Origin: Hyphococcus flavus
Lineage (GTDB): Bacteria > Pseudomonadota > Alphaproteobacteria > Caulobacterales > Parvularculaceae
Direction: 5' to 3'
Assembly (NCBI RefSeq): GCF_028748065.1
Contig: NZ_CP118166.1
Span: 2,185,501 to 2,249,500 of the forward strand
Length of the DNA stretch: 64,000 nt
Below, in pieces: positions 1 to 64,000 of this stretch. Below the pieces are notes generated by a model, which was given only the letters and a program-made list of their open reading frames with translations, was not told where the DNA came from and searched no databases. The first letter of the stretch is position 1, and every line of letters begins with the position of its first letter. A program made the translations under genes and the position numbers.

Positions 1-1314
1 TGGTTCGAAATGCATGAACGGTTCGGAAAACTTTCCATGCGGAAAAATCTGGCGCCGGCGATTTCCTATGCTGAAAACGGTTTTCCGGTGTCGCCGGTGA
101 TCGCCTATTACTTGCAGATGAATCTCGACCGGTTCGAGGAACGCCTCGACATGATTGGTGAGTTCGATAACGCCCGGGAAACATACTTCGCCAACGGAGC
201 GCCGAAAACGGGAGAGATTTTCAAAAACCCCGATCTCGCCAACACTTATGACATCATTGCCCGCAAGGGCCGCGATGCGTTCTACAAAGGCGAGATTGCG
301 CGGGCCATGGACGCCTACTTCAAGCGTATCGGTGGCGATTTGAGACTTGAAGACTTTGCAGCCCATGAAAGCGAGTGGGTGGAACCCGGTTGCGTGGAAT
401 ACAAGGACGGCGTCGAGCTTTGCGAGCTGCCGCCGAATGGGCAGGGGTTCGCCGCCCTGCAGATGGTCAACATTTTGAAAAATGTTGATCTGACGCAATG
501 GGATCGCGGCAGTCCGGAAGTGCACCATTATATCACCGAAGCAAAACGGCTGGCGTTTGAGGATGTCGCACGCTTTTACGCCGACCCGGCTTTCGCGGAA
601 ATCCCGGTTGACTGGCTCTTGTCGGATGAATATGGCCGCGAACGGTTTGCGCTGATTGATCCGGAAAAAGCGAATCCAGAACCTGCGCCCGGTGATCCGA
701 AGATCGAAGGGCCTGGCGACACGACTTATCTCACTGTCGCCGACAAAAACGGTATGATGGTCTCGCTCATCCAGTCGAACTATCGCGGCATGGGGGCCGG
801 GCTTGTCGCCGACGGTCTTGGTTTCATGTTTCAGGATCGCGGCGAGTTATATTCGCTCGATCCGGACCATCCGAATGTTTACGCGCCCGGCAAGCGCCCC
901 TTTCACACGATTATTCCGGCGTTCGTGAAAAAGGATGGCGCGCCGCTGATCAGTTTCGGTCTCATGGGCGGCGCCATGCAGCCGCAAGGCCATGTGCAAA
1001 TCCTGATTAATTTGTTCGACTACGGCATGAATCTGCAGGAAGCCGGCGACGCCGCGCGGCTTAATCACAGCGGCGGGCGCGCATCGACAGATCGGTTAGG
1101 GGAGGCGCCTGACAATGCGCTTGGCGTTCTGAATGTGGAGGCTGGCGTGCCGGAAGCGACGATTGATGCGTTGCGGGCCATGGGCCATGACGTCAATGTC
1201 GTTGAGAACGGTGTGATGTTCGGCGGCTATCAGGCGATCATGCGCAATCCTGAGACCGGGGTTTACTGGGGTGCAACGGAGATGCGCAAGGATGGCACGG
1301 TCGCCGGATACTAA
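1..1314 (+). CDS. ggt: gamma-glutamyltransferase, 3' portion (5' end outside window)
   Basis: The reading frame is open from the first base of the window, so the start lies upstream. The visible 437 residues cover the C-terminal part of the large subunit and the whole small subunit of a gamma-glutamyltranspeptidase, an exported enzyme that cleaves or transfers the gamma-glutamyl group of glutathione. The autoprocessing/nucleophile Thr is in GDTTYLTVADKNG (Thr codon at about 721), matching the TTxxxVxDxxG signature of the Ntn-hydrolase family. The small subunit that follows contains the oxyanion-type GGAMQPQGHVQ segment and ends in GGYQAIMRNP, as usual. An internal ATG at 10 could look like a start but would cut through the large subunit. 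The family is secure; the substrate (glutathione or another gamma-glutamyl compound) is not shown by sequence. Confidence 0.9.
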   Translation, partial: WFEMHERFGKLSMRKNLAPAISYAENGFPVSPVIAYYLQMNLDRFEERLDMIGEFDNARETYFANGAPKTGEIFKNPDLANTYDIIARKGRDAFYKGEIARAMDAYFKRIGGDLRLEDFAAHESEWVEPGCVEYKDGVELCELPPNGQGFAALQMVNILKNVDLTQWDRGSPEVHHYITEAKRLAFEDVARFYADPAFAEIPVDWLLSDEYGRERFALIDPEKANPEPAPGDPKIEGPGDTTYLTVADKNGMMVSLIQSNYRGMGAGLVADGLGFMFQDRGELYSLDPDHPNVYAPGKRPFHTIIPAFVKKDGAPLISFGLMGGAMQPQGHVQILINLFDYGMNLQEAGDAARLNHSGGRASTDRLGEAPDNALGVLNVEAGVPEATIDALRAMGHDVNVVENGVMFGGYQAIMRNPETGVYWGATEMRKDGTVAGY

Positions 1315-1341
1315 TCGTAACGGCGCAATCGTTGTTATGAT

Positions 1342-1614
1342 TTATGCAAGTGCGGTAACAGCTTCGAACAGCAGTGTTACGCCAAAGACCAGAGCGACCG
1401 CTGCGCAGAGGCCCTCATAGGCGGCGTTGGACAAGTCCTTTGCAGGCGAAATGTTGAACGTGGCGCCGATCCCGATGGGTTGAGGTGTCCGCATGGCGGT
1501 CCAGCAGACAGCGGCCGTCATGAAGGTAAGCCACGGAAACAGAATAACGGAGATGGAGACGCCGGCGCCCAGAGCGAACATCGCGGCGGTGTTAGAGCGG
1601 AAAAGGTTACGCAT
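1342..1614 (-). CDS. small two-helix membrane protein, unknown function
   Basis: This encodes 90 residues. The frame stays open much further upstream (to about 2112) but there it would run through the RNase P RNA gene, so I place the start at the ATG at 1614 (MRNLFRSNTAAMF). Two hydrophobic stretches, roughly residues 10-40 and 68-88, suggest an inner-membrane protein with two helices and a polar loop (PQPIGIGATFNISPAKDL) between them. I recognise no family motif. It is convergent with the ggt gene. The ribosome-binding site is weak (GGA about 8 bases upstream), so the start and even the reality of the gene are moderately uncertain. Confidence 0.5.
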   Translation of the reverse strand: MRNLFRSNTAAMFALGAGVSISVILFPWLTFMTAAVCWTAMRTPQPIGIGATFNISPAKDLSNAAYEGLCAAVALVFGVTLLFEAVTALA

Positions 1615-1773
1615 TTGTCGTCCAGTTGAAAAACAACTAAGGACATAAAGCGGTAAGTCTAATTTCGGCTGACTGTCTTGAGCGCAGATCAAACCACTCC
1701 GGAAAGCCTTTGTTAGCCATGTTATTGGCGAGCCTGCCTTGACCTTTCGCGTTCTGGCCCTCAAATCGGCGAA

Positions 1774-2146
1774 CGCCAGACGGTCGGACGGCCGCCGGTA
1801 TCGCCTCCGGGCGACGCGGGAGGAAAGTCCGGGCTCCATGGAGACAAGGCGCCGGGTAACGCCCGGCCGGGGTAACCCGAGGGAAAGCGCCACAGAGAAT
1901 ATACCGCCCCGTTTCGGGGTAAGGGTGAAAAGGTGCGGTAAGAGCGCACCGCCGGACCAGCAATGGGACGGGCATGGCAAGCCCCGCCTGGAGCAAGACC
2001 GAATAGGGATAACGCGCTGAAAAGCAGGCGTGTCTTCGCGCTGAGTTATCCGGGTTGGTTGCTTGAGCACGCCAGTAATGGCGCGCCTAGAGGAATGGTC
2101 GTCGCGCCGCAAGGCGTACAGAACCCGGCTTACAGACCGTCTGGCG
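1774..2146 (+). ncRNA. rnpB: RNase P RNA, bacterial class A
   Basis: This is the catalytic RNA that trims 5' leaders from tRNA precursors together with RnpA. The ends pair perfectly over 11 bp (CGCCAGACGGT at 1774-1784 with ACCGTCTGGCG at 2136-2146), forming helix P1. The universal core GAGGAAAGTCCGGGCTCC is present near 1820, followed by GGGAAAGCGCCACAGA in the P3/P4 region. The 3' core ACAGAACCCGGCTTACAGACC lies just before the P1 strand. Length (about 373 nt) fits class A. Open reading frames crossing this region are spurious. The exact 5' and 3' ends are inferred from P1. Confidence 0.95.
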
Positions 2147-2196
2147 TTTATTTTAGAGTCGCGTATCTATACGAAGTTTCGCAACGGAGAATTCAC

Positions 2197-2682
2197 ATGC
2201 CGTCTTTCGATATTGTTTCTGAAGTCGATCTGTCCGAAGCCGACAACGCCATTCAGAATATCACGCGTGAAATTTCTACGCGTTATGATTTCAAGGGATC
2301 GAAATCGACTGTCGAGCTTAAAGAGGGCGTGATCACAATCTTTGCCGATGACGATCTGAAGCTTCGTCAGATGCACGAAATCCTGCAGGGCAATATGCAA
2401 AAGCGTGGAATTGAACCTGGCTCGCTCGATTATCAAAAAGAAGAACCGGCAGCCGGCCAGGCCGTCCGGCAACGCGTCTTGATCAAGCAAGGCATCGACA
2501 AAGAACTTGCCAAGAAGATTGTCAAAGCGATTAAGGGAGAGAAATTTAAGGTGCAAGTCGCCATTCAGGGTGATGCTTTACGCGTGACAGGCAAGAAACG
2601 CGATGACCTGCAGGAAGTCATTACCTTTGTAAAAGCAATGAAACAGGAGCAGCCATTCCAGTACCAGAATTTCCGCGACTAG
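2197..2682 (+). CDS. yajQ: YajQ family cyclic-di-GMP/nucleotide-binding protein
   Basis: A 161-residue cytosolic protein of the YajQ (UPF0234) family, whose members bind nucleotides and in some bacteria cyclic di-GMP. The N-terminus MPSFDIVSEVDLSEADNAI, the central STVELKEGVITIFADDDLKL and the C-terminus ending QPFQYQNFRD are family hallmarks, and the length is typical. The start at 2197 is chosen because GGAGA sits 6 bases upstream and because any earlier in-frame start lies inside the RNase P RNA. It follows rnpB by 50 bases and may share its transcript. A hairpin at 2701-2734 follows it. Cellular role in this organism is unknown. Confidence 0.93.
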   Translation: MPSFDIVSEVDLSEADNAIQNITREISTRYDFKGSKSTVELKEGVITIFADDDLKLRQMHEILQGNMQKRGIEPGSLDYQKEEPAAGQAVRQRVLIKQGIDKELAKKIVKAIKGEKFKVQVAIQGDALRVTGKKRDDLQEVITFVKAMKQEQPFQYQNFRD

Positions 2683-2700
2683 CGTCTTAAAAGATGCATG

Positions 2701-2734
2701 AAAAAAGCGCGACCCTATGGCCGCGCTTTAGTTT
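2701..2734. terminator. bidirectional hairpin between convergent genes
   Basis: AAAGCGCGACC pairs with GGCCGCGCTTT (2704-2714 with 2719-2729, one A-C mismatch) around a CTAT loop. On the minus strand the stem is followed by six T, so it best serves the gene ending at 2772; on the plus strand it would end yajQ with only a weak T run. Confidence 0.7.
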
Positions 2735-2771
2735 ATCCAAGTTGGCAGTCTTGGGCTGCTTTAGAGAGTGA

Positions 2772-3122
2772 TTAAGCTGCAGCGGCTTTGCCCGGGATAC
2801 CGTGGATCGCTGAACGCATCCAGCGGAAGCCGCCAATCATCAGCACAAGGCCGATATAGCGTACGATGTAAATACCAAGATCATCGGTGAAGCTTTTGGC
2901 CATCCCGCCGATCGCGGCGTAAATCGACTGGATCTCAGCGCCGGAGGAGCCCATGGCCGCAATCGGCCATACGGTGCGGTCGATCAGAAGCGCCAGAAGG
3001 CCGACCTTCCAGAGATTGGATTCGCCCTTTGCGAACATGGCGAACAGAAACGCCAGAATAATTGCGCGAGGCAAGTCCGCGCCCGAAAAGCCAATGCCGA
3101 TAATGTATTGAAGATCCTGCAT
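2772..3122 (-). CDS. small inner-membrane protein, unknown function
   Basis: This encodes 116 residues with three probable membrane segments, approximately residues 17-33, 39-58 and 86-102. An AGGGGATCACC leader just upstream of the ATG at 3122 gives a clear ribosome-binding site. The middle segment carries the charged WKVGLLALLIDRTVWP, and the protein ends in an Ala-rich tail. I recognise no domain. Upstream, a divergent gene (the Ada-like fusion) starts within about 110 bases, so the two may share a promoter region. Function cannot be assigned. Confidence 0.72.
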   Translation of the reverse strand: MQDLQYIIGIGFSGADLPRAIILAFLFAMFAKGESNLWKVGLLALLIDRTVWPIAAMGSSGAEIQSIYAAIGGMAKSFTDDLGIYIVRYIGLVLMIGGFRWMRSAIHGIPGKAAAA

Positions 3123-3229
3123 GGTGATCCCCTGAAAATTGTTCCAAATGCATTTACGCCTGATTAGGGTTAATACGGCGTAAAGCGGTGATGCTTTTCA
3201 GCAAGTTTCGGGTGTTATCGGGCGCGGCT

Positions 3230-4135
3230 ATGTCTAAACAAAACCTTATGAACGCTATGACCCAGATCACAAACATTGCGCCCATAAGCGCTAAACGGCT
3301 CGATGGTTACGCACCGGTTGGACGCGCCATTGATTTCCTCACTGCGCATGCGGAGGATCAGCCGGGATTGGAAGATGTCGCCGCCCATGTGGGCTTGTCG
3401 CCAGCGCATTTCCAGCGTGTCTTTAAAGCCGGCGCCGGCGTATCGCCGAAACGGTTTCTGCAATATCTTGCGGCGCAAGAAGCAAAGCGCGCCATGTCGA
3501 GTGGCGAAGATGTTCTGTCTGCGTCGCTTTCAGCAGGGCTTTCGGGCTCGTCGCGATTACATGATCTTTTTCTGGCGTCGGAAGCGATGACGCCTGGCGA
3601 CTATCGCCGAAAAGGCGCAGGGCTCGTCATACGTCATGCGTTTATCGAAGGACCGCTCGGCCGCGTGCTGATTGCTGCGACGGACAAGGGCGTGTGCTGG
3701 ATGAGTTTCGCCGAAGAGGGCGGGGACGTATTGCATCTTGCCGAAATGAAACATGACTGGTCGGCGGCGGAATTTATCGAGGACGAAGGATTAGTCGCGC
3801 CTTTGGCGGCGCGCGCTTTTGCATTCGCCCTTAACCGAAAAACCGACGAACCATTACGTCTGCATGTTAGGGGTACAAACTTTCAACTGAAAGTCTGGGA
3901 AGCCCTTTTAAAAATTCCCTATGGCGGATGCGCAACCTATGGCGACATCGCAAGAGAAATCGGGTCGCCACGGGCGAATCGCGCGGTCGGCTCGGCTGTC
4001 GGCGCCAACCTCATTTCCGTTCTCATTCCCTGTCACCGGGTCATTCTTTCTTCCGGCGTCATTCACAACTACCGCTGGGGCGTTGCGCGCAAGAAAGCGG
4101 TGCTCGCCATGGAAGGTGCGGTCACTGCTGCGTAA
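3230..4135 (+). CDS. AraC-type HTH fused to methylated-DNA-protein-cysteine methyltransferase (Ada-like)
   Basis: About 301 residues. The N-terminal part (about 35-125) is an AraC/XylS helix-turn-helix domain (GLEDVAAHVGLSPAHFQRVF, then SPKRFLQYL). The C-terminal part (about 135-295) is an O6-alkylguanine methyltransferase with the acceptor cysteine in VLIPCHRVI (about residue 268), an arginine-finger region GSPRANRAVGSAVGAN, and a YRWGVARK end. The N-terminal zinc/phosphotriester domain of E. coli Ada is absent. It should remove alkyl groups from guanine and may also bind DNA. Starts are ambiguous: GTG at 3188 and ATG at 3191 are also in frame, and none has a strong ribosome-binding site. 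A strong terminator follows. Confidence 0.85.
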   Translation: MSKQNLMNAMTQITNIAPISAKRLDGYAPVGRAIDFLTAHAEDQPGLEDVAAHVGLSPAHFQRVFKAGAGVSPKRFLQYLAAQEAKRAMSSGEDVLSASLSAGLSGSSRLHDLFLASEAMTPGDYRRKGAGLVIRHAFIEGPLGRVLIAATDKGVCWMSFAEEGGDVLHLAEMKHDWSAAEFIEDEGLVAPLAARAFAFALNRKTDEPLRLHVRGTNFQLKVWEALLKIPYGGCATYGDIAREIGSPRANRAVGSAVGANLISVLIPCHRVILSSGVIHNYRWGVARKKAVLAMEGAVTAA

Positions 4136-4168
4136 AAAAAACGCCCCGGGTTCTCCAGGGCGTTTTTT
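4135..4168. terminator. bidirectional intrinsic terminator
   Basis: A run of A, then CGCCC, a loop of about 10 bases, GGGCG and a run of six T form a symmetric hairpin between the Ada-like gene and ctrA. The A run and T run make it work in either direction, which fits two convergent genes. Confidence 0.85.
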
Positions 4169-4203
4169 CAGATGTGCAAGTGTAGCGTCGGTCGGTTTAG
4201 CTC

Positions 4204-4905
4204 TTAAGCCACTTCGGCGGCTTTTTCCTCCTGCGGGTCGCGAAGCACATAGCCGCGGCCCCAGACAGTTTCGATGTAATGTTCGCCCTGTGTCGCGGCG
4301 GCAAGTTTCTTGCGCAGCTTACAAATAAAGACGTCAATGATTTTCAGTTCCGGTTCATCCATGCCGCCATAAAGGTGGTTCAGGAACATCTCTTTCGTGA
4401 GCGTCGTGCCCTTGCGGAGCGATAACAGCTCCAGCATCTGATATTCCTTGCCGGTGAGGTGGACGCGCTGGCCGGCGACTTCCACTGTCTTTGCGTCGAG
4501 ATTTACAACCAGCTTGCCAGTTGTAATCACTGACTGTGAGTGACCTTTTGAACGGCGGACGATGGCGTGAATGCGTGCAACCAGCTCGTCCTTGTGGAAT
4601 GGTTTAGTCATGTAATCGTCAGCGCCGAAGCCGAGGCCGCGCACTTTGGTTTCGATGTCGCCCTGGCCCGTGAGAATGAGGATCGGCGTATTCACTTTCG
4701 AAACGCGCAATGTCTTTAATACGTCAAAACCGGTCATGTCCGGCAGGTTCAGGTCGAGCAAGATGATGTCATAATCATATACCTTGCCCAGATCGACGCC
4801 CTCTTCGCCAAGGTCGGTGGTGTACACATTGAACCCGTCCGACTTCAGCATCAACTCGATGCTCTGTGCCGTGGCGCCGTCGTCTTCGATCAGCAAAACC
4901 CGCAT
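4204..4905 (-). CDS. ctrA: cell-cycle response regulator CtrA
   Basis: A 233-residue OmpR-family response regulator. Residues 1-115 form the receiver domain with acidic pocket EDD (7-9), phospho-acceptor Asp51 in IILLDLNLP and Lys in MTKPFHKDE. Residues 125-225 form the winged-helix DNA-binding domain ([30 protein letters not shown]). The near-identity of the receiver and wing segments to the Caulobacter protein is recalled family knowledge. CtrA controls replication, division and flagellar genes. The start at 4905 is set by AGGAGA 7 bases upstream; an 18-residue in-frame extension has no such site. The C-terminus ends EVA, resembling the Ala-Ala end that exposes Caulobacter CtrA to ClpXP. 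It faces away from the dcw cluster, with a CtrA 8-mer in its upstream region. Confidence 0.95.
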
Positions 4906-4996
4906 GTTCAGTCTCCTGTTCGGCGCGTCGTTCCCCTCGAAACTTTCCGCGCTCTTCATCTTTGTCGCTAATAGCTAACGACCATAAGCTTTCATA

Positions 4997-5004
4997 ATGG
5001 TTAA
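4997..5004 (-). promoter_or_regulatory. CtrA-type 8-mer TTAACCAT upstream of ctrA
   Basis: On the minus strand this reads TTAACCAT, the 8-base CtrA motif described in Caulobacter, 92-99 bases before the ctrA start. It would fit autoregulation. Further TTAA pairs nearby (5160-5178) have spacings of 9 and 11 rather than 7, so they are weaker. An 8-mer can occur by chance. Confidence 0.5.
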
Positions 5005-5180
5005 CAACATGAACGGCTTTGGCGGCTTTTGGGGTCTTGCTTTAATCGCCCGCAAACACTCCTTACCGGGTGAGCCCAGTAATTCCGTGATTTGCAGGCC
5101 ATGTCATTAAGCATATGGATTTTTTTGAAAGTTAAATCAGTTCACCAGTTTACGAGTGCTTAATCGGTCTGGCGTTAAGC

Positions 5181-5684
5181 ATGTTGATTAAGAAAGCGCC
5201 GCTGAACGGTGACGGGAGTGAAACGGTTTTAATCCGTATCGGGACCGAAACAGAGGTTAAGCTGCGAAAGGACGTTTGCAACCAAACCGGAGTTCGCTTG
5301 ATGGATGAGCATGCATACGAAAACTGGACTCAAGATCGTTGTGCGGGCCTTGATATTTCCTTGGGGCAGCGCCACGGCCTTTCGCGCTTGTTGAAGCTGG
5401 CGCGCGAGGAGCGTCAGTCGTTGCGGGCGGATCTTGATGACATCAAGGCGGCGAGGGCGGCGGCGGATCGTTCACTGGAGGCGTGCCTGCAACAGGGCGA
5501 GGCGGGTCTTGAGCGCCAGACGGCCTTGCGGCGACTGTTGAATTCGCTCGATCGCAGCGGTGATGCGATCCGGGAAAAGCTCGCCGTCGTTCAGGGCGAA
5601 GCAATACGGCTCGACGGGCTTATCAGTCCCAATGGCGGTTCGCATGTTGTCCCGCTCCAGCAAGCCGTTCGAAAAACAGCCTGA
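5181..5684 (+). CDS. coiled-coil protein divergent from ctrA, possibly FliJ-like
   Basis: Up to 167 residues. From about residue 60 to 150 it is a continuous, charged helix (LARLLKLAREERQ-like heptads, then ALRRLLNSLDRSGDAIREKL) typical of a coiled coil. FliJ-type flagellar export chaperones have this look and size, and fliJ is found near ctrA in some alphaproteobacteria, but I see no decisive FliJ motif. The start is doubtful: ATG 5181 lacks a ribosome-binding site and overlaps TTAA motifs, whereas ATG 5301 has CCGGAG 8 bases upstream and gives 127 residues starting MDEHAYENW. The first 40 residues of the longer form show no clear domain. Its position between ctrA and mraZ suggests a cell-cycle or motility link, by inference only. 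Confidence 0.6.
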   Translation: MLIKKAPLNGDGSETVLIRIGTETEVKLRKDVCNQTGVRLMDEHAYENWTQDRCAGLDISLGQRHGLSRLLKLAREERQSLRADLDDIKAARAAADRSLEACLQQGEAGLERQTALRRLLNSLDRSGDAIREKLAVVQGEAIRLDGLISPNGGSHVVPLQQAVRKTA

Positions 5685-5819
5685 ACCTCAGCAACGTTCA
5701 TGTTCACGATTTTTTAACGCCCAGCTTTTGAGAATGGACTGAGCGAACCTTGGGCTGGCTGAACCGGATATGTTCCATTTCTGTTCCGTAATCAGTCAGA
5801 AAAAAGAGCGCATTTGGGC

Positions 5820-5824
5820 GAATC
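5820..5824. promoter_or_regulatory. GANTC methylation site upstream of mraZ
   Basis: GAATC is a CcrM-type recognition site about 120 bases before mraZ and 13 bases before the CCCA repeats. In Caulobacter-like bacteria such sites in promoters are read by GcrA. A single 5-base site is weak evidence of function. Confidence 0.35.
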
Positions 5825-5836
5825 AACCTTTGACCG

Positions 5837-5870
5837 CCCATAAATTCCCATGCTATCCCATGTTAACCCA
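5837..5870. promoter_or_regulatory. predicted MraZ operator: four CCCA repeats at 10-bp spacing
   Basis: CCCA occurs at 5837-5840, 5847-5850, 5857-5860 and 5867-5870, an exact 10-bp period, which reads as four TGGG boxes on the minus strand. MraZ is known to bind tandem TGGGN repeats separated by 5 bases upstream of its own operon. The array ends 73 bases before mraZ and most likely is the autoregulatory operator of the division cluster. A TTAA-N7-TTGA sequence (5863-5877), one mismatch from a CtrA box, overlaps the last repeat. Confidence 0.82.
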
Positions 5871-5943
5871 ATTTTGAACGGGTAAGGGGCGGCGTGCGCC
5901 CGGCTGAAACCAGCCGGATCGGCGCCGCGGCGGAGGATGCGGC

Positions 5944-6426
5944 ATGCGGCGCGTGACCGGGGCCCGGTTTTTTGGGTCCTATGTCAATAAGATTGATGCG
6001 AAGGGGCGGCTGGCGACGCCGGCGCTGTTTCGCCGTGCGCTCAACCTGCCCGAAGAAAATGTCGTTTATTGCATACCGTCCACAGAAGAGCCCTGTATCG
6101 AATGCGGCGGCGGCGACTACATCGACAATCTGATGGAGATGATTGACCAGCTCGATCCGTTCTCTCCGAAGCGCATCAGTCTCGAACGCACCATCGCCAC
6201 GCAGATGACGCCGCTCTCTCCCGACAAAGAGGGGCGGATCAATTTACCCGAACCATTGCGAGAACATGCGAAACTTAATGGCGAGGCGCTGTTCGCCGGT
6301 CACGTGCGCTCGTTTCAGATATGGAACCCGGACATTTTTGAAGCGGCGCTCGGCGAGGCGAAAAAAATCGCCAGCGATGCGCGCCTCTCTCTACGCAACC
6401 CGACCCCTAACGGGGGCAGCGCATGA
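5944..6426 (+). CDS. mraZ: transcriptional regulator/division protein MraZ
   Basis: A 160-residue SpoVT/AbrB-like DNA-binding protein, first gene of the dcw cluster. Two MraZ repeats are visible: FGSYVNKIDAKGRLATPALFR near the N-terminus and SPDKEGRINLPEPLREHAKL at about 95-115, each carrying the DxKGR or DxEGR core that contacts TGGG boxes. GGAGG lies 8 bases before the ATG. It overlaps rsmH by 4 bases (ATGA). Known MraZ proteins repress or tune their own operon, and a matching repeat array lies upstream at 5837-5870. A short segment with cysteines (PCIECGGGDY, about 51-60) replaces part of the usual linker. Confidence 0.95.
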   Translation: MRRVTGARFFGSYVNKIDAKGRLATPALFRRALNLPEENVVYCIPSTEEPCIECGGGDYIDNLMEMIDQLDPFSPKRISLERTIATQMTPLSPDKEGRINLPEPLREHAKLNGEALFAGHVRSFQIWNPDIFEAALGEAKKIASDARLSLRNPTPNGGSA

Positions 6427-7427
6427 ACCAGGCAGTACATACACCTGTCATGCTGAAAGAGGTGCTGGCCGCGTTAGCGCCGAAAGAAGGCGGTGTTTAC
6501 GTTGATGCGACTTTCGGCGCTGGCGGCTACTCGCGCGCAATATTGAATGCGGCCGATTGCACCGTTTACGGATTTGATCGCGATCCGACCGCAATTGAAC
6601 GTGCAAAAGAATGGGCGACGCAATTTGCCGGGCGCCTGTTTCTCATCAACCGGCCGTTTGCTGAAATGCGAGAGGCGCTTGAAGAGCAAGGCGTTGAAGT
6701 CGTCGATGGCGTTGTGTTCGATCTCGGCGTTTCTTCAATGCACCTAGACGAGGCGGAACGCGGGTTTTCTTTCCGTCACGACGGCCCTTTATCCATGCGG
6801 ATGGATGGCGGCAAGCCTGATGCCAGTGACGTTATCGCGAAAGCAGATGCGAAGGATCTCGCAGCAATCTTTCGCGCTTATGGCGAGGAAAAACGCGCCG
6901 GCCAGCTTGCCAGAGCCGTTATCAAGGCCCGCGACAAAGGGCCGATAGAGACCACCAGCCATCTTGCCGGAATTGTTGAAGCCGCGACTCCTGCAGCAGT
7001 GCGTCAGAAAATTCATCCCGCGACGCGCGTCTTCCAAGCGTTGCGGATATTCGTCAATGATGAACTTGGCCAGCTTGTTGCCGGGCTTCGTGCGGCGGAA
7101 CGGCTGTTGCGACCGGCAGGACGGCTTGTCGCCGTGACGTTTCATTCGCTTGAAGACCGCATCGTGAAAAGGTTTCTTGTTAGCGGTGAGATGCGCAAAA
7201 CGAAATCGCGGCATTTGCCGCCTGATGAATCGCAGCCGGCCGCGTTTTCACTGCTCTATAGCAAAGCGATTGCGGCGAGCCGGGAAGAGGCGGGGGAAAA
7301 TCCGCGCGCACGGTCGGCGAAATTGCGTGCAGCAGAACGCACTAATGCGCCCCCGCAAACGGCTGATGCAAGCGCTCTTGGCGCGCCGCGCTTAAAAGAA
7401 TTATCGTTCATGACGGGAGGGATATAA
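6423..7427 (+). CDS. rsmH: 16S rRNA (cytosine1402-N4)-methyltransferase
   Basis: A 334-residue SAM-dependent methyltransferase that modifies C1402 of 16S rRNA in the small-subunit decoding centre. N-terminal HTPVMLKEVLAAL and the SAM loop DATFGAGGYSRAIL (about 30-43) are the RsmH signature; FDLGVSSMHLDEAERGFSF and PLSMRMD follow. HPATRVFQALRIFVNDEL and SLEDRIVKRF complete the family set. It overlaps mraZ by 4 bases and ends directly before ftsL. Length is slightly above the usual 310-320 because of an Ala/Arg-rich tail. Confidence 0.96.
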   Translation: MNQAVHTPVMLKEVLAALAPKEGGVYVDATFGAGGYSRAILNAADCTVYGFDRDPTAIERAKEWATQFAGRLFLINRPFAEMREALEEQGVEVVDGVVFDLGVSSMHLDEAERGFSFRHDGPLSMRMDGGKPDASDVIAKADAKDLAAIFRAYGEEKRAGQLARAVIKARDKGPIETTSHLAGIVEAATPAAVRQKIHPATRVFQALRIFVNDELGQLVAGLRAAERLLRPAGRLVAVTFHSLEDRIVKRFLVSGEMRKTKSRHLPPDESQPAAFSLLYSKAIAASREEAGENPRARSAKLRAAERTNAPPQTADASALGAPRLKELSFMTGGI

Positions 7428-7841
7428 ATGATCCGTATTTCAACTATATTTTTATGCATTATTTTAGCAGCGGCGGCGTTTGGGCGATACCGTGCGGAAG
7501 TTTCTGTACGGGAGTTGCGTGAAGAAATAGATCGGATCGAGACGAGCCAGGTTGAAGAAATTCGCTCCATTCAGATGTTGCGCGCCGAGATAGCTTATCT
7601 CGAAAATCCGGAACGGCTTGCAAGGATTGCCGATACAAAAACAGATCTCAGGCCGTCCACAGGCGATCAGTTGATGGGTGTGCGAGAGTTTGCTTTGGCG
7701 TTTGGGCTTGAAGACGCCGGAGAAGATGCTGGGAGCGAGCCCGACAACACCATTCTCAACGCCATGGCTATGGCTCAACTGACAGGTTCTCAGCTAACGG
7801 CTAGCCAGTCAGCCGGAACAGAGCAGGTCAACAGCCGCTGA
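7428..7841 (+). CDS. ftsL: cell division protein FtsL
   Basis: A 137-residue bitopic membrane protein. A short cytoplasmic N-terminus is followed by a transmembrane helix (about residues 4-20) and a periplasmic coiled coil (VRELREEIDRIETSQVEEIRSIQMLRAEIAYL region), then a PERLARIA motif. FtsL is identified by position between rsmH and ftsI and by this architecture, since its sequence is poorly conserved. It acts with FtsB and FtsQ in the divisome to activate FtsW and FtsI. The ATG follows the rsmH stop codon immediately, with GGGAGG about 7 bases upstream. The last 40 residues are Ala/Ser/Gln-rich and of low complexity. Confidence 0.88.
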   Translation: MIRISTIFLCIILAAAAFGRYRAEVSVRELREEIDRIETSQVEEIRSIQMLRAEIAYLENPERLARIADTKTDLRPSTGDQLMGVREFALAFGLEDAGEDAGSEPDNTILNAMAMAQLTGSQLTASQSAGTEQVNSR

Positions 7842-7862
7842 AACCAGGAGGAATAGGCCCCC

Positions 7863-9641
7863 GTGTTCGGTCGAAAGCAAAAGCGGTTAAAGCCAAGAGC
7901 GTATGTGATAGCTGATACGCGTTCTGTCGAGAGAGATACGGCGGCGCTGCACATAAAGGCGTCCGGCGCGCGTGGCCGTTTCGCCGATCGTGCGCGGGTG
8001 CGCGTGATGATGTGCGCAGTCGTCTTTGTGTTTGTCTTTGGCGCACTCGGCGTAAGGTTGGCTTTTGTCTCTTTCGGCCAGATTGAGACGTCAAGCCTGT
8101 ACGCAGAAGCAACGCATGCGGATGGACCAAGGCCGGAAATCGTTGACCGCAACGGCGCCTTGCTGGCCGCAGACCTGCCTGTCATCGCATTGGAGGTAGC
8201 GGGCCGTGATGTCTGGGATGCAGGCGAGACGGCGCAAAAGCTGGCGAATGTATTGCCGGGCATCGACCCTGTTGAACTCACCTTGAAACTTGAGGAAGGC
8301 CGCTACGAAGAGGTCAAGTCGGATCTTACGCCGACAGAACGAAAAGCGGTTTTCGATCTCGGCTTGCCTGGTGTTCGTTTTGCCGCGCGGGTCGACCGGT
8401 TTTACCCCCAGGCTGATCTTGCCGCGCATGTCATCGGTCATGATGAGCCGGGCAAGGGCGGCGTCATGGGGTTGGAGAAAGCGGCGAACCGTTTTCGCGG
8501 CGATGGTCAACTGCGCGCCTCGATCGACATCCGCGTGCAACAGGCGCTTGAAGACGAACTCTCCAGCACAATGAAAACTTTCCATGCTGAAGCTGCATGG
8601 GGCGCGGTCATGGATGTCGAGACAGGCGAGATCGTGGCGTTGGCGAGCATGCCAGACTTCGATCCGAACGAGCCGGGCGCCGCACCGGACGATTTTCGCC
8701 GCAATCGCGCCACCTATGACAATTATGAGCTTGGCTCGGCGTTCAAGTCATTCACAGCCGCAGCGATTATGGATGCGGGTCTGGCCAGTGAAGCGACGCC
8801 GTACGACGCGCGAGGAACCTATAAAGTCGCCGACCGCATCATCAGGGATTTTCATGGTGAAAACCGCATTCTGACCTTATCGGAAGTTGTGCAGCATTCT
8901 TCAAACATTGGCGCCGCGCGTATGGCGATAGAGTTGGGTTCGAAAGAACAACGGCGTGTTCTGAAAGATCTCGGGTTGTTTGAAGCGCTTCCGATTGAGC
9001 TTAATGAAAACCGCGCGCCGCAACTTCCCGCCCAATGGGGGCCGGTAGAAACGGCGACGATTTCCTATGGTCACGGCATCTCCGTTACCCCGCTGCATCT
9101 TCTGGCGGCTTATTCGGCAGTGGTGAATGGCGGCGTTTATAGAACGCCGTCTTTCCTTGCGGTCGATGAGGCGCCGGAGGGGCGGCGGGTCTTCAAACCG
9201 GAAACGAGCGCCGCGATGCGTCGTGTCTTGCGCCGCGTGATAACGGACGGCACCGCGGAATTCGCCGAAGCGCCCGGCTATTATCCGATTGGTAAAACTG
9301 CCACCGCCGACAAGGTTTCCAAGACTGGCGGTTATGAGAAAGATGCGCGCATCGCGAGTTTTGTCGGTGCGGTTCCCGGTTATGCGCCTCGCTATGCGAT
9401 CCTGATTACGTTTGATAATCCGCAAGCGATTGAGGGTACCTATGGCTATGCGACGGCCGGGTGGAATGCGGCGCCGGCCTTTTCGCGTTTTGTAGAACGC
9501 GCAGCGCCGCTATTAGGATTGTCGCAAGTGGGCGACACAACAGCGCTGGCCGCGTTCATCACCGGCGAGCCGCCTGCAGACCGGTTTTCGAGACGCCGTC
9601 AGGCGCGTCTTGAGGTTGCTGACGGGGAGCGGGCGCGTTGA
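7863..9641 (+). CDS. ftsI: division-specific peptidoglycan transpeptidase FtsI (PBP3)
   Basis: 592 residues, class B penicillin-binding protein making septal crosslinks. A basic N-terminus and one transmembrane helix (about 45-65) are followed by the pedestal domain (RPEIVDRNGALLAADLP) and the transpeptidase domain. The active serine is in GSAFKSF (SxxK) and the second motif is SSN in HSSNIGAARM. The third motif reads GKTATADK, where the family normally has KTG; the codons are AAA ACT GCC. The start is a GTG with AGGAGG 11 bases upstream. The 3' end overlaps murE (TTGA). Whether the KTA variant alters beta-lactam reactivity is unknown. Confidence 0.93.
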   Translation: MFGRKQKRLKPRAYVIADTRSVERDTAALHIKASGARGRFADRARVRVMMCAVVFVFVFGALGVRLAFVSFGQIETSSLYAEATHADGPRPEIVDRNGALLAADLPVIALEVAGRDVWDAGETAQKLANVLPGIDPVELTLKLEEGRYEEVKSDLTPTERKAVFDLGLPGVRFAARVDRFYPQADLAAHVIGHDEPGKGGVMGLEKAANRFRGDGQLRASIDIRVQQALEDELSSTMKTFHAEAAWGAVMDVETGEIVALASMPDFDPNEPGAAPDDFRRNRATYDNYELGSAFKSFTAAAIMDAGLASEATPYDARGTYKVADRIIRDFHGENRILTLSEVVQHSSNIGAARMAIELGSKEQRRVLKDLGLFEALPIELNENRAPQLPAQWGPVETATISYGHGISVTPLHLLAAYSAVVNGGVYRTPSFLAVDEAPEGRRVFKPETSAAMRRVLRRVITDGTAEFAEAPGYYPIGKTATADKVSKTGGYEKDARIASFVGAVPGYAPRYAILITFDNPQAIEGTYGYATAGWNAAPAFSRFVERAAPLLGLSQVGDTTALAAFITGEPPADRFSRRRQARLEVADGERAR

Positions 9642-11077
9642 AACTGTCTGAACTTTCCGGCGAGACTTTCTCGCCTGACCCCGTCATTGCCGGTCTTACG
9701 GCAGACAGCCGCGCCGTGACGCGCGGCTTTCTGTTTGCCGCGCTGCCTGGCGTCAATTTCGACGGTGCAAAGTTTATTCCGCAAGCAGAAGAAAATGGTG
9801 CTTGCGCGGTGCTTGCACGGCCCGGTGTGGCGTCGAGACTGCCAATAGTTGTCGATACCGAACCGCGAAAGCGCCTTTCACAGATGGCGGCGCGGTTTTA
9901 TCCGCGTCAGCCTCAAACGATCGCCGGCATCACTGGCACTAACGGCAAAACATCGACGGCGCGGTTCACCGCGCAGATCTGGCAGCGTCTTGGCAAGGTC
10001 TCTGGCAGCCTGGGCACGCTCGGAGCGCAGGCCGAAAACTATGATCGAAACCTGATCCACACGACGCCTGATCCAGTTATGCTGCATCAAACGCTGCAAG
10101 AGATGGCGGATGAAGGCGTCACGCATCTCGCCATGGAAGTATCGAGCCATGGTCTGGTTCAGAACCGCGCTGACGGCGTGAAATTCAAAATCGCGGCATT
10201 CACGAATATTACGCAAGACCATCTCGATTATCACGCCAGTTTTAATGAGTACTTCGCTGCAAAGGCGAGGTTGTTTGACGAGCTGGTGAGCGATGAGGGC
10301 GTTGTTGTTGTCAACGCAGACGGCGAGGGCGCGGAAGAGATTGTTAATCTCGTAAAAAAGCGTGGACTGAGGGTTATTACAACCGGCGTAAAGGGAGAGA
10401 GCGTTCAGATCACTGAAGCGGTACCGCAACTGTCCGGGCTCAATCTCTCAATTGTTGTTGATGGGAAAACTTATGTCGTTACAACGCCTTTGATTGGCGC
10501 GTTTCAGGCGGAGAACGTGGCGCTTGCGGTTGGCGTTGCGATGGCGTCTGGCGCCGGAGCGGGTGATATAATTCCGCTGCTTGAATATATCACTGGCGCG
10601 CCCGGACGGATGCAGATGGTTTCGAGCATCAACGGGGCGGGGGTTTATGTTGACTATGCCCATACGCCTGATGCCGTGGCGACAGCGCTGAAAGCAATTC
10701 GGCCACACGCCAAAGGCCGCGTCGTAACCATCATTGGGGCCGGCGGCGACCGGGACAAAGCCAAACGTCCGCTCATGGGGGCGGCGGCATTCGAAAACGC
10801 AGATACAGTGATTGTTACCGATGACAATCCACGGAACGAAGGTCCTGCGGCAATCCGCAAACAAGTCATGGAAGGTTGTCCTGACGCGCAGGAAATAGGC
10901 GACAGGGAAGAAGCCATCGCGGCGGGGGTCGCGATGCTCAAAGACGGCGACGTGCTGCTGATTTTGGGGAAAGGGCATGAAACCGGACAGGTGGTGGGTG
11001 ATAAAATTTTGCCGTTCGACGACGCGGAAGTTGCTTCCCGCGCGATTGCGAACCGCATGAAGGAGCTCGGGCGATGA
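9638..11077 (+). CDS. murE: UDP-MurNAc-L-Ala-D-Glu:meso-diaminopimelate ligase
   Basis: 479 residues, Mur ligase that adds meso-diaminopimelate to the peptidoglycan precursor in the cytosol. The ATP loop is GITGTNGKTSTAR (about residue 100), the middle domain contains TTPDPVMLHQTLQ and EVSSHGL, and the C-terminal domain has DNPRNE (about 395), the motif that selects meso-DAP over lysine. GKGHETGQ is near the end. The start is a TTG overlapping the ftsI stop, so translation is probably coupled. It overlaps murF by 4 bases. Confidence 0.95.
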   Translation: MKLSELSGETFSPDPVIAGLTADSRAVTRGFLFAALPGVNFDGAKFIPQAEENGACAVLARPGVASRLPIVVDTEPRKRLSQMAARFYPRQPQTIAGITGTNGKTSTARFTAQIWQRLGKVSGSLGTLGAQAENYDRNLIHTTPDPVMLHQTLQEMADEGVTHLAMEVSSHGLVQNRADGVKFKIAAFTNITQDHLDYHASFNEYFAAKARLFDELVSDEGVVVVNADGEGAEEIVNLVKKRGLRVITTGVKGESVQITEAVPQLSGLNLSIVVDGKTYVVTTPLIGAFQAENVALAVGVAMASGAGAGDIIPLLEYITGAPGRMQMVSSINGAGVYVDYAHTPDAVATALKAIRPHAKGRVVTIIGAGGDRDKAKRPLMGAAAFENADTVIVTDDNPRNEGPAAIRKQVMEGCPDAQEIGDREEAIAAGVAMLKDGDVLLILGKGHETGQVVGDKILPFDDAEVASRAIANRMKELGR

Positions 11078-12534
11078 CAACTGCACTTGAAAAATTATGG
11101 ACGGCTTATGAAGCGGCGGCAGCGACCGGCGGCGCCCTCTGTTCGCGTGGCGGCGACCCTAAGCGCTGGGATGCTGAAGAATGGTCTGCAGGCGGGATAT
11201 CGATTGATACGCGCACGCTAAAACCAGGTGATATTTTCGTGGCGCTACGCGATGCTCGTGATGGACATGAGTTTTTGCAATACGCGTTTGACGCTGGCGC
11301 GGCAGCGGCGCTGGTGGCGAAGGCGCCGGAAAATGCGCCTGAAGGAGCGCCATTGCTTGTTGTCGGCGACACGCTGGAGGGGTTGCGCGATCTCGCCAAA
11401 GCCGCGCGCATACGCAACTTCGGTAAGCGTATTGCTGTCACGGGGAGCGCCGGAAAAACCAGCACCAAGGAAATATTGCGAGCGATCCTCTCGAGCGCCG
11501 GCGTCGTCCATGCGGCGGATAAAAGCTTTAACAATCATTGGGGCGTGCCGTTAACGCTGGCGAAGTTGCCAATGCGCTGCGACTTTGGCGTTTTTGAAAT
11601 CGGTATGAATCATCCAGGCGAAATAACGCCGCTGACCGGGCTTGTGCGTCCGCACGCTGCGATCGTCACGACGGTTGCTGCGGCGCATCTTGAGTTTTTC
11701 AAGTCAGTTGAGGAAATCGCTGAAGCCAAGGCGGAAATTTTTTCTGGTCTTGCGCCCGGCGGCGTCGCCGTTCTGCCGTTCGACAACGATTTTTTTCCGT
11801 TGTTGAAAAAACGGGCGGAAGAAGCTGGCGCTGCTTCTTTTGTATCCTTCGGAGAAAAAGACGGCGCCGATTTTCAGTTGCTCAATTATCAGGCGGATGG
11901 CGCTGGCGCGCAATTGAAAGCGAAAATCAAAGACAAAATCTACGAATTTCCCTCCGGCATACCGGGGCGGCATCAAGCGACAAACATGCTGGCAGCGCTC
12001 GCCGCCGCCGACGCCGTGGGCGCACCGCTGGAGCCTGCTATCCGGGCGCTTGCCGATATTTCGCCAACCGAAGGGCGCGGCGCGCGCGCGCAAATCATTG
12101 TTGATGGCGGCGAGGCGACGCTCATTGATGAAAGCTATAATGCTAACCCGGCGTCCATGTCGGCGGCGATCGGCCTTCTCGGCGCCAGCGAGCTTGAAGC
12201 CGGAGGCCGCCGCATCGCCGTACTCGGCGAGATGCTGGAACTCGGGCCGGACGCGCCGCAGCTTCATGCCGCTCTTGCCGAAGCGTTAGTTGCGGCGAAG
12301 GTTGACCGGGTCTACGCAGCGGGCCAGTTGATGCGTCATCTCTGGGATCAATTGCCGCCGAACATGCGCGGGCTTCACGCCGGCGACGCCGTCGGTCTCG
12401 TCGGTCCGGTACTCGATATGGTTGCGCCGGGCGATATTGTCATGGTCAAGGGATCGAACGCCTCTAAAGTAAGTGCTGTCGCGCGCGCGCTGAAAGACAG
12501 CGGTAAAAAAGAAAACATAGAAGGCCGGGCCTGA
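11074..12534 (+). CDS. murF: UDP-MurNAc-tripeptide:D-Ala-D-Ala ligase
   Basis: 486 residues, last cytosolic peptide ligase of peptidoglycan synthesis, adding D-alanyl-D-alanine. The ATP loop [10 protein letters not shown] (about 125), the middle-domain [11 protein letters not shown] and the [12 protein letters not shown] segment with the DESYNANP motif (about 350) are diagnostic of MurF. The start ATG overlaps the murE stop (ATGA) and the stop shares one base with the mraY start (TGATG), indicating coupled translation. Length is slightly above the usual 450-470. Confidence 0.95.
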
Positions 12535-13667
12535 TGCTTTATCACTTGCTGACCCCTTACGCGGATCAGTTCCAACTGTTCAACGTGTTTCGCTACCTGA
12601 CGTTTCGTACAGGCGGTGCGATCATGACGGCGCTGCTGATTGCGTTTTTACTGGGCCCGTCGCTTATCCGATGGATGCGCCGCAAGCAGGGTCGCGGTCA
12701 GCCGATCCGCGAGGACGGCCCTCAAAATCATATCATCGAAAAAGCCGGCACGCCGACCATGGGCGGCGTCTTGATCCTGTTGTCGCTGGTGGTTGCGACT
12801 TTTTTATGGGCGCGGCTCGACAATATTTATGTGTGGATCGTCATGGGCGTGACGCTTGCCTTTGGCGCGCTTGGGTTCATCGACGACTATCTGAAAGTCA
12901 CCAAACAGAACGCCAGCGGCGTTGTTGGCAGTCTGAAACTTGCCGTCCAGTTTGCCGTGGCGCTGACCGCCGGCTGGTTCTGCATGGATGCGCTCAGCGC
13001 TGCGCCGGATGCGCCGGCGGGTCTCGCCACCGCAGTGCCGGTGCCGTTTGTGCCGCTCGATATTTTCCAGAACTGGTTCAATGCGCCGGGCGTGCCGCTG
13101 GGACTCCTGATCATTCCCTTTGCGGCGTTTGTGATTGTCGGCGCGTCGAACACAGTGAACCTGACTGACGGATTGGACGGCCTCGCTACGGTGCCGGTGA
13201 TGATCGCGGCTGGCACGTATGCGCTTATCGTCTACCTTGTCGGCAACATCATTTATGCCGACTATCTTGGCGTGCCTTATGTGCCGGGTGCGGGCGAGCT
13301 TGCGGTCATTTGCGGCGCTATTATCGGGGCGGGGCTCGGCTTTCTCTGGTACAACGCCCCGCCGGCGGCGATTTTTATGGGCGACACCGGCTCGCTGGCA
13401 CTAGGCGGCGCCATCGGAGCGATCGCTGTTGCCTCAAAACATGAAATCGTGCTCGCGATTGTCGGGGGTCTCTTCGTGCTCGAAGGTCTTTCGGTGATGA
13501 TCCAGATCGCTTCGTTCAAACTGACGGGCAAGCGCGTCTTTCGCATGGCGCCGATCCATCACCACTTCGAACATCTCGGCTGGAAAGAGTCGACCATTGT
13601 CATCCGCTTCTGGATCATAGCCATGGTGCTGGCGATGATCGGTCTTGCAACGTTAAAACTGCGATAG
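12534..13667 (+). CDS. mraY: phospho-N-acetylmuramoyl-pentapeptide transferase
   Basis: 377 residues, polytopic inner-membrane enzyme that transfers phospho-MurNAc-pentapeptide to undecaprenyl phosphate to make lipid I. About ten hydrophobic helices are visible. Catalytic and metal-binding motifs include [19 protein letters not shown] (Asp-Asp pair), [22 protein letters not shown] and [10 protein letters not shown] segment at about 145-180 ([20 protein letters not shown]) lengthens one periplasmic loop compared with E. coli MraY. It is flanked by murF (1-base overlap) and murD (7-base gap). Confidence 0.96.
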
Positions 13668-13674
13668 GGTATTC

Positions 13675-15087
13675 ATGATCCTTATCCCTGACGTAAAACG
13701 AAAGAATGTCGGCGTCTTCGGTCTCGGCGTGTCAGGCATCGCGACCTGTGAGGCGCTGGTCGCCTCTGGCGCGCGCGTTTATTCTTTCGATGAAAATCGT
13801 GAGGCGCGGGACAAGACATCGGATACAGAATACCGCTGCGAGCATCCGAAAAACTGGCCCTGGAAAGAGATGGACTTTCTGGTTGTCTCACCAGGCGTGC
13901 CGCTGACCCATCCAAAGCCGCATACAATCGTCCGCAAGGCGCGGATGGAAAACGTGCCGGTGATTGGCGATACCGAACTCTTTGCGCGAGCGCTTAACAA
14001 GCTCGACAAGCGCGCGCGACCGCGCATTGTGGGTGTTACTGGCTCTAACGGAAAATCGACAACGACAGCCCTGATCGGCCATATTTTGAAACAGGCGGGC
14101 GAGGACGTTTATGTAGGCGGCAATATCGGCGAGGCGGTGTTGTCGCTACCGGCGTTTGCGAGCGATGCGATTTACGTGCTGGAGCTTTCGTCGTTTCAGC
14201 TCGATTTGACGGAAACTTTGCGTCTTGATGCTGCGGTGTTCCTGAATTTGTCGCCTGACCATATCGAACGTCATGGCGATGTTGCGGGATACCTCAGATC
14301 GAAAAAGCGCATCTTTACAAACCAGACCAAAGAAGACCTTGCTGTCATCGGCGTCGACGATGATTACGCACAGAGCGTGTGCACCGAACTGATGGCGCGC
14401 GATGCGGCTGAAGTGCTGCCTGTTTCTTCAGGCAGCGCATTAGGCCGCGGCGTTTATGCGCTTGACGGCAAGTTTTATTGCAACCTCGACGGAAAAACTT
14501 TGCTCGCCGGCGATCTGGAGAACGCACGCAGCTTGCGCGGCCCGCACAACTGGCAGAACGCCGCCGCCGCCATTGCGGTTTGTGAGAAATTTGGCGTGCC
14601 GCCGGCGCTGGCCGTTAAATCGGCGCAGCGGTTTGAGGGGCTTTCCCATCGGCTCGAAGATGTCGGCCGCAACGGCAAGGTGCTCTATATAAACGACTCA
14701 AAGGCCACGAACGCTGACGCCACAGCGCGGGCGCTCGCTGCATTTGACAATATTTTCTGGATCGCCGGCGGCAAACCCAAGGAGGGTGGCGTTGAAAGTT
14801 TGAAACCGATGATGGATCGCGTGCATAGCGTCTACCTCATCGGCGAGGCGGCGGCGCAGTTCGAGGAACAATTGCGAGGCTCAGTCCATTGCGTTCTGTG
14901 CGGCGATCTTGAAAAAGCTGTCGCGGCGGCAAGTGCGGATGCGCTGAAATCCGACAAGGCAAACCCTGTCGTTTTATTGTCGCCGGCATGTGCTTCCTAT
15001 GATCAGTTCAAAAGCTTTGTTGAACGCGGCGACAAGTTTCGCGATCTCGTCGCTGATCTGTCGTCGACAAATGGAGAGGCGGCATGA
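13675..15087 (+). CDS. murD: UDP-MurNAc-L-alanine:D-glutamate ligase
   Basis: 470 residues, cytosolic Mur ligase adding D-glutamate. The N-terminal Rossmann-type fold starts with NVGVFGLGVSGIA, the ATP loop is GVTGSNGKSTTTALIG (about 120-135), then LELSSFQLD, LNLSPDHIERHG and NDSKATNADAT, all MurD hallmarks. IAGGKPKEGG and LLSPACASYDQF are in the C-terminal domain. It overlaps ftsW by 4 bases (ATGA). Nothing unusual in length or motifs. Confidence 0.96.
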   Translation: MILIPDVKRKNVGVFGLGVSGIATCEALVASGARVYSFDENREARDKTSDTEYRCEHPKNWPWKEMDFLVVSPGVPLTHPKPHTIVRKARMENVPVIGDTELFARALNKLDKRARPRIVGVTGSNGKSTTTALIGHILKQAGEDVYVGGNIGEAVLSLPAFASDAIYVLELSSFQLDLTETLRLDAAVFLNLSPDHIERHGDVAGYLRSKKRIFTNQTKEDLAVIGVDDDYAQSVCTELMARDAAEVLPVSSGSALGRGVYALDGKFYCNLDGKTLLAGDLENARSLRGPHNWQNAAAAIAVCEKFGVPPALAVKSAQRFEGLSHRLEDVGRNGKVLYINDSKATNADATARALAAFDNIFWIAGGKPKEGGVESLKPMMDRVHSVYLIGEAAAQFEEQLRGSVHCVLCGDLEKAVAAASADALKSDKANPVVLLSPACASYDQFKSFVERGDKFRDLVADLSSTNGEAA

Positions 15088-16220
15088 GGCAGCTTTCCCG
15101 GCTTGATGATTCTCCCTTTGCGCGGCTGTGGTGGTCTATCGATCGTCCGAGCCTCGCCATCCTGTCGCTCATCATCGTTATTGGTTTCGTGGTGCTGATG
15201 GCGGCGGGGCCATCGGCTGCGTCGCGTATTGGCGGCGTCAGCGAATTTCATTTTTCTGCGCGGCAGCTTATCTTTCTTGGCCCAACGCTCTTCATGATCA
15301 TGGCGCTGTCATTCCTGACGCCGTTGCAGGCGCGACGATTGGGCGTGATCGTGTTTCTTGCGGCGGTCATCACCATGGTGACGGTTTTGTTGTTCGCCGG
15401 TGAAGTGAACGGCGCCAAACGCTGGTTTTACATCGGCGGGTTTTCGATCCAGCCGTCGGAGTTTGCAAAACCCGGATTCGTCATCGCCGCCGCCTGGATG
15501 CTGGCCGAGGGCGCGCGCGATCCGAAGTTTCCGGGCGGCGCCATTGCAATCGGCCTTTATGCCGTTTTCGCCGTTCTCCTATTAATGCAGCCTGATTTCG
15601 GTCAATGGGCGCTCGTCACTGCTGTTTGGGCGGTAATGTTTTTTGTCGCCGGGTGGAGCTGGTTGTGGATTGCCGGGCTCGGCGTGACAGGGCTTGGCGC
15701 GCTCACCGCCGGTTATTATTTTTCCGATCACGTAGCCGCGCGCGTCGACGGATTTTTGAAGCCCGGTTCCAATGAAACCTATCAGGTGGATCGCTCAGTT
15801 GAGACGCTGGCGAATGGCGGCGTGTTCGGACGCGGCGAAGCGGCTTCCGTAAAGGGCGCGCTGCCGGATGCGCATACGGATTTTATTTTCGCTGTAGCGG
15901 GTGAAGAATTCGGTTTTGCGCTTGCCGTGTTGATCATCCTGTTGTTTGCGATTTTTACCGCGCGCGTCATGGCGGTGGCGGCGGGGCTCAAATCCATGTT
16001 CGCGCAATGCGCGGTGACGGGCCTTGCGGCGCTGATCGGTTTTCAGGCCATCATCAATATCGGCGTCACGCTTCGCGCGTTGCCAGCCAAGGGCATGACG
16101 TTGCCGTTTATTTCCTATGGCGGCTCGTCGCTGTTGGCGACGGGGTTGACGGTCGGGTTGATCTTCGCGCTGACCAGAACGCATCAAGGCGTCTTCCGGC
16201 GCAAGGAAATCATGCCGTGA
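15084..16220 (+). CDS. ftsW: septal peptidoglycan polymerase FtsW
   Basis: 378 residues, SEDS-family glycosyltransferase with about ten membrane helices that polymerises lipid II at the septum with FtsI. Family motifs: GAKRWFYIGGFSIQPSEFAKP, QPDFGQWAL, the long periplasmic loop ending in GEAASVKGALPDAHTDFIFAVAGEE with the catalytic Asp, and GMTLPFISYGGSSLLA. The location between murD and murG separates it from RodA. The gene overlaps murD by 4 bases and its stop overlaps the GTG of murG. Confidence 0.95.
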   Translation: MRQLSRLDDSPFARLWWSIDRPSLAILSLIIVIGFVVLMAAGPSAASRIGGVSEFHFSARQLIFLGPTLFMIMALSFLTPLQARRLGVIVFLAAVITMVTVLLFAGEVNGAKRWFYIGGFSIQPSEFAKPGFVIAAAWMLAEGARDPKFPGGAIAIGLYAVFAVLLLMQPDFGQWALVTAVWAVMFFVAGWSWLWIAGLGVTGLGALTAGYYFSDHVAARVDGFLKPGSNETYQVDRSVETLANGGVFGRGEAASVKGALPDAHTDFIFAVAGEEFGFALAVLIILLFAIFTARVMAVAAGLKSMFAQCAVTGLAALIGFQAIINIGVTLRALPAKGMTLPFISYGGSSLLATGLTVGLIFALTRTHQGVFRRKEIMP

Positions 16221-17305
16221 ATTTTGACGGCCCCATAGCTTTGGCGGCAGGCGGCACCGGCGGACATCTGTTCCCCGCTGAAGCGCTGGCGCAGGAACTC
16301 AACCGGCGCGGCCACAAGGTGTTGCTCGTCACTGATGCGCGCGGGAGCCGGTACGCCGCGAACTTTCCAGCCGATGAGCGGTTTGAAATTTCCGCCGCGA
16401 CGCCGTCCATTGGCGGGCCTGTGGCGAAAGTTACGGCTGCACTTTCCATCGCTGGCGGTTTGTTTACATCGCTGCGCGAGTTCAAAAAAAGAAAGCCGTC
16501 TGCTGCTGTCGGCTTTGGCGGTTATCCTTCGCTGCCCGCCATGAAGGCGGCGGAACTGATGAAAATCCCTTACGGTGTGCACGAACAAAATGGCGTGCTG
16601 GGCCGGGCGAACCGTCTGCTGGTCAAAGGCGCTCACTTTACAGCGCACGCCTTTCCGGTGCTGGAGAAATTACCGGCGGGCGTGCTCACCATGGAAGTCG
16701 GCAATCCCGTGCGCGATGCGGTCGCAGCGCTTGAAGGCGTTGATTACCCATCTCTCGATGGCAAGATCAATGTGCTGATCTTTGGCGGTTCTCAAGGGGC
16801 CAGCATTTTTTCTGAAGCGCCCGTGAAGGCGATTGCAAGCCTGCCGGAAGCATTACGTCAGCGTCTTGTCGTTACGCATCAGGCGCGTGAAAGCGAAATG
16901 GAAAACGTGAAAGCAGCATATGACAAGGCTGGCGTGAAATCCGACGTTGCGCCGTTCTTTGCTGACTTGCCGCAACGCATGGCGGCGGCGCATCTTGTGT
17001 TATCCCGCGCCGGAGCCTCAACAGTGACGGAACTCGCCGCCATCGGCCGCCCATCGATCCTGGTGCCGCTTGGCATCGCCATGGACGATCACCAGACCGG
17101 TAACGCGCGGACTTTAAAAGACAAAAATGCGGCCGTGATTTTGCCGGAAAAAGAGATTAACGAGTATGAATTGACCGGCCTTCTGGAGGCGTTGCTGACA
17201 AATCCGCAGAGGCTGAAATCCATGGCCGCCGCCGCCAAGGGCGCGGTCAAATCCGGCGCGGCCGCGCGGCTCGCCGATCTCGTAGAAAATATCGTCGCGC
17301 AATAA
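16217..17305 (+). CDS. murG: UDP-GlcNAc:undecaprenyl-PP-MurNAc-pentapeptide transferase
   Basis: 362 residues, peripheral inner-membrane glycosyltransferase that converts lipid I to lipid II. The N-terminal [14 protein letters not shown] is the glycine-rich substrate loop, [11 protein letters not shown] and [12 protein letters not shown] follow, and the C-terminal nucleotide-sugar site has [27 protein letters not shown] and DDHQTGNA. I place the start at the GTG at 16217, which overlaps the ftsW stop (GTGA); the longer open frame back to 16007 lies inside ftsW. It is followed by murC after 25 bases. Confidence 0.95.
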
Positions 17306-17330
17306 TACGCGACACGAAGTAAAGCGTAAT

Positions 17331-18779
17331 ATGACGAATAAAGACCAATATTCAAAAATCGATCCGCCTAAAATCAAGGTGCGGCTGCCCTTCGGCGCCG
17401 GCGTCGTGCATTTTGTCGGCATCGGCGGGATTGGCATGAGCGGCATCGCCGATGTGATGCGCAATCTCGGCTATGATGTGCGCGGGTCCGATGTGGCCGA
17501 CGGGCCGAACGTGCAGCGTTTACGCGACAAGGGCGTGCCCATCGTCATCGGCCATAAACCGGAAAATGTCGACGGCGCCGATGCGGTGATCATCTCAACG
17601 GCGATCAAGCGCGACAATCCTGAGGTTGCTGCTGCGCGCGCGCGCCACATTCCCGTGGTGAAACGCGCCGACATGCTCGCGGAGCTGATGCGCCTCAAAT
17701 GGACCGTTTCCGTCGCGGGCACCCACGGGAAAACGACGACGACAACCATGGTCGCGGCGCTGCTCGACGAAGCCAATCTCGACCCGACAGTGATTAATGG
17801 CGGCGTCATCAACGCTTACGGCGCCAATGCGCGCATCGGTGAGGGCGACTGGATGGTGGTCGAGGCGGACGAAAGCGACGGCACGTTCATCCGCTTGCCG
17901 ACAACGGTTGCGATCGTCACCAATATCGACCCTGAGCATCTCGATCACTGGGGCGGATTTGAAAACCTGCGCAACGCGTTTGACATCTTTATCGAGAACA
18001 CGCCGTTTTACGGTTTCGGCGTCGTCTGTCTCGATCATCCGGAGGTGCAGGCGCTGGTGGGCCGCGTCACCGACCGGCGGCTTATTACATACGGCGTCAA
18101 TCCGCAGGCGGATGTCCGCGCGGCGAATATCCGGTTTGAGGACGGGACTTCCGTTTACGACATTATTTTCCGCGAGCGCGGGACCGAGATCGGGCGCATC
18201 GATAACGTCAAACTGCCGATGCCGGGCGCACATAATGTGTTGAACTCACTACCCGCCGCCATTGTCGCCAAGCGACTCGGCGCCAGCAACGAACAGATCA
18301 AATCGGGCTTTGCGAAATTCGCCGGCGTCAAGCGGCGGTTCTCGCCAGCGGGCGAGTGGAAAGGCGTCACCATCATCGACGATTACGGCCATCACCCGGC
18401 GGAGATCGCGGCGGTGCTGCGCGCCGCGCGCAACATTGCGTCAGGCAAGGTCATCGCGGTGGTGCAGCCGCACCGATACTCGCGTTTGCAGAACCTGTTC
18501 GATGAATTCTGCGCCTGCCTCAATGAAGCGGACGTGGCGTTGATCACCGATGTCTATGCGGCCGGCGAAACTCCACTTGAAGGCTATGACAGAGATAGTC
18601 TCGTCGCAGGCCTTGAAAGCCATGGCCACCGCGATGCGAGCGCGCTGAAAAGTTTCGACGATCTGCCGCGCGTGATCGCCGAAACGGCGGAGCCGGGCGA
18701 TTATGTTATTTGCCTCGGCGCCGGCGACATCACCAAACATGCGAATGCGCTGGCGGGTGCGCTGGAGAAGATTGGGTAA
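17331..18779 (+). CDS. murC: UDP-MurNAc:L-alanine ligase
   Basis: 482 residues, cytosolic Mur ligase adding the first amino acid of the stem peptide. N-terminal [16 protein letters not shown] binds the UDP-sugar, the ATP loop is [11 protein letters not shown] (about 125), and [23 protein letters not shown] and [12 protein letters not shown] follow. [11 protein letters not shown] and LGAGDIT are in the C-terminal domain. All key motifs are intact. An unrelated exported protein starts 3 bases after its stop. Confidence 0.96.
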
Positions 18780-18782
18780 AGT

Positions 18783-19220
18783 ATGTTCAGATCACTTTTC
18801 GCCACAATTTCAGTGCTCTTTCTTTTCACATCGCAAGCCATCGCATGCTCGTGCGCCCAGTTTGAAAGTATTGAAGAACATGTTGGCATATCTGATGTTA
18901 TTTTTATCGGCGCTGCAGAGAAAACAGGTAGAACGTTAAGCGGTTTATTTGGTTCTGAATACAATCGCAGCACACGATTTTCAGTAGCTGAAATGCTTAA
19001 GGGCGAGAAAGACGAAAAACTATTTGTGACGCATTATTTGAGTCTAGACTATGGAGCAAATTGTGGACTTACCTTCGAAAAGGGCGTCGAATATTTGGTT
19101 TTTGCCTTCCGAAGACAGAATGGATCTCTAACGACGCACAGTTGCATGCGTACGCGTAAGAAAAGTGAGTTCCCTGACGGCTTGTTGGAAGAATACCGCG
19201 AAGTGATTAACCCAGGTTAA
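18783..19220 (+). CDS. exported protein with TIMP/netrin-like (NTR) features inside the dcw cluster
   Basis: 145 residues. A signal peptide (hydrophobic core about 4-17, ending FTSQAIA) is followed by a mature N-terminus CSCAQFESIEEH, then ISDVIFIGAAEKT, a CGLTFEKGVEYLVFAF segment and a final THSCMRT. A mature N-terminal C-x-C, an early GxA-type strand and two later cysteines match the NTR/TIMP-like fold seen in bacterial secreted proteins; role there is generally unknown. It lies between murC and murB, 3 bases after murC, where the cluster normally has no gene. It looks more A+T-rich than its neighbours, suggesting later insertion. It is likely cotranscribed. Link to cell division is unproven. 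Confidence 0.72.
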   Translation: MFRSLFATISVLFLFTSQAIACSCAQFESIEEHVGISDVIFIGAAEKTGRTLSGLFGSEYNRSTRFSVAEMLKGEKDEKLFVTHYLSLDYGANCGLTFEKGVEYLVFAFRRQNGSLTTHSCMRTRKKSEFPDGLLEEYREVINPG

Positions 19221-19277
19221 TGGTTTTACCTGTCGCCATGCATCCGAATAGTGAAGTTAGGCTGGTTTCCCCGCTCA

Positions 19278-19365
19278 CCCCGGCGAAAGCCGGGGGCCAG
19301 TTAAAACAAAATGACGGGCTTTGCCCGGCTTTATACTTATGCTGGATCCCGGCTTTCGCCGGGAT
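19278..19365. repeat. three-hairpin intergenic repeat between the NTR-like gene and murB
   Basis: Three stem-loops lie in a row: CCCCGGC-GAAA-GCCGGGG (19278-19295, GNRA-type loop), CGGGC-TTT-GCCCG (19315-19327) and ATCCCGGC-TTTC-GCCGGGAT (19346-19365). The last, with flanking CTGG and GACC, resembles the dispersed palindromic repeat seen in many alphaproteobacterial genomes. murB starts 20 bases later. No T run follows the stems, so termination is not indicated. Confidence 0.7.
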
Positions 19366-19384
19366 GACCGGGTGGAGGGATTAG

Positions 19385-20305
19385 GTGAAAAAAATCACCG
19401 TCCAATACCTCCCCACTGTCCGTGGCAAGTATATCGAGAACGCGGATCTCTCTGCGCTCACTTGGTTTCGCGTGGGCGGGCTGGCGGATGTGTTGTTCAT
19501 GCCTGCCGATGAGCAAGACGTGTCGCATTTCCTGAAAGAAACGCCGGAAGAAATTCCGGTTTACGTTATGGGCGTCGGCTCGAACCTGCTGGTGCGCGAT
19601 GGCGGCGTGCGCGGTGTTGTTATCCGTTTCGGTTCACCGTTTCGCCAAGTACATGTGGAGGGGATGCGCGTCACCGCCGGTGCGGGATGTATAGACGCGC
19701 AGGTCGCAAAACGCGCGGCGCAGGAAGGCGTGGCGGGGCTCGAATTCTTTCGCGGCGTGCCGGGCACGATCGGCGGCGCGATAAAAATGAACGCCGGCGC
19801 TTATGGCGGCGAGGTAAAAGACGTGCTTGTCGAGGCAGTCGCCTATGACCGCAAGGGCGAGCGGCGGGTTCTTTCGAACGCCGATCTCGGGTTTTCCTAT
19901 CGTCATTCATCAGCGCCTGATGATCTAATCTTCATCAGCGCAACTTTTGAAGGCACGCCTGACGAGCCCGACGCCATCATCGCCCGCATGGACAAGATCA
20001 GCGCCGAGCGTGAAGCCTCGCAGCCGATCCGCGAGCGAACGGGCGGGTCGACCTTCGCCAATCCCGACGTGGAAAAATCAGGCGGCCGCAAAGCCTGGCA
20101 GCTCATCGATGAAATCGGCGGACGCGGGCGCATCGTCGGCGACGCGCAGGTTTCTGAGCGCCACTGCAATTTCATGATCAACCGCGGCGACGCGACAGCG
20201 GCGGATTTGGAAGAGTTAATAGAGTCTTTACGTAAGGATGTCTTAACAAAAACAGGCGTTGAGTTGCGCTGGGAAATCAAGCGCGTAGGTGAGGCATCGC
20301 GATGA
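19385..20305 (+). CDS. murB: UDP-N-acetylenolpyruvoylglucosamine reductase
   Basis: 306 residues, FAD-dependent cytosolic enzyme that reduces UDP-GlcNAc-enolpyruvate to UDP-MurNAc. The FAD domain has [27 protein letters not shown] and [20 protein letters not shown]; the C-terminal part has the proton-donor serine in [10 protein letters not shown] and a [20 protein letters not shown] region followed by [13 protein letters not shown]. It is a type I MurB without the extra substrate loop. The start is a GTG at 19385 with GGAGGG about 6 bases upstream. The stop overlaps the ddl start by 4 bases. Confidence 0.95.
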
Positions 20306-21228
20306 CAAAAAAATACAACCGCATCGCAGTTCTGAAAGGCGGATGGTCGCCAGAGCGCGAAGTTTCGCTGGTTTCCGGCGCGGCGGCGGCGAAAGCCCTG
20401 CGAGAAGCCGGGTATGAGTCTTATGAAATCGACGTTGACCGCGACATCGCCTTGCGTCTCGCCGAGGCAAAACCCGACGCTGTCTTCAATGCGCTGCATG
20501 GGCAATGGGGCGAGGACGGGTGTGTGCAAGGTATCCTCGAGGTGATGGACATTCCCTACACCCATTCCGGCGTTCTTGCTTCATCGCTCGCCATGGACAA
20601 GCAGCGTGCGAAAGCTGTTTTCGAGGATGCAAAAATTCCGTCGCCTTACGGCGTCATCGTTTCGCGCGAAGAGGCCGCTGGCGGCAAGGTCATGTCCGCG
20701 CCTTATGTGATCAAACCGAATGCGCAAGGCTCATCTGTTGGCGTTTTCATCGTGCACGAAGGCGACAACCGCCCGCCAGCGGAACTGACGTCAGAAAAAT
20801 GGTCGCTCGGCGATGACGTGCTTGTCGAGAAATTCATACCCGGCCGCGAGCTTACCGTTTCCGTCATGGGCGACCGCGCGCTTTGCGTCACAGAGATTAC
20901 GACCGCGCTCACTTTTTACGATTACGAAGCCAAATATGCTTCCGGCGGTTCTAGCCATGTGGTGCCGGCGGATATTCCGGCGGATATCACCGAACAATGC
21001 CTCGATATGGCGCTGCGCGCGCATCAATCGCTCGGTTGCAGAGGCCTGTCGCGTTCGGATTTTCGCTATGATGAAAACGCGGACGGCGACAAGGTTTTCT
21101 GTCTCGAAGTCAACACGCAACCGGGCCTGACGCCGACATCCTTGTCGCCGGAGCAGGCTGCGCATCTCGGGATTTCATTTCCTGAGCTTTGCGCTTGGAT
21201 GGTGGAGGACGCCTCATGCCAAAGATGA
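20302..21228 (+). CDS. ddl: D-alanine:D-alanine ligase
   Basis: 308 residues, ATP-grasp enzyme making D-Ala-D-Ala for MurF. N-terminal [52 protein letters not shown], and the metal/ATP end [20 protein letters not shown] are diagnostic. Compared with the common HGxxGEDG loop it reads HGQWGEDG. It overlaps murB and the start of ftsQ, so translation is probably coupled. Typical length for the DdlB type found in dcw clusters. Confidence 0.95.
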
Positions 21229-22085
21229 AAAAGAAAGCCACGCGCAAAAAATCATCGCGGAAAAAGGAACTGACTTTTTTCGATCGTATTGCAACTATAT
21301 GGACGCGTTTTTCCTATGCTGCGCTTGCCAGTTCCGTGTTGCTTGCGATTGTCGCGGTCGGATTTTTATGGGCGGGCGGATATTTCGGCCTTGCTGGCGA
21401 ACAATTGAACCGTTTCGCTGGCGAGCGCGCGGTTTCCGCAGGGCTGGAAATCGAACGCATCACGGCGCGCGGAATGTCGCGCGCGAGCGAAGAAGAAATT
21501 CTGAACGCCATCGGCCCTGTCATCGGTTCCTCGATCATGCACTTCGATGCTGACCGCGCCCGCGCTGCTGTTGAGCAGATCGGTTGGGTGCGTGTCGCTG
21601 CCGTTTCCCGCTTGTTCCCGAATACGGTGCATGTTTCGGTGCGTGAGCGCGAACCGGCTGCGGTCTGGCAGCTTTCCGGTGATTTGCATTTGATCGATGG
21701 TGAGGGGGCGGTAATCCGCGAAGTGAACGCATACGAGTATGCCGATCTGCCGCTGATTGTCGGGGCCGGCGCGCCCGGCGCTGCGAGCGATATGCTCAAA
21801 GCGCTGCAGGCCGAGCCTTTGCTTTGGGGGCGTGCGTCAGCGCTTATCCGGGTCAGTGACCGGCGCTGGAACCTGAAAACCCGCGAAGGGATCGACATCA
21901 AGTTTCCCGAAACCGGCGAGCGCGCCGCCGTCAGGTATCTCGCGCGTTTACAGGATGAAACGCGCCTCCTTGACGATATGCTCGAATATATTGATCTTCG
22001 CAACCCGGATTACTTCGTTTACAGACGAAAGGGTGGTGCTTCAAACGAACAGCCGCTCGGCAGATTGAAAAACGAAGCGCTTTAG
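21216..22085 (+). CDS. ftsQ: cell division protein FtsQ
   Basis: 289 residues. A strongly basic N-terminus ([17 protein letters not shown]) precedes one transmembrane helix (about 35-55) and a periplasmic POTRA domain beginning [20 protein letters not shown], followed by the FtsQ beta domain ([29 protein letters not shown]). FtsQ links FtsL/FtsB to the divisome. I choose ATG 21216, with GGTGGAGGA 6 bases upstream, over an earlier TTG at 21189. It overlaps the 3' end of ddl by 13 bases. Confidence 0.93.
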
Positions 22086-22105
22086 GTCGCTAAGAGAGGT
22101 CAGGC

Positions 22106-23386
22106 GTGGCGCATTTGCGCAGCATTAAAAACCGCAAACGGGATGAAACGGCGATCGCCGCCCTGGACATAGGGGCGTCGAAAGTCGCCTGTTTTGTCGC
22201 CCGGATATCTCAAGAACCGGGATTTGCGCCGCAGGCGGAAGTCATTGGCGTTGGTTGTTATGGCGCGCCATTGAGATCGCGCGCAACGCCTGATGATGTC
22301 GAGACCGGCGTCAGGAACGCTGTTGAGGCTGCTGAACGGATGGCGGGCCAGCAGGTTGACCGTGTTATCGTATCCGTGCCGGGCAAACATTTGCGTGCGC
22401 GCCGCATTGGCGTCGATATGGAAATTGTCGGCGGTATTGTCGCGCAGGAAGATGTGGACGACACGCTGGCCGAGGGCGCCAAAATTGCGACGCCGCCGGA
22501 TTGCGCGCCCCTTCACGCCATGCCGACGAACTTCAGGGTCGATGGCGAAGATGGCTTTGCCGACCCGCTTGGTTTCTCAGGTTCAACCCTTTCCACGGAA
22601 ATGTTTTCGGTTAGCGCCAAGCAAAGTTATCTCGACAACATGGCGGATATAATCGAGCGATGCGATCTCGACGCCAGCGCGTTTGTGGCTGCGCCCTTTG
22701 CTGCTGCGGAAGCGGTGCTTCTCGAAGACGAAAAAGAACTCGGCGTCGTGCTGATCGATATCGGCGCCGTCTCCACTGGTTTCGCTGTTTACGACAACAG
22801 CGCATTGATCGCCTGTGGCGGCGTGCCAGCGGGCGGCGGGCACATTACGCGGGATATCGCGCAAATTTTTGGTGCGCCGCTTGCCCATGCAGAACGCATG
22901 AAAACCCTTTACGGTTCCGCACTTGCCGGGCCTGGCGATGAACACCGGTTTGTGGACTTCCCACAGTTAGGGATCGCCGATGAAACAGCGCGTGCTTCGC
23001 GAGCCGATGTTGCGGAAGTGATCCTGCCGCGGCTTGAGGAAATTTTTGAACTGGTTGCGGAACAACTCCCCGATGATCCAATGCAGCGTTCAGGCTTGAG
23101 GCGTGTTGTTCTAACCGGCGGCGGGTCTTTGCTTGTCGGCGCCCGTGAAGTTTCTGAACGCGTGCTCGCCATGAAGGGCAGGTTAGGGCGCCCCATCGCC
23201 ATTCCCGGTTCACCAGAAGCGGCGGGCGCGCCAGCGTTTTCCGTTTGCGCGGGGCTTGTTCAGCATTACGCGAATTTAGGGCGGGATAGCGAAAATACGC
23301 TTGGCGTTTTGCACCAATCACTTCAAGCAGGAAATCAATCGTCCGTGTTCGGCGGCGTTGAAGCTTGGCTCAGGGCGAAATTTTAA
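22106..23386 (+). CDS. ftsA: cell division protein FtsA
   Basis: 426 residues, actin-like ATPase that tethers FtsZ to the membrane. Phosphate-1 motif AALDIGASKVACFVA at about 15-28, SHS2 (1C) insertion containing VDRVIVSVPGKHLRARR, phosphate-2 VLIDIGAVSTGFAVY, adenosine motif VVLTGGGSLLVG and a C-terminal amphipathic tail (VFGGVEAWLRAKF) that would bind membrane. The start is GTG 22106 with AGAGAGG upstream. It lies 20 bases after ftsQ. The gap to ftsZ (149 bases) holds regulatory sites. Confidence 0.95.
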   Translation: MAHLRSIKNRKRDETAIAALDIGASKVACFVARISQEPGFAPQAEVIGVGCYGAPLRSRATPDDVETGVRNAVEAAERMAGQQVDRVIVSVPGKHLRARRIGVDMEIVGGIVAQEDVDDTLAEGAKIATPPDCAPLHAMPTNFRVDGEDGFADPLGFSGSTLSTEMFSVSAKQSYLDNMADIIERCDLDASAFVAAPFAAAEAVLLEDEKELGVVLIDIGAVSTGFAVYDNSALIACGGVPAGGGHITRDIAQIFGAPLAHAERMKTLYGSALAGPGDEHRFVDFPQLGIADETARASRADVAEVILPRLEEIFELVAEQLPDDPMQRSGLRRVVLTGGGSLLVGAREVSERVLAMKGRLGRPIAIPGSPEAAGAPAFSVCAGLVQHYANLGRDSENTLGVLHQSLQAGNQSSVFGGVEAWLRAKF

Positions 23387-23388
23387 GA

Positions 23389-23444
23389 GATTCATTTGTT
23401 CGTTAAGGCGGCGTTAACCTTTTGGAAAGGGTTCTGAACGATTC
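23389..23444 (+). promoter_or_regulatory. cell-cycle promoter region of ftsZ: CtrA box and two GANTC sites
   Basis: The ftsA-ftsZ gap holds TTAA-GGCGGCG-TTAACC (23403-23419), an exact TTAA-N7-TTAAC CtrA box. GANTC methylation sites (GATTC) lie at 23389-23393 and 23440-23444. A second TTAA pair (23446-23461) has N8 spacing. In Caulobacter, ftsZ transcription is held down by CtrA and helped by CcrM/GcrA; the same arrangement here is inferred from sites only. Confidence 0.75.
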
Positions 23445-23535
23445 TTTAACGAATGAATTAACCAAACGGGGTTTCCTGCATCTCAATGATGCAAACTGGG
23501 GCGGCCCTCCACCTTGCGCATAACCGGAGACATTC

Positions 23536-25086
23536 ATGCCACTCAATCTTAGCGTTCCTGAACTCACTGAATTGAAACCGCGCATTACGGTTATTGGTGT
23601 CGGCGGGGCCGGCGGCAATGCCGTAAACAACATGATCGAAAGTCAGCTGGAAGGCGTTGACTTTGTTGTCGCAAATACTGACGCGCAAGCAGTTGGGCTG
23701 GCTAAGGCTGAAAAAAAGATTCAGCTCGGCGTGAAGACGACACAAGGCCTCGGCGCTGGGTCCATTCCTGATATCGGGCGTGCTGCGGCTGAGGAGTCCC
23801 TCGATGAAATTCTCGAGCATGTGGGTAATGCGCACATGCTGTTCGTCACTGCCGGTATGGGCGGCGGCACTGGTACTGGCGCGGCGCCGGTGATCGCCAA
23901 GGCTGCAAAAGAGCGGGATATTTTAACTGTCGGCGTTGTCACGAAGCCGTTCCATTTCGAGGGCGCGAGGCGCATGCGTCTTGCCAGCTCTGGTATTGAA
24001 GAGCTGCAAAAGCATGTCGATACGCTGCTGATCATTCCGAACCAGAATCTATTCTCAATCGCCAATGAGCGCACAACATTCCATGAAGCGTTCGCCATGG
24101 CGGATCAGGTGCTGCATTCGGGCGTTCGCGGCATCACCGATCTAATGGTCATGCCGGGCCTTATCAATCTCGACTTCGCTGACGTGCGCACAGTGATGAG
24201 CGAGATGGGCAAAGCGATGATGGGTACAGGCGAGGCTGAAGGCGAAAAACGCGCTATCCAGGCCGCCGAGGCCGCGATTTCCAACCCGCTCCTTGATGAA
24301 GTGTCCATGAAAGGCGCCAAGGGCGTTCTCATCAATATCACCGGGTCCATGGACATGACGCTGTTTGAGGTTGATGAAGCGGCGAACCGGATCCGCGCCG
24401 AGGTTGACCCTGACGCCAATATCATTGTCGGTTCGACATTTAATCAGGACCTCGAAGGCAAGGTTCGCGTTTCCGTGGTCGCAACGGGTATTGATATTGA
24501 AGAAAACGAAGTCGCGCGGCCGCAGATCAAGATCAATACCGGCGCAGTTTCTAAGCCATGGCGCGAGCCGGTAAATGTGGACAAGCCCGCTGTTGCGCCG
24601 AAACCTGATGTCGTGACGCCGCCATCGGCGCCGGCTGCTGCGGCCGCTACGCGTGCAGCGCCTCAGGCAATTCGGCCTACGGTTTCATCTTCAGCGTCTG
24701 CGGCGCAAAATCCCGTTGGCGACGTTCATGAACGAATCCGCAAGATGCTCACCGAAGGCGCCGCTGACCCGCGACCGTCTTCTCCTCTTGCGAAACCAAC
24801 CAGTCCTGTACCGCAACGCTCGACCGTTCGGGCGGCTGACGAAGCGCATCGGCAGGGGCAAAACCCGTTTCGAAGCGCGCAAGCAATCGGGAAGCATTCT
24901 CTCGAAGCTGCAGTCGACATGTTCAAGGCCCTGAGCGGTGGCGAAGAGCGTCGCGAAACCGCGCCAGCGCGCGCGCCAGAGCCGGCGCCATCGAATCCCA
25001 ACGCCCCGCGCGGCGACCTGTTTGACGATCAAGATGACGCTGATCTTGAAATTCCGTCTTTCTTACGGAAAAAGAAGACTGGATAA
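23536..25086 (+). CDS. ftsZ: cell division GTPase FtsZ
   Basis: 516 residues, tubulin-like GTPase forming the Z ring. The core (about 12-320) has [17 protein letters not shown], the tubulin signature [15 protein letters not shown], and the T7 loop region [11 protein letters not shown] with the catalytic Asp. It is followed by a long Pro/Ala/Arg-rich disordered linker (about 335-500) and the conserved C-terminal peptide [11 protein letters not shown] that binds FtsA and other partners. GGAGA lies 9 bases before the ATG. The linker length is typical of alphaproteobacteria. A terminator follows. Confidence 0.97.
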
Positions 25087-25117
25087 GCGTTCAAGAACTT
25101 GAAACTATTAGTAAAAC

Positions 25118-25152
25118 CGCGCATGAGCCATTATGGCCATGCGCGTTTTTTT
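25118..25152 (+). terminator. intrinsic terminator after ftsZ
   Basis: CGCGCATG (25118-25125) pairs perfectly with CATGCGCG (25138-25145), with further GCC/GGC pairing inside, and seven T follow. It separates ftsZ from lpxC transcription at least in part. Confidence 0.85.
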
Positions 25153-25330
25153 ATGGCTCTTTGATAAGAATCCGCAATAAACCTTGATAATGCTTATGTT
25201 TCGCGCGCGCAAAAAATCTGTAAGCTACTATCGCCTGGGTCACGGTCCTGTTGCCTCGCCCGGTATTAACGGGTCAAATAAGGCAGGGTATGGGTATTTT
25301 TGGCGTATGGGGCGGGGGAGTAAGCATCGT

Positions 25331-26227
25331 ATGAGTCTGCTGGCGCGGCAGCGAACCGTCCAAAAAGAAATTACGTTTTCAGGTGTTGGCTTGCATTCCG
25401 GCGTTGAATGCCGGGCTGTTTTGAGGCCGTCTGAAGCTGATGCCGGTATCGTTTTCAGGCGGACAGACCTTGATGGCGGCGCCAACCTTATCACAGCGTC
25501 GCCATCCCGAGTTGTGTTTGCCGATCACGGCACGACGCTGGCCAATGAGAGCGGCGTCAAAGTCGCTACAGTTGAACACATCATGGCGGCGCTCGCTTTG
25601 TGCGGCATCGACAATGTTGTGGTGGATGTTGAGGGCTCTGAAATCCCCATACTCGATGGCAGTTCCGCACAATTCGTGAGAGAAATTGCGGGTTCAGGAT
25701 GCCTGGAGCTTATGGCGCGGCGCAAGCCGCTCGCCATTTATTCTCCGGTTCGCGTCGAGGATGGCGATCGTTTCATAGAGTTCACACCTGGACCACGACG
25801 TATTCATGTGGAAATTGATTTTGATAATTGCCTGATCGGCCGTCAGGCATTGACGCTCAATCTTGAAAACGAAGATGATCTGGCAAAACTGGCTTGCGCC
25901 CGGACATTCTGCCGTCTGGAAGAGGTTCAAGTCCTAAAGGATGCCGGGCTCATCCGGGGCGGCGCTCTTGCGAATTCGATCGTCGTCGATGGGAACAGGC
26001 TGTTAAATGAAGAGCCGCTTCGTGATCCCTCGGAGTTTGCGCTCCACAAGGCGCTTGATCTCATTGGGGACCTTTACCTGCTCGGAGCGCCCATCAACGG
26101 CACTATCACAGCCGTGAAACCGGGCCATGCGATCAATACCCGCGCGGCGCAGGAATTGCTGCAGCATTTTCAAGGTGATCAAACGGCGTCAGTGGAAGCG
26201 GCGGACGCCATGCGCGCCACAGCTTGA
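25331..26227 (+). CDS. lpxC: UDP-3-O-acyl-N-acetylglucosamine deacetylase
   Basis: 298 residues, zinc hydrolase for the committed step of lipid A synthesis, cytosolic. Zinc ligands appear in VEHIMAALALCGIDN (His, about 80) and in FALHKALDLIGDL (His and Asp, about 235-240); the catalytic loop HVEIDFDNCLIGRQ and ARTFCRLEEV are also family features. I place the start at ATG 25331 because it gives the usual length and the N-terminus RQRTVQKEITFSGVGLHSG; the open frame extends 49 codons further but without conservation. GGGGGAG lies about 11 bases upstream. Its place after ftsZ is the standard order. Confidence 0.94.
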   Translation: MSLLARQRTVQKEITFSGVGLHSGVECRAVLRPSEADAGIVFRRTDLDGGANLITASPSRVVFADHGTTLANESGVKVATVEHIMAALALCGIDNVVVDVEGSEIPILDGSSAQFVREIAGSGCLELMARRKPLAIYSPVRVEDGDRFIEFTPGPRRIHVEIDFDNCLIGRQALTLNLENEDDLAKLACARTFCRLEEVQVLKDAGLIRGGALANSIVVDGNRLLNEEPLRDPSEFALHKALDLIGDLYLLGAPINGTITAVKPGHAINTRAAQELLQHFQGDQTASVEAADAMRATA

Positions 26228-26317
26228 GGCCAGCAAGGCGTTTGACGAGGCGCCGTGTCCCCACTAGAAATCAGCGCAACGGGTTCGGTAGCCCCTTTTT
26301 TCAGAAAGGCGATTTTC

Positions 26318-27271
26318 GTGACGAGCCATATATCGGTATTTCGTAGGGTTGTTTTAGTTTTTGCCGCCTGTTCTGCGCTCGCGGCCTGTGGTTCTTCAGA
26401 AAAGAAAAAGTTCGCCTATGTCGAACGGCCTGTTGAAACGCTCTATTCCAACGCCATCGAGATGCTGGAACGAAAGCGCTACGAAGAAGCGATCGCTTAC
26501 TTTGAAGAGGTAGAACGGCAACACCCATATTCGGCATGGGCGCGTCGGTCGATGCTGATGAAGGCTTTCGCCTATTATCAAGGCAATGATTATGACGACG
26601 CCGTTTCAGCGGTGGATCAATTTATTTCCCTGCACCCTGGCAACAAGGACGCCGCATACGCCTATTACCTGAAAGCCATGTGTTTTTATGAACGCATTCG
26701 TGATGTCGGACGCGATCAGGATTATACCAATAACGCTGTCGCATCACTCAATGATGTTATTCGCAGATATCCGAATACGGAATATGCGCGTGATGCGCGT
26801 TTGAAACTTGACCTGACCTTTGATCATTTGGCCGGTAAGGAAATGTATGTCGGCAGGTTCTATCTAAAACAGAATAAACATATCGCAGCGATTAACCGCT
26901 TCAAGAAAGTGATCACCGATTATCAGACGACAAGTCAGGTGCCCGAAGCGCTTTACCGGCTCGTTGAGTCTTATTTGGAGCTTGGCATTGTTGACGAGGC
27001 GCGTTCCGCCGCGGCTGTTCTTGGTCATAATTACCCCGGAACAGTCTGGTATCAGGACGCATATCGCCTGTTTGAAAACCGGGATATCCTCGCTGGCGGG
27101 TCTCGCTTGCCGGGCCGGACTTCGGACAAGCGCACCGTGCAGCAGACCGAAGAGCCGGAAATCGACCCGGATGAGATGCGTGCGATCGATCCGCCTTCGG
27201 CTGATGAGCTTGAGGATCTGGCTGAACGTGCGGATGACGATCTCGATCCCGCTGGTCCGACGCCCAACTGA
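26318..27271 (+). CDS. bamD: outer-membrane assembly lipoprotein BamD
   Basis: About 317 residues. A signal peptide ends in the lipobox LAAC (LAACGSSEKKK), so the mature protein is a lipoprotein of the outer membrane facing the periplasm. Five TPR-like helical repeats follow (YSNAIEMLERKRYEEAIAYFEEVERQHPYS; YYQGNDYDDAVSAVDQFI; and others). BamD binds BamA and helps fold beta-barrel proteins. The C-terminal 50 residues are acidic and Pro-rich (EEPEIDPDEMRAIDPP) and look disordered. I prefer the GTG at 26318 because it gives a normal 20-residue signal peptide with AAAGG upstream; a GTG at 26255 would add 21 residues. recN and ligA follow, as usual. Confidence 0.93.
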   Translation: MTSHISVFRRVVLVFAACSALAACGSSEKKKFAYVERPVETLYSNAIEMLERKRYEEAIAYFEEVERQHPYSAWARRSMLMKAFAYYQGNDYDDAVSAVDQFISLHPGNKDAAYAYYLKAMCFYERIRDVGRDQDYTNNAVASLNDVIRRYPNTEYARDARLKLDLTFDHLAGKEMYVGRFYLKQNKHIAAINRFKKVITDYQTTSQVPEALYRLVESYLELGIVDEARSAAAVLGHNYPGTVWYQDAYRLFENRDILAGGSRLPGRTSDKRTVQQTEEPEIDPDEMRAIDPPSADELEDLAERADDDLDPAGPTPN

Positions 27272-27379
27272 CCGCCGTTCGCGCCGCTTTAACACGCGTG
27301 CGAATTGCGATAATCAATGTCTTGATGAATTAACGCCTTTTTGGGCGCGGCGACGCCGCTGCCGACGGTGCGTATAGCG

Positions 27380-31292
<3,913 letters not shown>

Positions 31293-31512
31293 ATGTTTCG
31301 CCACTGTTTGTGCTAAGCTTGCCAATGGATTTGGCAGAATCCGCCTCCTGAAACGTCCATAAAACGCGCCCTCGCTCTTTTTTCTGACTCTTAGCGCGAA
31401 GCATTGCGGTATAGCGCTTCCGCACGCTACACCCTCGCGAAAAGTAGCCAGATTTCAAAGCAATAGGGTTCGTCTGACAATGCCGTCAGGCGGTAGGAAA
31501 CCGGAGAATTAA

Positions 31513-32745
<1,233 letters not shown>

Positions 32746-32748
32746 TCA

Positions 32749-33765
32749 ATGTCCAGAATGACGATGATTCAGGCGATCCGATCCGGCATGGATAACGCCA
32801 TGGAAAAAGACGACAATGTTGTCGTCTTCGGCGAGGATGTCGGATTTTTTGGCGGCGTCTTTCGTTGTACGCAAGGGTTGCAGGAAAAATACGGCCGCCA
32901 GCGTTGCTTTGATGCGCCGATCAGCGAAAGCGGTATTGTCGGCGCTGCCATCGGCATGGCGGCCTATGGCATCCGGCCCTGTGTGGAAATTCAGTTTGCA
33001 GACTATATGTACCCTGCTTACGATCAGATCACACAGGAAGCCTCGCGTATCCGTTACCGCTCCGCGAACGACTTCACGGTTCCGATCGTGGTGCGGATGC
33101 CGACCGGCGGCGGCATTTTTGGCGGGCAGACACACAGCCAGAGCCCTGAGGCGTTGTTCGCCCACGTTTCCGGCATCAAGACAGTGATCCCATCAAACCC
33201 TTACGATGCGAAGGGGTTATTGATTTCCGCTATTGAAGATGAGGACCCGGTGATGTTTCTGGAGCCGAAGCGTCTTTATAACGGTCCGTTTGACGGTCAC
33301 CATGACCGGCCGGTGACGCCCTGGTCGAAACATGAATTCGGTGAAGTGCCCGATGATTATTATACTGTGCCGCTGGGCAAGGCGGCTGTTCGGCGTGAGG
33401 GCGCGGACGTTACCGTCCTCGTTTACGGCACGATGGTTTATGTCGCCGAGGCGGCGGCTGAAGAGGCGGGCGTCGATGCGGAGATCATCGATCTGCGGAC
33501 GATCCTGCCGCTTGATCTCGAGGCCATCGAAGAGTCGGTCAGGAAAACCGGCCGCTGCGTTATCGTTCACGAGGCGACTAAAACCTGCGGCTTTGGCGCG
33601 GAACTGATGGCGGTGGTCGCGGAGAGTTGTTTTTATCATCTCGAGGCGCCGATTATCCGTGTGACCGGATACGACACGCCTTATCCGCATGCGCATGAGT
33701 GGGAGTATTTCCCCGGTCCGAAACGCGTGGGCGACGCGCTTAAAAAAGTGATGGAGGCGGCGTAA
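32749..33765 (+). CDS. bkdA2: branched-chain 2-oxoacid dehydrogenase E1 component, beta subunit
   Basis: 338 residues, partner of the preceding E1 alpha. MTMIQAIRSGMDNAMEKD and VVVFGEDVGFFGGVFRCTQGL at the N-terminus, GIRPCVEIQFADYMYPAYDQI, MPTGGGIFGGQTHSQSPEAL, and the C-terminal transketolase domain with LRTILPLDLEAIEESVRKTGR are standard. It starts 3 bases after bkdA1 and its stop overlaps the bkdB start by 1 base. The complex releases CO2 from 2-oxo acids of Val, Leu and Ile to give acyl-CoAs for catabolism or branched fatty acids. Confidence 0.92.
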   Translation: MSRMTMIQAIRSGMDNAMEKDDNVVVFGEDVGFFGGVFRCTQGLQEKYGRQRCFDAPISESGIVGAAIGMAAYGIRPCVEIQFADYMYPAYDQITQEASRIRYRSANDFTVPIVVRMPTGGGIFGGQTHSQSPEALFAHVSGIKTVIPSNPYDAKGLLISAIEDEDPVMFLEPKRLYNGPFDGHHDRPVTPWSKHEFGEVPDDYYTVPLGKAAVRREGADVTVLVYGTMVYVAEAAAEEAGVDAEIIDLRTILPLDLEAIEESVRKTGRCVIVHEATKTCGFGAELMAVVAESCFYHLEAPIIRVTGYDTPYPHAHEWEYFPGPKRVGDALKKVMEAA

Positions 33766-35090
33766 TGGGCGAACATGTCATCAAGCTGCCTGATGTGGGC
33801 GAAGGTGTCGCGGAAGCAGAACTCGTCGAATGGATGGTCGATATCGGCGCCAACGTGCGCGAGGACGAAGTGCTCGCCGCCGTGATGACCGACAAGGCGA
33901 CGGTGGAAATTCCCTCGCCCGTTGAAGGCAAGGTGATCTGGCAGGGCGGCAAGGTCGGCGAGATTCTTTCGGTCGGCTCGCCGCTGATTCGTCTCGAAGT
34001 TGATGGCGCAGGCAATGTGAAACCGGGCGAAGCGCCGGAAGCGGCAAAGGACGAAGCGCCAAAATCAGAATCGAAAGGGCCCGAGCCAAAGGAAGCGAAA
34101 GCGCAGCCCAAGGAAGAAAAACCGAAAGCGGAACCGAAACCTGCGCCTAAACCGGCGCCGAAAGCGAACGGTGTTGCGTCTGGCGCCTTAGCGGCTGTGC
34201 CAAGAAAAGAAGGTGAGAAACCGCTGGCCTCTCCGGCGGTGCGCAAACGCGCGGCGGAGGCGGGAATTGATCTCAGGCGCGTTCCGGGTACGGGACCGGC
34301 GGGCCGCATTTCTCATGAAGACCTCGATGCGTTCATTGCCTCAGGCGGCGAAGGCGCTGTCGGTCGCGGCGCAGGATATGTGCGCAATACGAGCGTTACG
34401 GATGTTCCGGTCATCGGTCTGCGCCGAAAGATCGCGCAGCAGATGGAAGCGGCGAATGCGCGGATCGTGCCGATCACTTATGTCGACGAAATCGACATGA
34501 CGGCGCTCGAAGATTTGCGCAAGGAGTTGAACGATACGCGCAAAGAGGGCCGGCCGAAGCTGACGATCCTGCCGTTCCTGATGCGCGCCATGGTAAAGGC
34601 GATTTCGGAACAGCCGCATCTCAATGCGATTTTCGATGATGAAGCGGGCGTCGTGCGCCAGCATGGCGGCGTTCATATCGGCATCGCCGCGCAAACGCCG
34701 AACGGTCTGATGGTGCCGGTGGTGCGCCATGCCGAGGCGCGCGACATCTGGGAGTGTGCCGAGGAAGTGGGCCGTCTTTCAGACGCCGCGAAATCGGGCA
34801 AGGCCTCACGCGATGAGCTGTCCGGTTCGACGATCACGATTACCTCGCTCGGCGCCATTGGCGGCATTGTCACGACGCCGGTGATCAATCATCCGGAAGT
34901 CGCCATTGTCGGCGTCAACAAGATGCAGACCCTGCCGCGGTGGAACGGATCGGAATTCGTTCCGCGCAAGATCATGAACCTGTCGTCGAGCTTCGACCAT
35001 CGCGTTATCGACGGCTGGGACGCGGCAGTGTTCATCCAGCGCATCAAGGCGCTCATCGAAAACCCGGCGATGATATTTATTGAGAGCTAA
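33765..35090 (+). CDS. bkdB: branched-chain 2-oxoacid dehydrogenase E2 component (dihydrolipoyl acyltransferase)
   Basis: 441 residues. One lipoyl domain at 1-80, with the lipoyl-lysine in MTDKATVEIPSPVEG (about 44); a Lys/Glu/Pro-rich flexible linker (about 85-140); a peripheral-subunit-binding domain LASPAVRKRAAEAGIDLRRV (about 150-185); and a catalytic acyltransferase domain ending SSFDHRVIDGWDAAVF, with the HxxxDG active site. It forms the core of the complex and hands acyl groups to CoA. Single lipoyl domain and the operon context support bkd. A hairpin-rich gap separates it from lpdA. Confidence 0.92.
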   Translation: MGEHVIKLPDVGEGVAEAELVEWMVDIGANVREDEVLAAVMTDKATVEIPSPVEGKVIWQGGKVGEILSVGSPLIRLEVDGAGNVKPGEAPEAAKDEAPKSESKGPEPKEAKAQPKEEKPKAEPKPAPKPAPKANGVASGALAAVPRKEGEKPLASPAVRKRAAEAGIDLRRVPGTGPAGRISHEDLDAFIASGGEGAVGRGAGYVRNTSVTDVPVIGLRRKIAQQMEAANARIVPITYVDEIDMTALEDLRKELNDTRKEGRPKLTILPFLMRAMVKAISEQPHLNAIFDDEAGVVRQHGGVHIGIAAQTPNGLMVPVVRHAEARDIWECAEEVGRLSDAAKSGKASRDELSGSTITITSLGAIGGIVTTPVINHPEVAIVGVNKMQTLPRWNGSEFVPRKIMNLSSSFDHRVIDGWDAAVFIQRIKALIENPAMIFIES

Positions 35091-35101
35091 AAAACTCCCT
35101 A

Positions 35102-35238
35102 CCTCCCCCTTGAGGGGAGGTCGAAAGCGCGAAGGCGCTTTCGGGTGGGGGTGAAAATGTTTGGATAATCGGAAGACCTCATAGTCTTCCCCCCTCCCGA
35201 AACTGCGATGCAGTTTCGGCCTCCCCACGAGGGGGAGG
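35102..35238. repeat. cluster of five hairpins between bkdB and lpdA
   Basis: Five inverted repeats follow one another: CCTCCCC/GGGGAGG (35102-35120), GAAAGCGC/GCGCTTTC (35123-35142), GAAGAC/GTCTTC (35172-35189), CGAAACTGC/GCAGTTTCG (35198-35218) and CCTCCCC/GGGGAGG (35220-35238). The first and last stems are the same sequence, so the whole block is an inverted-symmetric compound element. It looks like a dispersed intergenic repeat inserted in the operon; it may also act as an RNA stability or attenuation structure. Confidence 0.75.
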
Positions 35239-35272
35239 CGGGATGTAGGACGAAAGACACAGGCGGAAGAAC

Positions 35273-36661
35273 ATGCAAGACATTCAATGCAAACTCCTCG
35301 TTATTGGCGCGGGGCCGGGCGGTTACGTGGCGGCGATCCGCGCCGGGCAACTGGGGCTCGATACGGTGATTGTCGAGGGACAGTATCACGGCGGCACCTG
35401 CCTTAATGTCGGCTGCATTCCGTCAAAGGCGATGATCCACGCGGCGGACGAGTTTGAAAAGGCGATGCATTTCGCTGGAGACTCAGCACTCGGCATTAAG
35501 GCGGGCAAGCCGGAAATTGATTTGAAAAAAACGGTTCTCTGGAAAGACGGTATCGTCAAACGCCTTACCGGCGGCGTCGGCGGACTTTTGAAGAAAAGCA
35601 AAGTGCGCGCGATCGATGGCTGGGCGACATTCGTTGACGGCCGCACCGTCGACGTCAAAGGCGGCGCTGAAGACGCGCGCATCCGCGCGGAGAATGTGAT
35701 CATCGCGACGGGTTCGGTTCCGGTTGAGTTGCCGTTCATGCCGTTCGGCGACAACGTGATTTCATCAACCGAAGCGCTTGACCTCTCTTCGCCGCCGAAC
35801 AATCTGGCCGTGGTCGGCGCCGGTTATATCGGCCTTGAGCTTGGCATTGCGCTCGCCAAGATGGGGTCGAAAGTCACTGTCGTCGAAGCGATGGATAAAA
35901 TTCTCCCGCTCTATGACAAGGAACTGACGCGCCCTGTCGAAAAAACGCTGAAACGCCTGGGCGTTGAGGTGCTGCTCGGCGCCAAAGCCAAAGGCGCTTC
36001 GAAAAAAGGCCTCGATATCGAAACGGCGGACGGAAAAGCGGACACGATCAAAGCCGACAAGATTCTCGTCACTGTCGGGCGCGCACCGAAGACTGAGGGC
36101 TGGGGGCGTGAAAACCTCGTGCTCGATATGGACGGCCGTTACATCCAGATCGATGACAAGTGCCAGACGTCCATGACCGGCATTTACGCCATCGGCGACG
36201 TGACGGGCGAGCCGATGCTGGCGCACCGCGCCATGGCGCAGGGCGAAATGGTCGCGGAAATTATCGCCGGCCACAAACGGGTGTGGGACAAGCAGGCGAT
36301 CCCCGCCGTGTGTTTCACCGATCCGGAAATCGTTTCCGTGGGGCTTTCCGCCGACGAAGCGAAATCATCCGGCTACGATGTAAAAACGCAGAACTTCCCT
36401 TTTTCAGCGAATGGCCGCGCCATGTCGATGGAAGCTGAAGACGGCTTCATCCGCGTCGTCGCGCGCAGCGACAATCATCTGGTGCTGGGGGTTCAGGCCG
36501 CGGGAAGGGGCGTATCGGAGCTTTCAACCGCCTTCGGTCTCGCCATTGAAATGGGCACGACGCTCGAAGATATTGCCGGCACGATCCACGCCCACCCGAC
36601 GCTCGGCGAAGCCTTCCAGGAATCAGCGCTCAGAACGCTGGGGCATGCGCTGCATATATAA
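35273..36661 (+). CDS. lpdA: dihydrolipoyl dehydrogenase (E3)
   Basis: 462 residues, flavoprotein that reoxidises the lipoyl group of E2 and reduces NAD. FAD site VIGAGPGGYVAAIRAGQLG at about 8-26; redox disulfide GGTCLNVGCIPSK (about 40-52); NAD site VVGAGYIGLELGIALAKMG; FAD site 2 TGIYAIGDVTGEPMLAHRA; and the dimer-interface base HAHPTLGEAFQE near the C-terminus. AGGCGGAAGAAC precedes the ATG. It is the last gene of the bkd operon. The paralogue serving pyruvate or 2-oxoglutarate dehydrogenase is presumably elsewhere. Confidence 0.95.
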   Translation: MQDIQCKLLVIGAGPGGYVAAIRAGQLGLDTVIVEGQYHGGTCLNVGCIPSKAMIHAADEFEKAMHFAGDSALGIKAGKPEIDLKKTVLWKDGIVKRLTGGVGGLLKKSKVRAIDGWATFVDGRTVDVKGGAEDARIRAENVIIATGSVPVELPFMPFGDNVISSTEALDLSSPPNNLAVVGAGYIGLELGIALAKMGSKVTVVEAMDKILPLYDKELTRPVEKTLKRLGVEVLLGAKAKGASKKGLDIETADGKADTIKADKILVTVGRAPKTEGWGRENLVLDMDGRYIQIDDKCQTSMTGIYAIGDVTGEPMLAHRAMAQGEMVAEIIAGHKRVWDKQAIPAVCFTDPEIVSVGLSADEAKSSGYDVKTQNFPFSANGRAMSMEAEDGFIRVVARSDNHLVLGVQAAGRGVSELSTAFGLAIEMGTTLEDIAGTIHAHPTLGEAFQESALRTLGHALHI

Positions 36662-36690
36662 AAACGGCGCGCTCGCTTTGAGCGCGCCCC
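36656..36690 (-). terminator. intrinsic terminator for the acidic exported protein gene
   Basis: GGCGCGCTC (36666-36674) pairs with GAGCGCGCC (36680-36688). On the minus strand the stem is followed by GTTTTTATATA, giving the T run; on the plus strand no T run follows. It lies between convergent lpdA and the acidic-protein gene. Confidence 0.75.
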
Positions 36691-36710
36691 TTAAGAGGTT
36701 TTGGGAATGG

Positions 36711-37277
36711 CTATTGCCGGTCCTCTTCCATGTCTTCTTCGACATCTTTGGCTTCATCGCTGATGTCATCAGCGGTGTCCTCGATAGCGTCGCCAACATC
36801 GTCAACGCCGTCCACGACTACGTCAGCCACAGCATCAGCTACATTCTCGATGGCGCCGTCATGGCGATCCTGACGTTTTTCAAGCAGCGTTGCATACGCA
36901 TCCGCCTCTTTTTCAAAGACCTCGGCCTGCGCCTCAATCGCATCGGCGAGGGCGTCGGCGTTGTCTTCTATGGCTTCTTCATCAATGCGGTCATTGCCGC
37001 GTTTGTCGGCCGCATCACGGATCGCATCAGCACGGTCGCGCGCGCGGTCTTCGCGTTCGTCAGCCCAGTCTTTAATCTGGTTTGGCGTCATGCCCTCGAC
37101 CATGGCAGGGTCAAACTCCAGCCCAAGTTCAGCCGTAATGTCGGCTGAGGTAAGTGCGGAGGTTGCGGTTTCAGCGCTCGTCTTTGCATTGCTATTTTTT
37201 TCATTAGCGATTGCAAAAGCGGCCACAGACAGCGCGGCAGCGCCTGCGCCAGCGACAAGGATAATATTCGTTTTCAT
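36711..37277 (-). CDS. exported highly acidic helical protein, unknown function
   Basis: 188 residues. A Sec signal peptide (MKTNIILVAGAGAAALSVAAFAIA) leads to a mature protein dominated by Asp, Glu and Ala in a near-heptad pattern (DRARDRADAIRDAADKR; EEAIEDNADALADAIEA; ENVADAVADVVVDGVDD), predicting long helices. No cysteine and almost no aromatic residues follow the signal. ATG 37277 is chosen because GAGGAAACAG precedes it; an 11-codon upstream extension lacks a signal start. A periplasmic buffer, ion-binding or stress-related role is possible but not shown. The opposite strand has a long open frame here that reads as hydrophobic; I regard that as a mirror of the GAC/GCC codons. Confidence 0.75.
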   Translation of the reverse strand: MKTNIILVAGAGAAALSVAAFAIANEKNSNAKTSAETATSALTSADITAELGLEFDPAMVEGMTPNQIKDWADEREDRARDRADAIRDAADKRGNDRIDEEAIEDNADALADAIEAQAEVFEKEADAYATLLEKRQDRHDGAIENVADAVADVVVDGVDDVGDAIEDTADDISDEAKDVEEDMEEDRQ

Positions 37278-37427
37278 GTTCTGTTTCCTCTTACAGACTA
37301 CGCCGAACAAACACGGCGCCCAGACCTAAGTTCCGTGTGCTGATGCAGTGTAAATGCAGGGAAAATGACGGGTTTTCGAAAATGTAATATTGAAATAGAC
37401 GCGCCTTTCCCGCATGGCGCGCCTAAT

Positions 37428-38447
37428 TTAAAAGTCGAGATTGAATCTGGAAAACGATCCGGTCACTTGCGGCGCCGCCAGAATGCCTGCATTTTTGAAC
37501 AGCATAAGGATATGTTTACGCAAAACGCCATTGACCGGCTTATTCTTTGGCGCCAGCAGATCATTCACCGCCCACCCGACGCCCGGTAAGCGTTTCAGTT
37601 CCGCAACAGCGATCCGCTGGACTTCAGCATCGTAACGATAAAATACGCTAGCGCCTGATGCCGCCTCCCAAATGTAAGTATCGATACAATTATCATACTC
37701 ACGCGCGGTGCGGATTAATTCGCCTCCTGTAGCGACGGGGCGCAAGACGCCGCCGTTCCCATCTGTCAAAGCCCCTGTAGGGGCTTGCGGAAAAGGGAGG
37801 CGTTCATAATGCGCCTCCACCCAATCACGAACATAACCAACATCGGACTTTTCAAGCGACGCGATAATTTGCCGATCGTTCAAATCAGTTCGCACGCGCC
37901 TTACAATTTCAAGACCAAACAATACGCATGACAGATCACGACGCCGTTTGATCTTCCTTAGAATGCCTAACTTCCGATAAGGTTCTGGCAAGCGCAGCAT
38001 CATAATTAGATGCCAGCGTGTGATGTGGGGCAGGTGACAAAGCGTCTTCCGCGCATGTGGTTCAGCGTAGAGCGCCGCAAGCCTTTGGTAGCTTGCAGCC
38101 CGCCAAACATAGCCGGCAAGTTTGCCAGACAAACGGGCAAGGTTTGGTTCCGCTTCAGGTGCAAACTCGGAGAGCAGTGATTTACGCGTGCGCCGCCCCA
38201 GCCCGCACGAGAATGCAGCGAGATGATCGGCGTCATCGCGCTTTACACCCATCAGCGATAGGCACAGCGCGATGAAATGCAGTTCCGTCCGGCGCAGGTG
38301 CAATACGCGCGCGGCGATGTCATCATTATGCCCGGCGATAAAGCCGATATAAGGCGTCAGCCAGCCATAGGGGCCGCCCGCTTCGCGTCGCGCCAAAGCG
38401 GTGACAGGCGTAAACGCCCGGGGCCCCGAAACTTTGTGGAAAGTCAT
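37428..38447 (-). CDS. PcfJ-like protein, function unknown
   Basis: 339 residues, cytosolic, basic in the middle (LGILRKIKRRRD). The C-terminal third resembles the PcfJ family of plasmid and mobile-element proteins: TGGELIRTAREYDNCIDTYIWEAASGASVFYRY matches its EL-x-EG-x-L-x-NC-V-x-x-Y pattern (shown here in two halves TGGELIRTAREYDNCIDTY and AASGASVFYRY), followed by VAELKRLPGVGWAVNDLL and Asn. This is a by-eye match. The N-terminal 230 residues show no domain I know. It stands alone, with a strong hairpin in its leader (38452-38521) that holds the ribosome-binding region. No transposase or conjugation gene is beside it. Confidence 0.7.
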   Translation of the reverse strand: MTFHKVSGPRAFTPVTALARREAGGPYGWLTPYIGFIAGHNDDIAARVLHLRRTELHFIALCLSLMGVKRDDADHLAAFSCGLGRRTRKSLLSEFAPEAEPNLARLSGKLAGYVWRAASYQRLAALYAEPHARKTLCHLPHITRWHLIMMLRLPEPYRKLGILRKIKRRRDLSCVLFGLEIVRRVRTDLNDRQIIASLEKSDVGYVRDWVEAHYERLPFPQAPTGALTDGNGGVLRPVATGGELIRTAREYDNCIDTYIWEAASGASVFYRYDAEVQRIAVAELKRLPGVGWAVNDLLAPKNKPVNGVLRKHILMLFKNAGILAAPQVTGSFSRFNLDF

Positions 38448-38451
38448 GGGA

Positions 38452-38521
38452 TTTCTTTCTTTCAGATTTTTATTTCAAGCGGCGGTCGGCGAAAATTTCG
38501 CCCCGCCTATCTGAAAGAAAG
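38452..38521 (-). promoter_or_regulatory. nested hairpin in the leader of the PcfJ-like gene
   Basis: CTTTCTTTCAGAT (38455-38467) pairs perfectly with ATCTGAAAGAAAG (38509-38521), and the loop holds a second stem GGCGAAA/TTTCGCC. On the minus-strand transcript the 3' arm GAAAGAAAG lies 8 bases before the ATG at 38447, where the ribosome-binding site should be, so the structure could block translation or terminate the leader. Confidence 0.6.
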
Positions 38522-38708
38522 GCGGCGCAGTCAGATCGCGTTTAGCCGATGCTGTTTGCGCTGTTTCATCCATTGCTCCTTTGGCCTCTCTGTCTCATGG
38601 CAGAGAGGATGCGCGGGATAGTTGAAAGCGGGGAGAAAGGCAAGGGGTAAAAATGCAACAATATTGTACCCTCTCAATAAGGCACTATATTTCATATCAG
38701 GAGGGGCA

Positions 38709-39473
38709 ATGGGGATTCAAAAACGGCAAGTGTTGGATAGTAATCGTAGTCAGCGTTCGCATCGCAACATCGCTGTTTCGCCATTCACGATTTTTCTTCT
38801 TGGTTTTGGGCTCAGTTACTGGATCATGCTGATGTATACCACGGTCGTCACCGTGGAATGCGAATACGCCATTATCTGGATATCAGGCTGGTTCAACAAT
38901 GCTTCATTGTATCAATGGATTGCTGTAACGATTGGGCTATGCGCGGCGGTATGGCTGGCTCGCGTATTTTTGATAAGAGAATTGAACCGCGTAGAAACTA
39001 TTGCGCAGCTTACTTTTATCATCGGGCTTGCGGCAGTTGCCATAGCACAAAAGGCTTATCTGTTTCCCTATGGAACGCCTAGTCATGTGCAAGTCGAGAA
39101 TATTGCAGAACTTATTTGGCCAAATAACCTTCTGTTGAATGAAGAGGAAGATGTCCTGATCGATATCAGAAAAGGTTGGGAATACGATTACCCTCTGCCG
39201 CCTTTTGCAGGTCCTCCTGAACATCCATCGCGAGATGAAAAAATCAACCTTCGTTTGCCGCAGATTTTTGTATCAAATGATTCTCCTACACGGAAAGAAT
39301 ATCAGCGTATGTTTACATGTTATGCTGATTTTCAATCAGCTGTGGCGGATTACGACCGTGATCTTGAAACATGGAACGAGTATTGGGATGCTTTTGAAGA
39401 ATGGTACGTCCTGAATATGTGGCGTTATAGAGCTGATGCGCCAGTTACTCCGTACTGGAGGGATCGTTATTAA
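38709..39473 (+). CDS. membrane protein with three helices and long C-terminal domain, unknown
   Basis: 254 residues. Three membrane helices lie at about 24-45, 62-84 and 95-113, followed by a soluble domain of about 140 residues rich in Trp, Tyr and Pro (WEYDYPLPPFAGPPEHP; WNEYWDAFEEWYVLNMWRY). I recognise no family. The ATG at 38709 is preceded by AGGAGGGG at 3 bases; an in-frame start at 38622 would add 29 residues without clear support. The codon use is more A+T-rich than the core genes. A 16-bp hairpin follows the gene. Possibly acquired; function cannot be assigned. Confidence 0.68.
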   Translation: MGIQKRQVLDSNRSQRSHRNIAVSPFTIFLLGFGLSYWIMLMYTTVVTVECEYAIIWISGWFNNASLYQWIAVTIGLCAAVWLARVFLIRELNRVETIAQLTFIIGLAAVAIAQKAYLFPYGTPSHVQVENIAELIWPNNLLLNEEEDVLIDIRKGWEYDYPLPPFAGPPEHPSRDEKINLRLPQIFVSNDSPTRKEYQRMFTCYADFQSAVADYDRDLETWNEYWDAFEEWYVLNMWRYRADAPVTPYWRDRY

Positions 39474-39518
39474 CAAACCGCGACCGGGCGGCGAGAGTAT
39501 AAGGCCTACTGACGGGTG

Positions 39519-39552
39519 GGGGATGAAATTTAATGTATTAAATTTCGTCCCC
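39519..39552 (+). terminator. hairpin after the unrecognised membrane protein gene
   Basis: GGGGATGAAATTTAAT (39519-39534) pairs with ATTAAATTTCGTCCCC (39537-39552) with one G-T pair and a 2-base loop. No T run follows, so it may be a repeat remnant or a processing hairpin rather than a true terminator. Confidence 0.4.
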
Positions 39553-39585
39553 ATGTTTCGATTATTCCTTATAATTTGCCGTATT

Positions 39586-39707
39586 CGTCATCCCGACTTG
39601 ATCCGGGATCCATTGCAATTGCCTTGATTTATGGATTTCGGCTCGGAGGTCGGAATGACGCAGATGAACAGTAGTCAGGGTGTAGACCCCACGCTTGAAG
39701 CGTGGGG
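39586..39707. repeat. dispersed palindromic repeats between convergent genes
   Basis: Two elements lie here. The first (39586-39662) starts CGTCATCCCGAC and ends GTCGGAATGACG, an imperfect terminal inverted repeat of the CATCCCGACTTGATCCGGGATCC type common in alphaproteobacterial intergenic DNA. The second is the 21-base palindrome with arms CCCCACGCTT and AAGCGTGGGG at 39687-39707. The second could form a hairpin at the end of the mtfA transcript. Confidence 0.6.
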
Positions 39708-39746
39708 AATCGTGAAACACGAGCCAGAGAAAAGGAGGCTAGACAA

Positions 39747-40559
39747 TCAACGCCACGCCGCTGGGTCGAGCCGGTAGTATTGTACAAGTTCAGCGTAGAG
39801 CGCAGGTTCTTCGGCGCGCAGCGCGCGCGGCCGTTCGAAAAAGACTTCGGTGACGACGGCGAAGAACTCCGCCGGGTTTGTGGCGCCGTAATAGTCCATG
39901 ACGGTTTCGCGGCCGAACGATGCATGCTCGCGCAATCGTTCGTAGGCGTCCTGAAAGACACGGGCCCAGCGCGATGCGCTGTGATCCGCGTCGAGAAGCG
40001 GCGAGCCGTCAGTGGCGCCGGTCTGTTCATCAAGCTGATGGGCGAATTCGTGCATGACGACGTTGTGGCCGTCATGGGGGGCGACGGCGCCGAACGCAGC
40101 GTGGTCCCAGGCGAGGATGACCGGGCCTTTCGCCCAGCTTTCGCCGGTGCGGGCCTGGTCGCGTTCGGAATGAACGTGGTCCTTGATTTCGGTAAGTTTG
40201 CTTTTGAACGCCGCCGGGTAAATGTGAATGGTGCGCAGCGTATGGAACCAGCGGTTTGGTTTGTTGACGATAAGAAAAGACGCCTGCGCGGCGATGGTGA
40301 CGCGAATGTCATCGGTGATCTCGACGCCCTTGGCGCCATAAAACGTCACCTCGTCGAGGAAGCGGTTGACGAGACCCTCAAGGCGCGGGCGCAAATTTTC
40401 GGGGAGTTTCTCGTAAAGCGGCACGCGCTTGACGAGGATCGCCTTGTTCGCCGCCGACAATGGCGCAGCGAGGAGACGTGCGCGGCGGCGGCGTTGCAAC
40501 AATAGATGCGCGCCAATCGCGAGGGCGGCGAGGAGAAGGATGATCGCAGCGATAGTCAT
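39747..40559 (-). CDS. mtfA: MtfA-type zinc peptidase
   Basis: 270 residues. An N-terminal hydrophobic helix (about 3-21) then a basic cluster suggest membrane anchoring with the domain in the cytosol. The MtfA domain has the zinc motif HEFAHQLDEQTG (HExxH, about 168) followed by PAEFFAVVTEVFFERP, where the glutamate of the third ligand lies. MtfA in E. coli binds the repressor Mlc and has peptidase activity. Here the added N-terminal helix differs from E. coli MtfA. No glucose-PTS gene is nearby, so the target is unknown. The stop is 40 bases from a palindrome. Confidence 0.9.
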   Translation of the reverse strand: MTIAAIILLLAALAIGAHLLLQRRRRARLLAAPLSAANKAILVKRVPLYEKLPENLRPRLEGLVNRFLDEVTFYGAKGVEITDDIRVTIAAQASFLIVNKPNRWFHTLRTIHIYPAAFKSKLTEIKDHVHSERDQARTGESWAKGPVILAWDHAAFGAVAPHDGHNVVMHEFAHQLDEQTGATDGSPLLDADHSASRWARVFQDAYERLREHASFGRETVMDYYGATNPAEFFAVVTEVFFERPRALRAEEPALYAELVQYYRLDPAAWR

Positions 40560-40588
40560 CTGATCGATATAGTAGCGGCGATGGTGTT

Positions 40589-41374
40589 TTAGAAGTGAAT
40601 GCCTCGCCCAAGGAGTACGACATAAGCAGCTATGATAATTACCGGCATAAGAATGGCTATGCCCGAGGTGGAATTGCGCAAGACCCGTGTCGGCCCGCCT
40701 TTGGGTAGAGCCGCAAACAAAAACCAGAACATGAACAGCGCGCCGCTGCCAATACCGCCAAAAAGCATGAACAACCGGTCGTCAGAAGGCACGAAAAAGG
40801 CGGCGGCGACAGCAGTGACGCTAAATCCCAGATATGCAGTCATCACAACAGGCAATCCGGTTATGGCGCTATTTTCCGTTTCAACACGCGGCATCAAACG
40901 CCGGCAAGCGAGAACGCCCGCAATAACTAGCAAGATGCCGCCCGTTATCGCCAAGGATTTTGGCTGCCATCCTCCTCCGGCAACGTTCACCAGCCGCGCC
41001 CAATCCATTCCAGGATGTATAAATTGACCAAAAGCGATATAGGCGCCGGATTGAATAAAACCTGCGCCTAAAAGCGACCATAAAAACACATAAGGCGCAA
41101 AGCCCCGTGGCGGCGCCAGCCAGAGAATAAGCATGGCCAAGAAGGAAAGCGCGATTTGTACTAAAGAGCCTGAAGCAATCTGCCATTTGCTTACAGCATG
41201 TGATCCGTAATCGCCGTCGAAATACATGGCGTCGGCGTATCGCCATGTGCAGGTTATATCGATCGCGCAATGACCGCCATGACCTATCAATTCATGGACC
41301 GCTATGGAGATACTCCACGCCGCGCCAGCTAGAAGAAACGTAAAAAGCAAGAGTGACGGTAGGCTTAAACGCAT
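40589..41374 (-). CDS. polytopic membrane protein with HELIGHGGH motif
   Basis: 261 residues with about seven membrane helices. The first helix carries VHELIGHGGHCAI (about 27-39), which resembles the HExxH zinc motif of membrane-embedded (M50/site-2-type) peptidases, but the spacing is HE-x3-H rather than HE-x2-H. A loop with C-x-C-like CAIDITC follows. Later segments hold HPGMDWARL, a possible Asp partner. Whether it is a peptidase is uncertain; it may be an inactive relative or an unrelated fold. The ATG has AAAGGGGG upstream. It sits between mtfA and parE, 29 bases before mtfA on the same strand, so the two may be cotranscribed. Confidence 0.72.
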   Translation of the reverse strand: MRLSLPSLLLFTFLLAGAAWSISIAVHELIGHGGHCAIDITCTWRYADAMYFDGDYGSHAVSKWQIASGSLVQIALSFLAMLILWLAPPRGFAPYVFLWSLLGAGFIQSGAYIAFGQFIHPGMDWARLVNVAGGGWQPKSLAITGGILLVIAGVLACRRLMPRVETENSAITGLPVVMTAYLGFSVTAVAAAFFVPSDDRLFMLFGGIGSGALFMFWFLFAALPKGGPTRVLRNSTSGIAILMPVIIIAAYVVLLGRGIHF

Positions 41375-41399
41375 GAGACCCCCTTTGAGTCAAAAGGTT

Positions 41400-43397
41400 T
41401 TATATGTCCAGCGCGTCTTTCACAAAGGCGGCGTTTTCCTGGATGAACTGGAATCGGCTTTCGGCCTTTTTGCCCATGAGGCGGGTGACGAGATCGGCGC
41501 TTGTCGTTTCCTTGTCCTCCGCGATGACGACGCGGGCAAGCGCGCGGGTTGCCGGGTTCATTGTGGTCTCTTTAAGCTGCGCCGGCATCATTTCGCCAAG
41601 GCCCTTGAAGCGGCCGACATCGACCTTCTGATTGGCCTTGAACTCAGTTTTAAGAAGCTTGTCGCGCTCCTCCTCAGACATCGCGTATACGGATTTATCT
41701 TTTGCGGTGAGACGAAACAATGGAGGTTGAGCAAGGTAAAGACGTCCGGAACGAATGAGCTCCGGCATTTCCTGATGAAAGAAAGTGATTAGCAGCGCAG
41801 CGATATGGGCGCCGTCCACGTCGGCGTCGGTCATGATGATGACTTTTTCATAGCGTAAGGCTTCGATGTCGAATTTCGCGCCAAGTCCTGCGCCCAGCGC
41901 CTGTGTCATGTCGGCGATTTCCTGGTTGGCGAGGATCTTGTCGCGGCCTGCGCTCGCGACGTTAAGGATTTTGCCGCGTAAGGGAAGGATCGCCTGCGTT
42001 GCGCGATTGCGTGCCTGTTTTGCCGAGCCGCCAGCGCTATCGCCCTCGACCAGAAAGATTTCCGTACCCGTACGATCTTTTTGAGAACAGTCGGCGAGCT
42101 TGCCGGGAAGGCGAAGTTTGCGCGTCGCCTGTTGGCGGGAGACTTCCTTTTCTTTGCGGCGGCGCTGGCGCTCTTCCGCGCGGTCCGCAACCCAGTCAAC
42201 AAGGGCGCCCGCCTGTTTGGGATTGGAGGCGAGCCAGTGGTCAAATGCTGGGCGTACAGTGTTTTCGACGATCCGCTGCGCCTCGGCCGTGGCGAGTTTG
42301 TCTTTCGTTTGTCCTTGAAATTCCGGGTTGCGAACAAAAACAGAAAGGAGGGCGCCAGCAGTTCCCAGAACGTCTTCGGCGGTGACATTGGCCGCGCGTT
42401 TGACGCCGGCGATCTCAGCATAGGCTTTGACGCCTTTAGTGAGCGCTGCTCGCAGGCCCGCTTCGTGAGTGCCGCCTTCGGGCGTGGGTACGGTGTTGCA
42501 ATAGGAATTAACGAAACCGTCGGCATCGCCAAAACCGGCTGCGCCCCAGAGCACGGCCCATTCGAGGTTGCCGTGGCCGCCTTCATCCTTGCGTTCGACC
42601 TTGCCAGCAAAAATATCTTCGGTGACAGTTGGCTTCGAACCTGCAAGCGTTTGCAGATAATCCGTAAGCCCTCTTTCGAAATGAAAAGACGCTTCAGGCG
42701 GCGTCTGGTCCTTGATGAGTTCCGGCGCGCATCTCCAGCGGATTTCGACACCGCCAAAAAGATAGGCTTTCGAGCGGGCCATTTTGAAAAGCCGCGCCGG
42801 TTTGAATTTTGCGGTTGGCCCGAAAATTTTCGGATCGGGCAGGAACATGACACTCGTACCGCGCTTGTTCGGCGCCGAGCCGACTTTTTCGAGCTTCGTG
42901 CGCGGCTTCCCTTCGGCATAGGTCTGACGAAACATGGTTCGCCCTCGGCAGACCTCGACAATCAGGTCGTGGGCGAGGGCGTTGACGACTGATACGCCGA
43001 CACCGTGAAGGCCGCCTGAAGTGACGTACGCTTTGCCCTCGAACTTCCCTCCCGAGTGCAGGGTCGTCATGATGACTTCTAGCGCGGATTTCCCCTTGAA
43101 TTTTGGGTGCGGGTCGACTGGGATGCCGCGGCCGTTGTCAGTAACCTGCAGATAGCCGTCGTCGTGGAGCTCGACTTCTATGCGGTTCGCATGGCCGGCG
43201 ACCGCCTCGTCCATGGCGTTGTCGAGGACTTCGGCGAAGAGATGGTGCAGGGCCTTTTCGTCGGTGCCGCCGATATACATGCCTGGGCGCTTGCGCACCG
43301 GCTCAAGGCCCTCAAGAACCTCAATGTCCTTGGCGGTGTAGTCGCCGAAAAGATCATCATCTCCGCCAGAACCGTTTTTGCCTCCACGTTTAGCCAT
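41400..43397 (-). CDS. parE: DNA topoisomerase IV subunit B
   Basis: 665 residues, ATPase subunit that pairs with ParC to separate daughter chromosomes. GHKL ATPase motifs: VLDNAMDEA (Asn), VTDNGRGIPVD, SGGLHGVGVSVVNAL; TOPRIM domain: TEIFLVEGDSAGGSA and IIMTDADVDGAHIAALLI. The RFKGLGEMMPAQLKETTMNP end is typical. It is assigned as ParE rather than GyrB by its length and by the lack of the large insertion of GyrB. parC is not in the window. The opposite-strand long open frames here are shadows. Confidence 0.94.
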   Translation of the reverse strand: MAKRGGKNGSGGDDDLFGDYTAKDIEVLEGLEPVRKRPGMYIGGTDEKALHHLFAEVLDNAMDEAVAGHANRIEVELHDDGYLQVTDNGRGIPVDPHPKFKGKSALEVIMTTLHSGGKFEGKAYVTSGGLHGVGVSVVNALAHDLIVEVCRGRTMFRQTYAEGKPRTKLEKVGSAPNKRGTSVMFLPDPKIFGPTAKFKPARLFKMARSKAYLFGGVEIRWRCAPELIKDQTPPEASFHFERGLTDYLQTLAGSKPTVTEDIFAGKVERKDEGGHGNLEWAVLWGAAGFGDADGFVNSYCNTVPTPEGGTHEAGLRAALTKGVKAYAEIAGVKRAANVTAEDVLGTAGALLSVFVRNPEFQGQTKDKLATAEAQRIVENTVRPAFDHWLASNPKQAGALVDWVADRAEERQRRRKEKEVSRQQATRKLRLPGKLADCSQKDRTGTEIFLVEGDSAGGSAKQARNRATQAILPLRGKILNVASAGRDKILANQEIADMTQALGAGLGAKFDIEALRYEKVIIMTDADVDGAHIAALLITFFHQEMPELIRSGRLYLAQPPLFRLTAKDKSVYAMSEEERDKLLKTEFKANQKVDVGRFKGLGEMMPAQLKETTMNPATRALARVVIAEDKETTSADLVTRLMGKKAESRFQFIQENAAFVKDALDI

Positions 43398-43435
43398 GTA
43401 CTCTCAATATCTTCCTGTGTTTCCAGTGAACTGGT

Positions 43436-43963
43436 TTATTCCTCTATAGGCAGTCTGACGCAAGTCTCATTTTGTGCTTTAAGGTGACGTAGATACTCAC
43501 TCGGCGACATGGACGCATGATTCGCCATTTTGTTTTTACGCCAGAGATTGACCTGATAAAGCGAGGGCGTTTTTGCGGCAGGAAAAGCCGATGGCGTAGA
43601 GAAAAACCTCAGCCGTCGTGCGCGTCGCGGCGTTACTGTAAAACCTTCCGGGCGAACGACAACATTGCCGCTGATGAGCTTATGCATTTCGCCGTTAACT
43701 TCAAAAAAGTCTAGGTCTTCACTCTGTGGGTCGGGAATTACACCGTACCTGCAGACGACAAGCGTACAGTTTTCATTGTTGCTGTCGCGATAATCGACAA
43801 CAGTCCAGCCAACAGGTGTTCCCTTTGTAAATGTAATGGAGCCATGACCTCTCAGCCCCTCTGGCACATAATTTCCTGAACACGCTTTTTGTTCATATGC
43901 TTTCGCTGGTACGGCTGAATATACGCCAGCTATGAAAATCAAAATGAAGACGCGGAAAGCCAT
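43436..43963 (-). CDS. exported hypothetical protein
   Basis: 175 residues. A signal peptide (about 1-22, ending VPAKA) precedes a mature protein with CSGNYVPEGLRGHGSITF, NENCTLVVCRYG and NETCVRLPIEE; four or five cysteines could form disulfides in the periplasm. The basic PRRARRLRFF segment and a C-terminal helix follow. No family is recognised. It lies directly after parE on the same strand, but its weak ribosome-binding site and the gap give no sign of coupling. Confidence 0.6.
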   Translation of the reverse strand: MAFRVFILIFIAGVYSAVPAKAYEQKACSGNYVPEGLRGHGSITFTKGTPVGWTVVDYRDSNNENCTLVVCRYGVIPDPQSEDLDFFEVNGEMHKLISGNVVVRPEGFTVTPRRARRLRFFSTPSAFPAAKTPSLYQVNLWRKNKMANHASMSPSEYLRHLKAQNETCVRLPIEE

Positions 43964-44087
43964 ATCGTTTGAGAACAGTTGCTACATTGCCTGTTGATGT
44001 AACCGGTTCCAGGTATCTCGCAAAGGCTGGGGAAAACTTGATTGTAAGAAGTGGGAAGCTTGCGAGGCCACAAAAAAAGTTTGATGA

Positions 44088-44114
44088 GAAGGCGCTCAGG
44101 CCAAGAGCGCCTTC
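44088..44114 (-). terminator. terminator-like hairpin after the 4-helix membrane protein gene
   Basis: GAAGGCGCTC (44088-44097) pairs with GAGCGCCTTC (44105-44114) with a 7-base loop. On the minus strand a T7 run comes only after an 11-base spacer (TCATCAAACTT region), so it is a weaker terminator for the 44125 gene. Confidence 0.55.
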
Positions 44115-44124
44115 AACAGTTGTC

Positions 44125-44562
44125 TCAGTTGAGCCAGCCCTTGCTGCTTGAACTCATAGAAAACCAAAGAAGAAATGCTGCAACAATGGTGACGAGCGCC
44201 GGCATGAAAGCGGCCCCGATCCCATAGACCGCAAGCGAGCCGGCAAGAAACACCCACCATCCCATTTGCACAACGATGGCTGCAAGTGAAAGGCCGAACA
44301 CGGGCGTTGCTAACTGTTTGCGTAGCAGTAGTAACACACAGCCCGCAACCCCCGCGAATACTGCGATGGCGAACGCTGACAACGCCCAAGAGGGAAAGCC
44401 CTCCATCAACGCACGCTCTGCTTCGGGCATGGCGGCAAGCGTTTCTTCGCTCATTGTCACAGTGCTAATATAAGAACCGACGCCAATAATGTTCCAGACG
44501 AGCGCAAAACCTGCGACTACCCAGAACCAGACCGGCAGTTTTGAGTTTAGTTTTTCAGACAT
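44125..44562 (-). CDS. four-helix membrane protein, last gene of ArsR-SRPBCC operon
   Basis: 145 residues with four membrane helices (about 12-30, 58-78, 85-104, 108-134). The N-terminal FWVVAGFALVWNIIGVGSYI and a following METHIONINE/Glu-rich loop (MSEETLAAMPEAERALME) are shared by a family often found next to SRPBCC stress genes; function unknown. It starts 39 bases after the DUF4287 gene on the same strand, likely the same operon. Confidence 0.72.
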   Translation of the reverse strand: MSEKLNSKLPVWFWVVAGFALVWNIIGVGSYISTVTMSEETLAAMPEAERALMEGFPSWALSAFAIAVFAGVAGCVLLLLRKQLATPVFGLSLAAIVVQMGWWVFLAGSLAVYGIGAAFMPALVTIVAAFLLWFSMSSSSKGWLN

Positions 44563-44601
44563 GTATCCCTCCCTTGTCGTTATAGAATTGTGCTTTTCGA
44601 G

Positions 44602-45171
44602 TTACGCTTCAGCGTACGCTTTTTTCAGCCAGGCTTTGACGTCCTTATTGACGTCACTCGGACTTTCGAGCCGAACGCGGTGACTGACCATCGCGTTAAA
44701 GCTGCCTGACTTTTCAAGGCGCCCTTTGGCGGTTTCGCTTTTGAGATTAATACCAAGATCGACGCGGGTTTTCGTCGATGGCTGGATGAGGGCGAACTGC
44801 TTGTTTCGCCGTATGCTGACGTAAGTTTTTTTAGGTGCTATCTCGACGTCTTTGCCAAATGCCCTAACGGCTTTTATGAGTGCTTCATAGATTGGTTTAA
44901 GATCCGATTTCGGACCTGCGTATTGAGCGGCGACGAGGGCGTCATCACCGCCTTCAGCGCTTGCGGCATCGCTTTGCAAAAATTTATGTGCAACCAGGTT
45001 TGCAAAACCATGGGTCAAACCATGTTCGGATTTTAGAAATTTTACGACTTGTCCGTGTTTTTCCTGGCCGGACTTTTTCGCAACGGTCAGCCATTGATCC
45101 AGCGTTTTTCCCGTCTTTTCTTTCATGTTGGCGATCATCGCGTTCGCCATTTCTTCAGGTGATTTCGCCAT
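44602..45171 (-). CDS. DUF4287/DUF5655 domain protein
   Basis: 189 residues. The N-terminal 70 residues (KEKTGKTLDQWLTVAKKSG, LKSEHGLTHGFANLVAHKF) match the DUF4287 pattern; the C-terminal 110 (YEALIKAVRAFGKDVEIAPKKTYVSIRRNKQFALI and onward, quoted here in part) match DUF5655, a domain of unknown role. Basic and soluble. It is downstream of ArsR and SRPBCC genes, a common arrangement in soil and marine bacteria, where such operons respond to stress. The SRPBCC stop is 15 bases upstream. No catalytic motif is visible. Confidence 0.82.
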   Translation of the reverse strand: MAKSPEEMANAMIANMKEKTGKTLDQWLTVAKKSGQEKHGQVVKFLKSEHGLTHGFANLVAHKFLQSDAASAEGGDDALVAAQYAGPKSDLKPIYEALIKAVRAFGKDVEIAPKKTYVSIRRNKQFALIQPSTKTRVDLGINLKSETAKGRLEKSGSFNAMVSHRVRLESPSDVNKDVKAWLKKAYAEA

Positions 45172-45186
45172 GGGTTTTTCCTTTTC

Positions 45187-45720
45187 TTACTCGGCTTTGT
45201 CGTATGGCCAGTTTTCAACGCTCATGGATTTTGGCGTGATTGGTGCCATTAGGGAAAACATCGCGAGCATCATCTGCGCGCCAAAGGTAACCTTTCCAGT
45301 TTCAACATAGGACTTGAAATTCTCGACGATGAACTTCGAACCATCCGCCATGGATTTTTCGCTCTTTGAGCCGGCGAGAACGTTTTCTGTGATAAGTTGA
45401 AAGTCCGTACCGCTATCTTTTTCTTCTAAAAGATAAGTGACGCGTGAAGCTGGATCAGGCAGGTTAGTTAATCGAAAGGAGGTGACCAGTTTATTTGGCG
45501 GCTCCATCTCAAGTATGCGGCCGATGACAGGAACGGCTTTACCGTTATTGGCGGATACCCGATAGGGATTGCCAGGTGCGAAATCAGGCGTGTCCCAGTT
45601 CCCGTTCCAGAAGAACGGGCGTGGCTTGGTCGTGTTGACGAGTTCCGACCAAACGGTATCTATTGGCGCGGCTATAAACACGCGATAGATTTCTTTTTCC
45701 GCATATCTCATTTCACTCAT
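45187..45720 (-). CDS. SRPBCC (AHSA1-like) ligand-binding protein
   Basis: 177 residues of the START/Bet v1-like fold: IYRVFIAAPIDTVWSELVNT at the N-terminus, FFWNGNWDTPDFAPGNPYR, and the conserved RVTYLLEEKDSGTDFQLITEN strand. Family members bind hydrophobic ligands or act as Hsp90 co-chaperone relatives; the ligand here is unknown. It starts 6 bases after the ArsR gene. The downstream gene starts 15 bases on, consistent with one operon under the ArsR palindrome. Confidence 0.87.
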   Translation of the reverse strand: MSEMRYAEKEIYRVFIAAPIDTVWSELVNTTKPRPFFWNGNWDTPDFAPGNPYRVSANNGKAVPVIGRILEMEPPNKLVTSFRLTNLPDPASRVTYLLEEKDSGTDFQLITENVLAGSKSEKSMADGSKFIVENFKSYVETGKVTFGAQMMLAMFSLMAPITPKSMSVENWPYDKAE

Positions 45721-45726
45721 GATCCA

Positions 45727-46089
45727 TTAGCCTTTCTTATTTTTGCGAGGTTGATTATCGCTGCCGCGTGTTTCGGCGAGATATTTGATTCTTGTGAGCT
45801 GTCCGGCCCAGTAGGCGCTGTACTCGCTGGTCCAGCGGTCATGGATCATCTGAATTGGCGCAGCATTGAAATAGAGCTTTCGGGTGCGGCCATCCTTTTC
45901 GGAAACAATCAAATTCGCCTCCTCCAGAACGCTCAGATGTTTCATGACGGCGATACGGCTCACGTCAAAATCAGAGGCCAAGGCACCGACCCCGATACCT
46001 GGTTCTTCCTTGACGATATCGAGCATGCGCCGGCGGCTTTCATTCGCAAGCGCCTGAAAAACGGCGTCCATATCCCGATCATCACTCAT
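45727..46089 (-). CDS. ArsR-family transcriptional regulator
   Basis: 120 residues. A winged helix-turn-helix of the ArsR/SmtB type: MDAVFQALANESRRRMLDIV, GVGALASDFDVSRIAVMKHLSVL (recognition helix) and EANLIVSEKDGRTRKLYFN. No metal-binding cysteines are present in the usual ELCVCDL position, so it is more likely a non-metal regulator of the SRPBCC type. The start is ATG 46089; longer frames lack homology. It is the first gene of a four-gene operon and has a palindrome touching its start codon, so autoregulation is likely. Confidence 0.9.
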   Translation of the reverse strand: MSDDRDMDAVFQALANESRRRMLDIVKEEPGIGVGALASDFDVSRIAVMKHLSVLEEANLIVSEKDGRTRKLYFNAAPIQMIHDRWTSEYSAYWAGQLTRIKYLAETRGSDNQPRKNKKG

Positions 46090-46110
46090 ATGTAACTTAT
46101 AGGTTACATA
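46089..46110. promoter_or_regulatory. palindromic operator abutting the arsR-type start codon
   Basis: TATGTAAC and GTTACATA flank a 6-base centre (46089-46110); 10 of 11 pairs match. It overlaps the first base of the ATG and occupies the ribosome-binding region, with a TTGACA-like element (46123-46128, minus strand) just upstream. Binding there would block both transcription and initiation. The divergent AraC-type gene begins about 90 bases away. Confidence 0.7.
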
Positions 46111-46198
46111 AATTATCCGGCTTGTCAAACCAAAATTTTCGCTGCTCTCAAACCAGCATGCGTTGACAGAACCGGACCCGCAGCTATGCGGTCCCTTT

Positions 46199-47257
46199 AT
46201 GGAATCCAGTATGCTCATGACTGATATACTTGTTCGAGGCGCCGGCGCCGGCATGTCTTTGCTCGTCGCTGCGGCTTTTATCTCCAAGTTTTCGCTCAAT
46301 TGGCGACGCATTCTGGGCGCCTCGTTGGCGGTGAGTACGGGCGCTTATATCCTTGTATCGCTTCCAGCGTTGAATGGGGCGCTAGAACCAGTCATGCCAG
46401 CGCTTATCGTGCTGGCGATGTTTGGGCCAATCGCGTTCTGGTGGTTTTTTCTTACACTCTTCGATGACAACTTCGTCTGGCGGTGGCCGTTATTTATTCC
46501 ATTGGCGGCGCGGATAATTTTTCTGGCGGCTTACTATTTGGCCGAGCCAACCAGCCTGTTTTCAGCAATCTCATTTGTAATATGGAGAGCTGTTATATTG
46601 TTCATGTATGGGCACGCGATTTTTACGGCATTAAGATACGCGCAAGATGATCTAATAGAGGGGCGTCGCCGTTTCCGGGTAATTTTCGCTATTCTTGTGT
46701 CAATTGTTGGCCTCGCAATTGTATACGTGGAAACGACAAATGCTGACTTAGTTCTGACGCCACAATTATCACTCGTCCACGCGACTATAATCACCTTGAT
46801 TACCCTAGGCTTCGGCGCCTGGCTGCTTGCAGCGAGAAACGAGGTGCTTGACGGTCTTCAAAGAGGTGAAGCAGAGGCTGCTAATACTCGATCATTTGTG
46901 CCAGCAGCGGACCAGACAGCCTATGAAAAGCTTACAGCGCTGATGAGAGAAGAGATTTGGCGTCAGGAAGGTCTGAGCGTCTCCCTCCTGGCTGAAAAAG
47001 TAGAGGTTCCGGAGCACCAGCTTCGGAAGCTGATCAACGGCGTGCTCGGCTTCCGAAATTTTTCAGCTTACTTGAATGAATACAGGATTGATGCCGCCAA
47101 GACGGCTCTAGCCGATCCTGCGCAGGCTCGGCGTCAGATACTGCAACTAGCCCATGAGCTTGGGTACGCGTCCATCACGCCGTTTAATCGGGCTTTTAAG
47201 GAAGCGACCGGGCTCACACCCTCAGAATTTCGGAAAAAGTCCCTGAATGAAGGATAG
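46199..47257 (+). CDS. membrane-anchored AraC-family transcriptional regulator
   Basis: About 352 residues. The N-terminal 220 residues hold six or seven membrane helices (for example ILVRGAGAGMSLLVAAAF and VIFAILVSIVGLAIVYV). The C-terminal 100 residues are an AraC DNA-binding domain: LSVSLLAEKVEVPEHQLRKLI, FSAYLNEYRIDAAKTAL and YASITPFNRAFKEATGLTPSEFR. A sensor in the membrane coupled to a DNA-binding tail is inferred. Start codons at 46163 (TTG), 46199, 46211 and 46217 are possible. It is followed by a sterol-desaturase-family gene, a recurring pairing. Confidence 0.87.
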   Translation: MESSMLMTDILVRGAGAGMSLLVAAAFISKFSLNWRRILGASLAVSTGAYILVSLPALNGALEPVMPALIVLAMFGPIAFWWFFLTLFDDNFVWRWPLFIPLAARIIFLAAYYLAEPTSLFSAISFVIWRAVILFMYGHAIFTALRYAQDDLIEGRRRFRVIFAILVSIVGLAIVYVETTNADLVLTPQLSLVHATIITLITLGFGAWLLAARNEVLDGLQRGEAEAANTRSFVPAADQTAYEKLTALMREEIWRQEGLSVSLLAEKVEVPEHQLRKLINGVLGFRNFSAYLNEYRIDAAKTALADPAQARRQILQLAHELGYASITPFNRAFKEATGLTPSEFRKKSLNEG

Positions 47258-47366
47258 GCGATTTTGAAAATCACTGAGCATTTTTAAAAAAGCCGCATAT
47301 TTTCTGGTTTTGACGAGAAAGCAGAAGGGATCGCGCCCATAGGTTTTGAAAACCATGGAGTGAGCA

Positions 47367-48227
47367 ATGCCCGACCCTATTTCATTAAATACGTTCATCG
47401 AAGGTTCTACTGGTGCGATGTTGGTTGAGACGGCGCAGACTTGGGTTCGCGTATTCAAACAAGATTTTATCCGATATCTAGCCGGGGCAGGCGGGGTGTT
47501 TCTTGTCATCAACCTGATGCTGGCGGCAAAGCTTCGGGGGCGAAAAATCAGGCCCAACACGCACCCAAGCCGTGCGCAAATGCGGCGGGAGTTTTTGTAC
47601 TCAACTCGAACGGTTGCGGTTTTTTCAACAGTTGCGCTTTTTACGATCGCGGCTAAGGAAAATGGTCTTACACAGTTATATCTGGACTCGGCTGAACGCG
47701 GCTGGTGGTATTTTGGGTTTTCGATAGCAGCGCTTATCGTCTTACATGATGCTTGGTTTTACTGGACCCACCGCCTTATTCATGACCTGAGGCTTTTTCG
47801 AAGCTTTCACAAAACACATCATAAATCATTCGCGCCGACCCCATGGACGGCTTATTCATTTGATATTGGCGAGGCGGCATTGAATGCAATATTCGTCACC
47901 ATCGCGCTTATAATCATACCTGTTTCACCGATAGCGTTGGCGATCTTTCTTGCCCATATGATGCTGAGAAACGCGATTGGTCACTGTGGCTATGAAATTT
48001 TTCCAAGCCGGCGTGACGGGAGACCTTTGTTCGATTGGATGACATCTGTCACTCATCATGACCTACACCATTCGCAGGCAGGCTGGAACTATGGCCTGTA
48101 TTTCACATGGTGGGATAGGTTGATGGAAACTGAACACCCATTATACCACGAAAAATTCGCTCAAGCTGTGGGCAAACCACTTGATGGTTCTGCAGTGCGA
48201 GCGAGAAAGTCGTCCGCTGCATTGTAA
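47367..48227 (+). CDS. sterol desaturase / fatty acid hydroxylase family protein
   Basis: 286 residues, integral membrane di-iron enzyme. Four or five hydrophobic helices (about 32-50, 80-98, 115-135, 175-205) carry three histidine clusters: HDAWFYWTHRLIH with FHKTHHKSF, then HMMLRNAIGHCGYE, then HHDLHHSQ. This is the fatty-acid-hydroxylase superfamily pattern; the substrate may be a sterol, fatty acid or hopanoid. It starts 110 bases after the AraC gene on the same strand, likely its target. The starting ATG is preceded by GGAGTGAGCA. Confidence 0.9.
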   Translation: MPDPISLNTFIEGSTGAMLVETAQTWVRVFKQDFIRYLAGAGGVFLVINLMLAAKLRGRKIRPNTHPSRAQMRREFLYSTRTVAVFSTVALFTIAAKENGLTQLYLDSAERGWWYFGFSIAALIVLHDAWFYWTHRLIHDLRLFRSFHKTHHKSFAPTPWTAYSFDIGEAALNAIFVTIALIIIPVSPIALAIFLAHMMLRNAIGHCGYEIFPSRRDGRPLFDWMTSVTHHDLHHSQAGWNYGLYFTWWDRLMETEHPLYHEKFAQAVGKPLDGSAVRARKSSAAL

Positions 48228-48261
48228 GTGTAAGAGAAATGCAATCGGGTGCAAATGTTGA

Positions 48262-48885
48262 TTATATGGGCTCATATTTGTAGTCGATATTAAAAGAAAT
48301 CGCGACGCGGGGCACATTTGATTTTTCTTGACGTGTCACGCGATGAGGTAGCCAGGACGGCCACATCAAGCAATCACCCGACCTTGGTTTAAATTCAAAT
48401 CCAAGTGCGCTGTTGTCGAGCGAGTCATGCATGGTCAGGCCAGTATAGGGTGCTTCAAACGTAATTGCTGCACTATCATCACCCGTTTGCGGGTAATAAG
48501 TGCCTGAAATGAGGGACCGCCGGTGAATATGGGAGTCATGAAAATCGCCCTCCCGGTAGACGCTGCACCAATAGTTGAGCTTGTGTCCGCCGCCTCTTGC
48601 GAAATGGATTCGTTGGGTTTTGGCGACAAATTCATCCCCCGCGCGAGAAAGAGCATTTTCAAACCGATCCCGATTAGGGAAATCTTCCATAAACTTCTTG
48701 TTTAGTGCGGGAGAAAAATAAGTTGTGTACGCATCGCTGTCATCGATAATCTTCATGCAGTGATTGGCGATTTCAGCATGGACTACGTTTAAGACAGACT
48801 TCACGAGATCGACACGAAAAATGCCGTAGTGCTTTATATCTTCGACCACCTGAGAAGATCCGTTAAAGGCGCTAGAAGGCGACAT
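48262..48885 (-). CDS. 2OG-Fe(II) oxygenase-like protein (TIGR02466-type)
   Basis: 207 residues, cytosolic. The pattern HDSHIHRRSLISGTYYPQ (His-x-x-His) then PSWLPHRVTRQEK with a distal His and VPRVAISFNIDYK matches the double-stranded beta-helix oxygenases called putative 2OG-Fe(II) oxygenase in this family. The His-x-Asp/Glu metal triad is not certain from the eye: the first motif is H-x-x-H-x-H. The GAGG directly before the ATG is too close, so the start may be further in. It stands alone. Confidence 0.75.
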   Translation of the reverse strand: MSPSSAFNGSSQVVEDIKHYGIFRVDLVKSVLNVVHAEIANHCMKIIDDSDAYTTYFSPALNKKFMEDFPNRDRFENALSRAGDEFVAKTQRIHFARGGGHKLNYWCSVYREGDFHDSHIHRRSLISGTYYPQTGDDSAAITFEAPYTGLTMHDSLDNSALGFEFKPRSGDCLMWPSWLPHRVTRQEKSNVPRVAISFNIDYKYEPI

Positions 48886-48955
48886 GCCTCAAACTGGAGA
48901 TCTTCTTTACTCACGAAATGGTGAAATTGCCAAGTGAAATCAGATCACGTTCGAT

Positions 48956-49363
48956 TTATCGCCTGAACGCCAACTGACGGCTGCCGAGAAAAACGGAGAC
49001 CGTATAAACCGAAATCCCGAATAATTGTGCTAGGTACGGGTTAACGCCACCAATATGGATGGCGGTCAAAACAGCGCTTAAATTGAGTATATATCCGGTA
49101 AGGCAGACAAGCCCGAAAATGGTCATGCTGCGGCTGAGAGGTGCGTTACTGCTAAAGGTCCATCGTCTGTTGAGGGTGTAGCTGACCAAAATACCTACGG
49201 CAAAACCGATCATATTGGAAAGCGCTGGCGCTAGGAGAAAGACGCCCATGGCCACATAGATAATACTCAGGCCAACGAAGGTGTTAATGACGCCCACAAG
49301 GCAATATCGGACTAACTGCCTAAACATTGAAGGTGCTTCACCGGCCTTGATAATGTTACTCAT
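48956..49363 (-). CDS. GtrA-family membrane protein
   Basis: 135 residues with four membrane helices (about 17-38, 43-62, 79-98, 104-124). The start MFRQLVRYCLVGVINTFVGL, ALSNMIGFAVGILVSYTLNRRWTFSS and the LFGISVYTVSVFLGSRQLAF tail are GtrA/DPMS signatures. GtrA proteins are proposed to move undecaprenyl-linked sugars across the membrane. No glycosyltransferase gene is beside it here. Convergent-side neighbour glnA lies upstream on the same strand, separated by a terminator. Confidence 0.85.
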   Translation of the reverse strand: MSNIIKAGEAPSMFRQLVRYCLVGVINTFVGLSIIYVAMGVFLLAPALSNMIGFAVGILVSYTLNRRWTFSSNAPLSRSMTIFGLVCLTGYILNLSAVLTAIHIGGVNPYLAQLFGISVYTVSVFLGSRQLAFRR

Positions 49364-49408
49364 GCCGGATTGGAGCGCGAATTGGTTAACATTCGGACTA
49401 AGGCTAAT

Positions 49409-49440
49409 AAAAAAGCCGGGCTAATCAGCCCGGCTTTTTA
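49409..49440 (-). terminator. intrinsic terminator of glnA
   Basis: AAGCCGGGCT (49413-49422) pairs with AGCCCGGCTT around a short AATC loop, with A and T runs on both sides. On the minus strand the T run follows the stem, 18 bases after the glnA stop codon. Confidence 0.88.
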
Positions 49441-49457
49441 GCTCTATGGGAGAACGA

Positions 49458-50864
49458 TTAGACTGAGTAATACATTGCAAACTCAACCGGGTGCGGCGTC
49501 GTTTCGAATGTTGTAACTTCCGCCATTTTCAGATCGATGTAAGCGTCGATCTGATCGTCGTTGAACACGTTGCCCTTTTTCAGGAATTCGCGGTCGCGAT
49601 CGAGAGCAGACATGGATTCCCGCAAGGATGCGCAAACAGTCGGAATGTCTTTGAGCTCTTCAGCCGGGAGATCATAAAGGTCCTTGTCCATTGGATCGCC
49701 AGGATGAATCTTGTTTTCGATTCCATCGAGGCCAGCCATCAGCAACGCTGAGAAGGTAAGATAAGGATTGCCTGACGCGTCAGGGAAACGTGTCTCGATT
49801 CGTTTGCCTTTTGGTGACCCAACCCAGGGAATTCGAACGGAGGCGGAGCGATTTCGCGCGGAATAAGCGAGAAGCACCGGCGCTTCGAACCCAGGCACAA
49901 GACGTTTATAGCTATTGGTGGTCGCATTCGCGAAGGCATTGATGGCGCGTGCGTGCTTGATGATGCCGCCTATATAATAAAGGCACGTTTCAGAGAGATC
50001 TGCGTATCTGTCCCCGGCGAAAAGTGGTTGGCCCTCTTTCCAAATAGATTGGTGGACGTGCATGCCAGAACCATTGTCGCCATAAATTGGCTTCGGCATA
50101 AACGTCGCCGTTCTGCCGTGTCCAGCCGCAACCTGATGTACGATATATTTATAAATCTGCAGGCGGTCAGCCATTGTCGTAAGAGTTGAGAATTTCATTC
50201 CGAGTTCATGCTGCGATGGCGCGACCTCGTGATGATGCTTTTCCGGTTCAATTCCCATTTCGGTCATAAACGACAGCATTTCCGTGCGCATGTCCTGACC
50301 ACTATCGACTGGCGGTACGGGAAAGTATCCGCCTTTCGGGCCCGGCCGGTGTGCGAGATTGCCACCCTCGAAATCCGTGGAACTGTTATAGGGGCCCTCG
50401 ATGGAATCGACCGCGTACCCCATATTTTGCTGTTCAGTTGACCAACGTACATCGTCAAAAACAAAAAACTCCGCCTCGGGACCGAAAAAGGCTGTATCGC
50501 CGGCGCCTGAGGATTTCAGATACGCCTCGGCAGCTTTTGCTGTCGTGCGCGGATCGCGCCCATAAGGTTGACCTGTTGAGGGTTCCAGAATGTCACAAAA
50601 AATGGTGAGCGTTGGTTGAGCAAAAAACGGGTCGAGCACAGCAGTAGAAGGGTCCGGCATCAGCACCATGTCAGACTCATTAATGGCCTTCCATCCGGAA
50701 ATTGATGAGCCGTCGAACATCTGGCCTTCAGAAAAGAAATCCTCATCAACCAAGGACTGATCAAAAGTGACGTGCTGCCATTTGCCTTTAGGATCGGTGA
50801 AACGAAGGTCGACGTATTTAATGCTCTCATTCTTAATTTTTTTGAGAATGGCGTCTGCGCTCAT
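49458..50864 (-). CDS. glnA: glutamine synthetase, type I
   Basis: 468 residues, ATP-dependent ligase joining ammonia to glutamate; dodecameric in the cytosol. [17 protein letters not shown] and [13 protein letters not shown] are near the N-terminus, [19 protein letters not shown] and [11 protein letters not shown] in the active site, and the adenylylation tyrosine in [16 protein letters not shown] (about 397), so control by GlnE is likely. glnB, which often precedes glnA in alphaproteobacteria, is absent; upstream is a 240-base gap without a recognisable sigma-54 site. A terminator follows the gene. Confidence 0.96.
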
Positions 50865-51135
50865 TGGAGAGATGCTCCTATTTTGTTATCGGCTGCGGTT
50901 TGGTTTGCTGGCATTAGAAGGACCCTTCCACTGAGTCCCAAAACCGCATATCGATCTACACTGTGCGCCTAGATTCGAGTTTAGCGCAAGAAAATATTGC
51001 ATCGCAGCATTTCTCTTAATCGGAAAGCTATAAAACACCAATGATAGAGACAATATTAGCAATATGCATTTTATATAAGCAATTTACGGCCAATGGTGTT
51101 CGGGCTTGTGCTCTTGCATTTGGTGCGCTGCGCTG

Positions 51136-52119
51136 ATGCAAAGCGCCTCTATTCCACCGCTTGGCATGATCGATCGGCGCGGGGGCCTCTGGGTCCTGAC
51201 CGATGGAAAGATCGGTGATGATGTCCAGTGCCTGGCCATTGCAAACGCCCTCAATTCTAATTTTGAAAAACGTGTGGTGAGCCCGCGGATGCCTTGGGCG
51301 CTGATGTCGCCTTGGGGACCGGTGGATCCAAGGGAAGCGCCGATGGCGGCTTCGGGGCCGTTGGCTGGCGCCCCCCCGGCTGTCGTGATTGCCTCGGGAC
51401 GGCGTGCGGTCCCTCATGCGCTTTCCTTGAAACGCGCGAGCGCAGGGCGAACCCGGATCGTCATCATGAAGGATCCGCGGTTTGGTAGGGGCGCGGCTGA
51501 CGTCTTGTGGGCTCCGGCGCATGATCGGCTTACAGGGCCCAATGTGATTTCCACGCTGACTTCTCCACACGGTCTTTCGGAAAAGATCATGGCCGCGAGG
51601 CAACCCTCCAGCGCCAATATCGGCGCCTTGCCAAAACCTCTGCTTGGGTTCGTTCTTGGTGGGCCCTCTGGCGGCGCACGGTATGGAGACAAACAAGCCC
51701 TAGAATTGGCGGCGCACCTGAACTCAGCAGGGAACGACTTCGCAAGCATCGCCATAACGCCTTCGCGCCGAACGCCCGAAAAATTTTTAAAGGCGCTCGA
51801 GGAAAGGGTTGCTCACGAAAGGCTATATATATGGAAAGGCGAAGGAAGTAATCCGTATATTGATATTCTCGGGAATGCCGATGTTCTGATAGTCGCGGCC
51901 GACTCTCATAATATGATGAGTGAAGCACTCGCCTCACGCGCCGGAATTTACGCATGGCGGCCTCAAGGGCTGTCTCGAAAACTTACCTGGTTTGTCGATC
52001 AGCTCGAGGCTAGGGGTGATGTGCGTCCGTTTGAAGATAAAACCGAACCATTCGACAGGACACCTGTTGATGCAACGCCTGAAATCGTTGAGGCGATCAA
52101 AGCTCGGCTTAGCCTCTAG
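51136..52119 (+). CDS. ELM1-family (mitochondrial fission protein-like) protein
   Basis: About 327 residues. The pattern WVLTDGKIGDDVQCLAIANAL at the N-terminus, VIASGRRAVPHALSLKR, IVIMKDPRFG, GFVLGGPSGGARYGD and VLIVAADSHNMMSEALASRAG match the ELM1 family, named after a plant mitochondrial fission factor. Bacterial members resemble glycosyltransferase-B folds and have no agreed function. The start is placed at ATG 51136; 51106 and 51166 are alternatives. The gene ends in a CTAG shared with the convergent gene. Confidence 0.82.
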   Translation: MQSASIPPLGMIDRRGGLWVLTDGKIGDDVQCLAIANALNSNFEKRVVSPRMPWALMSPWGPVDPREAPMAASGPLAGAPPAVVIASGRRAVPHALSLKRASAGRTRIVIMKDPRFGRGAADVLWAPAHDRLTGPNVISTLTSPHGLSEKIMAARQPSSANIGALPKPLLGFVLGGPSGGARYGDKQALELAAHLNSAGNDFASIAITPSRRTPEKFLKALEERVAHERLYIWKGEGSNPYIDILGNADVLIVAADSHNMMSEALASRAGIYAWRPQGLSRKLTWFVDQLEARGDVRPFEDKTEPFDRTPVDATPEIVEAIKARLSL

Positions 52120-52664
52120 CCGCTTTCATGCGCTGCGAGGGCTTCGCGATGCGCCTTTGCTTCCTCGACGTAATGGGCCGATCCAAGCAGCGCGAATTTA
52201 TCTTCGTTTTCTTTGAGGTCGCGGAATTTGCGCGCAGGCATGCCGGCCCACATCTCGCCGGCGGGGACGATTTTTTTCGGCGCCAGAAACGCCCCGGCGG
52301 CGAGCATCGCGCCAGTCTTGACGATCGAGCCATCGAGCATCGTCGCGCACATGCCGACAAACCCGCCATCTTCTACTGTGGCGCCATGGAGCATGCACTT
52401 GTGCCCAATCAGCGCGTTCTCGCCGATCAGGGTCGGCACGCCGCCGAGATGCGGCTCATCCACATGAATGACTGTCCCGTCCTGTATGTTCGATCCTTTG
52501 CCAACAACAATTTTATTGGAATCGCCGCGCAGCACAGATCCGTACCAGACGGAGGCGTTTTCATGCACCTCGACATCGCCGGCGATGACAACGCCCGGCG
52601 CGATGAAGGCGGTCTCGTGAATCTTCGGCGTCTTGTCGCCAATGGAGAAGATGAGGGGCTTCAT
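52116..52664 (-). CDS. gamma-carbonic-anhydrase-like left-handed beta-helix protein
   Basis: 182 residues of hexapeptide repeats (AFIAPGVVIAGDVEVHENASVWYGSVLRGD, quoted in part: VVIAGDVEVHENASVWYG). Histidines consistent with a zinc site are in IHVDEPHLGG and NALIGHKCMLHGATV. Relatives include CaiE/PaaY and YrdA gamma-class anhydrases; substrate unproven. It lies downstream of maiA on the same strand, touching it (stop-start at 52664/52665), and overlaps the ELM1 gene by the CTAG. GGAAA-like signal precedes the ATG. Confidence 0.88.
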   Translation of the reverse strand: MKPLIFSIGDKTPKIHETAFIAPGVVIAGDVEVHENASVWYGSVLRGDSNKIVVGKGSNIQDGTVIHVDEPHLGGVPTLIGENALIGHKCMLHGATVEDGGFVGMCATMLDGSIVKTGAMLAAGAFLAPKKIVPAGEMWAGMPARKFRDLKENEDKFALLGSAHYVEEAKAHREALAAHESG

Positions 52665-53309
52665 TTATGATCCTTTCACTGCATCTTGCTGGTTGTCCGG
52701 GTGCGCTTTTATGAACGCCGGGTGTTGCTGGCAGCGGTCGTAAATCTCTTTCATTTTTTTGAAGCTTGAAACATCGACGCTGAAACGTGACGCGCCGAAA
52801 AATTGCGGTACGAGAAAGCAATCGGCGAGACCGGGCGCATCGCCGATGCAATAATCGCCTGCCGTATGCGCCAGTTTTTTTTCGACCGCCGCCATGGCGC
52901 CGCCGGGCCACTGGTTGAGCCATTTTTTAACGCCAGCGTCATCAAGGCCAACGTCGTTTTTCAGATATTGCTGTATGCGGAGGTTCATAAAGGGCTGGGC
53001 TTCGCTGGCGAGAGTCAGCGCAATGCTCCGCGCGTTGGCGCGCTCCGCCGCACCCTTAGGTAGGAGTGAAGGTTCAGGGTAGGTTTCTTCAAGATGCGCG
53101 ATAATAGCCAGGGACTGTGTCATCACCGCGCCTTCGTCCGTTTCGAGCGCCGGAACGAGTCCCAGCGGGTTGCGGGCAAGATAGGCCTCGCTTTTTTGCT
53201 CGCCTTTGAGGAGGTTCACAGGGGCATACTGATAGTCGAGATTTTTCAGCGCCAGTGCGATCCGCACCCGGTAAGTCGCGCTAGAACGCCAATAACCGAA
53301 TAATTTCAT
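52665..53309 (-). CDS. maiA: maleylacetoacetate isomerase (zeta-class glutathione transferase)
   Basis: 214 residues. The N-terminal thioredoxin-like domain starts LFGYWRSSATYRVRIALALK, the zeta-class signature with the active serine pair (SSxxxRVRIAL), and NPLGLVPALETDEGAVMTQSLAI is the glutathione-site segment. The C-terminal helical domain has the usual PGLADCFLVPQFFGASRF. It isomerises maleylacetoacetate to fumarylacetoacetate in tyrosine degradation. hppD is divergent upstream, with a 20-bp palindrome between them; hmgA and fahA are not in the window. Confidence 0.88.
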   Translation of the reverse strand: MKLFGYWRSSATYRVRIALALKNLDYQYAPVNLLKGEQKSEAYLARNPLGLVPALETDEGAVMTQSLAIIAHLEETYPEPSLLPKGAAERANARSIALTLASEAQPFMNLRIQQYLKNDVGLDDAGVKKWLNQWPGGAMAAVEKKLAHTAGDYCIGDAPGLADCFLVPQFFGASRFSVDVSSFKKMKEIYDRCQQHPAFIKAHPDNQQDAVKGS

Positions 53310-53356
53310 CAGGTTATATCTCCCAAAGAGTTATTCTAAACCGTGGTTGCCGCGAA

Positions 53357-53376
53357 TTAGTAACATATGTTACTAA
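53357..53376. promoter_or_regulatory. 20-bp perfect palindrome between maiA and hppD
   Basis: TTAGTAACATATGTTACTAA is a perfect 10+10 palindrome, 48 bases before maiA (minus) and 95 before hppD (plus). A MarR-family gene follows hppD, and MarR dimers bind such sites, so this is the likely operator controlling both directions of tyrosine catabolism. Binding by that regulator is inferred. Confidence 0.75.
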
Positions 53377-53470
53377 CGCGCGCGTTTCAGATGAGGCAAC
53401 TCCTCGATTTGATAGAGCGCGCCAGAGAAACAACATCGGCAAATTTTCCCTAACGCCAAGAGGCATAGAC

Positions 53471-54538
53471 ATGGCTGACCTTTTCGAAAACCCCATTGGC
53501 ACCGACGGTTTCGAATTCGTAGAATATACAAGCGGCAATCCGGATGAGCTGGCCGATCTGTTCGAGCGTCTTGGCTTTACCGCAGTTGGCAAGCACCGTT
53601 CGAAAGACGTTATTCATTATCGTCAGGGCGACATCAATTTTCTGCTTAATCGCGAACAGTCCGGGCAGCCGGAAGTCTTTCGGGGCCAACACGGTGCTGG
53701 GGCGAATGCGATGGCTTTTCGTGTAAAAGACGCGCAGCACGCTTTCAACGAAGCTGTGAAGCGCGGCGCCAAGCCAATCGAGGCCAAAACCGGTCCTATG
53801 GAATTGAACATTCCGGGCATAGAAGGCATCGGCGGACTTAACGTCTATCTCGTCGATCGCTACGGCGCGCAGTCAATTTACGACATCGATTTCAAACCAA
53901 TTGACTTTACGGACCCCAAGAAAAACGACATGGGCCTCACCTATATCGATCACCTGACCCACAACCTTCATCGCGGCAATATGGACAAGTGGGCGACGTA
54001 TTACGAAGACATCTTCAATTTCCGTGAAATTCGTTATTTCGACATTGAGGGTAAGCTGACTGGGTTAGTCTCAAAAGCGATGACGAGCCCCTGCGGCAAA
54101 ATCCGTATCCCGCTCAATGAAAGTCAGGATGAAAAATCGCAGATTGAGGAGTTTCTTAAGCGTTATAACGGCGAGGGCATACAACATATTGCGCTCGGTA
54201 CAGACGATATCTATGAAACCGTTGAGCTTTTGCGCAAGCGCGATCTGCCGTTTCAGTCAACACCTGATACTTATTATGAGAAAGTGGGCGAGCGAGTAGG
54301 TGATCATGGTGAGGACCTTGAACGCCTCAAGAAGAACCACATTCTTATCGACGGCGCGCCAACGGAAGGGCAGGGGTTGTTGCTTCAGATATTTACGCAG
54401 GATGCGATCGGCCCGATTTTTTATGAAATTATTCAGCGCAAGGGCAATGAAGGCTTCGGCGAAGGAAACTTTAAAGCGTTATTCGAATCGATCGAAGAAG
54501 ATCAGATTCGACGTGGCGTGTTGAAAGAAACTGCATAA
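53471..54538 (+). CDS. hppD: 4-hydroxyphenylpyruvate dioxygenase
   Basis: 355 residues, non-heme iron enzyme converting 4-hydroxyphenylpyruvate to homogentisate. The first vicinal-oxygen-chelate domain begins NPIGTDGFEFVEYTSGN; iron ligands are His in YIDHLTHNL (about 162), His in IQHIALGTDDIY (about 238) and Glu in FYEIIQRKGNEGFG (about 317). The GGNFxxLF-type end reads EGNFKALFESIE. It is full length. A GGTT-free leader and AGGCAT upstream of the ATG give a modest ribosome site. The MarR regulator gene is 9 bases downstream. Confidence 0.95.
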   Translation: MADLFENPIGTDGFEFVEYTSGNPDELADLFERLGFTAVGKHRSKDVIHYRQGDINFLLNREQSGQPEVFRGQHGAGANAMAFRVKDAQHAFNEAVKRGAKPIEAKTGPMELNIPGIEGIGGLNVYLVDRYGAQSIYDIDFKPIDFTDPKKNDMGLTYIDHLTHNLHRGNMDKWATYYEDIFNFREIRYFDIEGKLTGLVSKAMTSPCGKIRIPLNESQDEKSQIEEFLKRYNGEGIQHIALGTDDIYETVELLRKRDLPFQSTPDTYYEKVGERVGDHGEDLERLKKNHILIDGAPTEGQGLLLQIFTQDAIGPIFYEIIQRKGNEGFGEGNFKALFESIEEDQIRRGVLKETA

Positions 54539-54547
54539 AGAAATCCC

Positions 54548-55075
54548 ATGACCGTTGCATGCGTATCGCGTCAGTCGCCGCCAGGTAAAAAACGGGAACT
54601 CGTTCTTGAAAACTTCGCGCCATATCGCATTGTTTCACTAGGCCATGCAATTTCAGGCAGGTTGGCGCAGGCTTACCGAAATGAAAGCATCACGATTCCA
54701 GAGTGGCGTGTGCTGGCTGTGGTGGCGCAGGCGACGCGCCTTGCATCCCGAGATGTCGTCAAAATGACGCCGATGGACAAGATGACTGTCAGCCGGGCGG
54801 TGGCCAGCCTGGAAGAGAAAAGCCTGGTAAAAAGAACGCCGAACGAAAATGACCGGCGATTGTCGATGTTGTCCTTGTCGGAAGAGGGGCGAGCGTTGTT
54901 TGATCGTGTGGCGTCGTTGGCGCTGCAGTTTGAAGACAATCTATTGGCTGCGCTTGAAGATGAAGAAGCGGCGCTTTTTCGTTCCGCGCTAAAGAAACTC
55001 GAAGAGCAAGTGCACGGAATGGATGGTGATGCTATTTCAAAAATATCTGAGGAAGCTCCGCGGCGAGGACTTTAA
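54548..55075 (+). CDS. MarR-family transcriptional regulator
   Basis: 175 residues. The winged-helix domain runs through IVSLGHAISGRLAQAYRNE, WRVLAVVAQATRLASRDVV, MDKMTVSRAVASLEEKSLVKRTPNENDRRL (in part) and LSEEGRALFDRVASLALQFE. Located 9 bases after hppD in the same direction, so it probably regulates the tyrosine genes through the palindrome at 53357-53376. Its 3' end overlaps the convergent serine-hydrolase gene by 44 bases. Confidence 0.9.
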   Translation: MTVACVSRQSPPGKKRELVLENFAPYRIVSLGHAISGRLAQAYRNESITIPEWRVLAVVAQATRLASRDVVKMTPMDKMTVSRAVASLEEKSLVKRTPNENDRRLSMLSLSEEGRALFDRVASLALQFEDNLLAALEDEEAALFRSALKKLEEQVHGMDGDAISKISEEAPRRGL

Positions 55076-56198
55076 AGAAAGCTGGCTCGCGTCCCATCAT
55101 GTTATAATTGGCGATCGCCGCCACAGCTAGCTTTTGATCCGGATAGTAACGAATGAAAGCGTAAGCGCCATTGGTTTCGCCTCCATGAGCATAATACCTT
55201 GGTTCATTGTTGCTGGACTCGTGAATTTCCCATCCAAAGCCATAGGGCACTGATTTGTCACCTCTTGGCAGGGCTGCTATCGAGCCATCGTTAAGGCGAA
55301 CCGGCGTCACGAGCATTTCACGAGACTCAGTGTGGAGCAGATTGCTGTTGAACGTAGAATATGTGAAGCGGGCAAGGTCTTCAGCCGTCGATAATATGCC
55401 GCCTGACGGGTAATAGTCAGAGCTGTCGCGCATGATCGTATTTATCACTTCGTTGTCATTCATCCATGGAAACACCGGATTCTTCATCGTGACAGTATAA
55501 AAGCCCGAGCGGTTTGGAATTATCTCCAATGAATTATCAACGGTTGTTCCAGCGAGATTTAGAGGAGATGTTAGCTGTGCGCTTAAGACATTGGAAAATG
55601 TCTCATCTGCTACGCTTTCGATAGCAGCTCCTATCAGGTTATACCCGAGACTCGAATAGATAAATTTCTCTCCTGGAGCTGCCAGAAGTGGTTCTTCACT
55701 GAATGTGTTTAGCGCGTCTGTAAGACTTGAATGATAAACAACATTATTGGCTTCGAAAAAGTTGGAGAAATCATAGTGACGCACCCCAGCCGTATGGGAT
55801 GCGAGTTGGTGGATAGTCACCACGCCTTGCTTTTCAGTGAATTCAGGTACGTAGTTTCGAATATCCGCTTCAAGCTCAAGCTCACTTTCCTGAGCCATTA
55901 ACAGCGTCAGTACAGCGGTGATGGGTTTTGACACGCTGCCAATTCGTAACTTGTGATCGTGCTCTAGGGGAATGTTATGTTCGAGGTCGGCTATGCCGGC
56001 CGCTCCACTCCAGACAAGCGCGTCATCCTTGATCACCGCCGCCATGACGCCCGGACCGCCATCCGCATCAAGTATTTTTTCGAGCAACGCATCAGCCTGC
56101 GCAACAGAAGTCATGCTTGGTTGGTTGTGTTGTGCCGTAGCGCACGCTGGGACGAGCGACGTGCATCCAATTACAGCGATGATCCGGAAAAGCACCAT
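55032..56198 (-). CDS. lipoprotein serine hydrolase of the class C beta-lactamase family
   Basis: 388 residues. A signal peptide ends in a lipobox (SLVPACATAQHN), so it is probably a lipoprotein. The active serine is in RIGSVSKPITAVL (SxxK, about 72), the tyrosine motif in FIYSSLGYNLIGA (YxN), and the third motif is HGGETNGAYAF (HxG in place of KxG). Family members are DD-peptidases, esterases or beta-lactamases; the HGG form leans to esterase/peptidase type. A PadR-family gene is divergent upstream, sharing a palindrome. Its 3' end overlaps marR. Confidence 0.87.
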   Translation of the reverse strand: MVLFRIIAVIGCTSLVPACATAQHNQPSMTSVAQADALLEKILDADGGPGVMAAVIKDDALVWSGAAGIADLEHNIPLEHDHKLRIGSVSKPITAVLTLLMAQESELELEADIRNYVPEFTEKQGVVTIHQLASHTAGVRHYDFSNFFEANNVVYHSSLTDALNTFSEEPLLAAPGEKFIYSSLGYNLIGAAIESVADETFSNVLSAQLTSPLNLAGTTVDNSLEIIPNRSGFYTVTMKNPVFPWMNDNEVINTIMRDSSDYYPSGGILSTAEDLARFTYSTFNSNLLHTESREMLVTPVRLNDGSIAALPRGDKSVPYGFGWEIHESSNNEPRYYAHGGETNGAYAFIRYYPDQKLAVAAIANYNMMGREPAFFKVLAAELPQIFLK

Positions 56199-56225
56199 AA
56201 TATTTGGCCCTCAAATGATGTTGGC

Positions 56226-56248
56226 AACTAGTGCGAATTGCACTAGTT
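56226..56248. promoter_or_regulatory. palindrome between serine-hydrolase and PadR genes
   Basis: AACTAGTGC (56226-56234) and GCACTAGTT (56240-56248) are perfect 9-bp arms around GAATT. The palindrome lies between the two divergent starts (56198 and 56267), so it is the likely operator for the PadR regulator, or for both genes. Confidence 0.7.
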
Positions 56249-56266
56249 AAGCCGAAAGGTTGAGTG

Positions 56267-56815
56267 ATGGCAAGAGACCTGACGAATCTTGAGAACGTCG
56301 CGTTGGCGCATTTGTGGAAGGTTCAGCCTTGTACCGGGCATCAGTTGCGTCTGGCGTTTGAGAGCTCGTCTGCAGGGCGGTACTCAGGCAGCAGCGGGGC
56401 GATTTATCCCTTGCTACGCCGGCTGGAGTCGTCTGGCCTCATTAGATCCAGAGTTGGCGCGAACGGCGAACAGCAAAAAAAACTGTACACCATAACCGCG
56501 AGGGGGCTTGCAGCGGCAAAGCGCTGGCTTCTGAAGTTAGAGCCAAAAGATGCTTTCGCCGACGATCCCATCAAGACACGTTTTCAATATATAAGGTTGC
56601 TGGATGAAAAATTTCAGGCCGAATGGTTTCGACTGGCAATAGCCGCTTTGGAAGAACAAGATGATATGATGCGAAAGGAATATGCGGCAGAAGAGTATAA
56701 AAATGTGGTTGACCAATTGGTGATGACGTCAGTGATTAAGGCGAATCGAGAACGCCGCCGATGGCTTAGAAAGGCAGAGGAAGCATTAGCTGCATCAGAT
56801 TGTGCGATGACATGA
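56267..56815 (+). CDS. PadR-family transcriptional regulator
   Basis: About 182 residues. The PadR winged helix reads TNLENVALAHLWKVQPCTGHQLRLAFE, with AIYPLLRRLESSGLIRSR and KKLYTITARGLAAAKRWL; the C-terminal half is helical (IRLLDEKFQAEWFRLAIAALEEQ). I use ATG 56267, with AAAGG 8 bases upstream, rather than the GTG three bases earlier. It faces away from the serine hydrolase gene and heads a run with a lipase-like and a methyltransferase gene. The effector is unknown. Confidence 0.88.
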   Translation: MARDLTNLENVALAHLWKVQPCTGHQLRLAFESSSAGRYSGSSGAIYPLLRRLESSGLIRSRVGANGEQQKKLYTITARGLAAAKRWLLKLEPKDAFADDPIKTRFQYIRLLDEKFQAEWFRLAIAALEEQDDMMRKEYAAEEYKNVVDQLVMTSVIKANRERRRWLRKAEEALAASDCAMT

Positions 56816-56841
56816 AGGTAACCCCCAGCTAAACTATCTCA

Positions 56842-57765
56842 ATGCAGAATCAAAATTCGATGTTTTCCATTCATTCCTTTATCCAGCTATTGTTGGCGTT
56901 TTTACTATCGGCTTGTGTGTCATTTCCAGAGGCCCCATCCGCAAGCGTTACGCCCTCATTTGAAGATGACATATTTATCTCAATTGACGGTGCGCGGCTT
57001 GGCCTTCAACGTTGGGAAGCGGAAAATCCGACCGCGATCATTGTGGCTCTGCACGGCATGAATGACTACTCTTATGCATTCAATGGGCCGGCGGCATGGT
57101 GGGCGGCAAATCATAACATTTCCACTTATGCAATTGATCAGCGTGGTTTTGGCCGCTCGCCAAACTTCGGTCATTGGCCTGGTGAGGAGACTTTGATTGC
57201 AGACTTGCGTGCAGCACTCGCGGCCGCGCGGAGAAAGCATCCAAAGGTTCCCCTTTATGCGATGGGTCATTCCATGGGGGCTGGTGTCATTATTGCCGCC
57301 AGCGCCGAAAGCTCTCTTGATGCAGAGGGGCTGATCCTGGCTGCCCCCGGTGTGTGGAATGTACCTGCTCCTTACCGTTTGGCGGCGAATGTGGCTGCTA
57401 CCTTTACACCCGGCAAAACACTCACAGGCGAACGCGCAGATCGTCAAGCCACGGATAATATCCCAATTTTGCGAGAAATGGCTGCTGACCCCTTAATGAT
57501 CAAGGAAACGCGACTTGATGCGGTTGTCGGCGTAACGCGGGTTATGGGATCTGCTTACAGCGAGGCTAAGAAAATTGATGCCAGGGTCTTATACCTCATG
57601 GGCGAAAAGGATGAGATAATTCCTCTCAACGCTATGGAAAAAACCGCCATGCGGTTGTCAGGTGATGTTACATTTCGACGCTATCCCCAAGGGTGGCATC
57701 TATTATTCCGTGATTTACAAAGCGAAAAGGTTTGGCGTGATGTGGCGTCCTGGGTGAAGCGTTAA
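56842..57765 (+). CDS. alpha/beta-hydrolase lipoprotein (monoacylglycerol-lipase-like)
   Basis: 307 residues. A lipobox LLSAC (about 25) ends the signal peptide. The alpha/beta fold shows IIVALHGMNDYSYAF (oxyanion region), the nucleophile elbow MGHSMGAG (Ser about 145), Asp in LYLMGEKDEIIP and His in QGWHLLFRDLQ. It resembles lysophospholipase/monoglyceride lipases of the Hydrolase_4 group. It starts 26 bases after the PadR gene on the same strand. Probably anchored in the envelope. Confidence 0.87.
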   Translation: MQNQNSMFSIHSFIQLLLAFLLSACVSFPEAPSASVTPSFEDDIFISIDGARLGLQRWEAENPTAIIVALHGMNDYSYAFNGPAAWWAANHNISTYAIDQRGFGRSPNFGHWPGEETLIADLRAALAAARRKHPKVPLYAMGHSMGAGVIIAASAESSLDAEGLILAAPGVWNVPAPYRLAANVAATFTPGKTLTGERADRQATDNIPILREMAADPLMIKETRLDAVVGVTRVMGSAYSEAKKIDARVLYLMGEKDEIIPLNAMEKTAMRLSGDVTFRRYPQGWHLLFRDLQSEKVWRDVASWVKR

Positions 57766-57816
57766 GCCCGCCTGTTGCGCACTAGGCGCGTGTGCGAAGC
57801 ATGATACAATACGCCT

Positions 57817-58545
57817 ATGGCTGCAAAGGACTGGAATGCGCTTGCAGATGATTTTGCATCTCGCGTTCTTCAAATTACTGAATGCGATACTGACGGCGTT
57901 ATCGAGGCGACGGCGAAACGATTAGGAGGCGCCCACAAAATTGCGACCGACTTTGGGTGCGGCGCAGGAGCTGTGACGCGCCTTCTGGCGCCTCATTTCA
58001 AAACAGTCATCGGCGTTGATTTTTCATCAAAACTGGTTGCGAACGCCAAGTCGCAACCCACAGCGGGTAATGTCAGCTATGAAGTGGTCGATATAAGCAG
58101 GTGCGGAAAACGTTTTCCCTGCCATGTTGCCTTTTGTGTCAATGTGCTGATCGGCAATCAGGGAAATATACGTGAGCGTATCGCCCGCAATGTTGTTGCT
58201 AGTATTGAAGAGGGTGGCCATGGCGTCTTTGTTGTTCCCTCGCTTGAGGCCGTGATGCGGGTCTATCAGGTTGGTTCTGCATTATTCCCAATAGCAGAAG
58301 TTGCAGGTTGGGTTGAAGATGAAGTGGTGTCGTTACCCGGTGGTATAATTAATATGGGCGGTGTGCCGACCAAACATTTTCTAAAAGACGAAATTGATGA
58401 ATTCCTGTCTCGAATAGGCCTTTGCGATGTTGTTGTCAGCCGCGTTCCTTACCCTTGGCGTGAGACAATCGCTGATGCCCCTAGAACCTTGAAAGCGGCG
58501 TCTCCGTGGGACTGGATCGCTGTCGGCAGGAGAGCGGACGCTTAG
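57817..58545 (+). CDS. class I SAM-dependent methyltransferase
   Basis: 242 residues. Motif [17 protein letters not shown] (about 44-58) followed by VIGVDFSS and the acidic [12 protein letters not shown] segment give the Rossmann methyltransferase fold. The C-terminal half ([34 protein letters not shown]) does not point to a substrate. It starts 51 bases after the alpha/beta-hydrolase gene. Its stop overlaps the msrA stop by 4 bases (TTAG). Confidence 0.85.
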
Positions 58546-59021
58546 CTTGGTATGTGACAGGCGCCGCCGCCGTTTTTTTCAAAGTATTGTTGGTGGTATT
58601 CTTCAGCCTTCCACCATGTTCCCAATGGTTCGATGACAGTAGCTATAGGTTTATCAAATTGCCCCGATGCGGATAGGTTTTCGCGGGAAGCGACTGCCGC
58701 CTTTTGTTGTTGGTCATTCAACGTGAAAACTGCGGTTCGGTACTGATCGCCAATGTCTGGCCCTTGCCGATTCACCTGAGTGGGGTTGTGGCAGTTCCAA
58801 AAAACATCAAGTAATTCATCATAGCTTATTGTGCCGGGATCATAGGTCACTCTCACAGCTTCTGCGTGACCGGTGCTTTTACGGCAGACTTGTTCGTAAG
58901 TCGGCGATTCCTTGTGGCCGCCCGTGTAGCCGACTTCTGTTTCAGTCACGCCTTTTGTATCGCGGAAAGTCTGTTCAACGCCCCAGAAACAACCGGCGGC
59001 AAATACAGCGATTTCAGTCAT
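58542..59021 (-). CDS. msrA: peptide methionine sulfoxide reductase A
   Basis: 159 residues. The catalytic [10 protein letters not shown] (Cys about 11) is at the N-terminus, then [28 protein letters not shown] and [23 protein letters not shown]. It repairs methionine-S-sulfoxide in oxidised proteins using thioredoxin. The start is ATG 59021, with GGAGA 8 bases upstream; a longer frame exists to 59084. No msrB is beside it. It is convergent with the methyltransferase gene. Confidence 0.93.
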
Positions 59022-59084
59022 TAGTTTCTCCAGGTTCGACCAGACACAGATAATGTGCTGCCCGCTCCTTTTAGCAAGTCCCAA

Positions 59085-59411
59085 TCACGCGGATGTGGTT
59101 TCCGATACCCATTCCAGAAAAGCAGCGTTTGATCCCTCGGCGCTAACAGGCAGCGCGGCGACGCACGGAACTTCGTGGGGGTGGAGCATGATGATGCGGT
59201 CGCGCGCCGCTGGCGCGCTTTCTACCGTCGTTTTAACAACCAGCGGTGTTTCAAGGCCGATTTCGACCTTGCCATCCCACTCATAGACAGATCGCATTTC
59301 CGCATGAATATTGACGCATGCGGCGAGTTTCTCCTCGATCAGGGTTCTGCCAATGCGGGCTGCGGTTTCTGAATTTGGGGCAGTCACGTAGAGGAAGACG
59401 ATATCAGTCAT
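59085..59411 (-). CDS. cutA: divalent-cation tolerance protein CutA
   Basis: 108 residues, small trimeric protein of the PII-like ferredoxin fold. IVFLYVTAPNSETAARIGRTLIEEKLAACVNIH and MRSVYEWDGKVE, with ETPLVVKT and HPHEVPCVAALP, are the CutA1 pattern (shown here in parts). It is linked to copper tolerance in E. coli, though its role is debated. It lies on the minus strand between msrA and queC. Confidence 0.93.
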   Translation of the reverse strand: MTDIVFLYVTAPNSETAARIGRTLIEEKLAACVNIHAEMRSVYEWDGKVEIGLETPLVVKTTVESAPAARDRIIMLHPHEVPCVAALPVSAEGSNAAFLEWVSETTSA

Positions 59412-59499
59412 ATCCTAGTCCTGTTGCGGGTAACGTCTTGCTGTCATACACCCCTAACAGAAAGGCGGCGCGCATTCATCCCGGCGCGTGTAATTTGTC

Positions 59500-60207
59500 A
59501 TGCGTAAGCTTGATCATCAAAAAGCACTGGTGTTGTTTTCCGGCGGTCAGGACTCGTCGATCGCGCTCGCCTGGGCGCTTGACCGATTCGATCATGTAGA
59601 AACAATCGGCTTTGACTATGGTCAACGCCATTCAGTCGAGTTGGGCGCCCGCCACGCTGTGCGCCGCGCAATCAGTTCCGCCTTTCCGAACTGGGGCGCC
59701 AAACTTGGGGCGGATGTATCTGCAGATGCTTCAGGGCTGAAAGACCTCGGCGAAACTGCAATGACTCACGAAACAGAAATCACGCTTGCTGATGACGGAC
59801 TGCCCACCACGTTCGTACCAGGAAGAAACTTGGTATTTCTCGCGCTGGCTGGCGGGCTTGCCTATCGGCGCGGGCTTGGAACGCTTGTGGCCGGAATGTG
59901 TGAAGCAGACTTTTCCGGATACCCTGACTGTCGCGAACATGCTTTGAACGCACAACTCGAAGCTCTGCGATTGGGCATGGATGCAGACTTTCTGCTGGAA
60001 ACGCCGCTCATGCGTATCGATAAAGCCGCAAGCTGGCGCCTTGCTGAAACACTGGGCGGCCGAAAGCTCGTATCTTTGATTAATGAGCACAGCCATAGCT
60101 GTTACAAAGGTGTTCGTGATGAGCGGCATGACTGGGGGTATGGTTGCGGGGTATGTCCTGCGTGCGAACTACGGGCGAAGGGCTGGGCGGCATATCGCGC
60201 GGTGTGA
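59500..60207 (+). CDS. queC: 7-cyano-7-deazaguanine synthase QueC
   Basis: 235 residues, ATP-dependent enzyme making preQ0 from 7-carboxy-7-deazaguanine. PP-loop LVLFSGGQDSSIALAWAL (SGGxDS) at about 11-28, TFVPGRNLVFLALAG in the middle, CEADFSGYPDCREH and the zinc cluster YGCGVCPACELRAKGW at the end. It is first in queC-queE-queD. It starts 89 bases after the cutA start on the opposite strand. preQ0 leads to queuosine in tRNA. Confidence 0.95.
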   Translation: MRKLDHQKALVLFSGGQDSSIALAWALDRFDHVETIGFDYGQRHSVELGARHAVRRAISSAFPNWGAKLGADVSADASGLKDLGETAMTHETEITLADDGLPTTFVPGRNLVFLALAGGLAYRRGLGTLVAGMCEADFSGYPDCREHALNAQLEALRLGMDADFLLETPLMRIDKAASWRLAETLGGRKLVSLINEHSHSCYKGVRDERHDWGYGCGVCPACELRAKGWAAYRAV

Positions 60208-60211
60208 TCTG

Positions 60212-60847
60212 ATGACTTACTCGGTCAAAGAACTTTATTTCACCCTGCAGGGGGAGGGCGCGCATACGGGGCGGGCAGCTGTCTTTTTACGTTTTGCTGG
60301 TTGCAATCTGTGGACTGGACTTGAGAAGGACAGGGCGAGTGCGGTCTGCAAATTTTGTGACACGGATTTCGTAGGAACCGACGGACCGGGCGGAGGCAAA
60401 TTCAAGCACGCAGACGTCCTTGCCGATGCGGTCGCGGCAAACTGGCCCGGTGATGTTTCTGGCAAACCTTATGTCGTCTGCACCGGCGGAGAGCCGCTGC
60501 TGCAGTTAGATCAAACGCTAATCGAGGCGTTTCAGGAGCGCGGATTTGAGGTGGGCGTTGAAACGAATGGCACTATGGAAGCGCCCGCCAATCTCGATTG
60601 GATCTGTGTCAGCCCGAAATCGACGGCAACGCTCGCCCAGCGCTCCGGCAATGAGTTAAAGCTTGTTTACTATCAGGAAGATGCGCCGCCTGAAGCTTTT
60701 CAGGACCTCGCATTTGACTTTTTTTATTTGCAGCCTATGGACGGGCCGTCGCGCGCGGATCATACGGCCGCCGCAGTGGAATATTGCAAGCAACATCCGC
60801 AATGGCGCCTCAGCCTGCAGACGCACAAGCTGATTGGCATCCCTTAG
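60212..60847 (+). CDS. queE: 7-carboxy-7-deazaguanine synthase QueE
   Basis: 211 residues, radical-SAM enzyme converting carboxytetrahydropterin to 7-carboxy-7-deazaguanine. FTLQGEGAHTGRAAVFLRFAGCNLWTG gives the substrate and first cluster cysteine; the cluster is C-x14-C-x2-C (GCNLW, then CKFCDTDFVG), the long-loop type known from some QueE proteins. CTGGEPLLQ and ETNGTME follow. ATG 60212 is chosen; the frame runs upstream into queC without support. Confidence 0.93.
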   Translation: MTYSVKELYFTLQGEGAHTGRAAVFLRFAGCNLWTGLEKDRASAVCKFCDTDFVGTDGPGGGKFKHADVLADAVAANWPGDVSGKPYVVCTGGEPLLQLDQTLIEAFQERGFEVGVETNGTMEAPANLDWICVSPKSTATLAQRSGNELKLVYYQEDAPPEAFQDLAFDFFYLQPMDGPSRADHTAAAVEYCKQHPQWRLSLQTHKLIGIP

Positions 60848-60870
60848 CGGCCGATGAGAAGAGGCTTCTT

Positions 60871-61227
60871 ATGCGCATCGTCAAGTCGATGAATTTCGAC
60901 GCAGCGCACTTTCTGGATCATGACCCGAATGCGAGGCCCTATGCGCGGCTTCACGGGCATTCATTTGTGTTGGAAGTTACCATCGAAGGCGACCCGCATT
61001 CCGAGACCGGCTGGGTTGTCGATTTTGGTGATGTGGATGAAGCGCTTGGGGAATTGCACAACATTCTGGACCATCGTTTGCTCAATGAGATTGAGGGGCT
61101 GGAGCGACCAACGCTTGAAAATATCTGTCAGTGGGTTGGACAAAAATTGAAAGGCCGGTTTCCCGGCCTGGCGCAGGTGCGTGTTTCGCGTCCATCAAAT
61201 GGCGAAAGCTGTATCTACGATCTCTAG
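60871..61227 (+). CDS. queD: 6-carboxytetrahydropterin synthase QueD (variant)
   Basis: 118 residues, T-fold enzyme of the PTPS family. Zinc histidines lie in FDAAHFLDHDPNAR and YARLHGHSFVLEV; DHRLLNEI and SNGESCIYDL (Glu) follow. In E. coli QueD the residue two places before Arg-Leu-His-Gly-His is the catalytic Cys (CGRLHGH); here it is Tyr (YARLHGH). The start is ATG 60871, 23 bases after queE; upstream residues lack conservation. Function is supported by the queC-queE neighbours. Its stop shares CTAG with the convergent gene. Confidence 0.88.
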   Translation: MRIVKSMNFDAAHFLDHDPNARPYARLHGHSFVLEVTIEGDPHSETGWVVDFGDVDEALGELHNILDHRLLNEIEGLERPTLENICQWVGQKLKGRFPGLAQVRVSRPSNGESCIYDL

Positions 61228-61916
61228 ACGTTCGCCGCTGCTTCAGCCTTCATTCGTGCGATCAGATACTGTGCATCCCGGCAAAAGCTGGCGGCGGCGC
61301 GGTCCGCACGGCCAAGTGCTTTATCAAGGTGCGCCAGAACTTCGTCGATCTCATGGTCAGTGGCGAAAGCATCGGCAGGCGGGGGAAGGTCAAGTCCGCG
61401 CTCGCCGACATCAAGACGAACAGGCGACACAGAGTATTTGGCGCGTCCGCCCAGCATGACGTCAATGTGACGCTGCCCTGTTCCGATGAGTACGGAAGCG
61501 CGCGGGTCCACTTTTTCAAGCGCTTCGTTGATGGAAAGACGTAGCTCGTCATAGCTTTCGGCCAACAGCGCTCTCCCTCCCGCATCATCGGCTTCTTTAG
61601 CAGAGATGGTGACTTCGCAAGCTTGTTCGAGAATGTCTCTGACGCGATCTATTGCGTAAAGAGCCGCTTCAATCGCTGACAACGCTTCGCGTACTGGATT
61701 TTCTTGCATTCCGCTTGAAGGCGATTTCTCTTGGCGCGTTTGCGAATTACGCAGGGCCCGGTTGAGGCCGCCAGCCACATCCAGTACTGGCAGCTCGCTC
61801 TCCGATGACGGTGCGGGCTTCTTGCCTAGCCAGCCTGCCAGCGGGCTTCGTTTCTTATTCGGGCTGTGCGGGTTTGCCGGGCGCACGCCTTGAACTTTGT
61901 TGATCGCAAACGCCAC
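61224..61916 (-). CDS. helical protein, possibly flagellin-like, unknown
   Basis: 230 residues. The first 90 are low complexity and basic/Pro-rich. From about 80 to the end it is helical. LLAESYDELRLSINEALEKVDPRASVLIGTGQRHIDV resembles the flagellin/hook-associated N-terminal pattern (read here in parts: ESYDELRLSINEAL and RASVLIGTG), and VLAHLDKALGRADRAAASF resembles a C-terminal flagellin helix. This match is weak. A TTAA-N8-TTAA sequence lies 64 bases upstream. No other flagellar gene is in the window. It could be a structural or regulatory helical protein instead. Confidence 0.55.
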   Translation of the reverse strand: MAFAINKVQGVRPANPHSPNKKRSPLAGWLGKKPAPSSESELPVLDVAGGLNRALRNSQTRQEKSPSSGMQENPVREALSAIEAALYAIDRVRDILEQACEVTISAKEADDAGGRALLAESYDELRLSINEALEKVDPRASVLIGTGQRHIDVMLGGRAKYSVSPVRLDVGERGLDLPPPADAFATDHEIDEVLAHLDKALGRADRAAASFCRDAQYLIARMKAEAAANV

Positions 61917-61979
61917 GCGTTAGCTCCATGAATACGGTGTTGCTCGGGCAAACCTTAGCGCAGTGAATTTTCAACGCAG

Positions 61980-61995
61980 TTAAACAGAATGTTAA
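61980..61995. promoter_or_regulatory. CtrA-like TTAA pair (N8) before the helical-protein gene
   Basis: TTAA-ACAGAATG-TTAA (61980-61995) differs from the CtrA consensus by one extra spacer base. The same N8 spacing occurs beside the exact CtrA box of ftsZ. Weak by itself. Confidence 0.3.
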
Positions 61996-62039
61996 ATTTG
62001 ATCTATGTGAGTGCGCAAAGCGGTATGGTTGCCCCGCAG

Positions 62040-64000
62040 TTAACGCTCGTTTTTGGCGCTGCGAACGCGTCCGCCTTCAATCGCCCAGGCCGCAAGCAAT
62101 GACAGTGCTATAACCGCTAGCCACACAATCGCGGGCGCGAATGGAGCGTCTCGAACCGTTTCAACGCGTTCAGCATTGCGTATCGCCAGCCCCGCCCAAT
62201 TATGGCCAGCAAAGTCGGGAGCATTTTCCCGCACGCGTCTGATCTCCGGCAGATTGGCGCCATTGCTTCGGCGAACATTAAACACCCCGCCGCCTGACCT
62301 ATTCGAAATAGGTTCCAGTTTGGCGTTTGTGGAAACAACATCTTGAAATTCGGGAGTAGTCTCAAGGCCGGCAGAACCAATGGCGAATAGATCGCCTGAC
62401 GTGGCTCGATAAAGACCAGGCTGTGCATTCTCGATTCGCGCGGTAAAGTCTCCAGGCGTGGTTTCTGCGAGTGAGATTTCTTCTGTCGCCCCATCAGGGC
62501 GCGTTATCATTACCGGATCGACAGAATTTTCGATGGTTCGTCGTTCGACAACTAAATTCTTTCCCTCTGTACGAAGAGCCAGCGCTTCTTCTTCAAGTTC
62601 CGGCTCTTTCATCAGCCAATGTGCGATGCGCCTTAGCAACTCTGTGTGAGGTCCGCCCCCATCGAAACCCCGCGCCCAAAGCCAAACATGGTCTGAAAGA
62701 AAAAGACCCACGCGTCCTTCGCCCACACGATCGAGAATCAAAAGTGGTCCGTCATTCGCACCGCTCATTAAAGTTTGGCCGCGGGTTTGCGTGACCGGAA
62801 TAAGGCGCAACCATCTACCCCAAATATCTTCATCATCGAGGTCAGCGGTAACGGGATGGCGCTTGCCTAGTTCAGTGACCTCGGGACGATACGTTTCCTC
62901 AACGGCGCCGCCCGAGGGGAGAGCAGGTAAAATGAAAGAAAGGTTTCGCCGGCCTGCCAGGCTTAGGGAGCTGTTGTATTCAGGGCCGGATGCAATCAGA
63001 ACAGCTCCCCCATTATCGACAAAACGCGCGATGTTATCGAAATGAAATGAGGAAAGAACACCGCGGTATGCGTACCGGTCAAATATCAGCAGATCGAATT
63101 CCTCAAGCTTGTCTATAAACAATTCGTCCTGAGGGAAAGGTATCAGCGCCAGTTCCTCAACCGGCGTGCCGTCATTTTTATCGATCGGACGCAAAATAGT
63201 GAAATGCACCAAATCCACAGCAGCGTCCGACTTCAACAGATTTCGCCAAACACGCTCACCCGGGTGTGGTTCTCCAGAAATCAGGAGCACGCGCAGCCGG
63301 TCGCGTACGGCCGTGATTGGCAATACTGCGATGTTGTTGCGTGTAGTTAATTCTCCGCGTCTCTCTTCAACTTCAAGTTCAATGATCAACTGACCCGGGC
63401 GATCCAACGGTACATCGAAGCCGGCTTCCGTACCGACTGGTACACGCTCAGAAAGAATTTCAGCGCCATCAATTCTAAGCGTTACTTGTGCGGACTGCCG
63501 GTCGCTGAGGAGAATCTCATTGGGACCGAGGTCATCTACTCTGAACGTTACACGTACTGATTGCCGGACGATGCCATATCTCGGCGCAGTGACGAGATTA
63601 ATTTTGCGATCGACTTCGTTCTGCGCGCCGGTCGTGAAAATATGTACTGGCGCTTCAAGAGGCGGAAATGTTTTTGCGTCCGCTGCGTCTGCTGCCTGCC
63701 CGTCGGTAACAACAAAAACACCTGCCAGGCGATTCCTGGGAATATCAGCGAGCGACTGAGAGAGTGAAGCGACGGCAAGCGTTTCATCCGCACCGGTGAA
63801 GCGTGAAACGATGGTTTCAACACCGCTAAGGTTTGTAAGACTTTCCTGAAGCTTGGTGGTGGCGTCTTGTGTTACTGCATCGCGTGAATCAAGGGTCTGA
63901 CTTGCGCTCTCATCGACCAGGATCAGCGCCACGTCATCTAGCGGCGTGGTTTCCGCTTCGCGCCGTAGTGGATTTGCGATTAGTAAGATGACGGCAACAA
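62040..64000 (-). CDS. large membrane-anchored protein with VWA-like and glutamine-amidotransferase-like regions, 3' portion
   Basis: The frame is open to the end of the window; residues VAVILLIANPLRR upstream of the apparent GTG at 63932 form a transmembrane helix, so the start is outside. The visible 650 residues hold a VALILVDESAS strand-loop like the start of a von Willebrand A fold, a beta-sandwich section (VRVTFRVDDLGPNEILL), a region with FDLLIFDRYAYRG and GGAVLIASGPEYN typical of class I amidotransferase-like folds without the catalytic Cys, and a C-terminal transmembrane helix (PAIVWLAVIALSLLAAWAI). Such proteins occur with MoxR-DUF58 operons; neighbours are outside the window. Function unknown. 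Confidence 0.72.
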   Translation of the reverse strand, partial: VAVILLIANPLRREAETTPLDDVALILVDESASQTLDSRDAVTQDATTKLQESLTNLSGVETIVSRFTGADETLAVASLSQSLADIPRNRLAGVFVVTDGQAADAADAKTFPPLEAPVHIFTTGAQNEVDRKINLVTAPRYGIVRQSVRVTFRVDDLGPNEILLSDRQSAQVTLRIDGAEILSERVPVGTEAGFDVPLDRPGQLIIELEVEERRGELTTRNNIAVLPITAVRDRLRVLLISGEPHPGERVWRNLLKSDAAVDLVHFTILRPIDKNDGTPVEELALIPFPQDELFIDKLEEFDLLIFDRYAYRGVLSSFHFDNIARFVDNGGAVLIASGPEYNSSLSLAGRRNLSFILPALPSGGAVEETYRPEVTELGKRHPVTADLDDEDIWGRWLRLIPVTQTRGQTLMSGANDGPLLILDRVGEGRVGLFLSDHVWLWARGFDGGGPHTELLRRIAHWLMKEPELEEEALALRTEGKNLVVERRTIENSVDPVMITRPDGATEEISLAETTPGDFTARIENAQPGLYRATSGDLFAIGSAGLETTPEFQDVVSTNAKLEPISNRSGGGVFNVRRSNGANLPEIRRVRENAPDFAGHNWAGLAIRNAERVETVRDAPFAPAIVWLAVIALSLLAAWAIEGGRVRSAKNER

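Follow-up and report, generated by a model that had tools for sequence, protein, structure and literature searches.

A TIMP N-domain-like protein encoded between murC and murB in Hyphococcus flavus, a candidate exported metallopeptidase inhibitor

Introduction

TIMPs are the animal regulators of matrix metalloproteinases, and NTR folds have non-inhibitory roles as well, among them those in agrin, complement and PCOLCE. In animal TIMPs, the zinc of the protease is chelated by the amino group and the carbonyl group of the N-terminal Cys (PMC10033314). In bacteria, the nearest described precedent is Tim of Listeria monocytogenes, an exported and structurally TIMP-like lipoprotein that acts on the envelope, carries an LTAC lipobox, has a phage or mobile-element origin, and is encoded with a paired metzincin gene (PMC8235301). 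Tim is cleaved by its metzincin partner Mtz and the cell wall is altered, with the Mtz-Tim pair changing cell morphology and the sensitivity to wall-targeting agents (PMC8235301). The authors of that study (2021) found no earlier literature record of bacterial TIMP-like structures (PMC8235301), and in our search of the open-access literature on bacterial TIMPs it was the one relevant paper. Another small exported inhibitor of metzincins, the Pseudomonas alkaline protease inhibitor, reportedly engages its target in a TIMP-like manner (PMC8235301).

Here, we describe a gene for a TIMP-like protein that lies among the peptidoglycan genes of the marine bacterium Hyphococcus flavus, and weigh what its product may do and how it came to occupy this position. 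The window referred to below is the whole stretch of 64,000 nucleotides of H. flavus DNA that was analysed.

Results

The ORF for the TIMP N-domain-like protein (18783..19220, +; 145 aa), recognised by the reading frame itself, by homologues at the same junction and by fold evidence, begins with ATG 3 nt downstream of the stop codon of murC (17331..18779, +; 482 aa; an ORF named by sequence recognition) and ends 164 nt before the start of the murB ORF (19385..20305, +). Its GC content is 0.429 and its GC3 0.404, as compared with 0.56-0.60 and 0.58-0.74 in 13 other dcw genes, and none of the 438-nt stretches sampled in the window fell below it. Both the lowered G+C content (0.43 against 0.56-0.60) and the 3-base gap after murC (stop at 18779, start at 18783) had been claimed in a preliminary description of the locus, and both were borne out.

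A signal peptide is predicted at residues 1-21 (18783..18845, +; MFRSLFATISVLFLFTSQAIA, then CSC), and the motif at its end, AIA, is of the SPase I AxA type and not a lipobox, the residue at position -3 being alanine and not Leu, as judged by motif only; tim homologues in other Firmicutes are likewise without a lipobox (PMC8235301). In almost every family member, the mature Cys is directly preceded by AxA, so that cleavage by SPase I would free an N-terminal Cys. The protein is therefore predicted to be exported and to begin, as secreted TIMPs do, with Cys-x-Cys (AIA-CSC), a start that is conserved in the family. This mature N-terminus, Cys22-Ser23-Cys24 (18846..18854, +), corresponds to Cys1-Ser/Thr2-Cys3 of TIMPs in the profile and structure alignments, which run from TIMP residue 1. 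The Cys94-Gly95 motif (19062..19067, +) aligns with the CG of TIMP-2 and is the counterpart of TIMP Cys70-Gly71, while Cys121 (19143..19145, +), aligned with a Cys of TIMP-2, is by TIMP analogy the probable disulfide partner of Cys24. Among 21 family members, C94 is invariant, and G95 and C121 are each conserved in at least 90%. The protein has exactly four cysteines, C22, C24, C94 and C121, in agreement with the signal peptide, CSC start and two later cysteines noted beforehand, and the pairs C22-C94 and C24-C121 are putative disulfides by analogy. The conserved cysteines may also be purely structural.

When used alone as a query, the window protein matched no Pfam family, and did not reach the PF00965 cut-off; the PDB likewise gave no match, and NCBIfam gave none that was convincing. 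A family profile was built from 21 relatives and searched against 177,635 PDB sequences at E up to 10, and its only matches were TIMP-2 (1.8e-7 and 5e-7) and TIMP-3 (9e-4); in these, profile position 22, where CSC begins, falls on TIMP residue 1, the mature Cys1. Pfam TIMP was matched by 6 of the 21 relatives (E up to 1), at best with 7.5e-6. An AlphaFold2 model computed from a 3-sequence alignment (pLDDT 77, pTM 0.70) has an OB-type NTR fold, and its top PDB matches were N-TIMPs; in Foldseek, TIMP-2, TIMP-1 and the NTR domain of PCOLCE led, with TIMP-3 among the remaining matches, and the comparison with N-TIMP-3 gave Z 13.3 at 2.7 A over 115 residues.

The protein thus resembles the N-domain of animal TIMP-1/2/3 (PF00965) in its predicted fold, in the mature Cys-(Ser/Thr)-Cys start, and in a Cys-Gly placed in the reactive-ridge loop, and residues 22-145 of the model superpose on TIMP residues 1-118. 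It differs from animal TIMPs in having a single domain without the C-terminal TIMP domain, four cysteines instead of twelve, and about 15-18% identity; the missing domain and the four cysteines rule out TIMP proper as its identity. The Pseudomonas alkaline protease inhibitor is likewise a small exported bacterial protein, and its fold is unrelated to that of the window protein. The profile relationship and the modelled structure together support the assignment, at the level of homology and fold, to an exported single-domain homologue of the TIMP N-domain within the N-TIMP/NTR fold superfamily. The NTR/TIMP fold first suggested for this gene was thereby upheld by the family profile against PDB, the Pfam TIMP matches of 6 of 21 relatives, and the model; a mismatch with NTR, named beforehand as grounds for abandoning the idea, did not occur.

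A TIMP-like gene is found between murC and murB in 4 of 52 readable Parvularculaceae junctions, in two genera: G000 (the window genome), G003 and G016 belong to one genus and G029 to another. The other 48 junctions lack it; they are short, or palindromic repeats occupy them, and in genus g8 the occupant is a small ORF. Occurrence in relatives, which the preliminary description had proposed to check, was thus present, yet limited to these four junctions, and an absence from all relatives was looked for and not observed. The gene is tightly coupled to the mur genes, as had been supposed, with the 3-nt spacing in the window, a TIMP start that overlaps murC in G029 (ATGA), and TIMP stops that overlap the murB start in G003 and G016 (TAATG). 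A C-terminal YR motif is common to all four proteins. Across the order, related genes were found in 39 of 299 genomes, a minority, and a conserved-peptide search of 85k genomes returned the G003 and G016 loci alone. A plasmid origin of the gene was considered and set aside, its support being one weak Rhodococcus match.

Several further observations were made around these loci. In the G003 metagenome assembly (L061:2400-2640), the TIMP gene and the murB start are followed by two Ns and then by the murC end and murB without the TIMP gene, and this joint possibly reflects a misassembly or, alternatively, the co-existence of strains that have and lack the gene. A 23S rRNA intervening-sequence-type protein (PF05635, E ~1e-36) is encoded directly after murB in two of the four carriers, G016 and G029 (L003:179-535, -, and L059:5306-5671, +). 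G054 has three tandem TIMP-like ORFs (L060:4580-5881), of which the third, as read, is without the Cys-x-Cys start, and G008 encodes a long pentapeptide-repeat protein with an N-terminal TIMP-like domain (L040:1-1902, -). The source genome itself has a second TIMP-like gene (L062:3164-3553, -; C1 ~2009678), which groups closely with those of its genus relatives (end branches 0.17 and 0.06), in contrast to the murC-murB TIMPs; genes related to this second copy in G005 and G026 (L007, L006) adjoin rhodanese-like and glyoxalase-like ORFs, named by eye.

As for a partner protease, no metallopeptidase was found among the 20 neighbours of homologues that were scanned (~1.5 kb flanks), these being unrelated or unmatched, and the scanned neighbours outside the mur locus were unrelated to each other. 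Metzincin-type Pfam matches showed no pattern of co-occurrence with the TIMP gene in the family: among the carriers, G000 has Reprolysin_4, in a protein encoded near C1:941844, G003 has M10, G029 has both and G016 none, and many non-carriers have such matches. Unlike Listeria Tim, the window protein is of the SPase I type and lies in the dcw cluster, where its neighbours are murC and murB and no metzincin gene is adjacent. This lack of a protease linkage among the neighbours and in the co-occurrence, together with the resemblance of the model to agrin NtA, PCOLCE, meteorin and complement NTR domains, would suit an NTR-fold protein that binds a ligand, a surface or a polymer without inhibiting any protease. 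However, the profile matches TIMP-2 and TIMP-3 only, and in register at Cys1, TIMPs come first by structure, and AxA before the Cys is retained family-wide; we therefore regard such a binding role as unlikely.

Downstream of the gene lies a dispersed repeat of the REPIN type (19270..19370, +), recognised by its folding and its genome copies and composed of two inverted REP arms and a central hairpin; the folding of 19215-19390 gave z = -4.9. The REP-type core (CCCGGCTTTCGCCGGG) has 20 copies in the genome, as against 0 for the reversed control, and several of them are inverted pairs ~70 bp apart. Since the core is dispersed in the genome and occurs in inverted pairs, the three-hairpin repeat reported earlier is present and folds but is an element of the REPIN class rather than a part of the TIMP-like gene, resembling REP/REPIN elements in its inverted, genome-dispersed REP-like arms. 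A palindromic repeat also lies 3′ of the TIMP gene in G029, so that in both G000 and G029 TIMP and murB have a repeat between them. Many relatives without the TIMP gene have the same gap filled by other palindromic repeats. At the murC-murB junctions L011-L032, at least three palindromic repeat families are inserted in different species, and the small ORF in the gap of genus g8 (L107-L109) has ~60-90 codons and hydrophobic stretches.

The four TIMPs are strongly diverged. All six pairs show 33-39% identity and dN of 0.67-0.80 regardless of species distance, over pairs in which the dN of MurC is 0.02-0.21; across the three other carriers the flanking MurC and MurB are 76-97% and 71-93% identical. 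In the closest pair, G000 and G003, MurC and MurB are 97% and 92% identical (dN 0.02 and 0.05; dS 0.67 and 0.76), whereas the TIMPs are 35% identical in the codon alignment, with a dN of 0.76, a value on a par with the dS of the flanking genes (0.67-0.76). In every pair, pN (0.44-0.49) is below pS (0.76-0.91), which indicates that the ORF is constrained, and with homologous ORFs occupying this junction in three further genomes it is more than a chance reading frame. A non-functional or decaying ORF, which the low GC, weak conservation and sporadic presence might suggest, is very improbable in view of this constraint in all pairs, the retention of the four cysteines and core motifs, and the intact ORF in four genomes.

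The divergence would be compatible with an exchange of versions, with insertions that occurred independently, or with very rapid diversification. In trees built on ~120 columns, a single clade for the four TIMPs appeared in 0% of bootstrap trees, while it was not rejected (p-AU 0.47), and the G016 and G029 TIMPs paired at 95/90. It is conceivable, if somewhat unlikely, that a permissive murC-murB gap took up unrelated items repeatedly and that the recurrence of TIMPs there is partly chance: the different palindromic repeats in the gap of relatives, the small ORF of g8, and the lack of support for one clade speak for such an origin, but the non-rejection of a single clade, the G016-G029 pairing, the C-terminal YR motif and in-operon placement common to all four, and the presence of TIMP-like genes otherwise in a minority of genomes speak against it.

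Discussion

Based on these findings, we tentatively propose, at somewhat less than an even chance, that the gene encodes an exported zinc-metallopeptidase inhibitor and is an accessory gene placed in a steadily transcribed slot, with both the inhibition and the target inferred. SPase I would cut after AIA, so that the mature protein would begin with Cys-Ser-Cys. The C22-C94 and C24-C121 disulfides would form as in TIMPs, and a metallopeptidase located either in the periplasm or extracellularly could have its active-site zinc chelated by the N-terminal Cys, through the free alpha-amino group and the carbonyl group of that residue. The TIMP gene is probably co-transcribed and translationally coupled with murC and murB, from which the cassette would gain steady expression while remaining accessory and taking no part in peptidoglycan assembly. 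Because the versions diverge, whether by being swapped or by diversifying, the target is suggested to be no part of the conserved division machinery, and foreign or accessory metallopeptidases are examples of what it could be.

The location could instead reflect a role in the envelope, with the protein inhibiting a periplasmic peptidoglycan-remodelling zinc peptidase of the M23 or M15 type. The position conserved in two genera, the start and stop overlaps, and the effects of Listeria Mtz-Tim on morphology and wall-agent sensitivity (PMC8235301) would accord with such a regulator; however, the gene is missing at 48 of 52 readable junctions, the versions of near relatives differ as much as those of different genera, unlike what a partner of a core enzyme would show, and homologues elsewhere adjoin unrelated genes, which makes this role distinctly improbable. 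Nothing was found to support the action on envelope enzymes put forward in the preliminary description, nor is there support for the protein taking part directly in division or in peptidoglycan assembly, while the alternative offered there, a passenger gene, is better fitted by the sporadic presence, the AT-rich composition, and the divergence unrelated to species distance.

The inhibitor proposed above might, in a stronger form that we hold to be rather unlikely, be a hypervariable TIMP-type protein for which the dcw operon is an expression slot. Under this reading, its versions would be exchanged, or would diverge through conflict with foreign metallopeptidases, and strains of one species would perhaps differ in whether they have the gene.

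In conclusion, this work reports a bacterial family that keeps both the Cys-x-Cys start and the TIMP fold, which raises the question of the target that it would inhibit. The highly conserved operon around the gene, together with a divergence that matches the flanking synonymous rate, would make conflict-driven turnover testable in this family.
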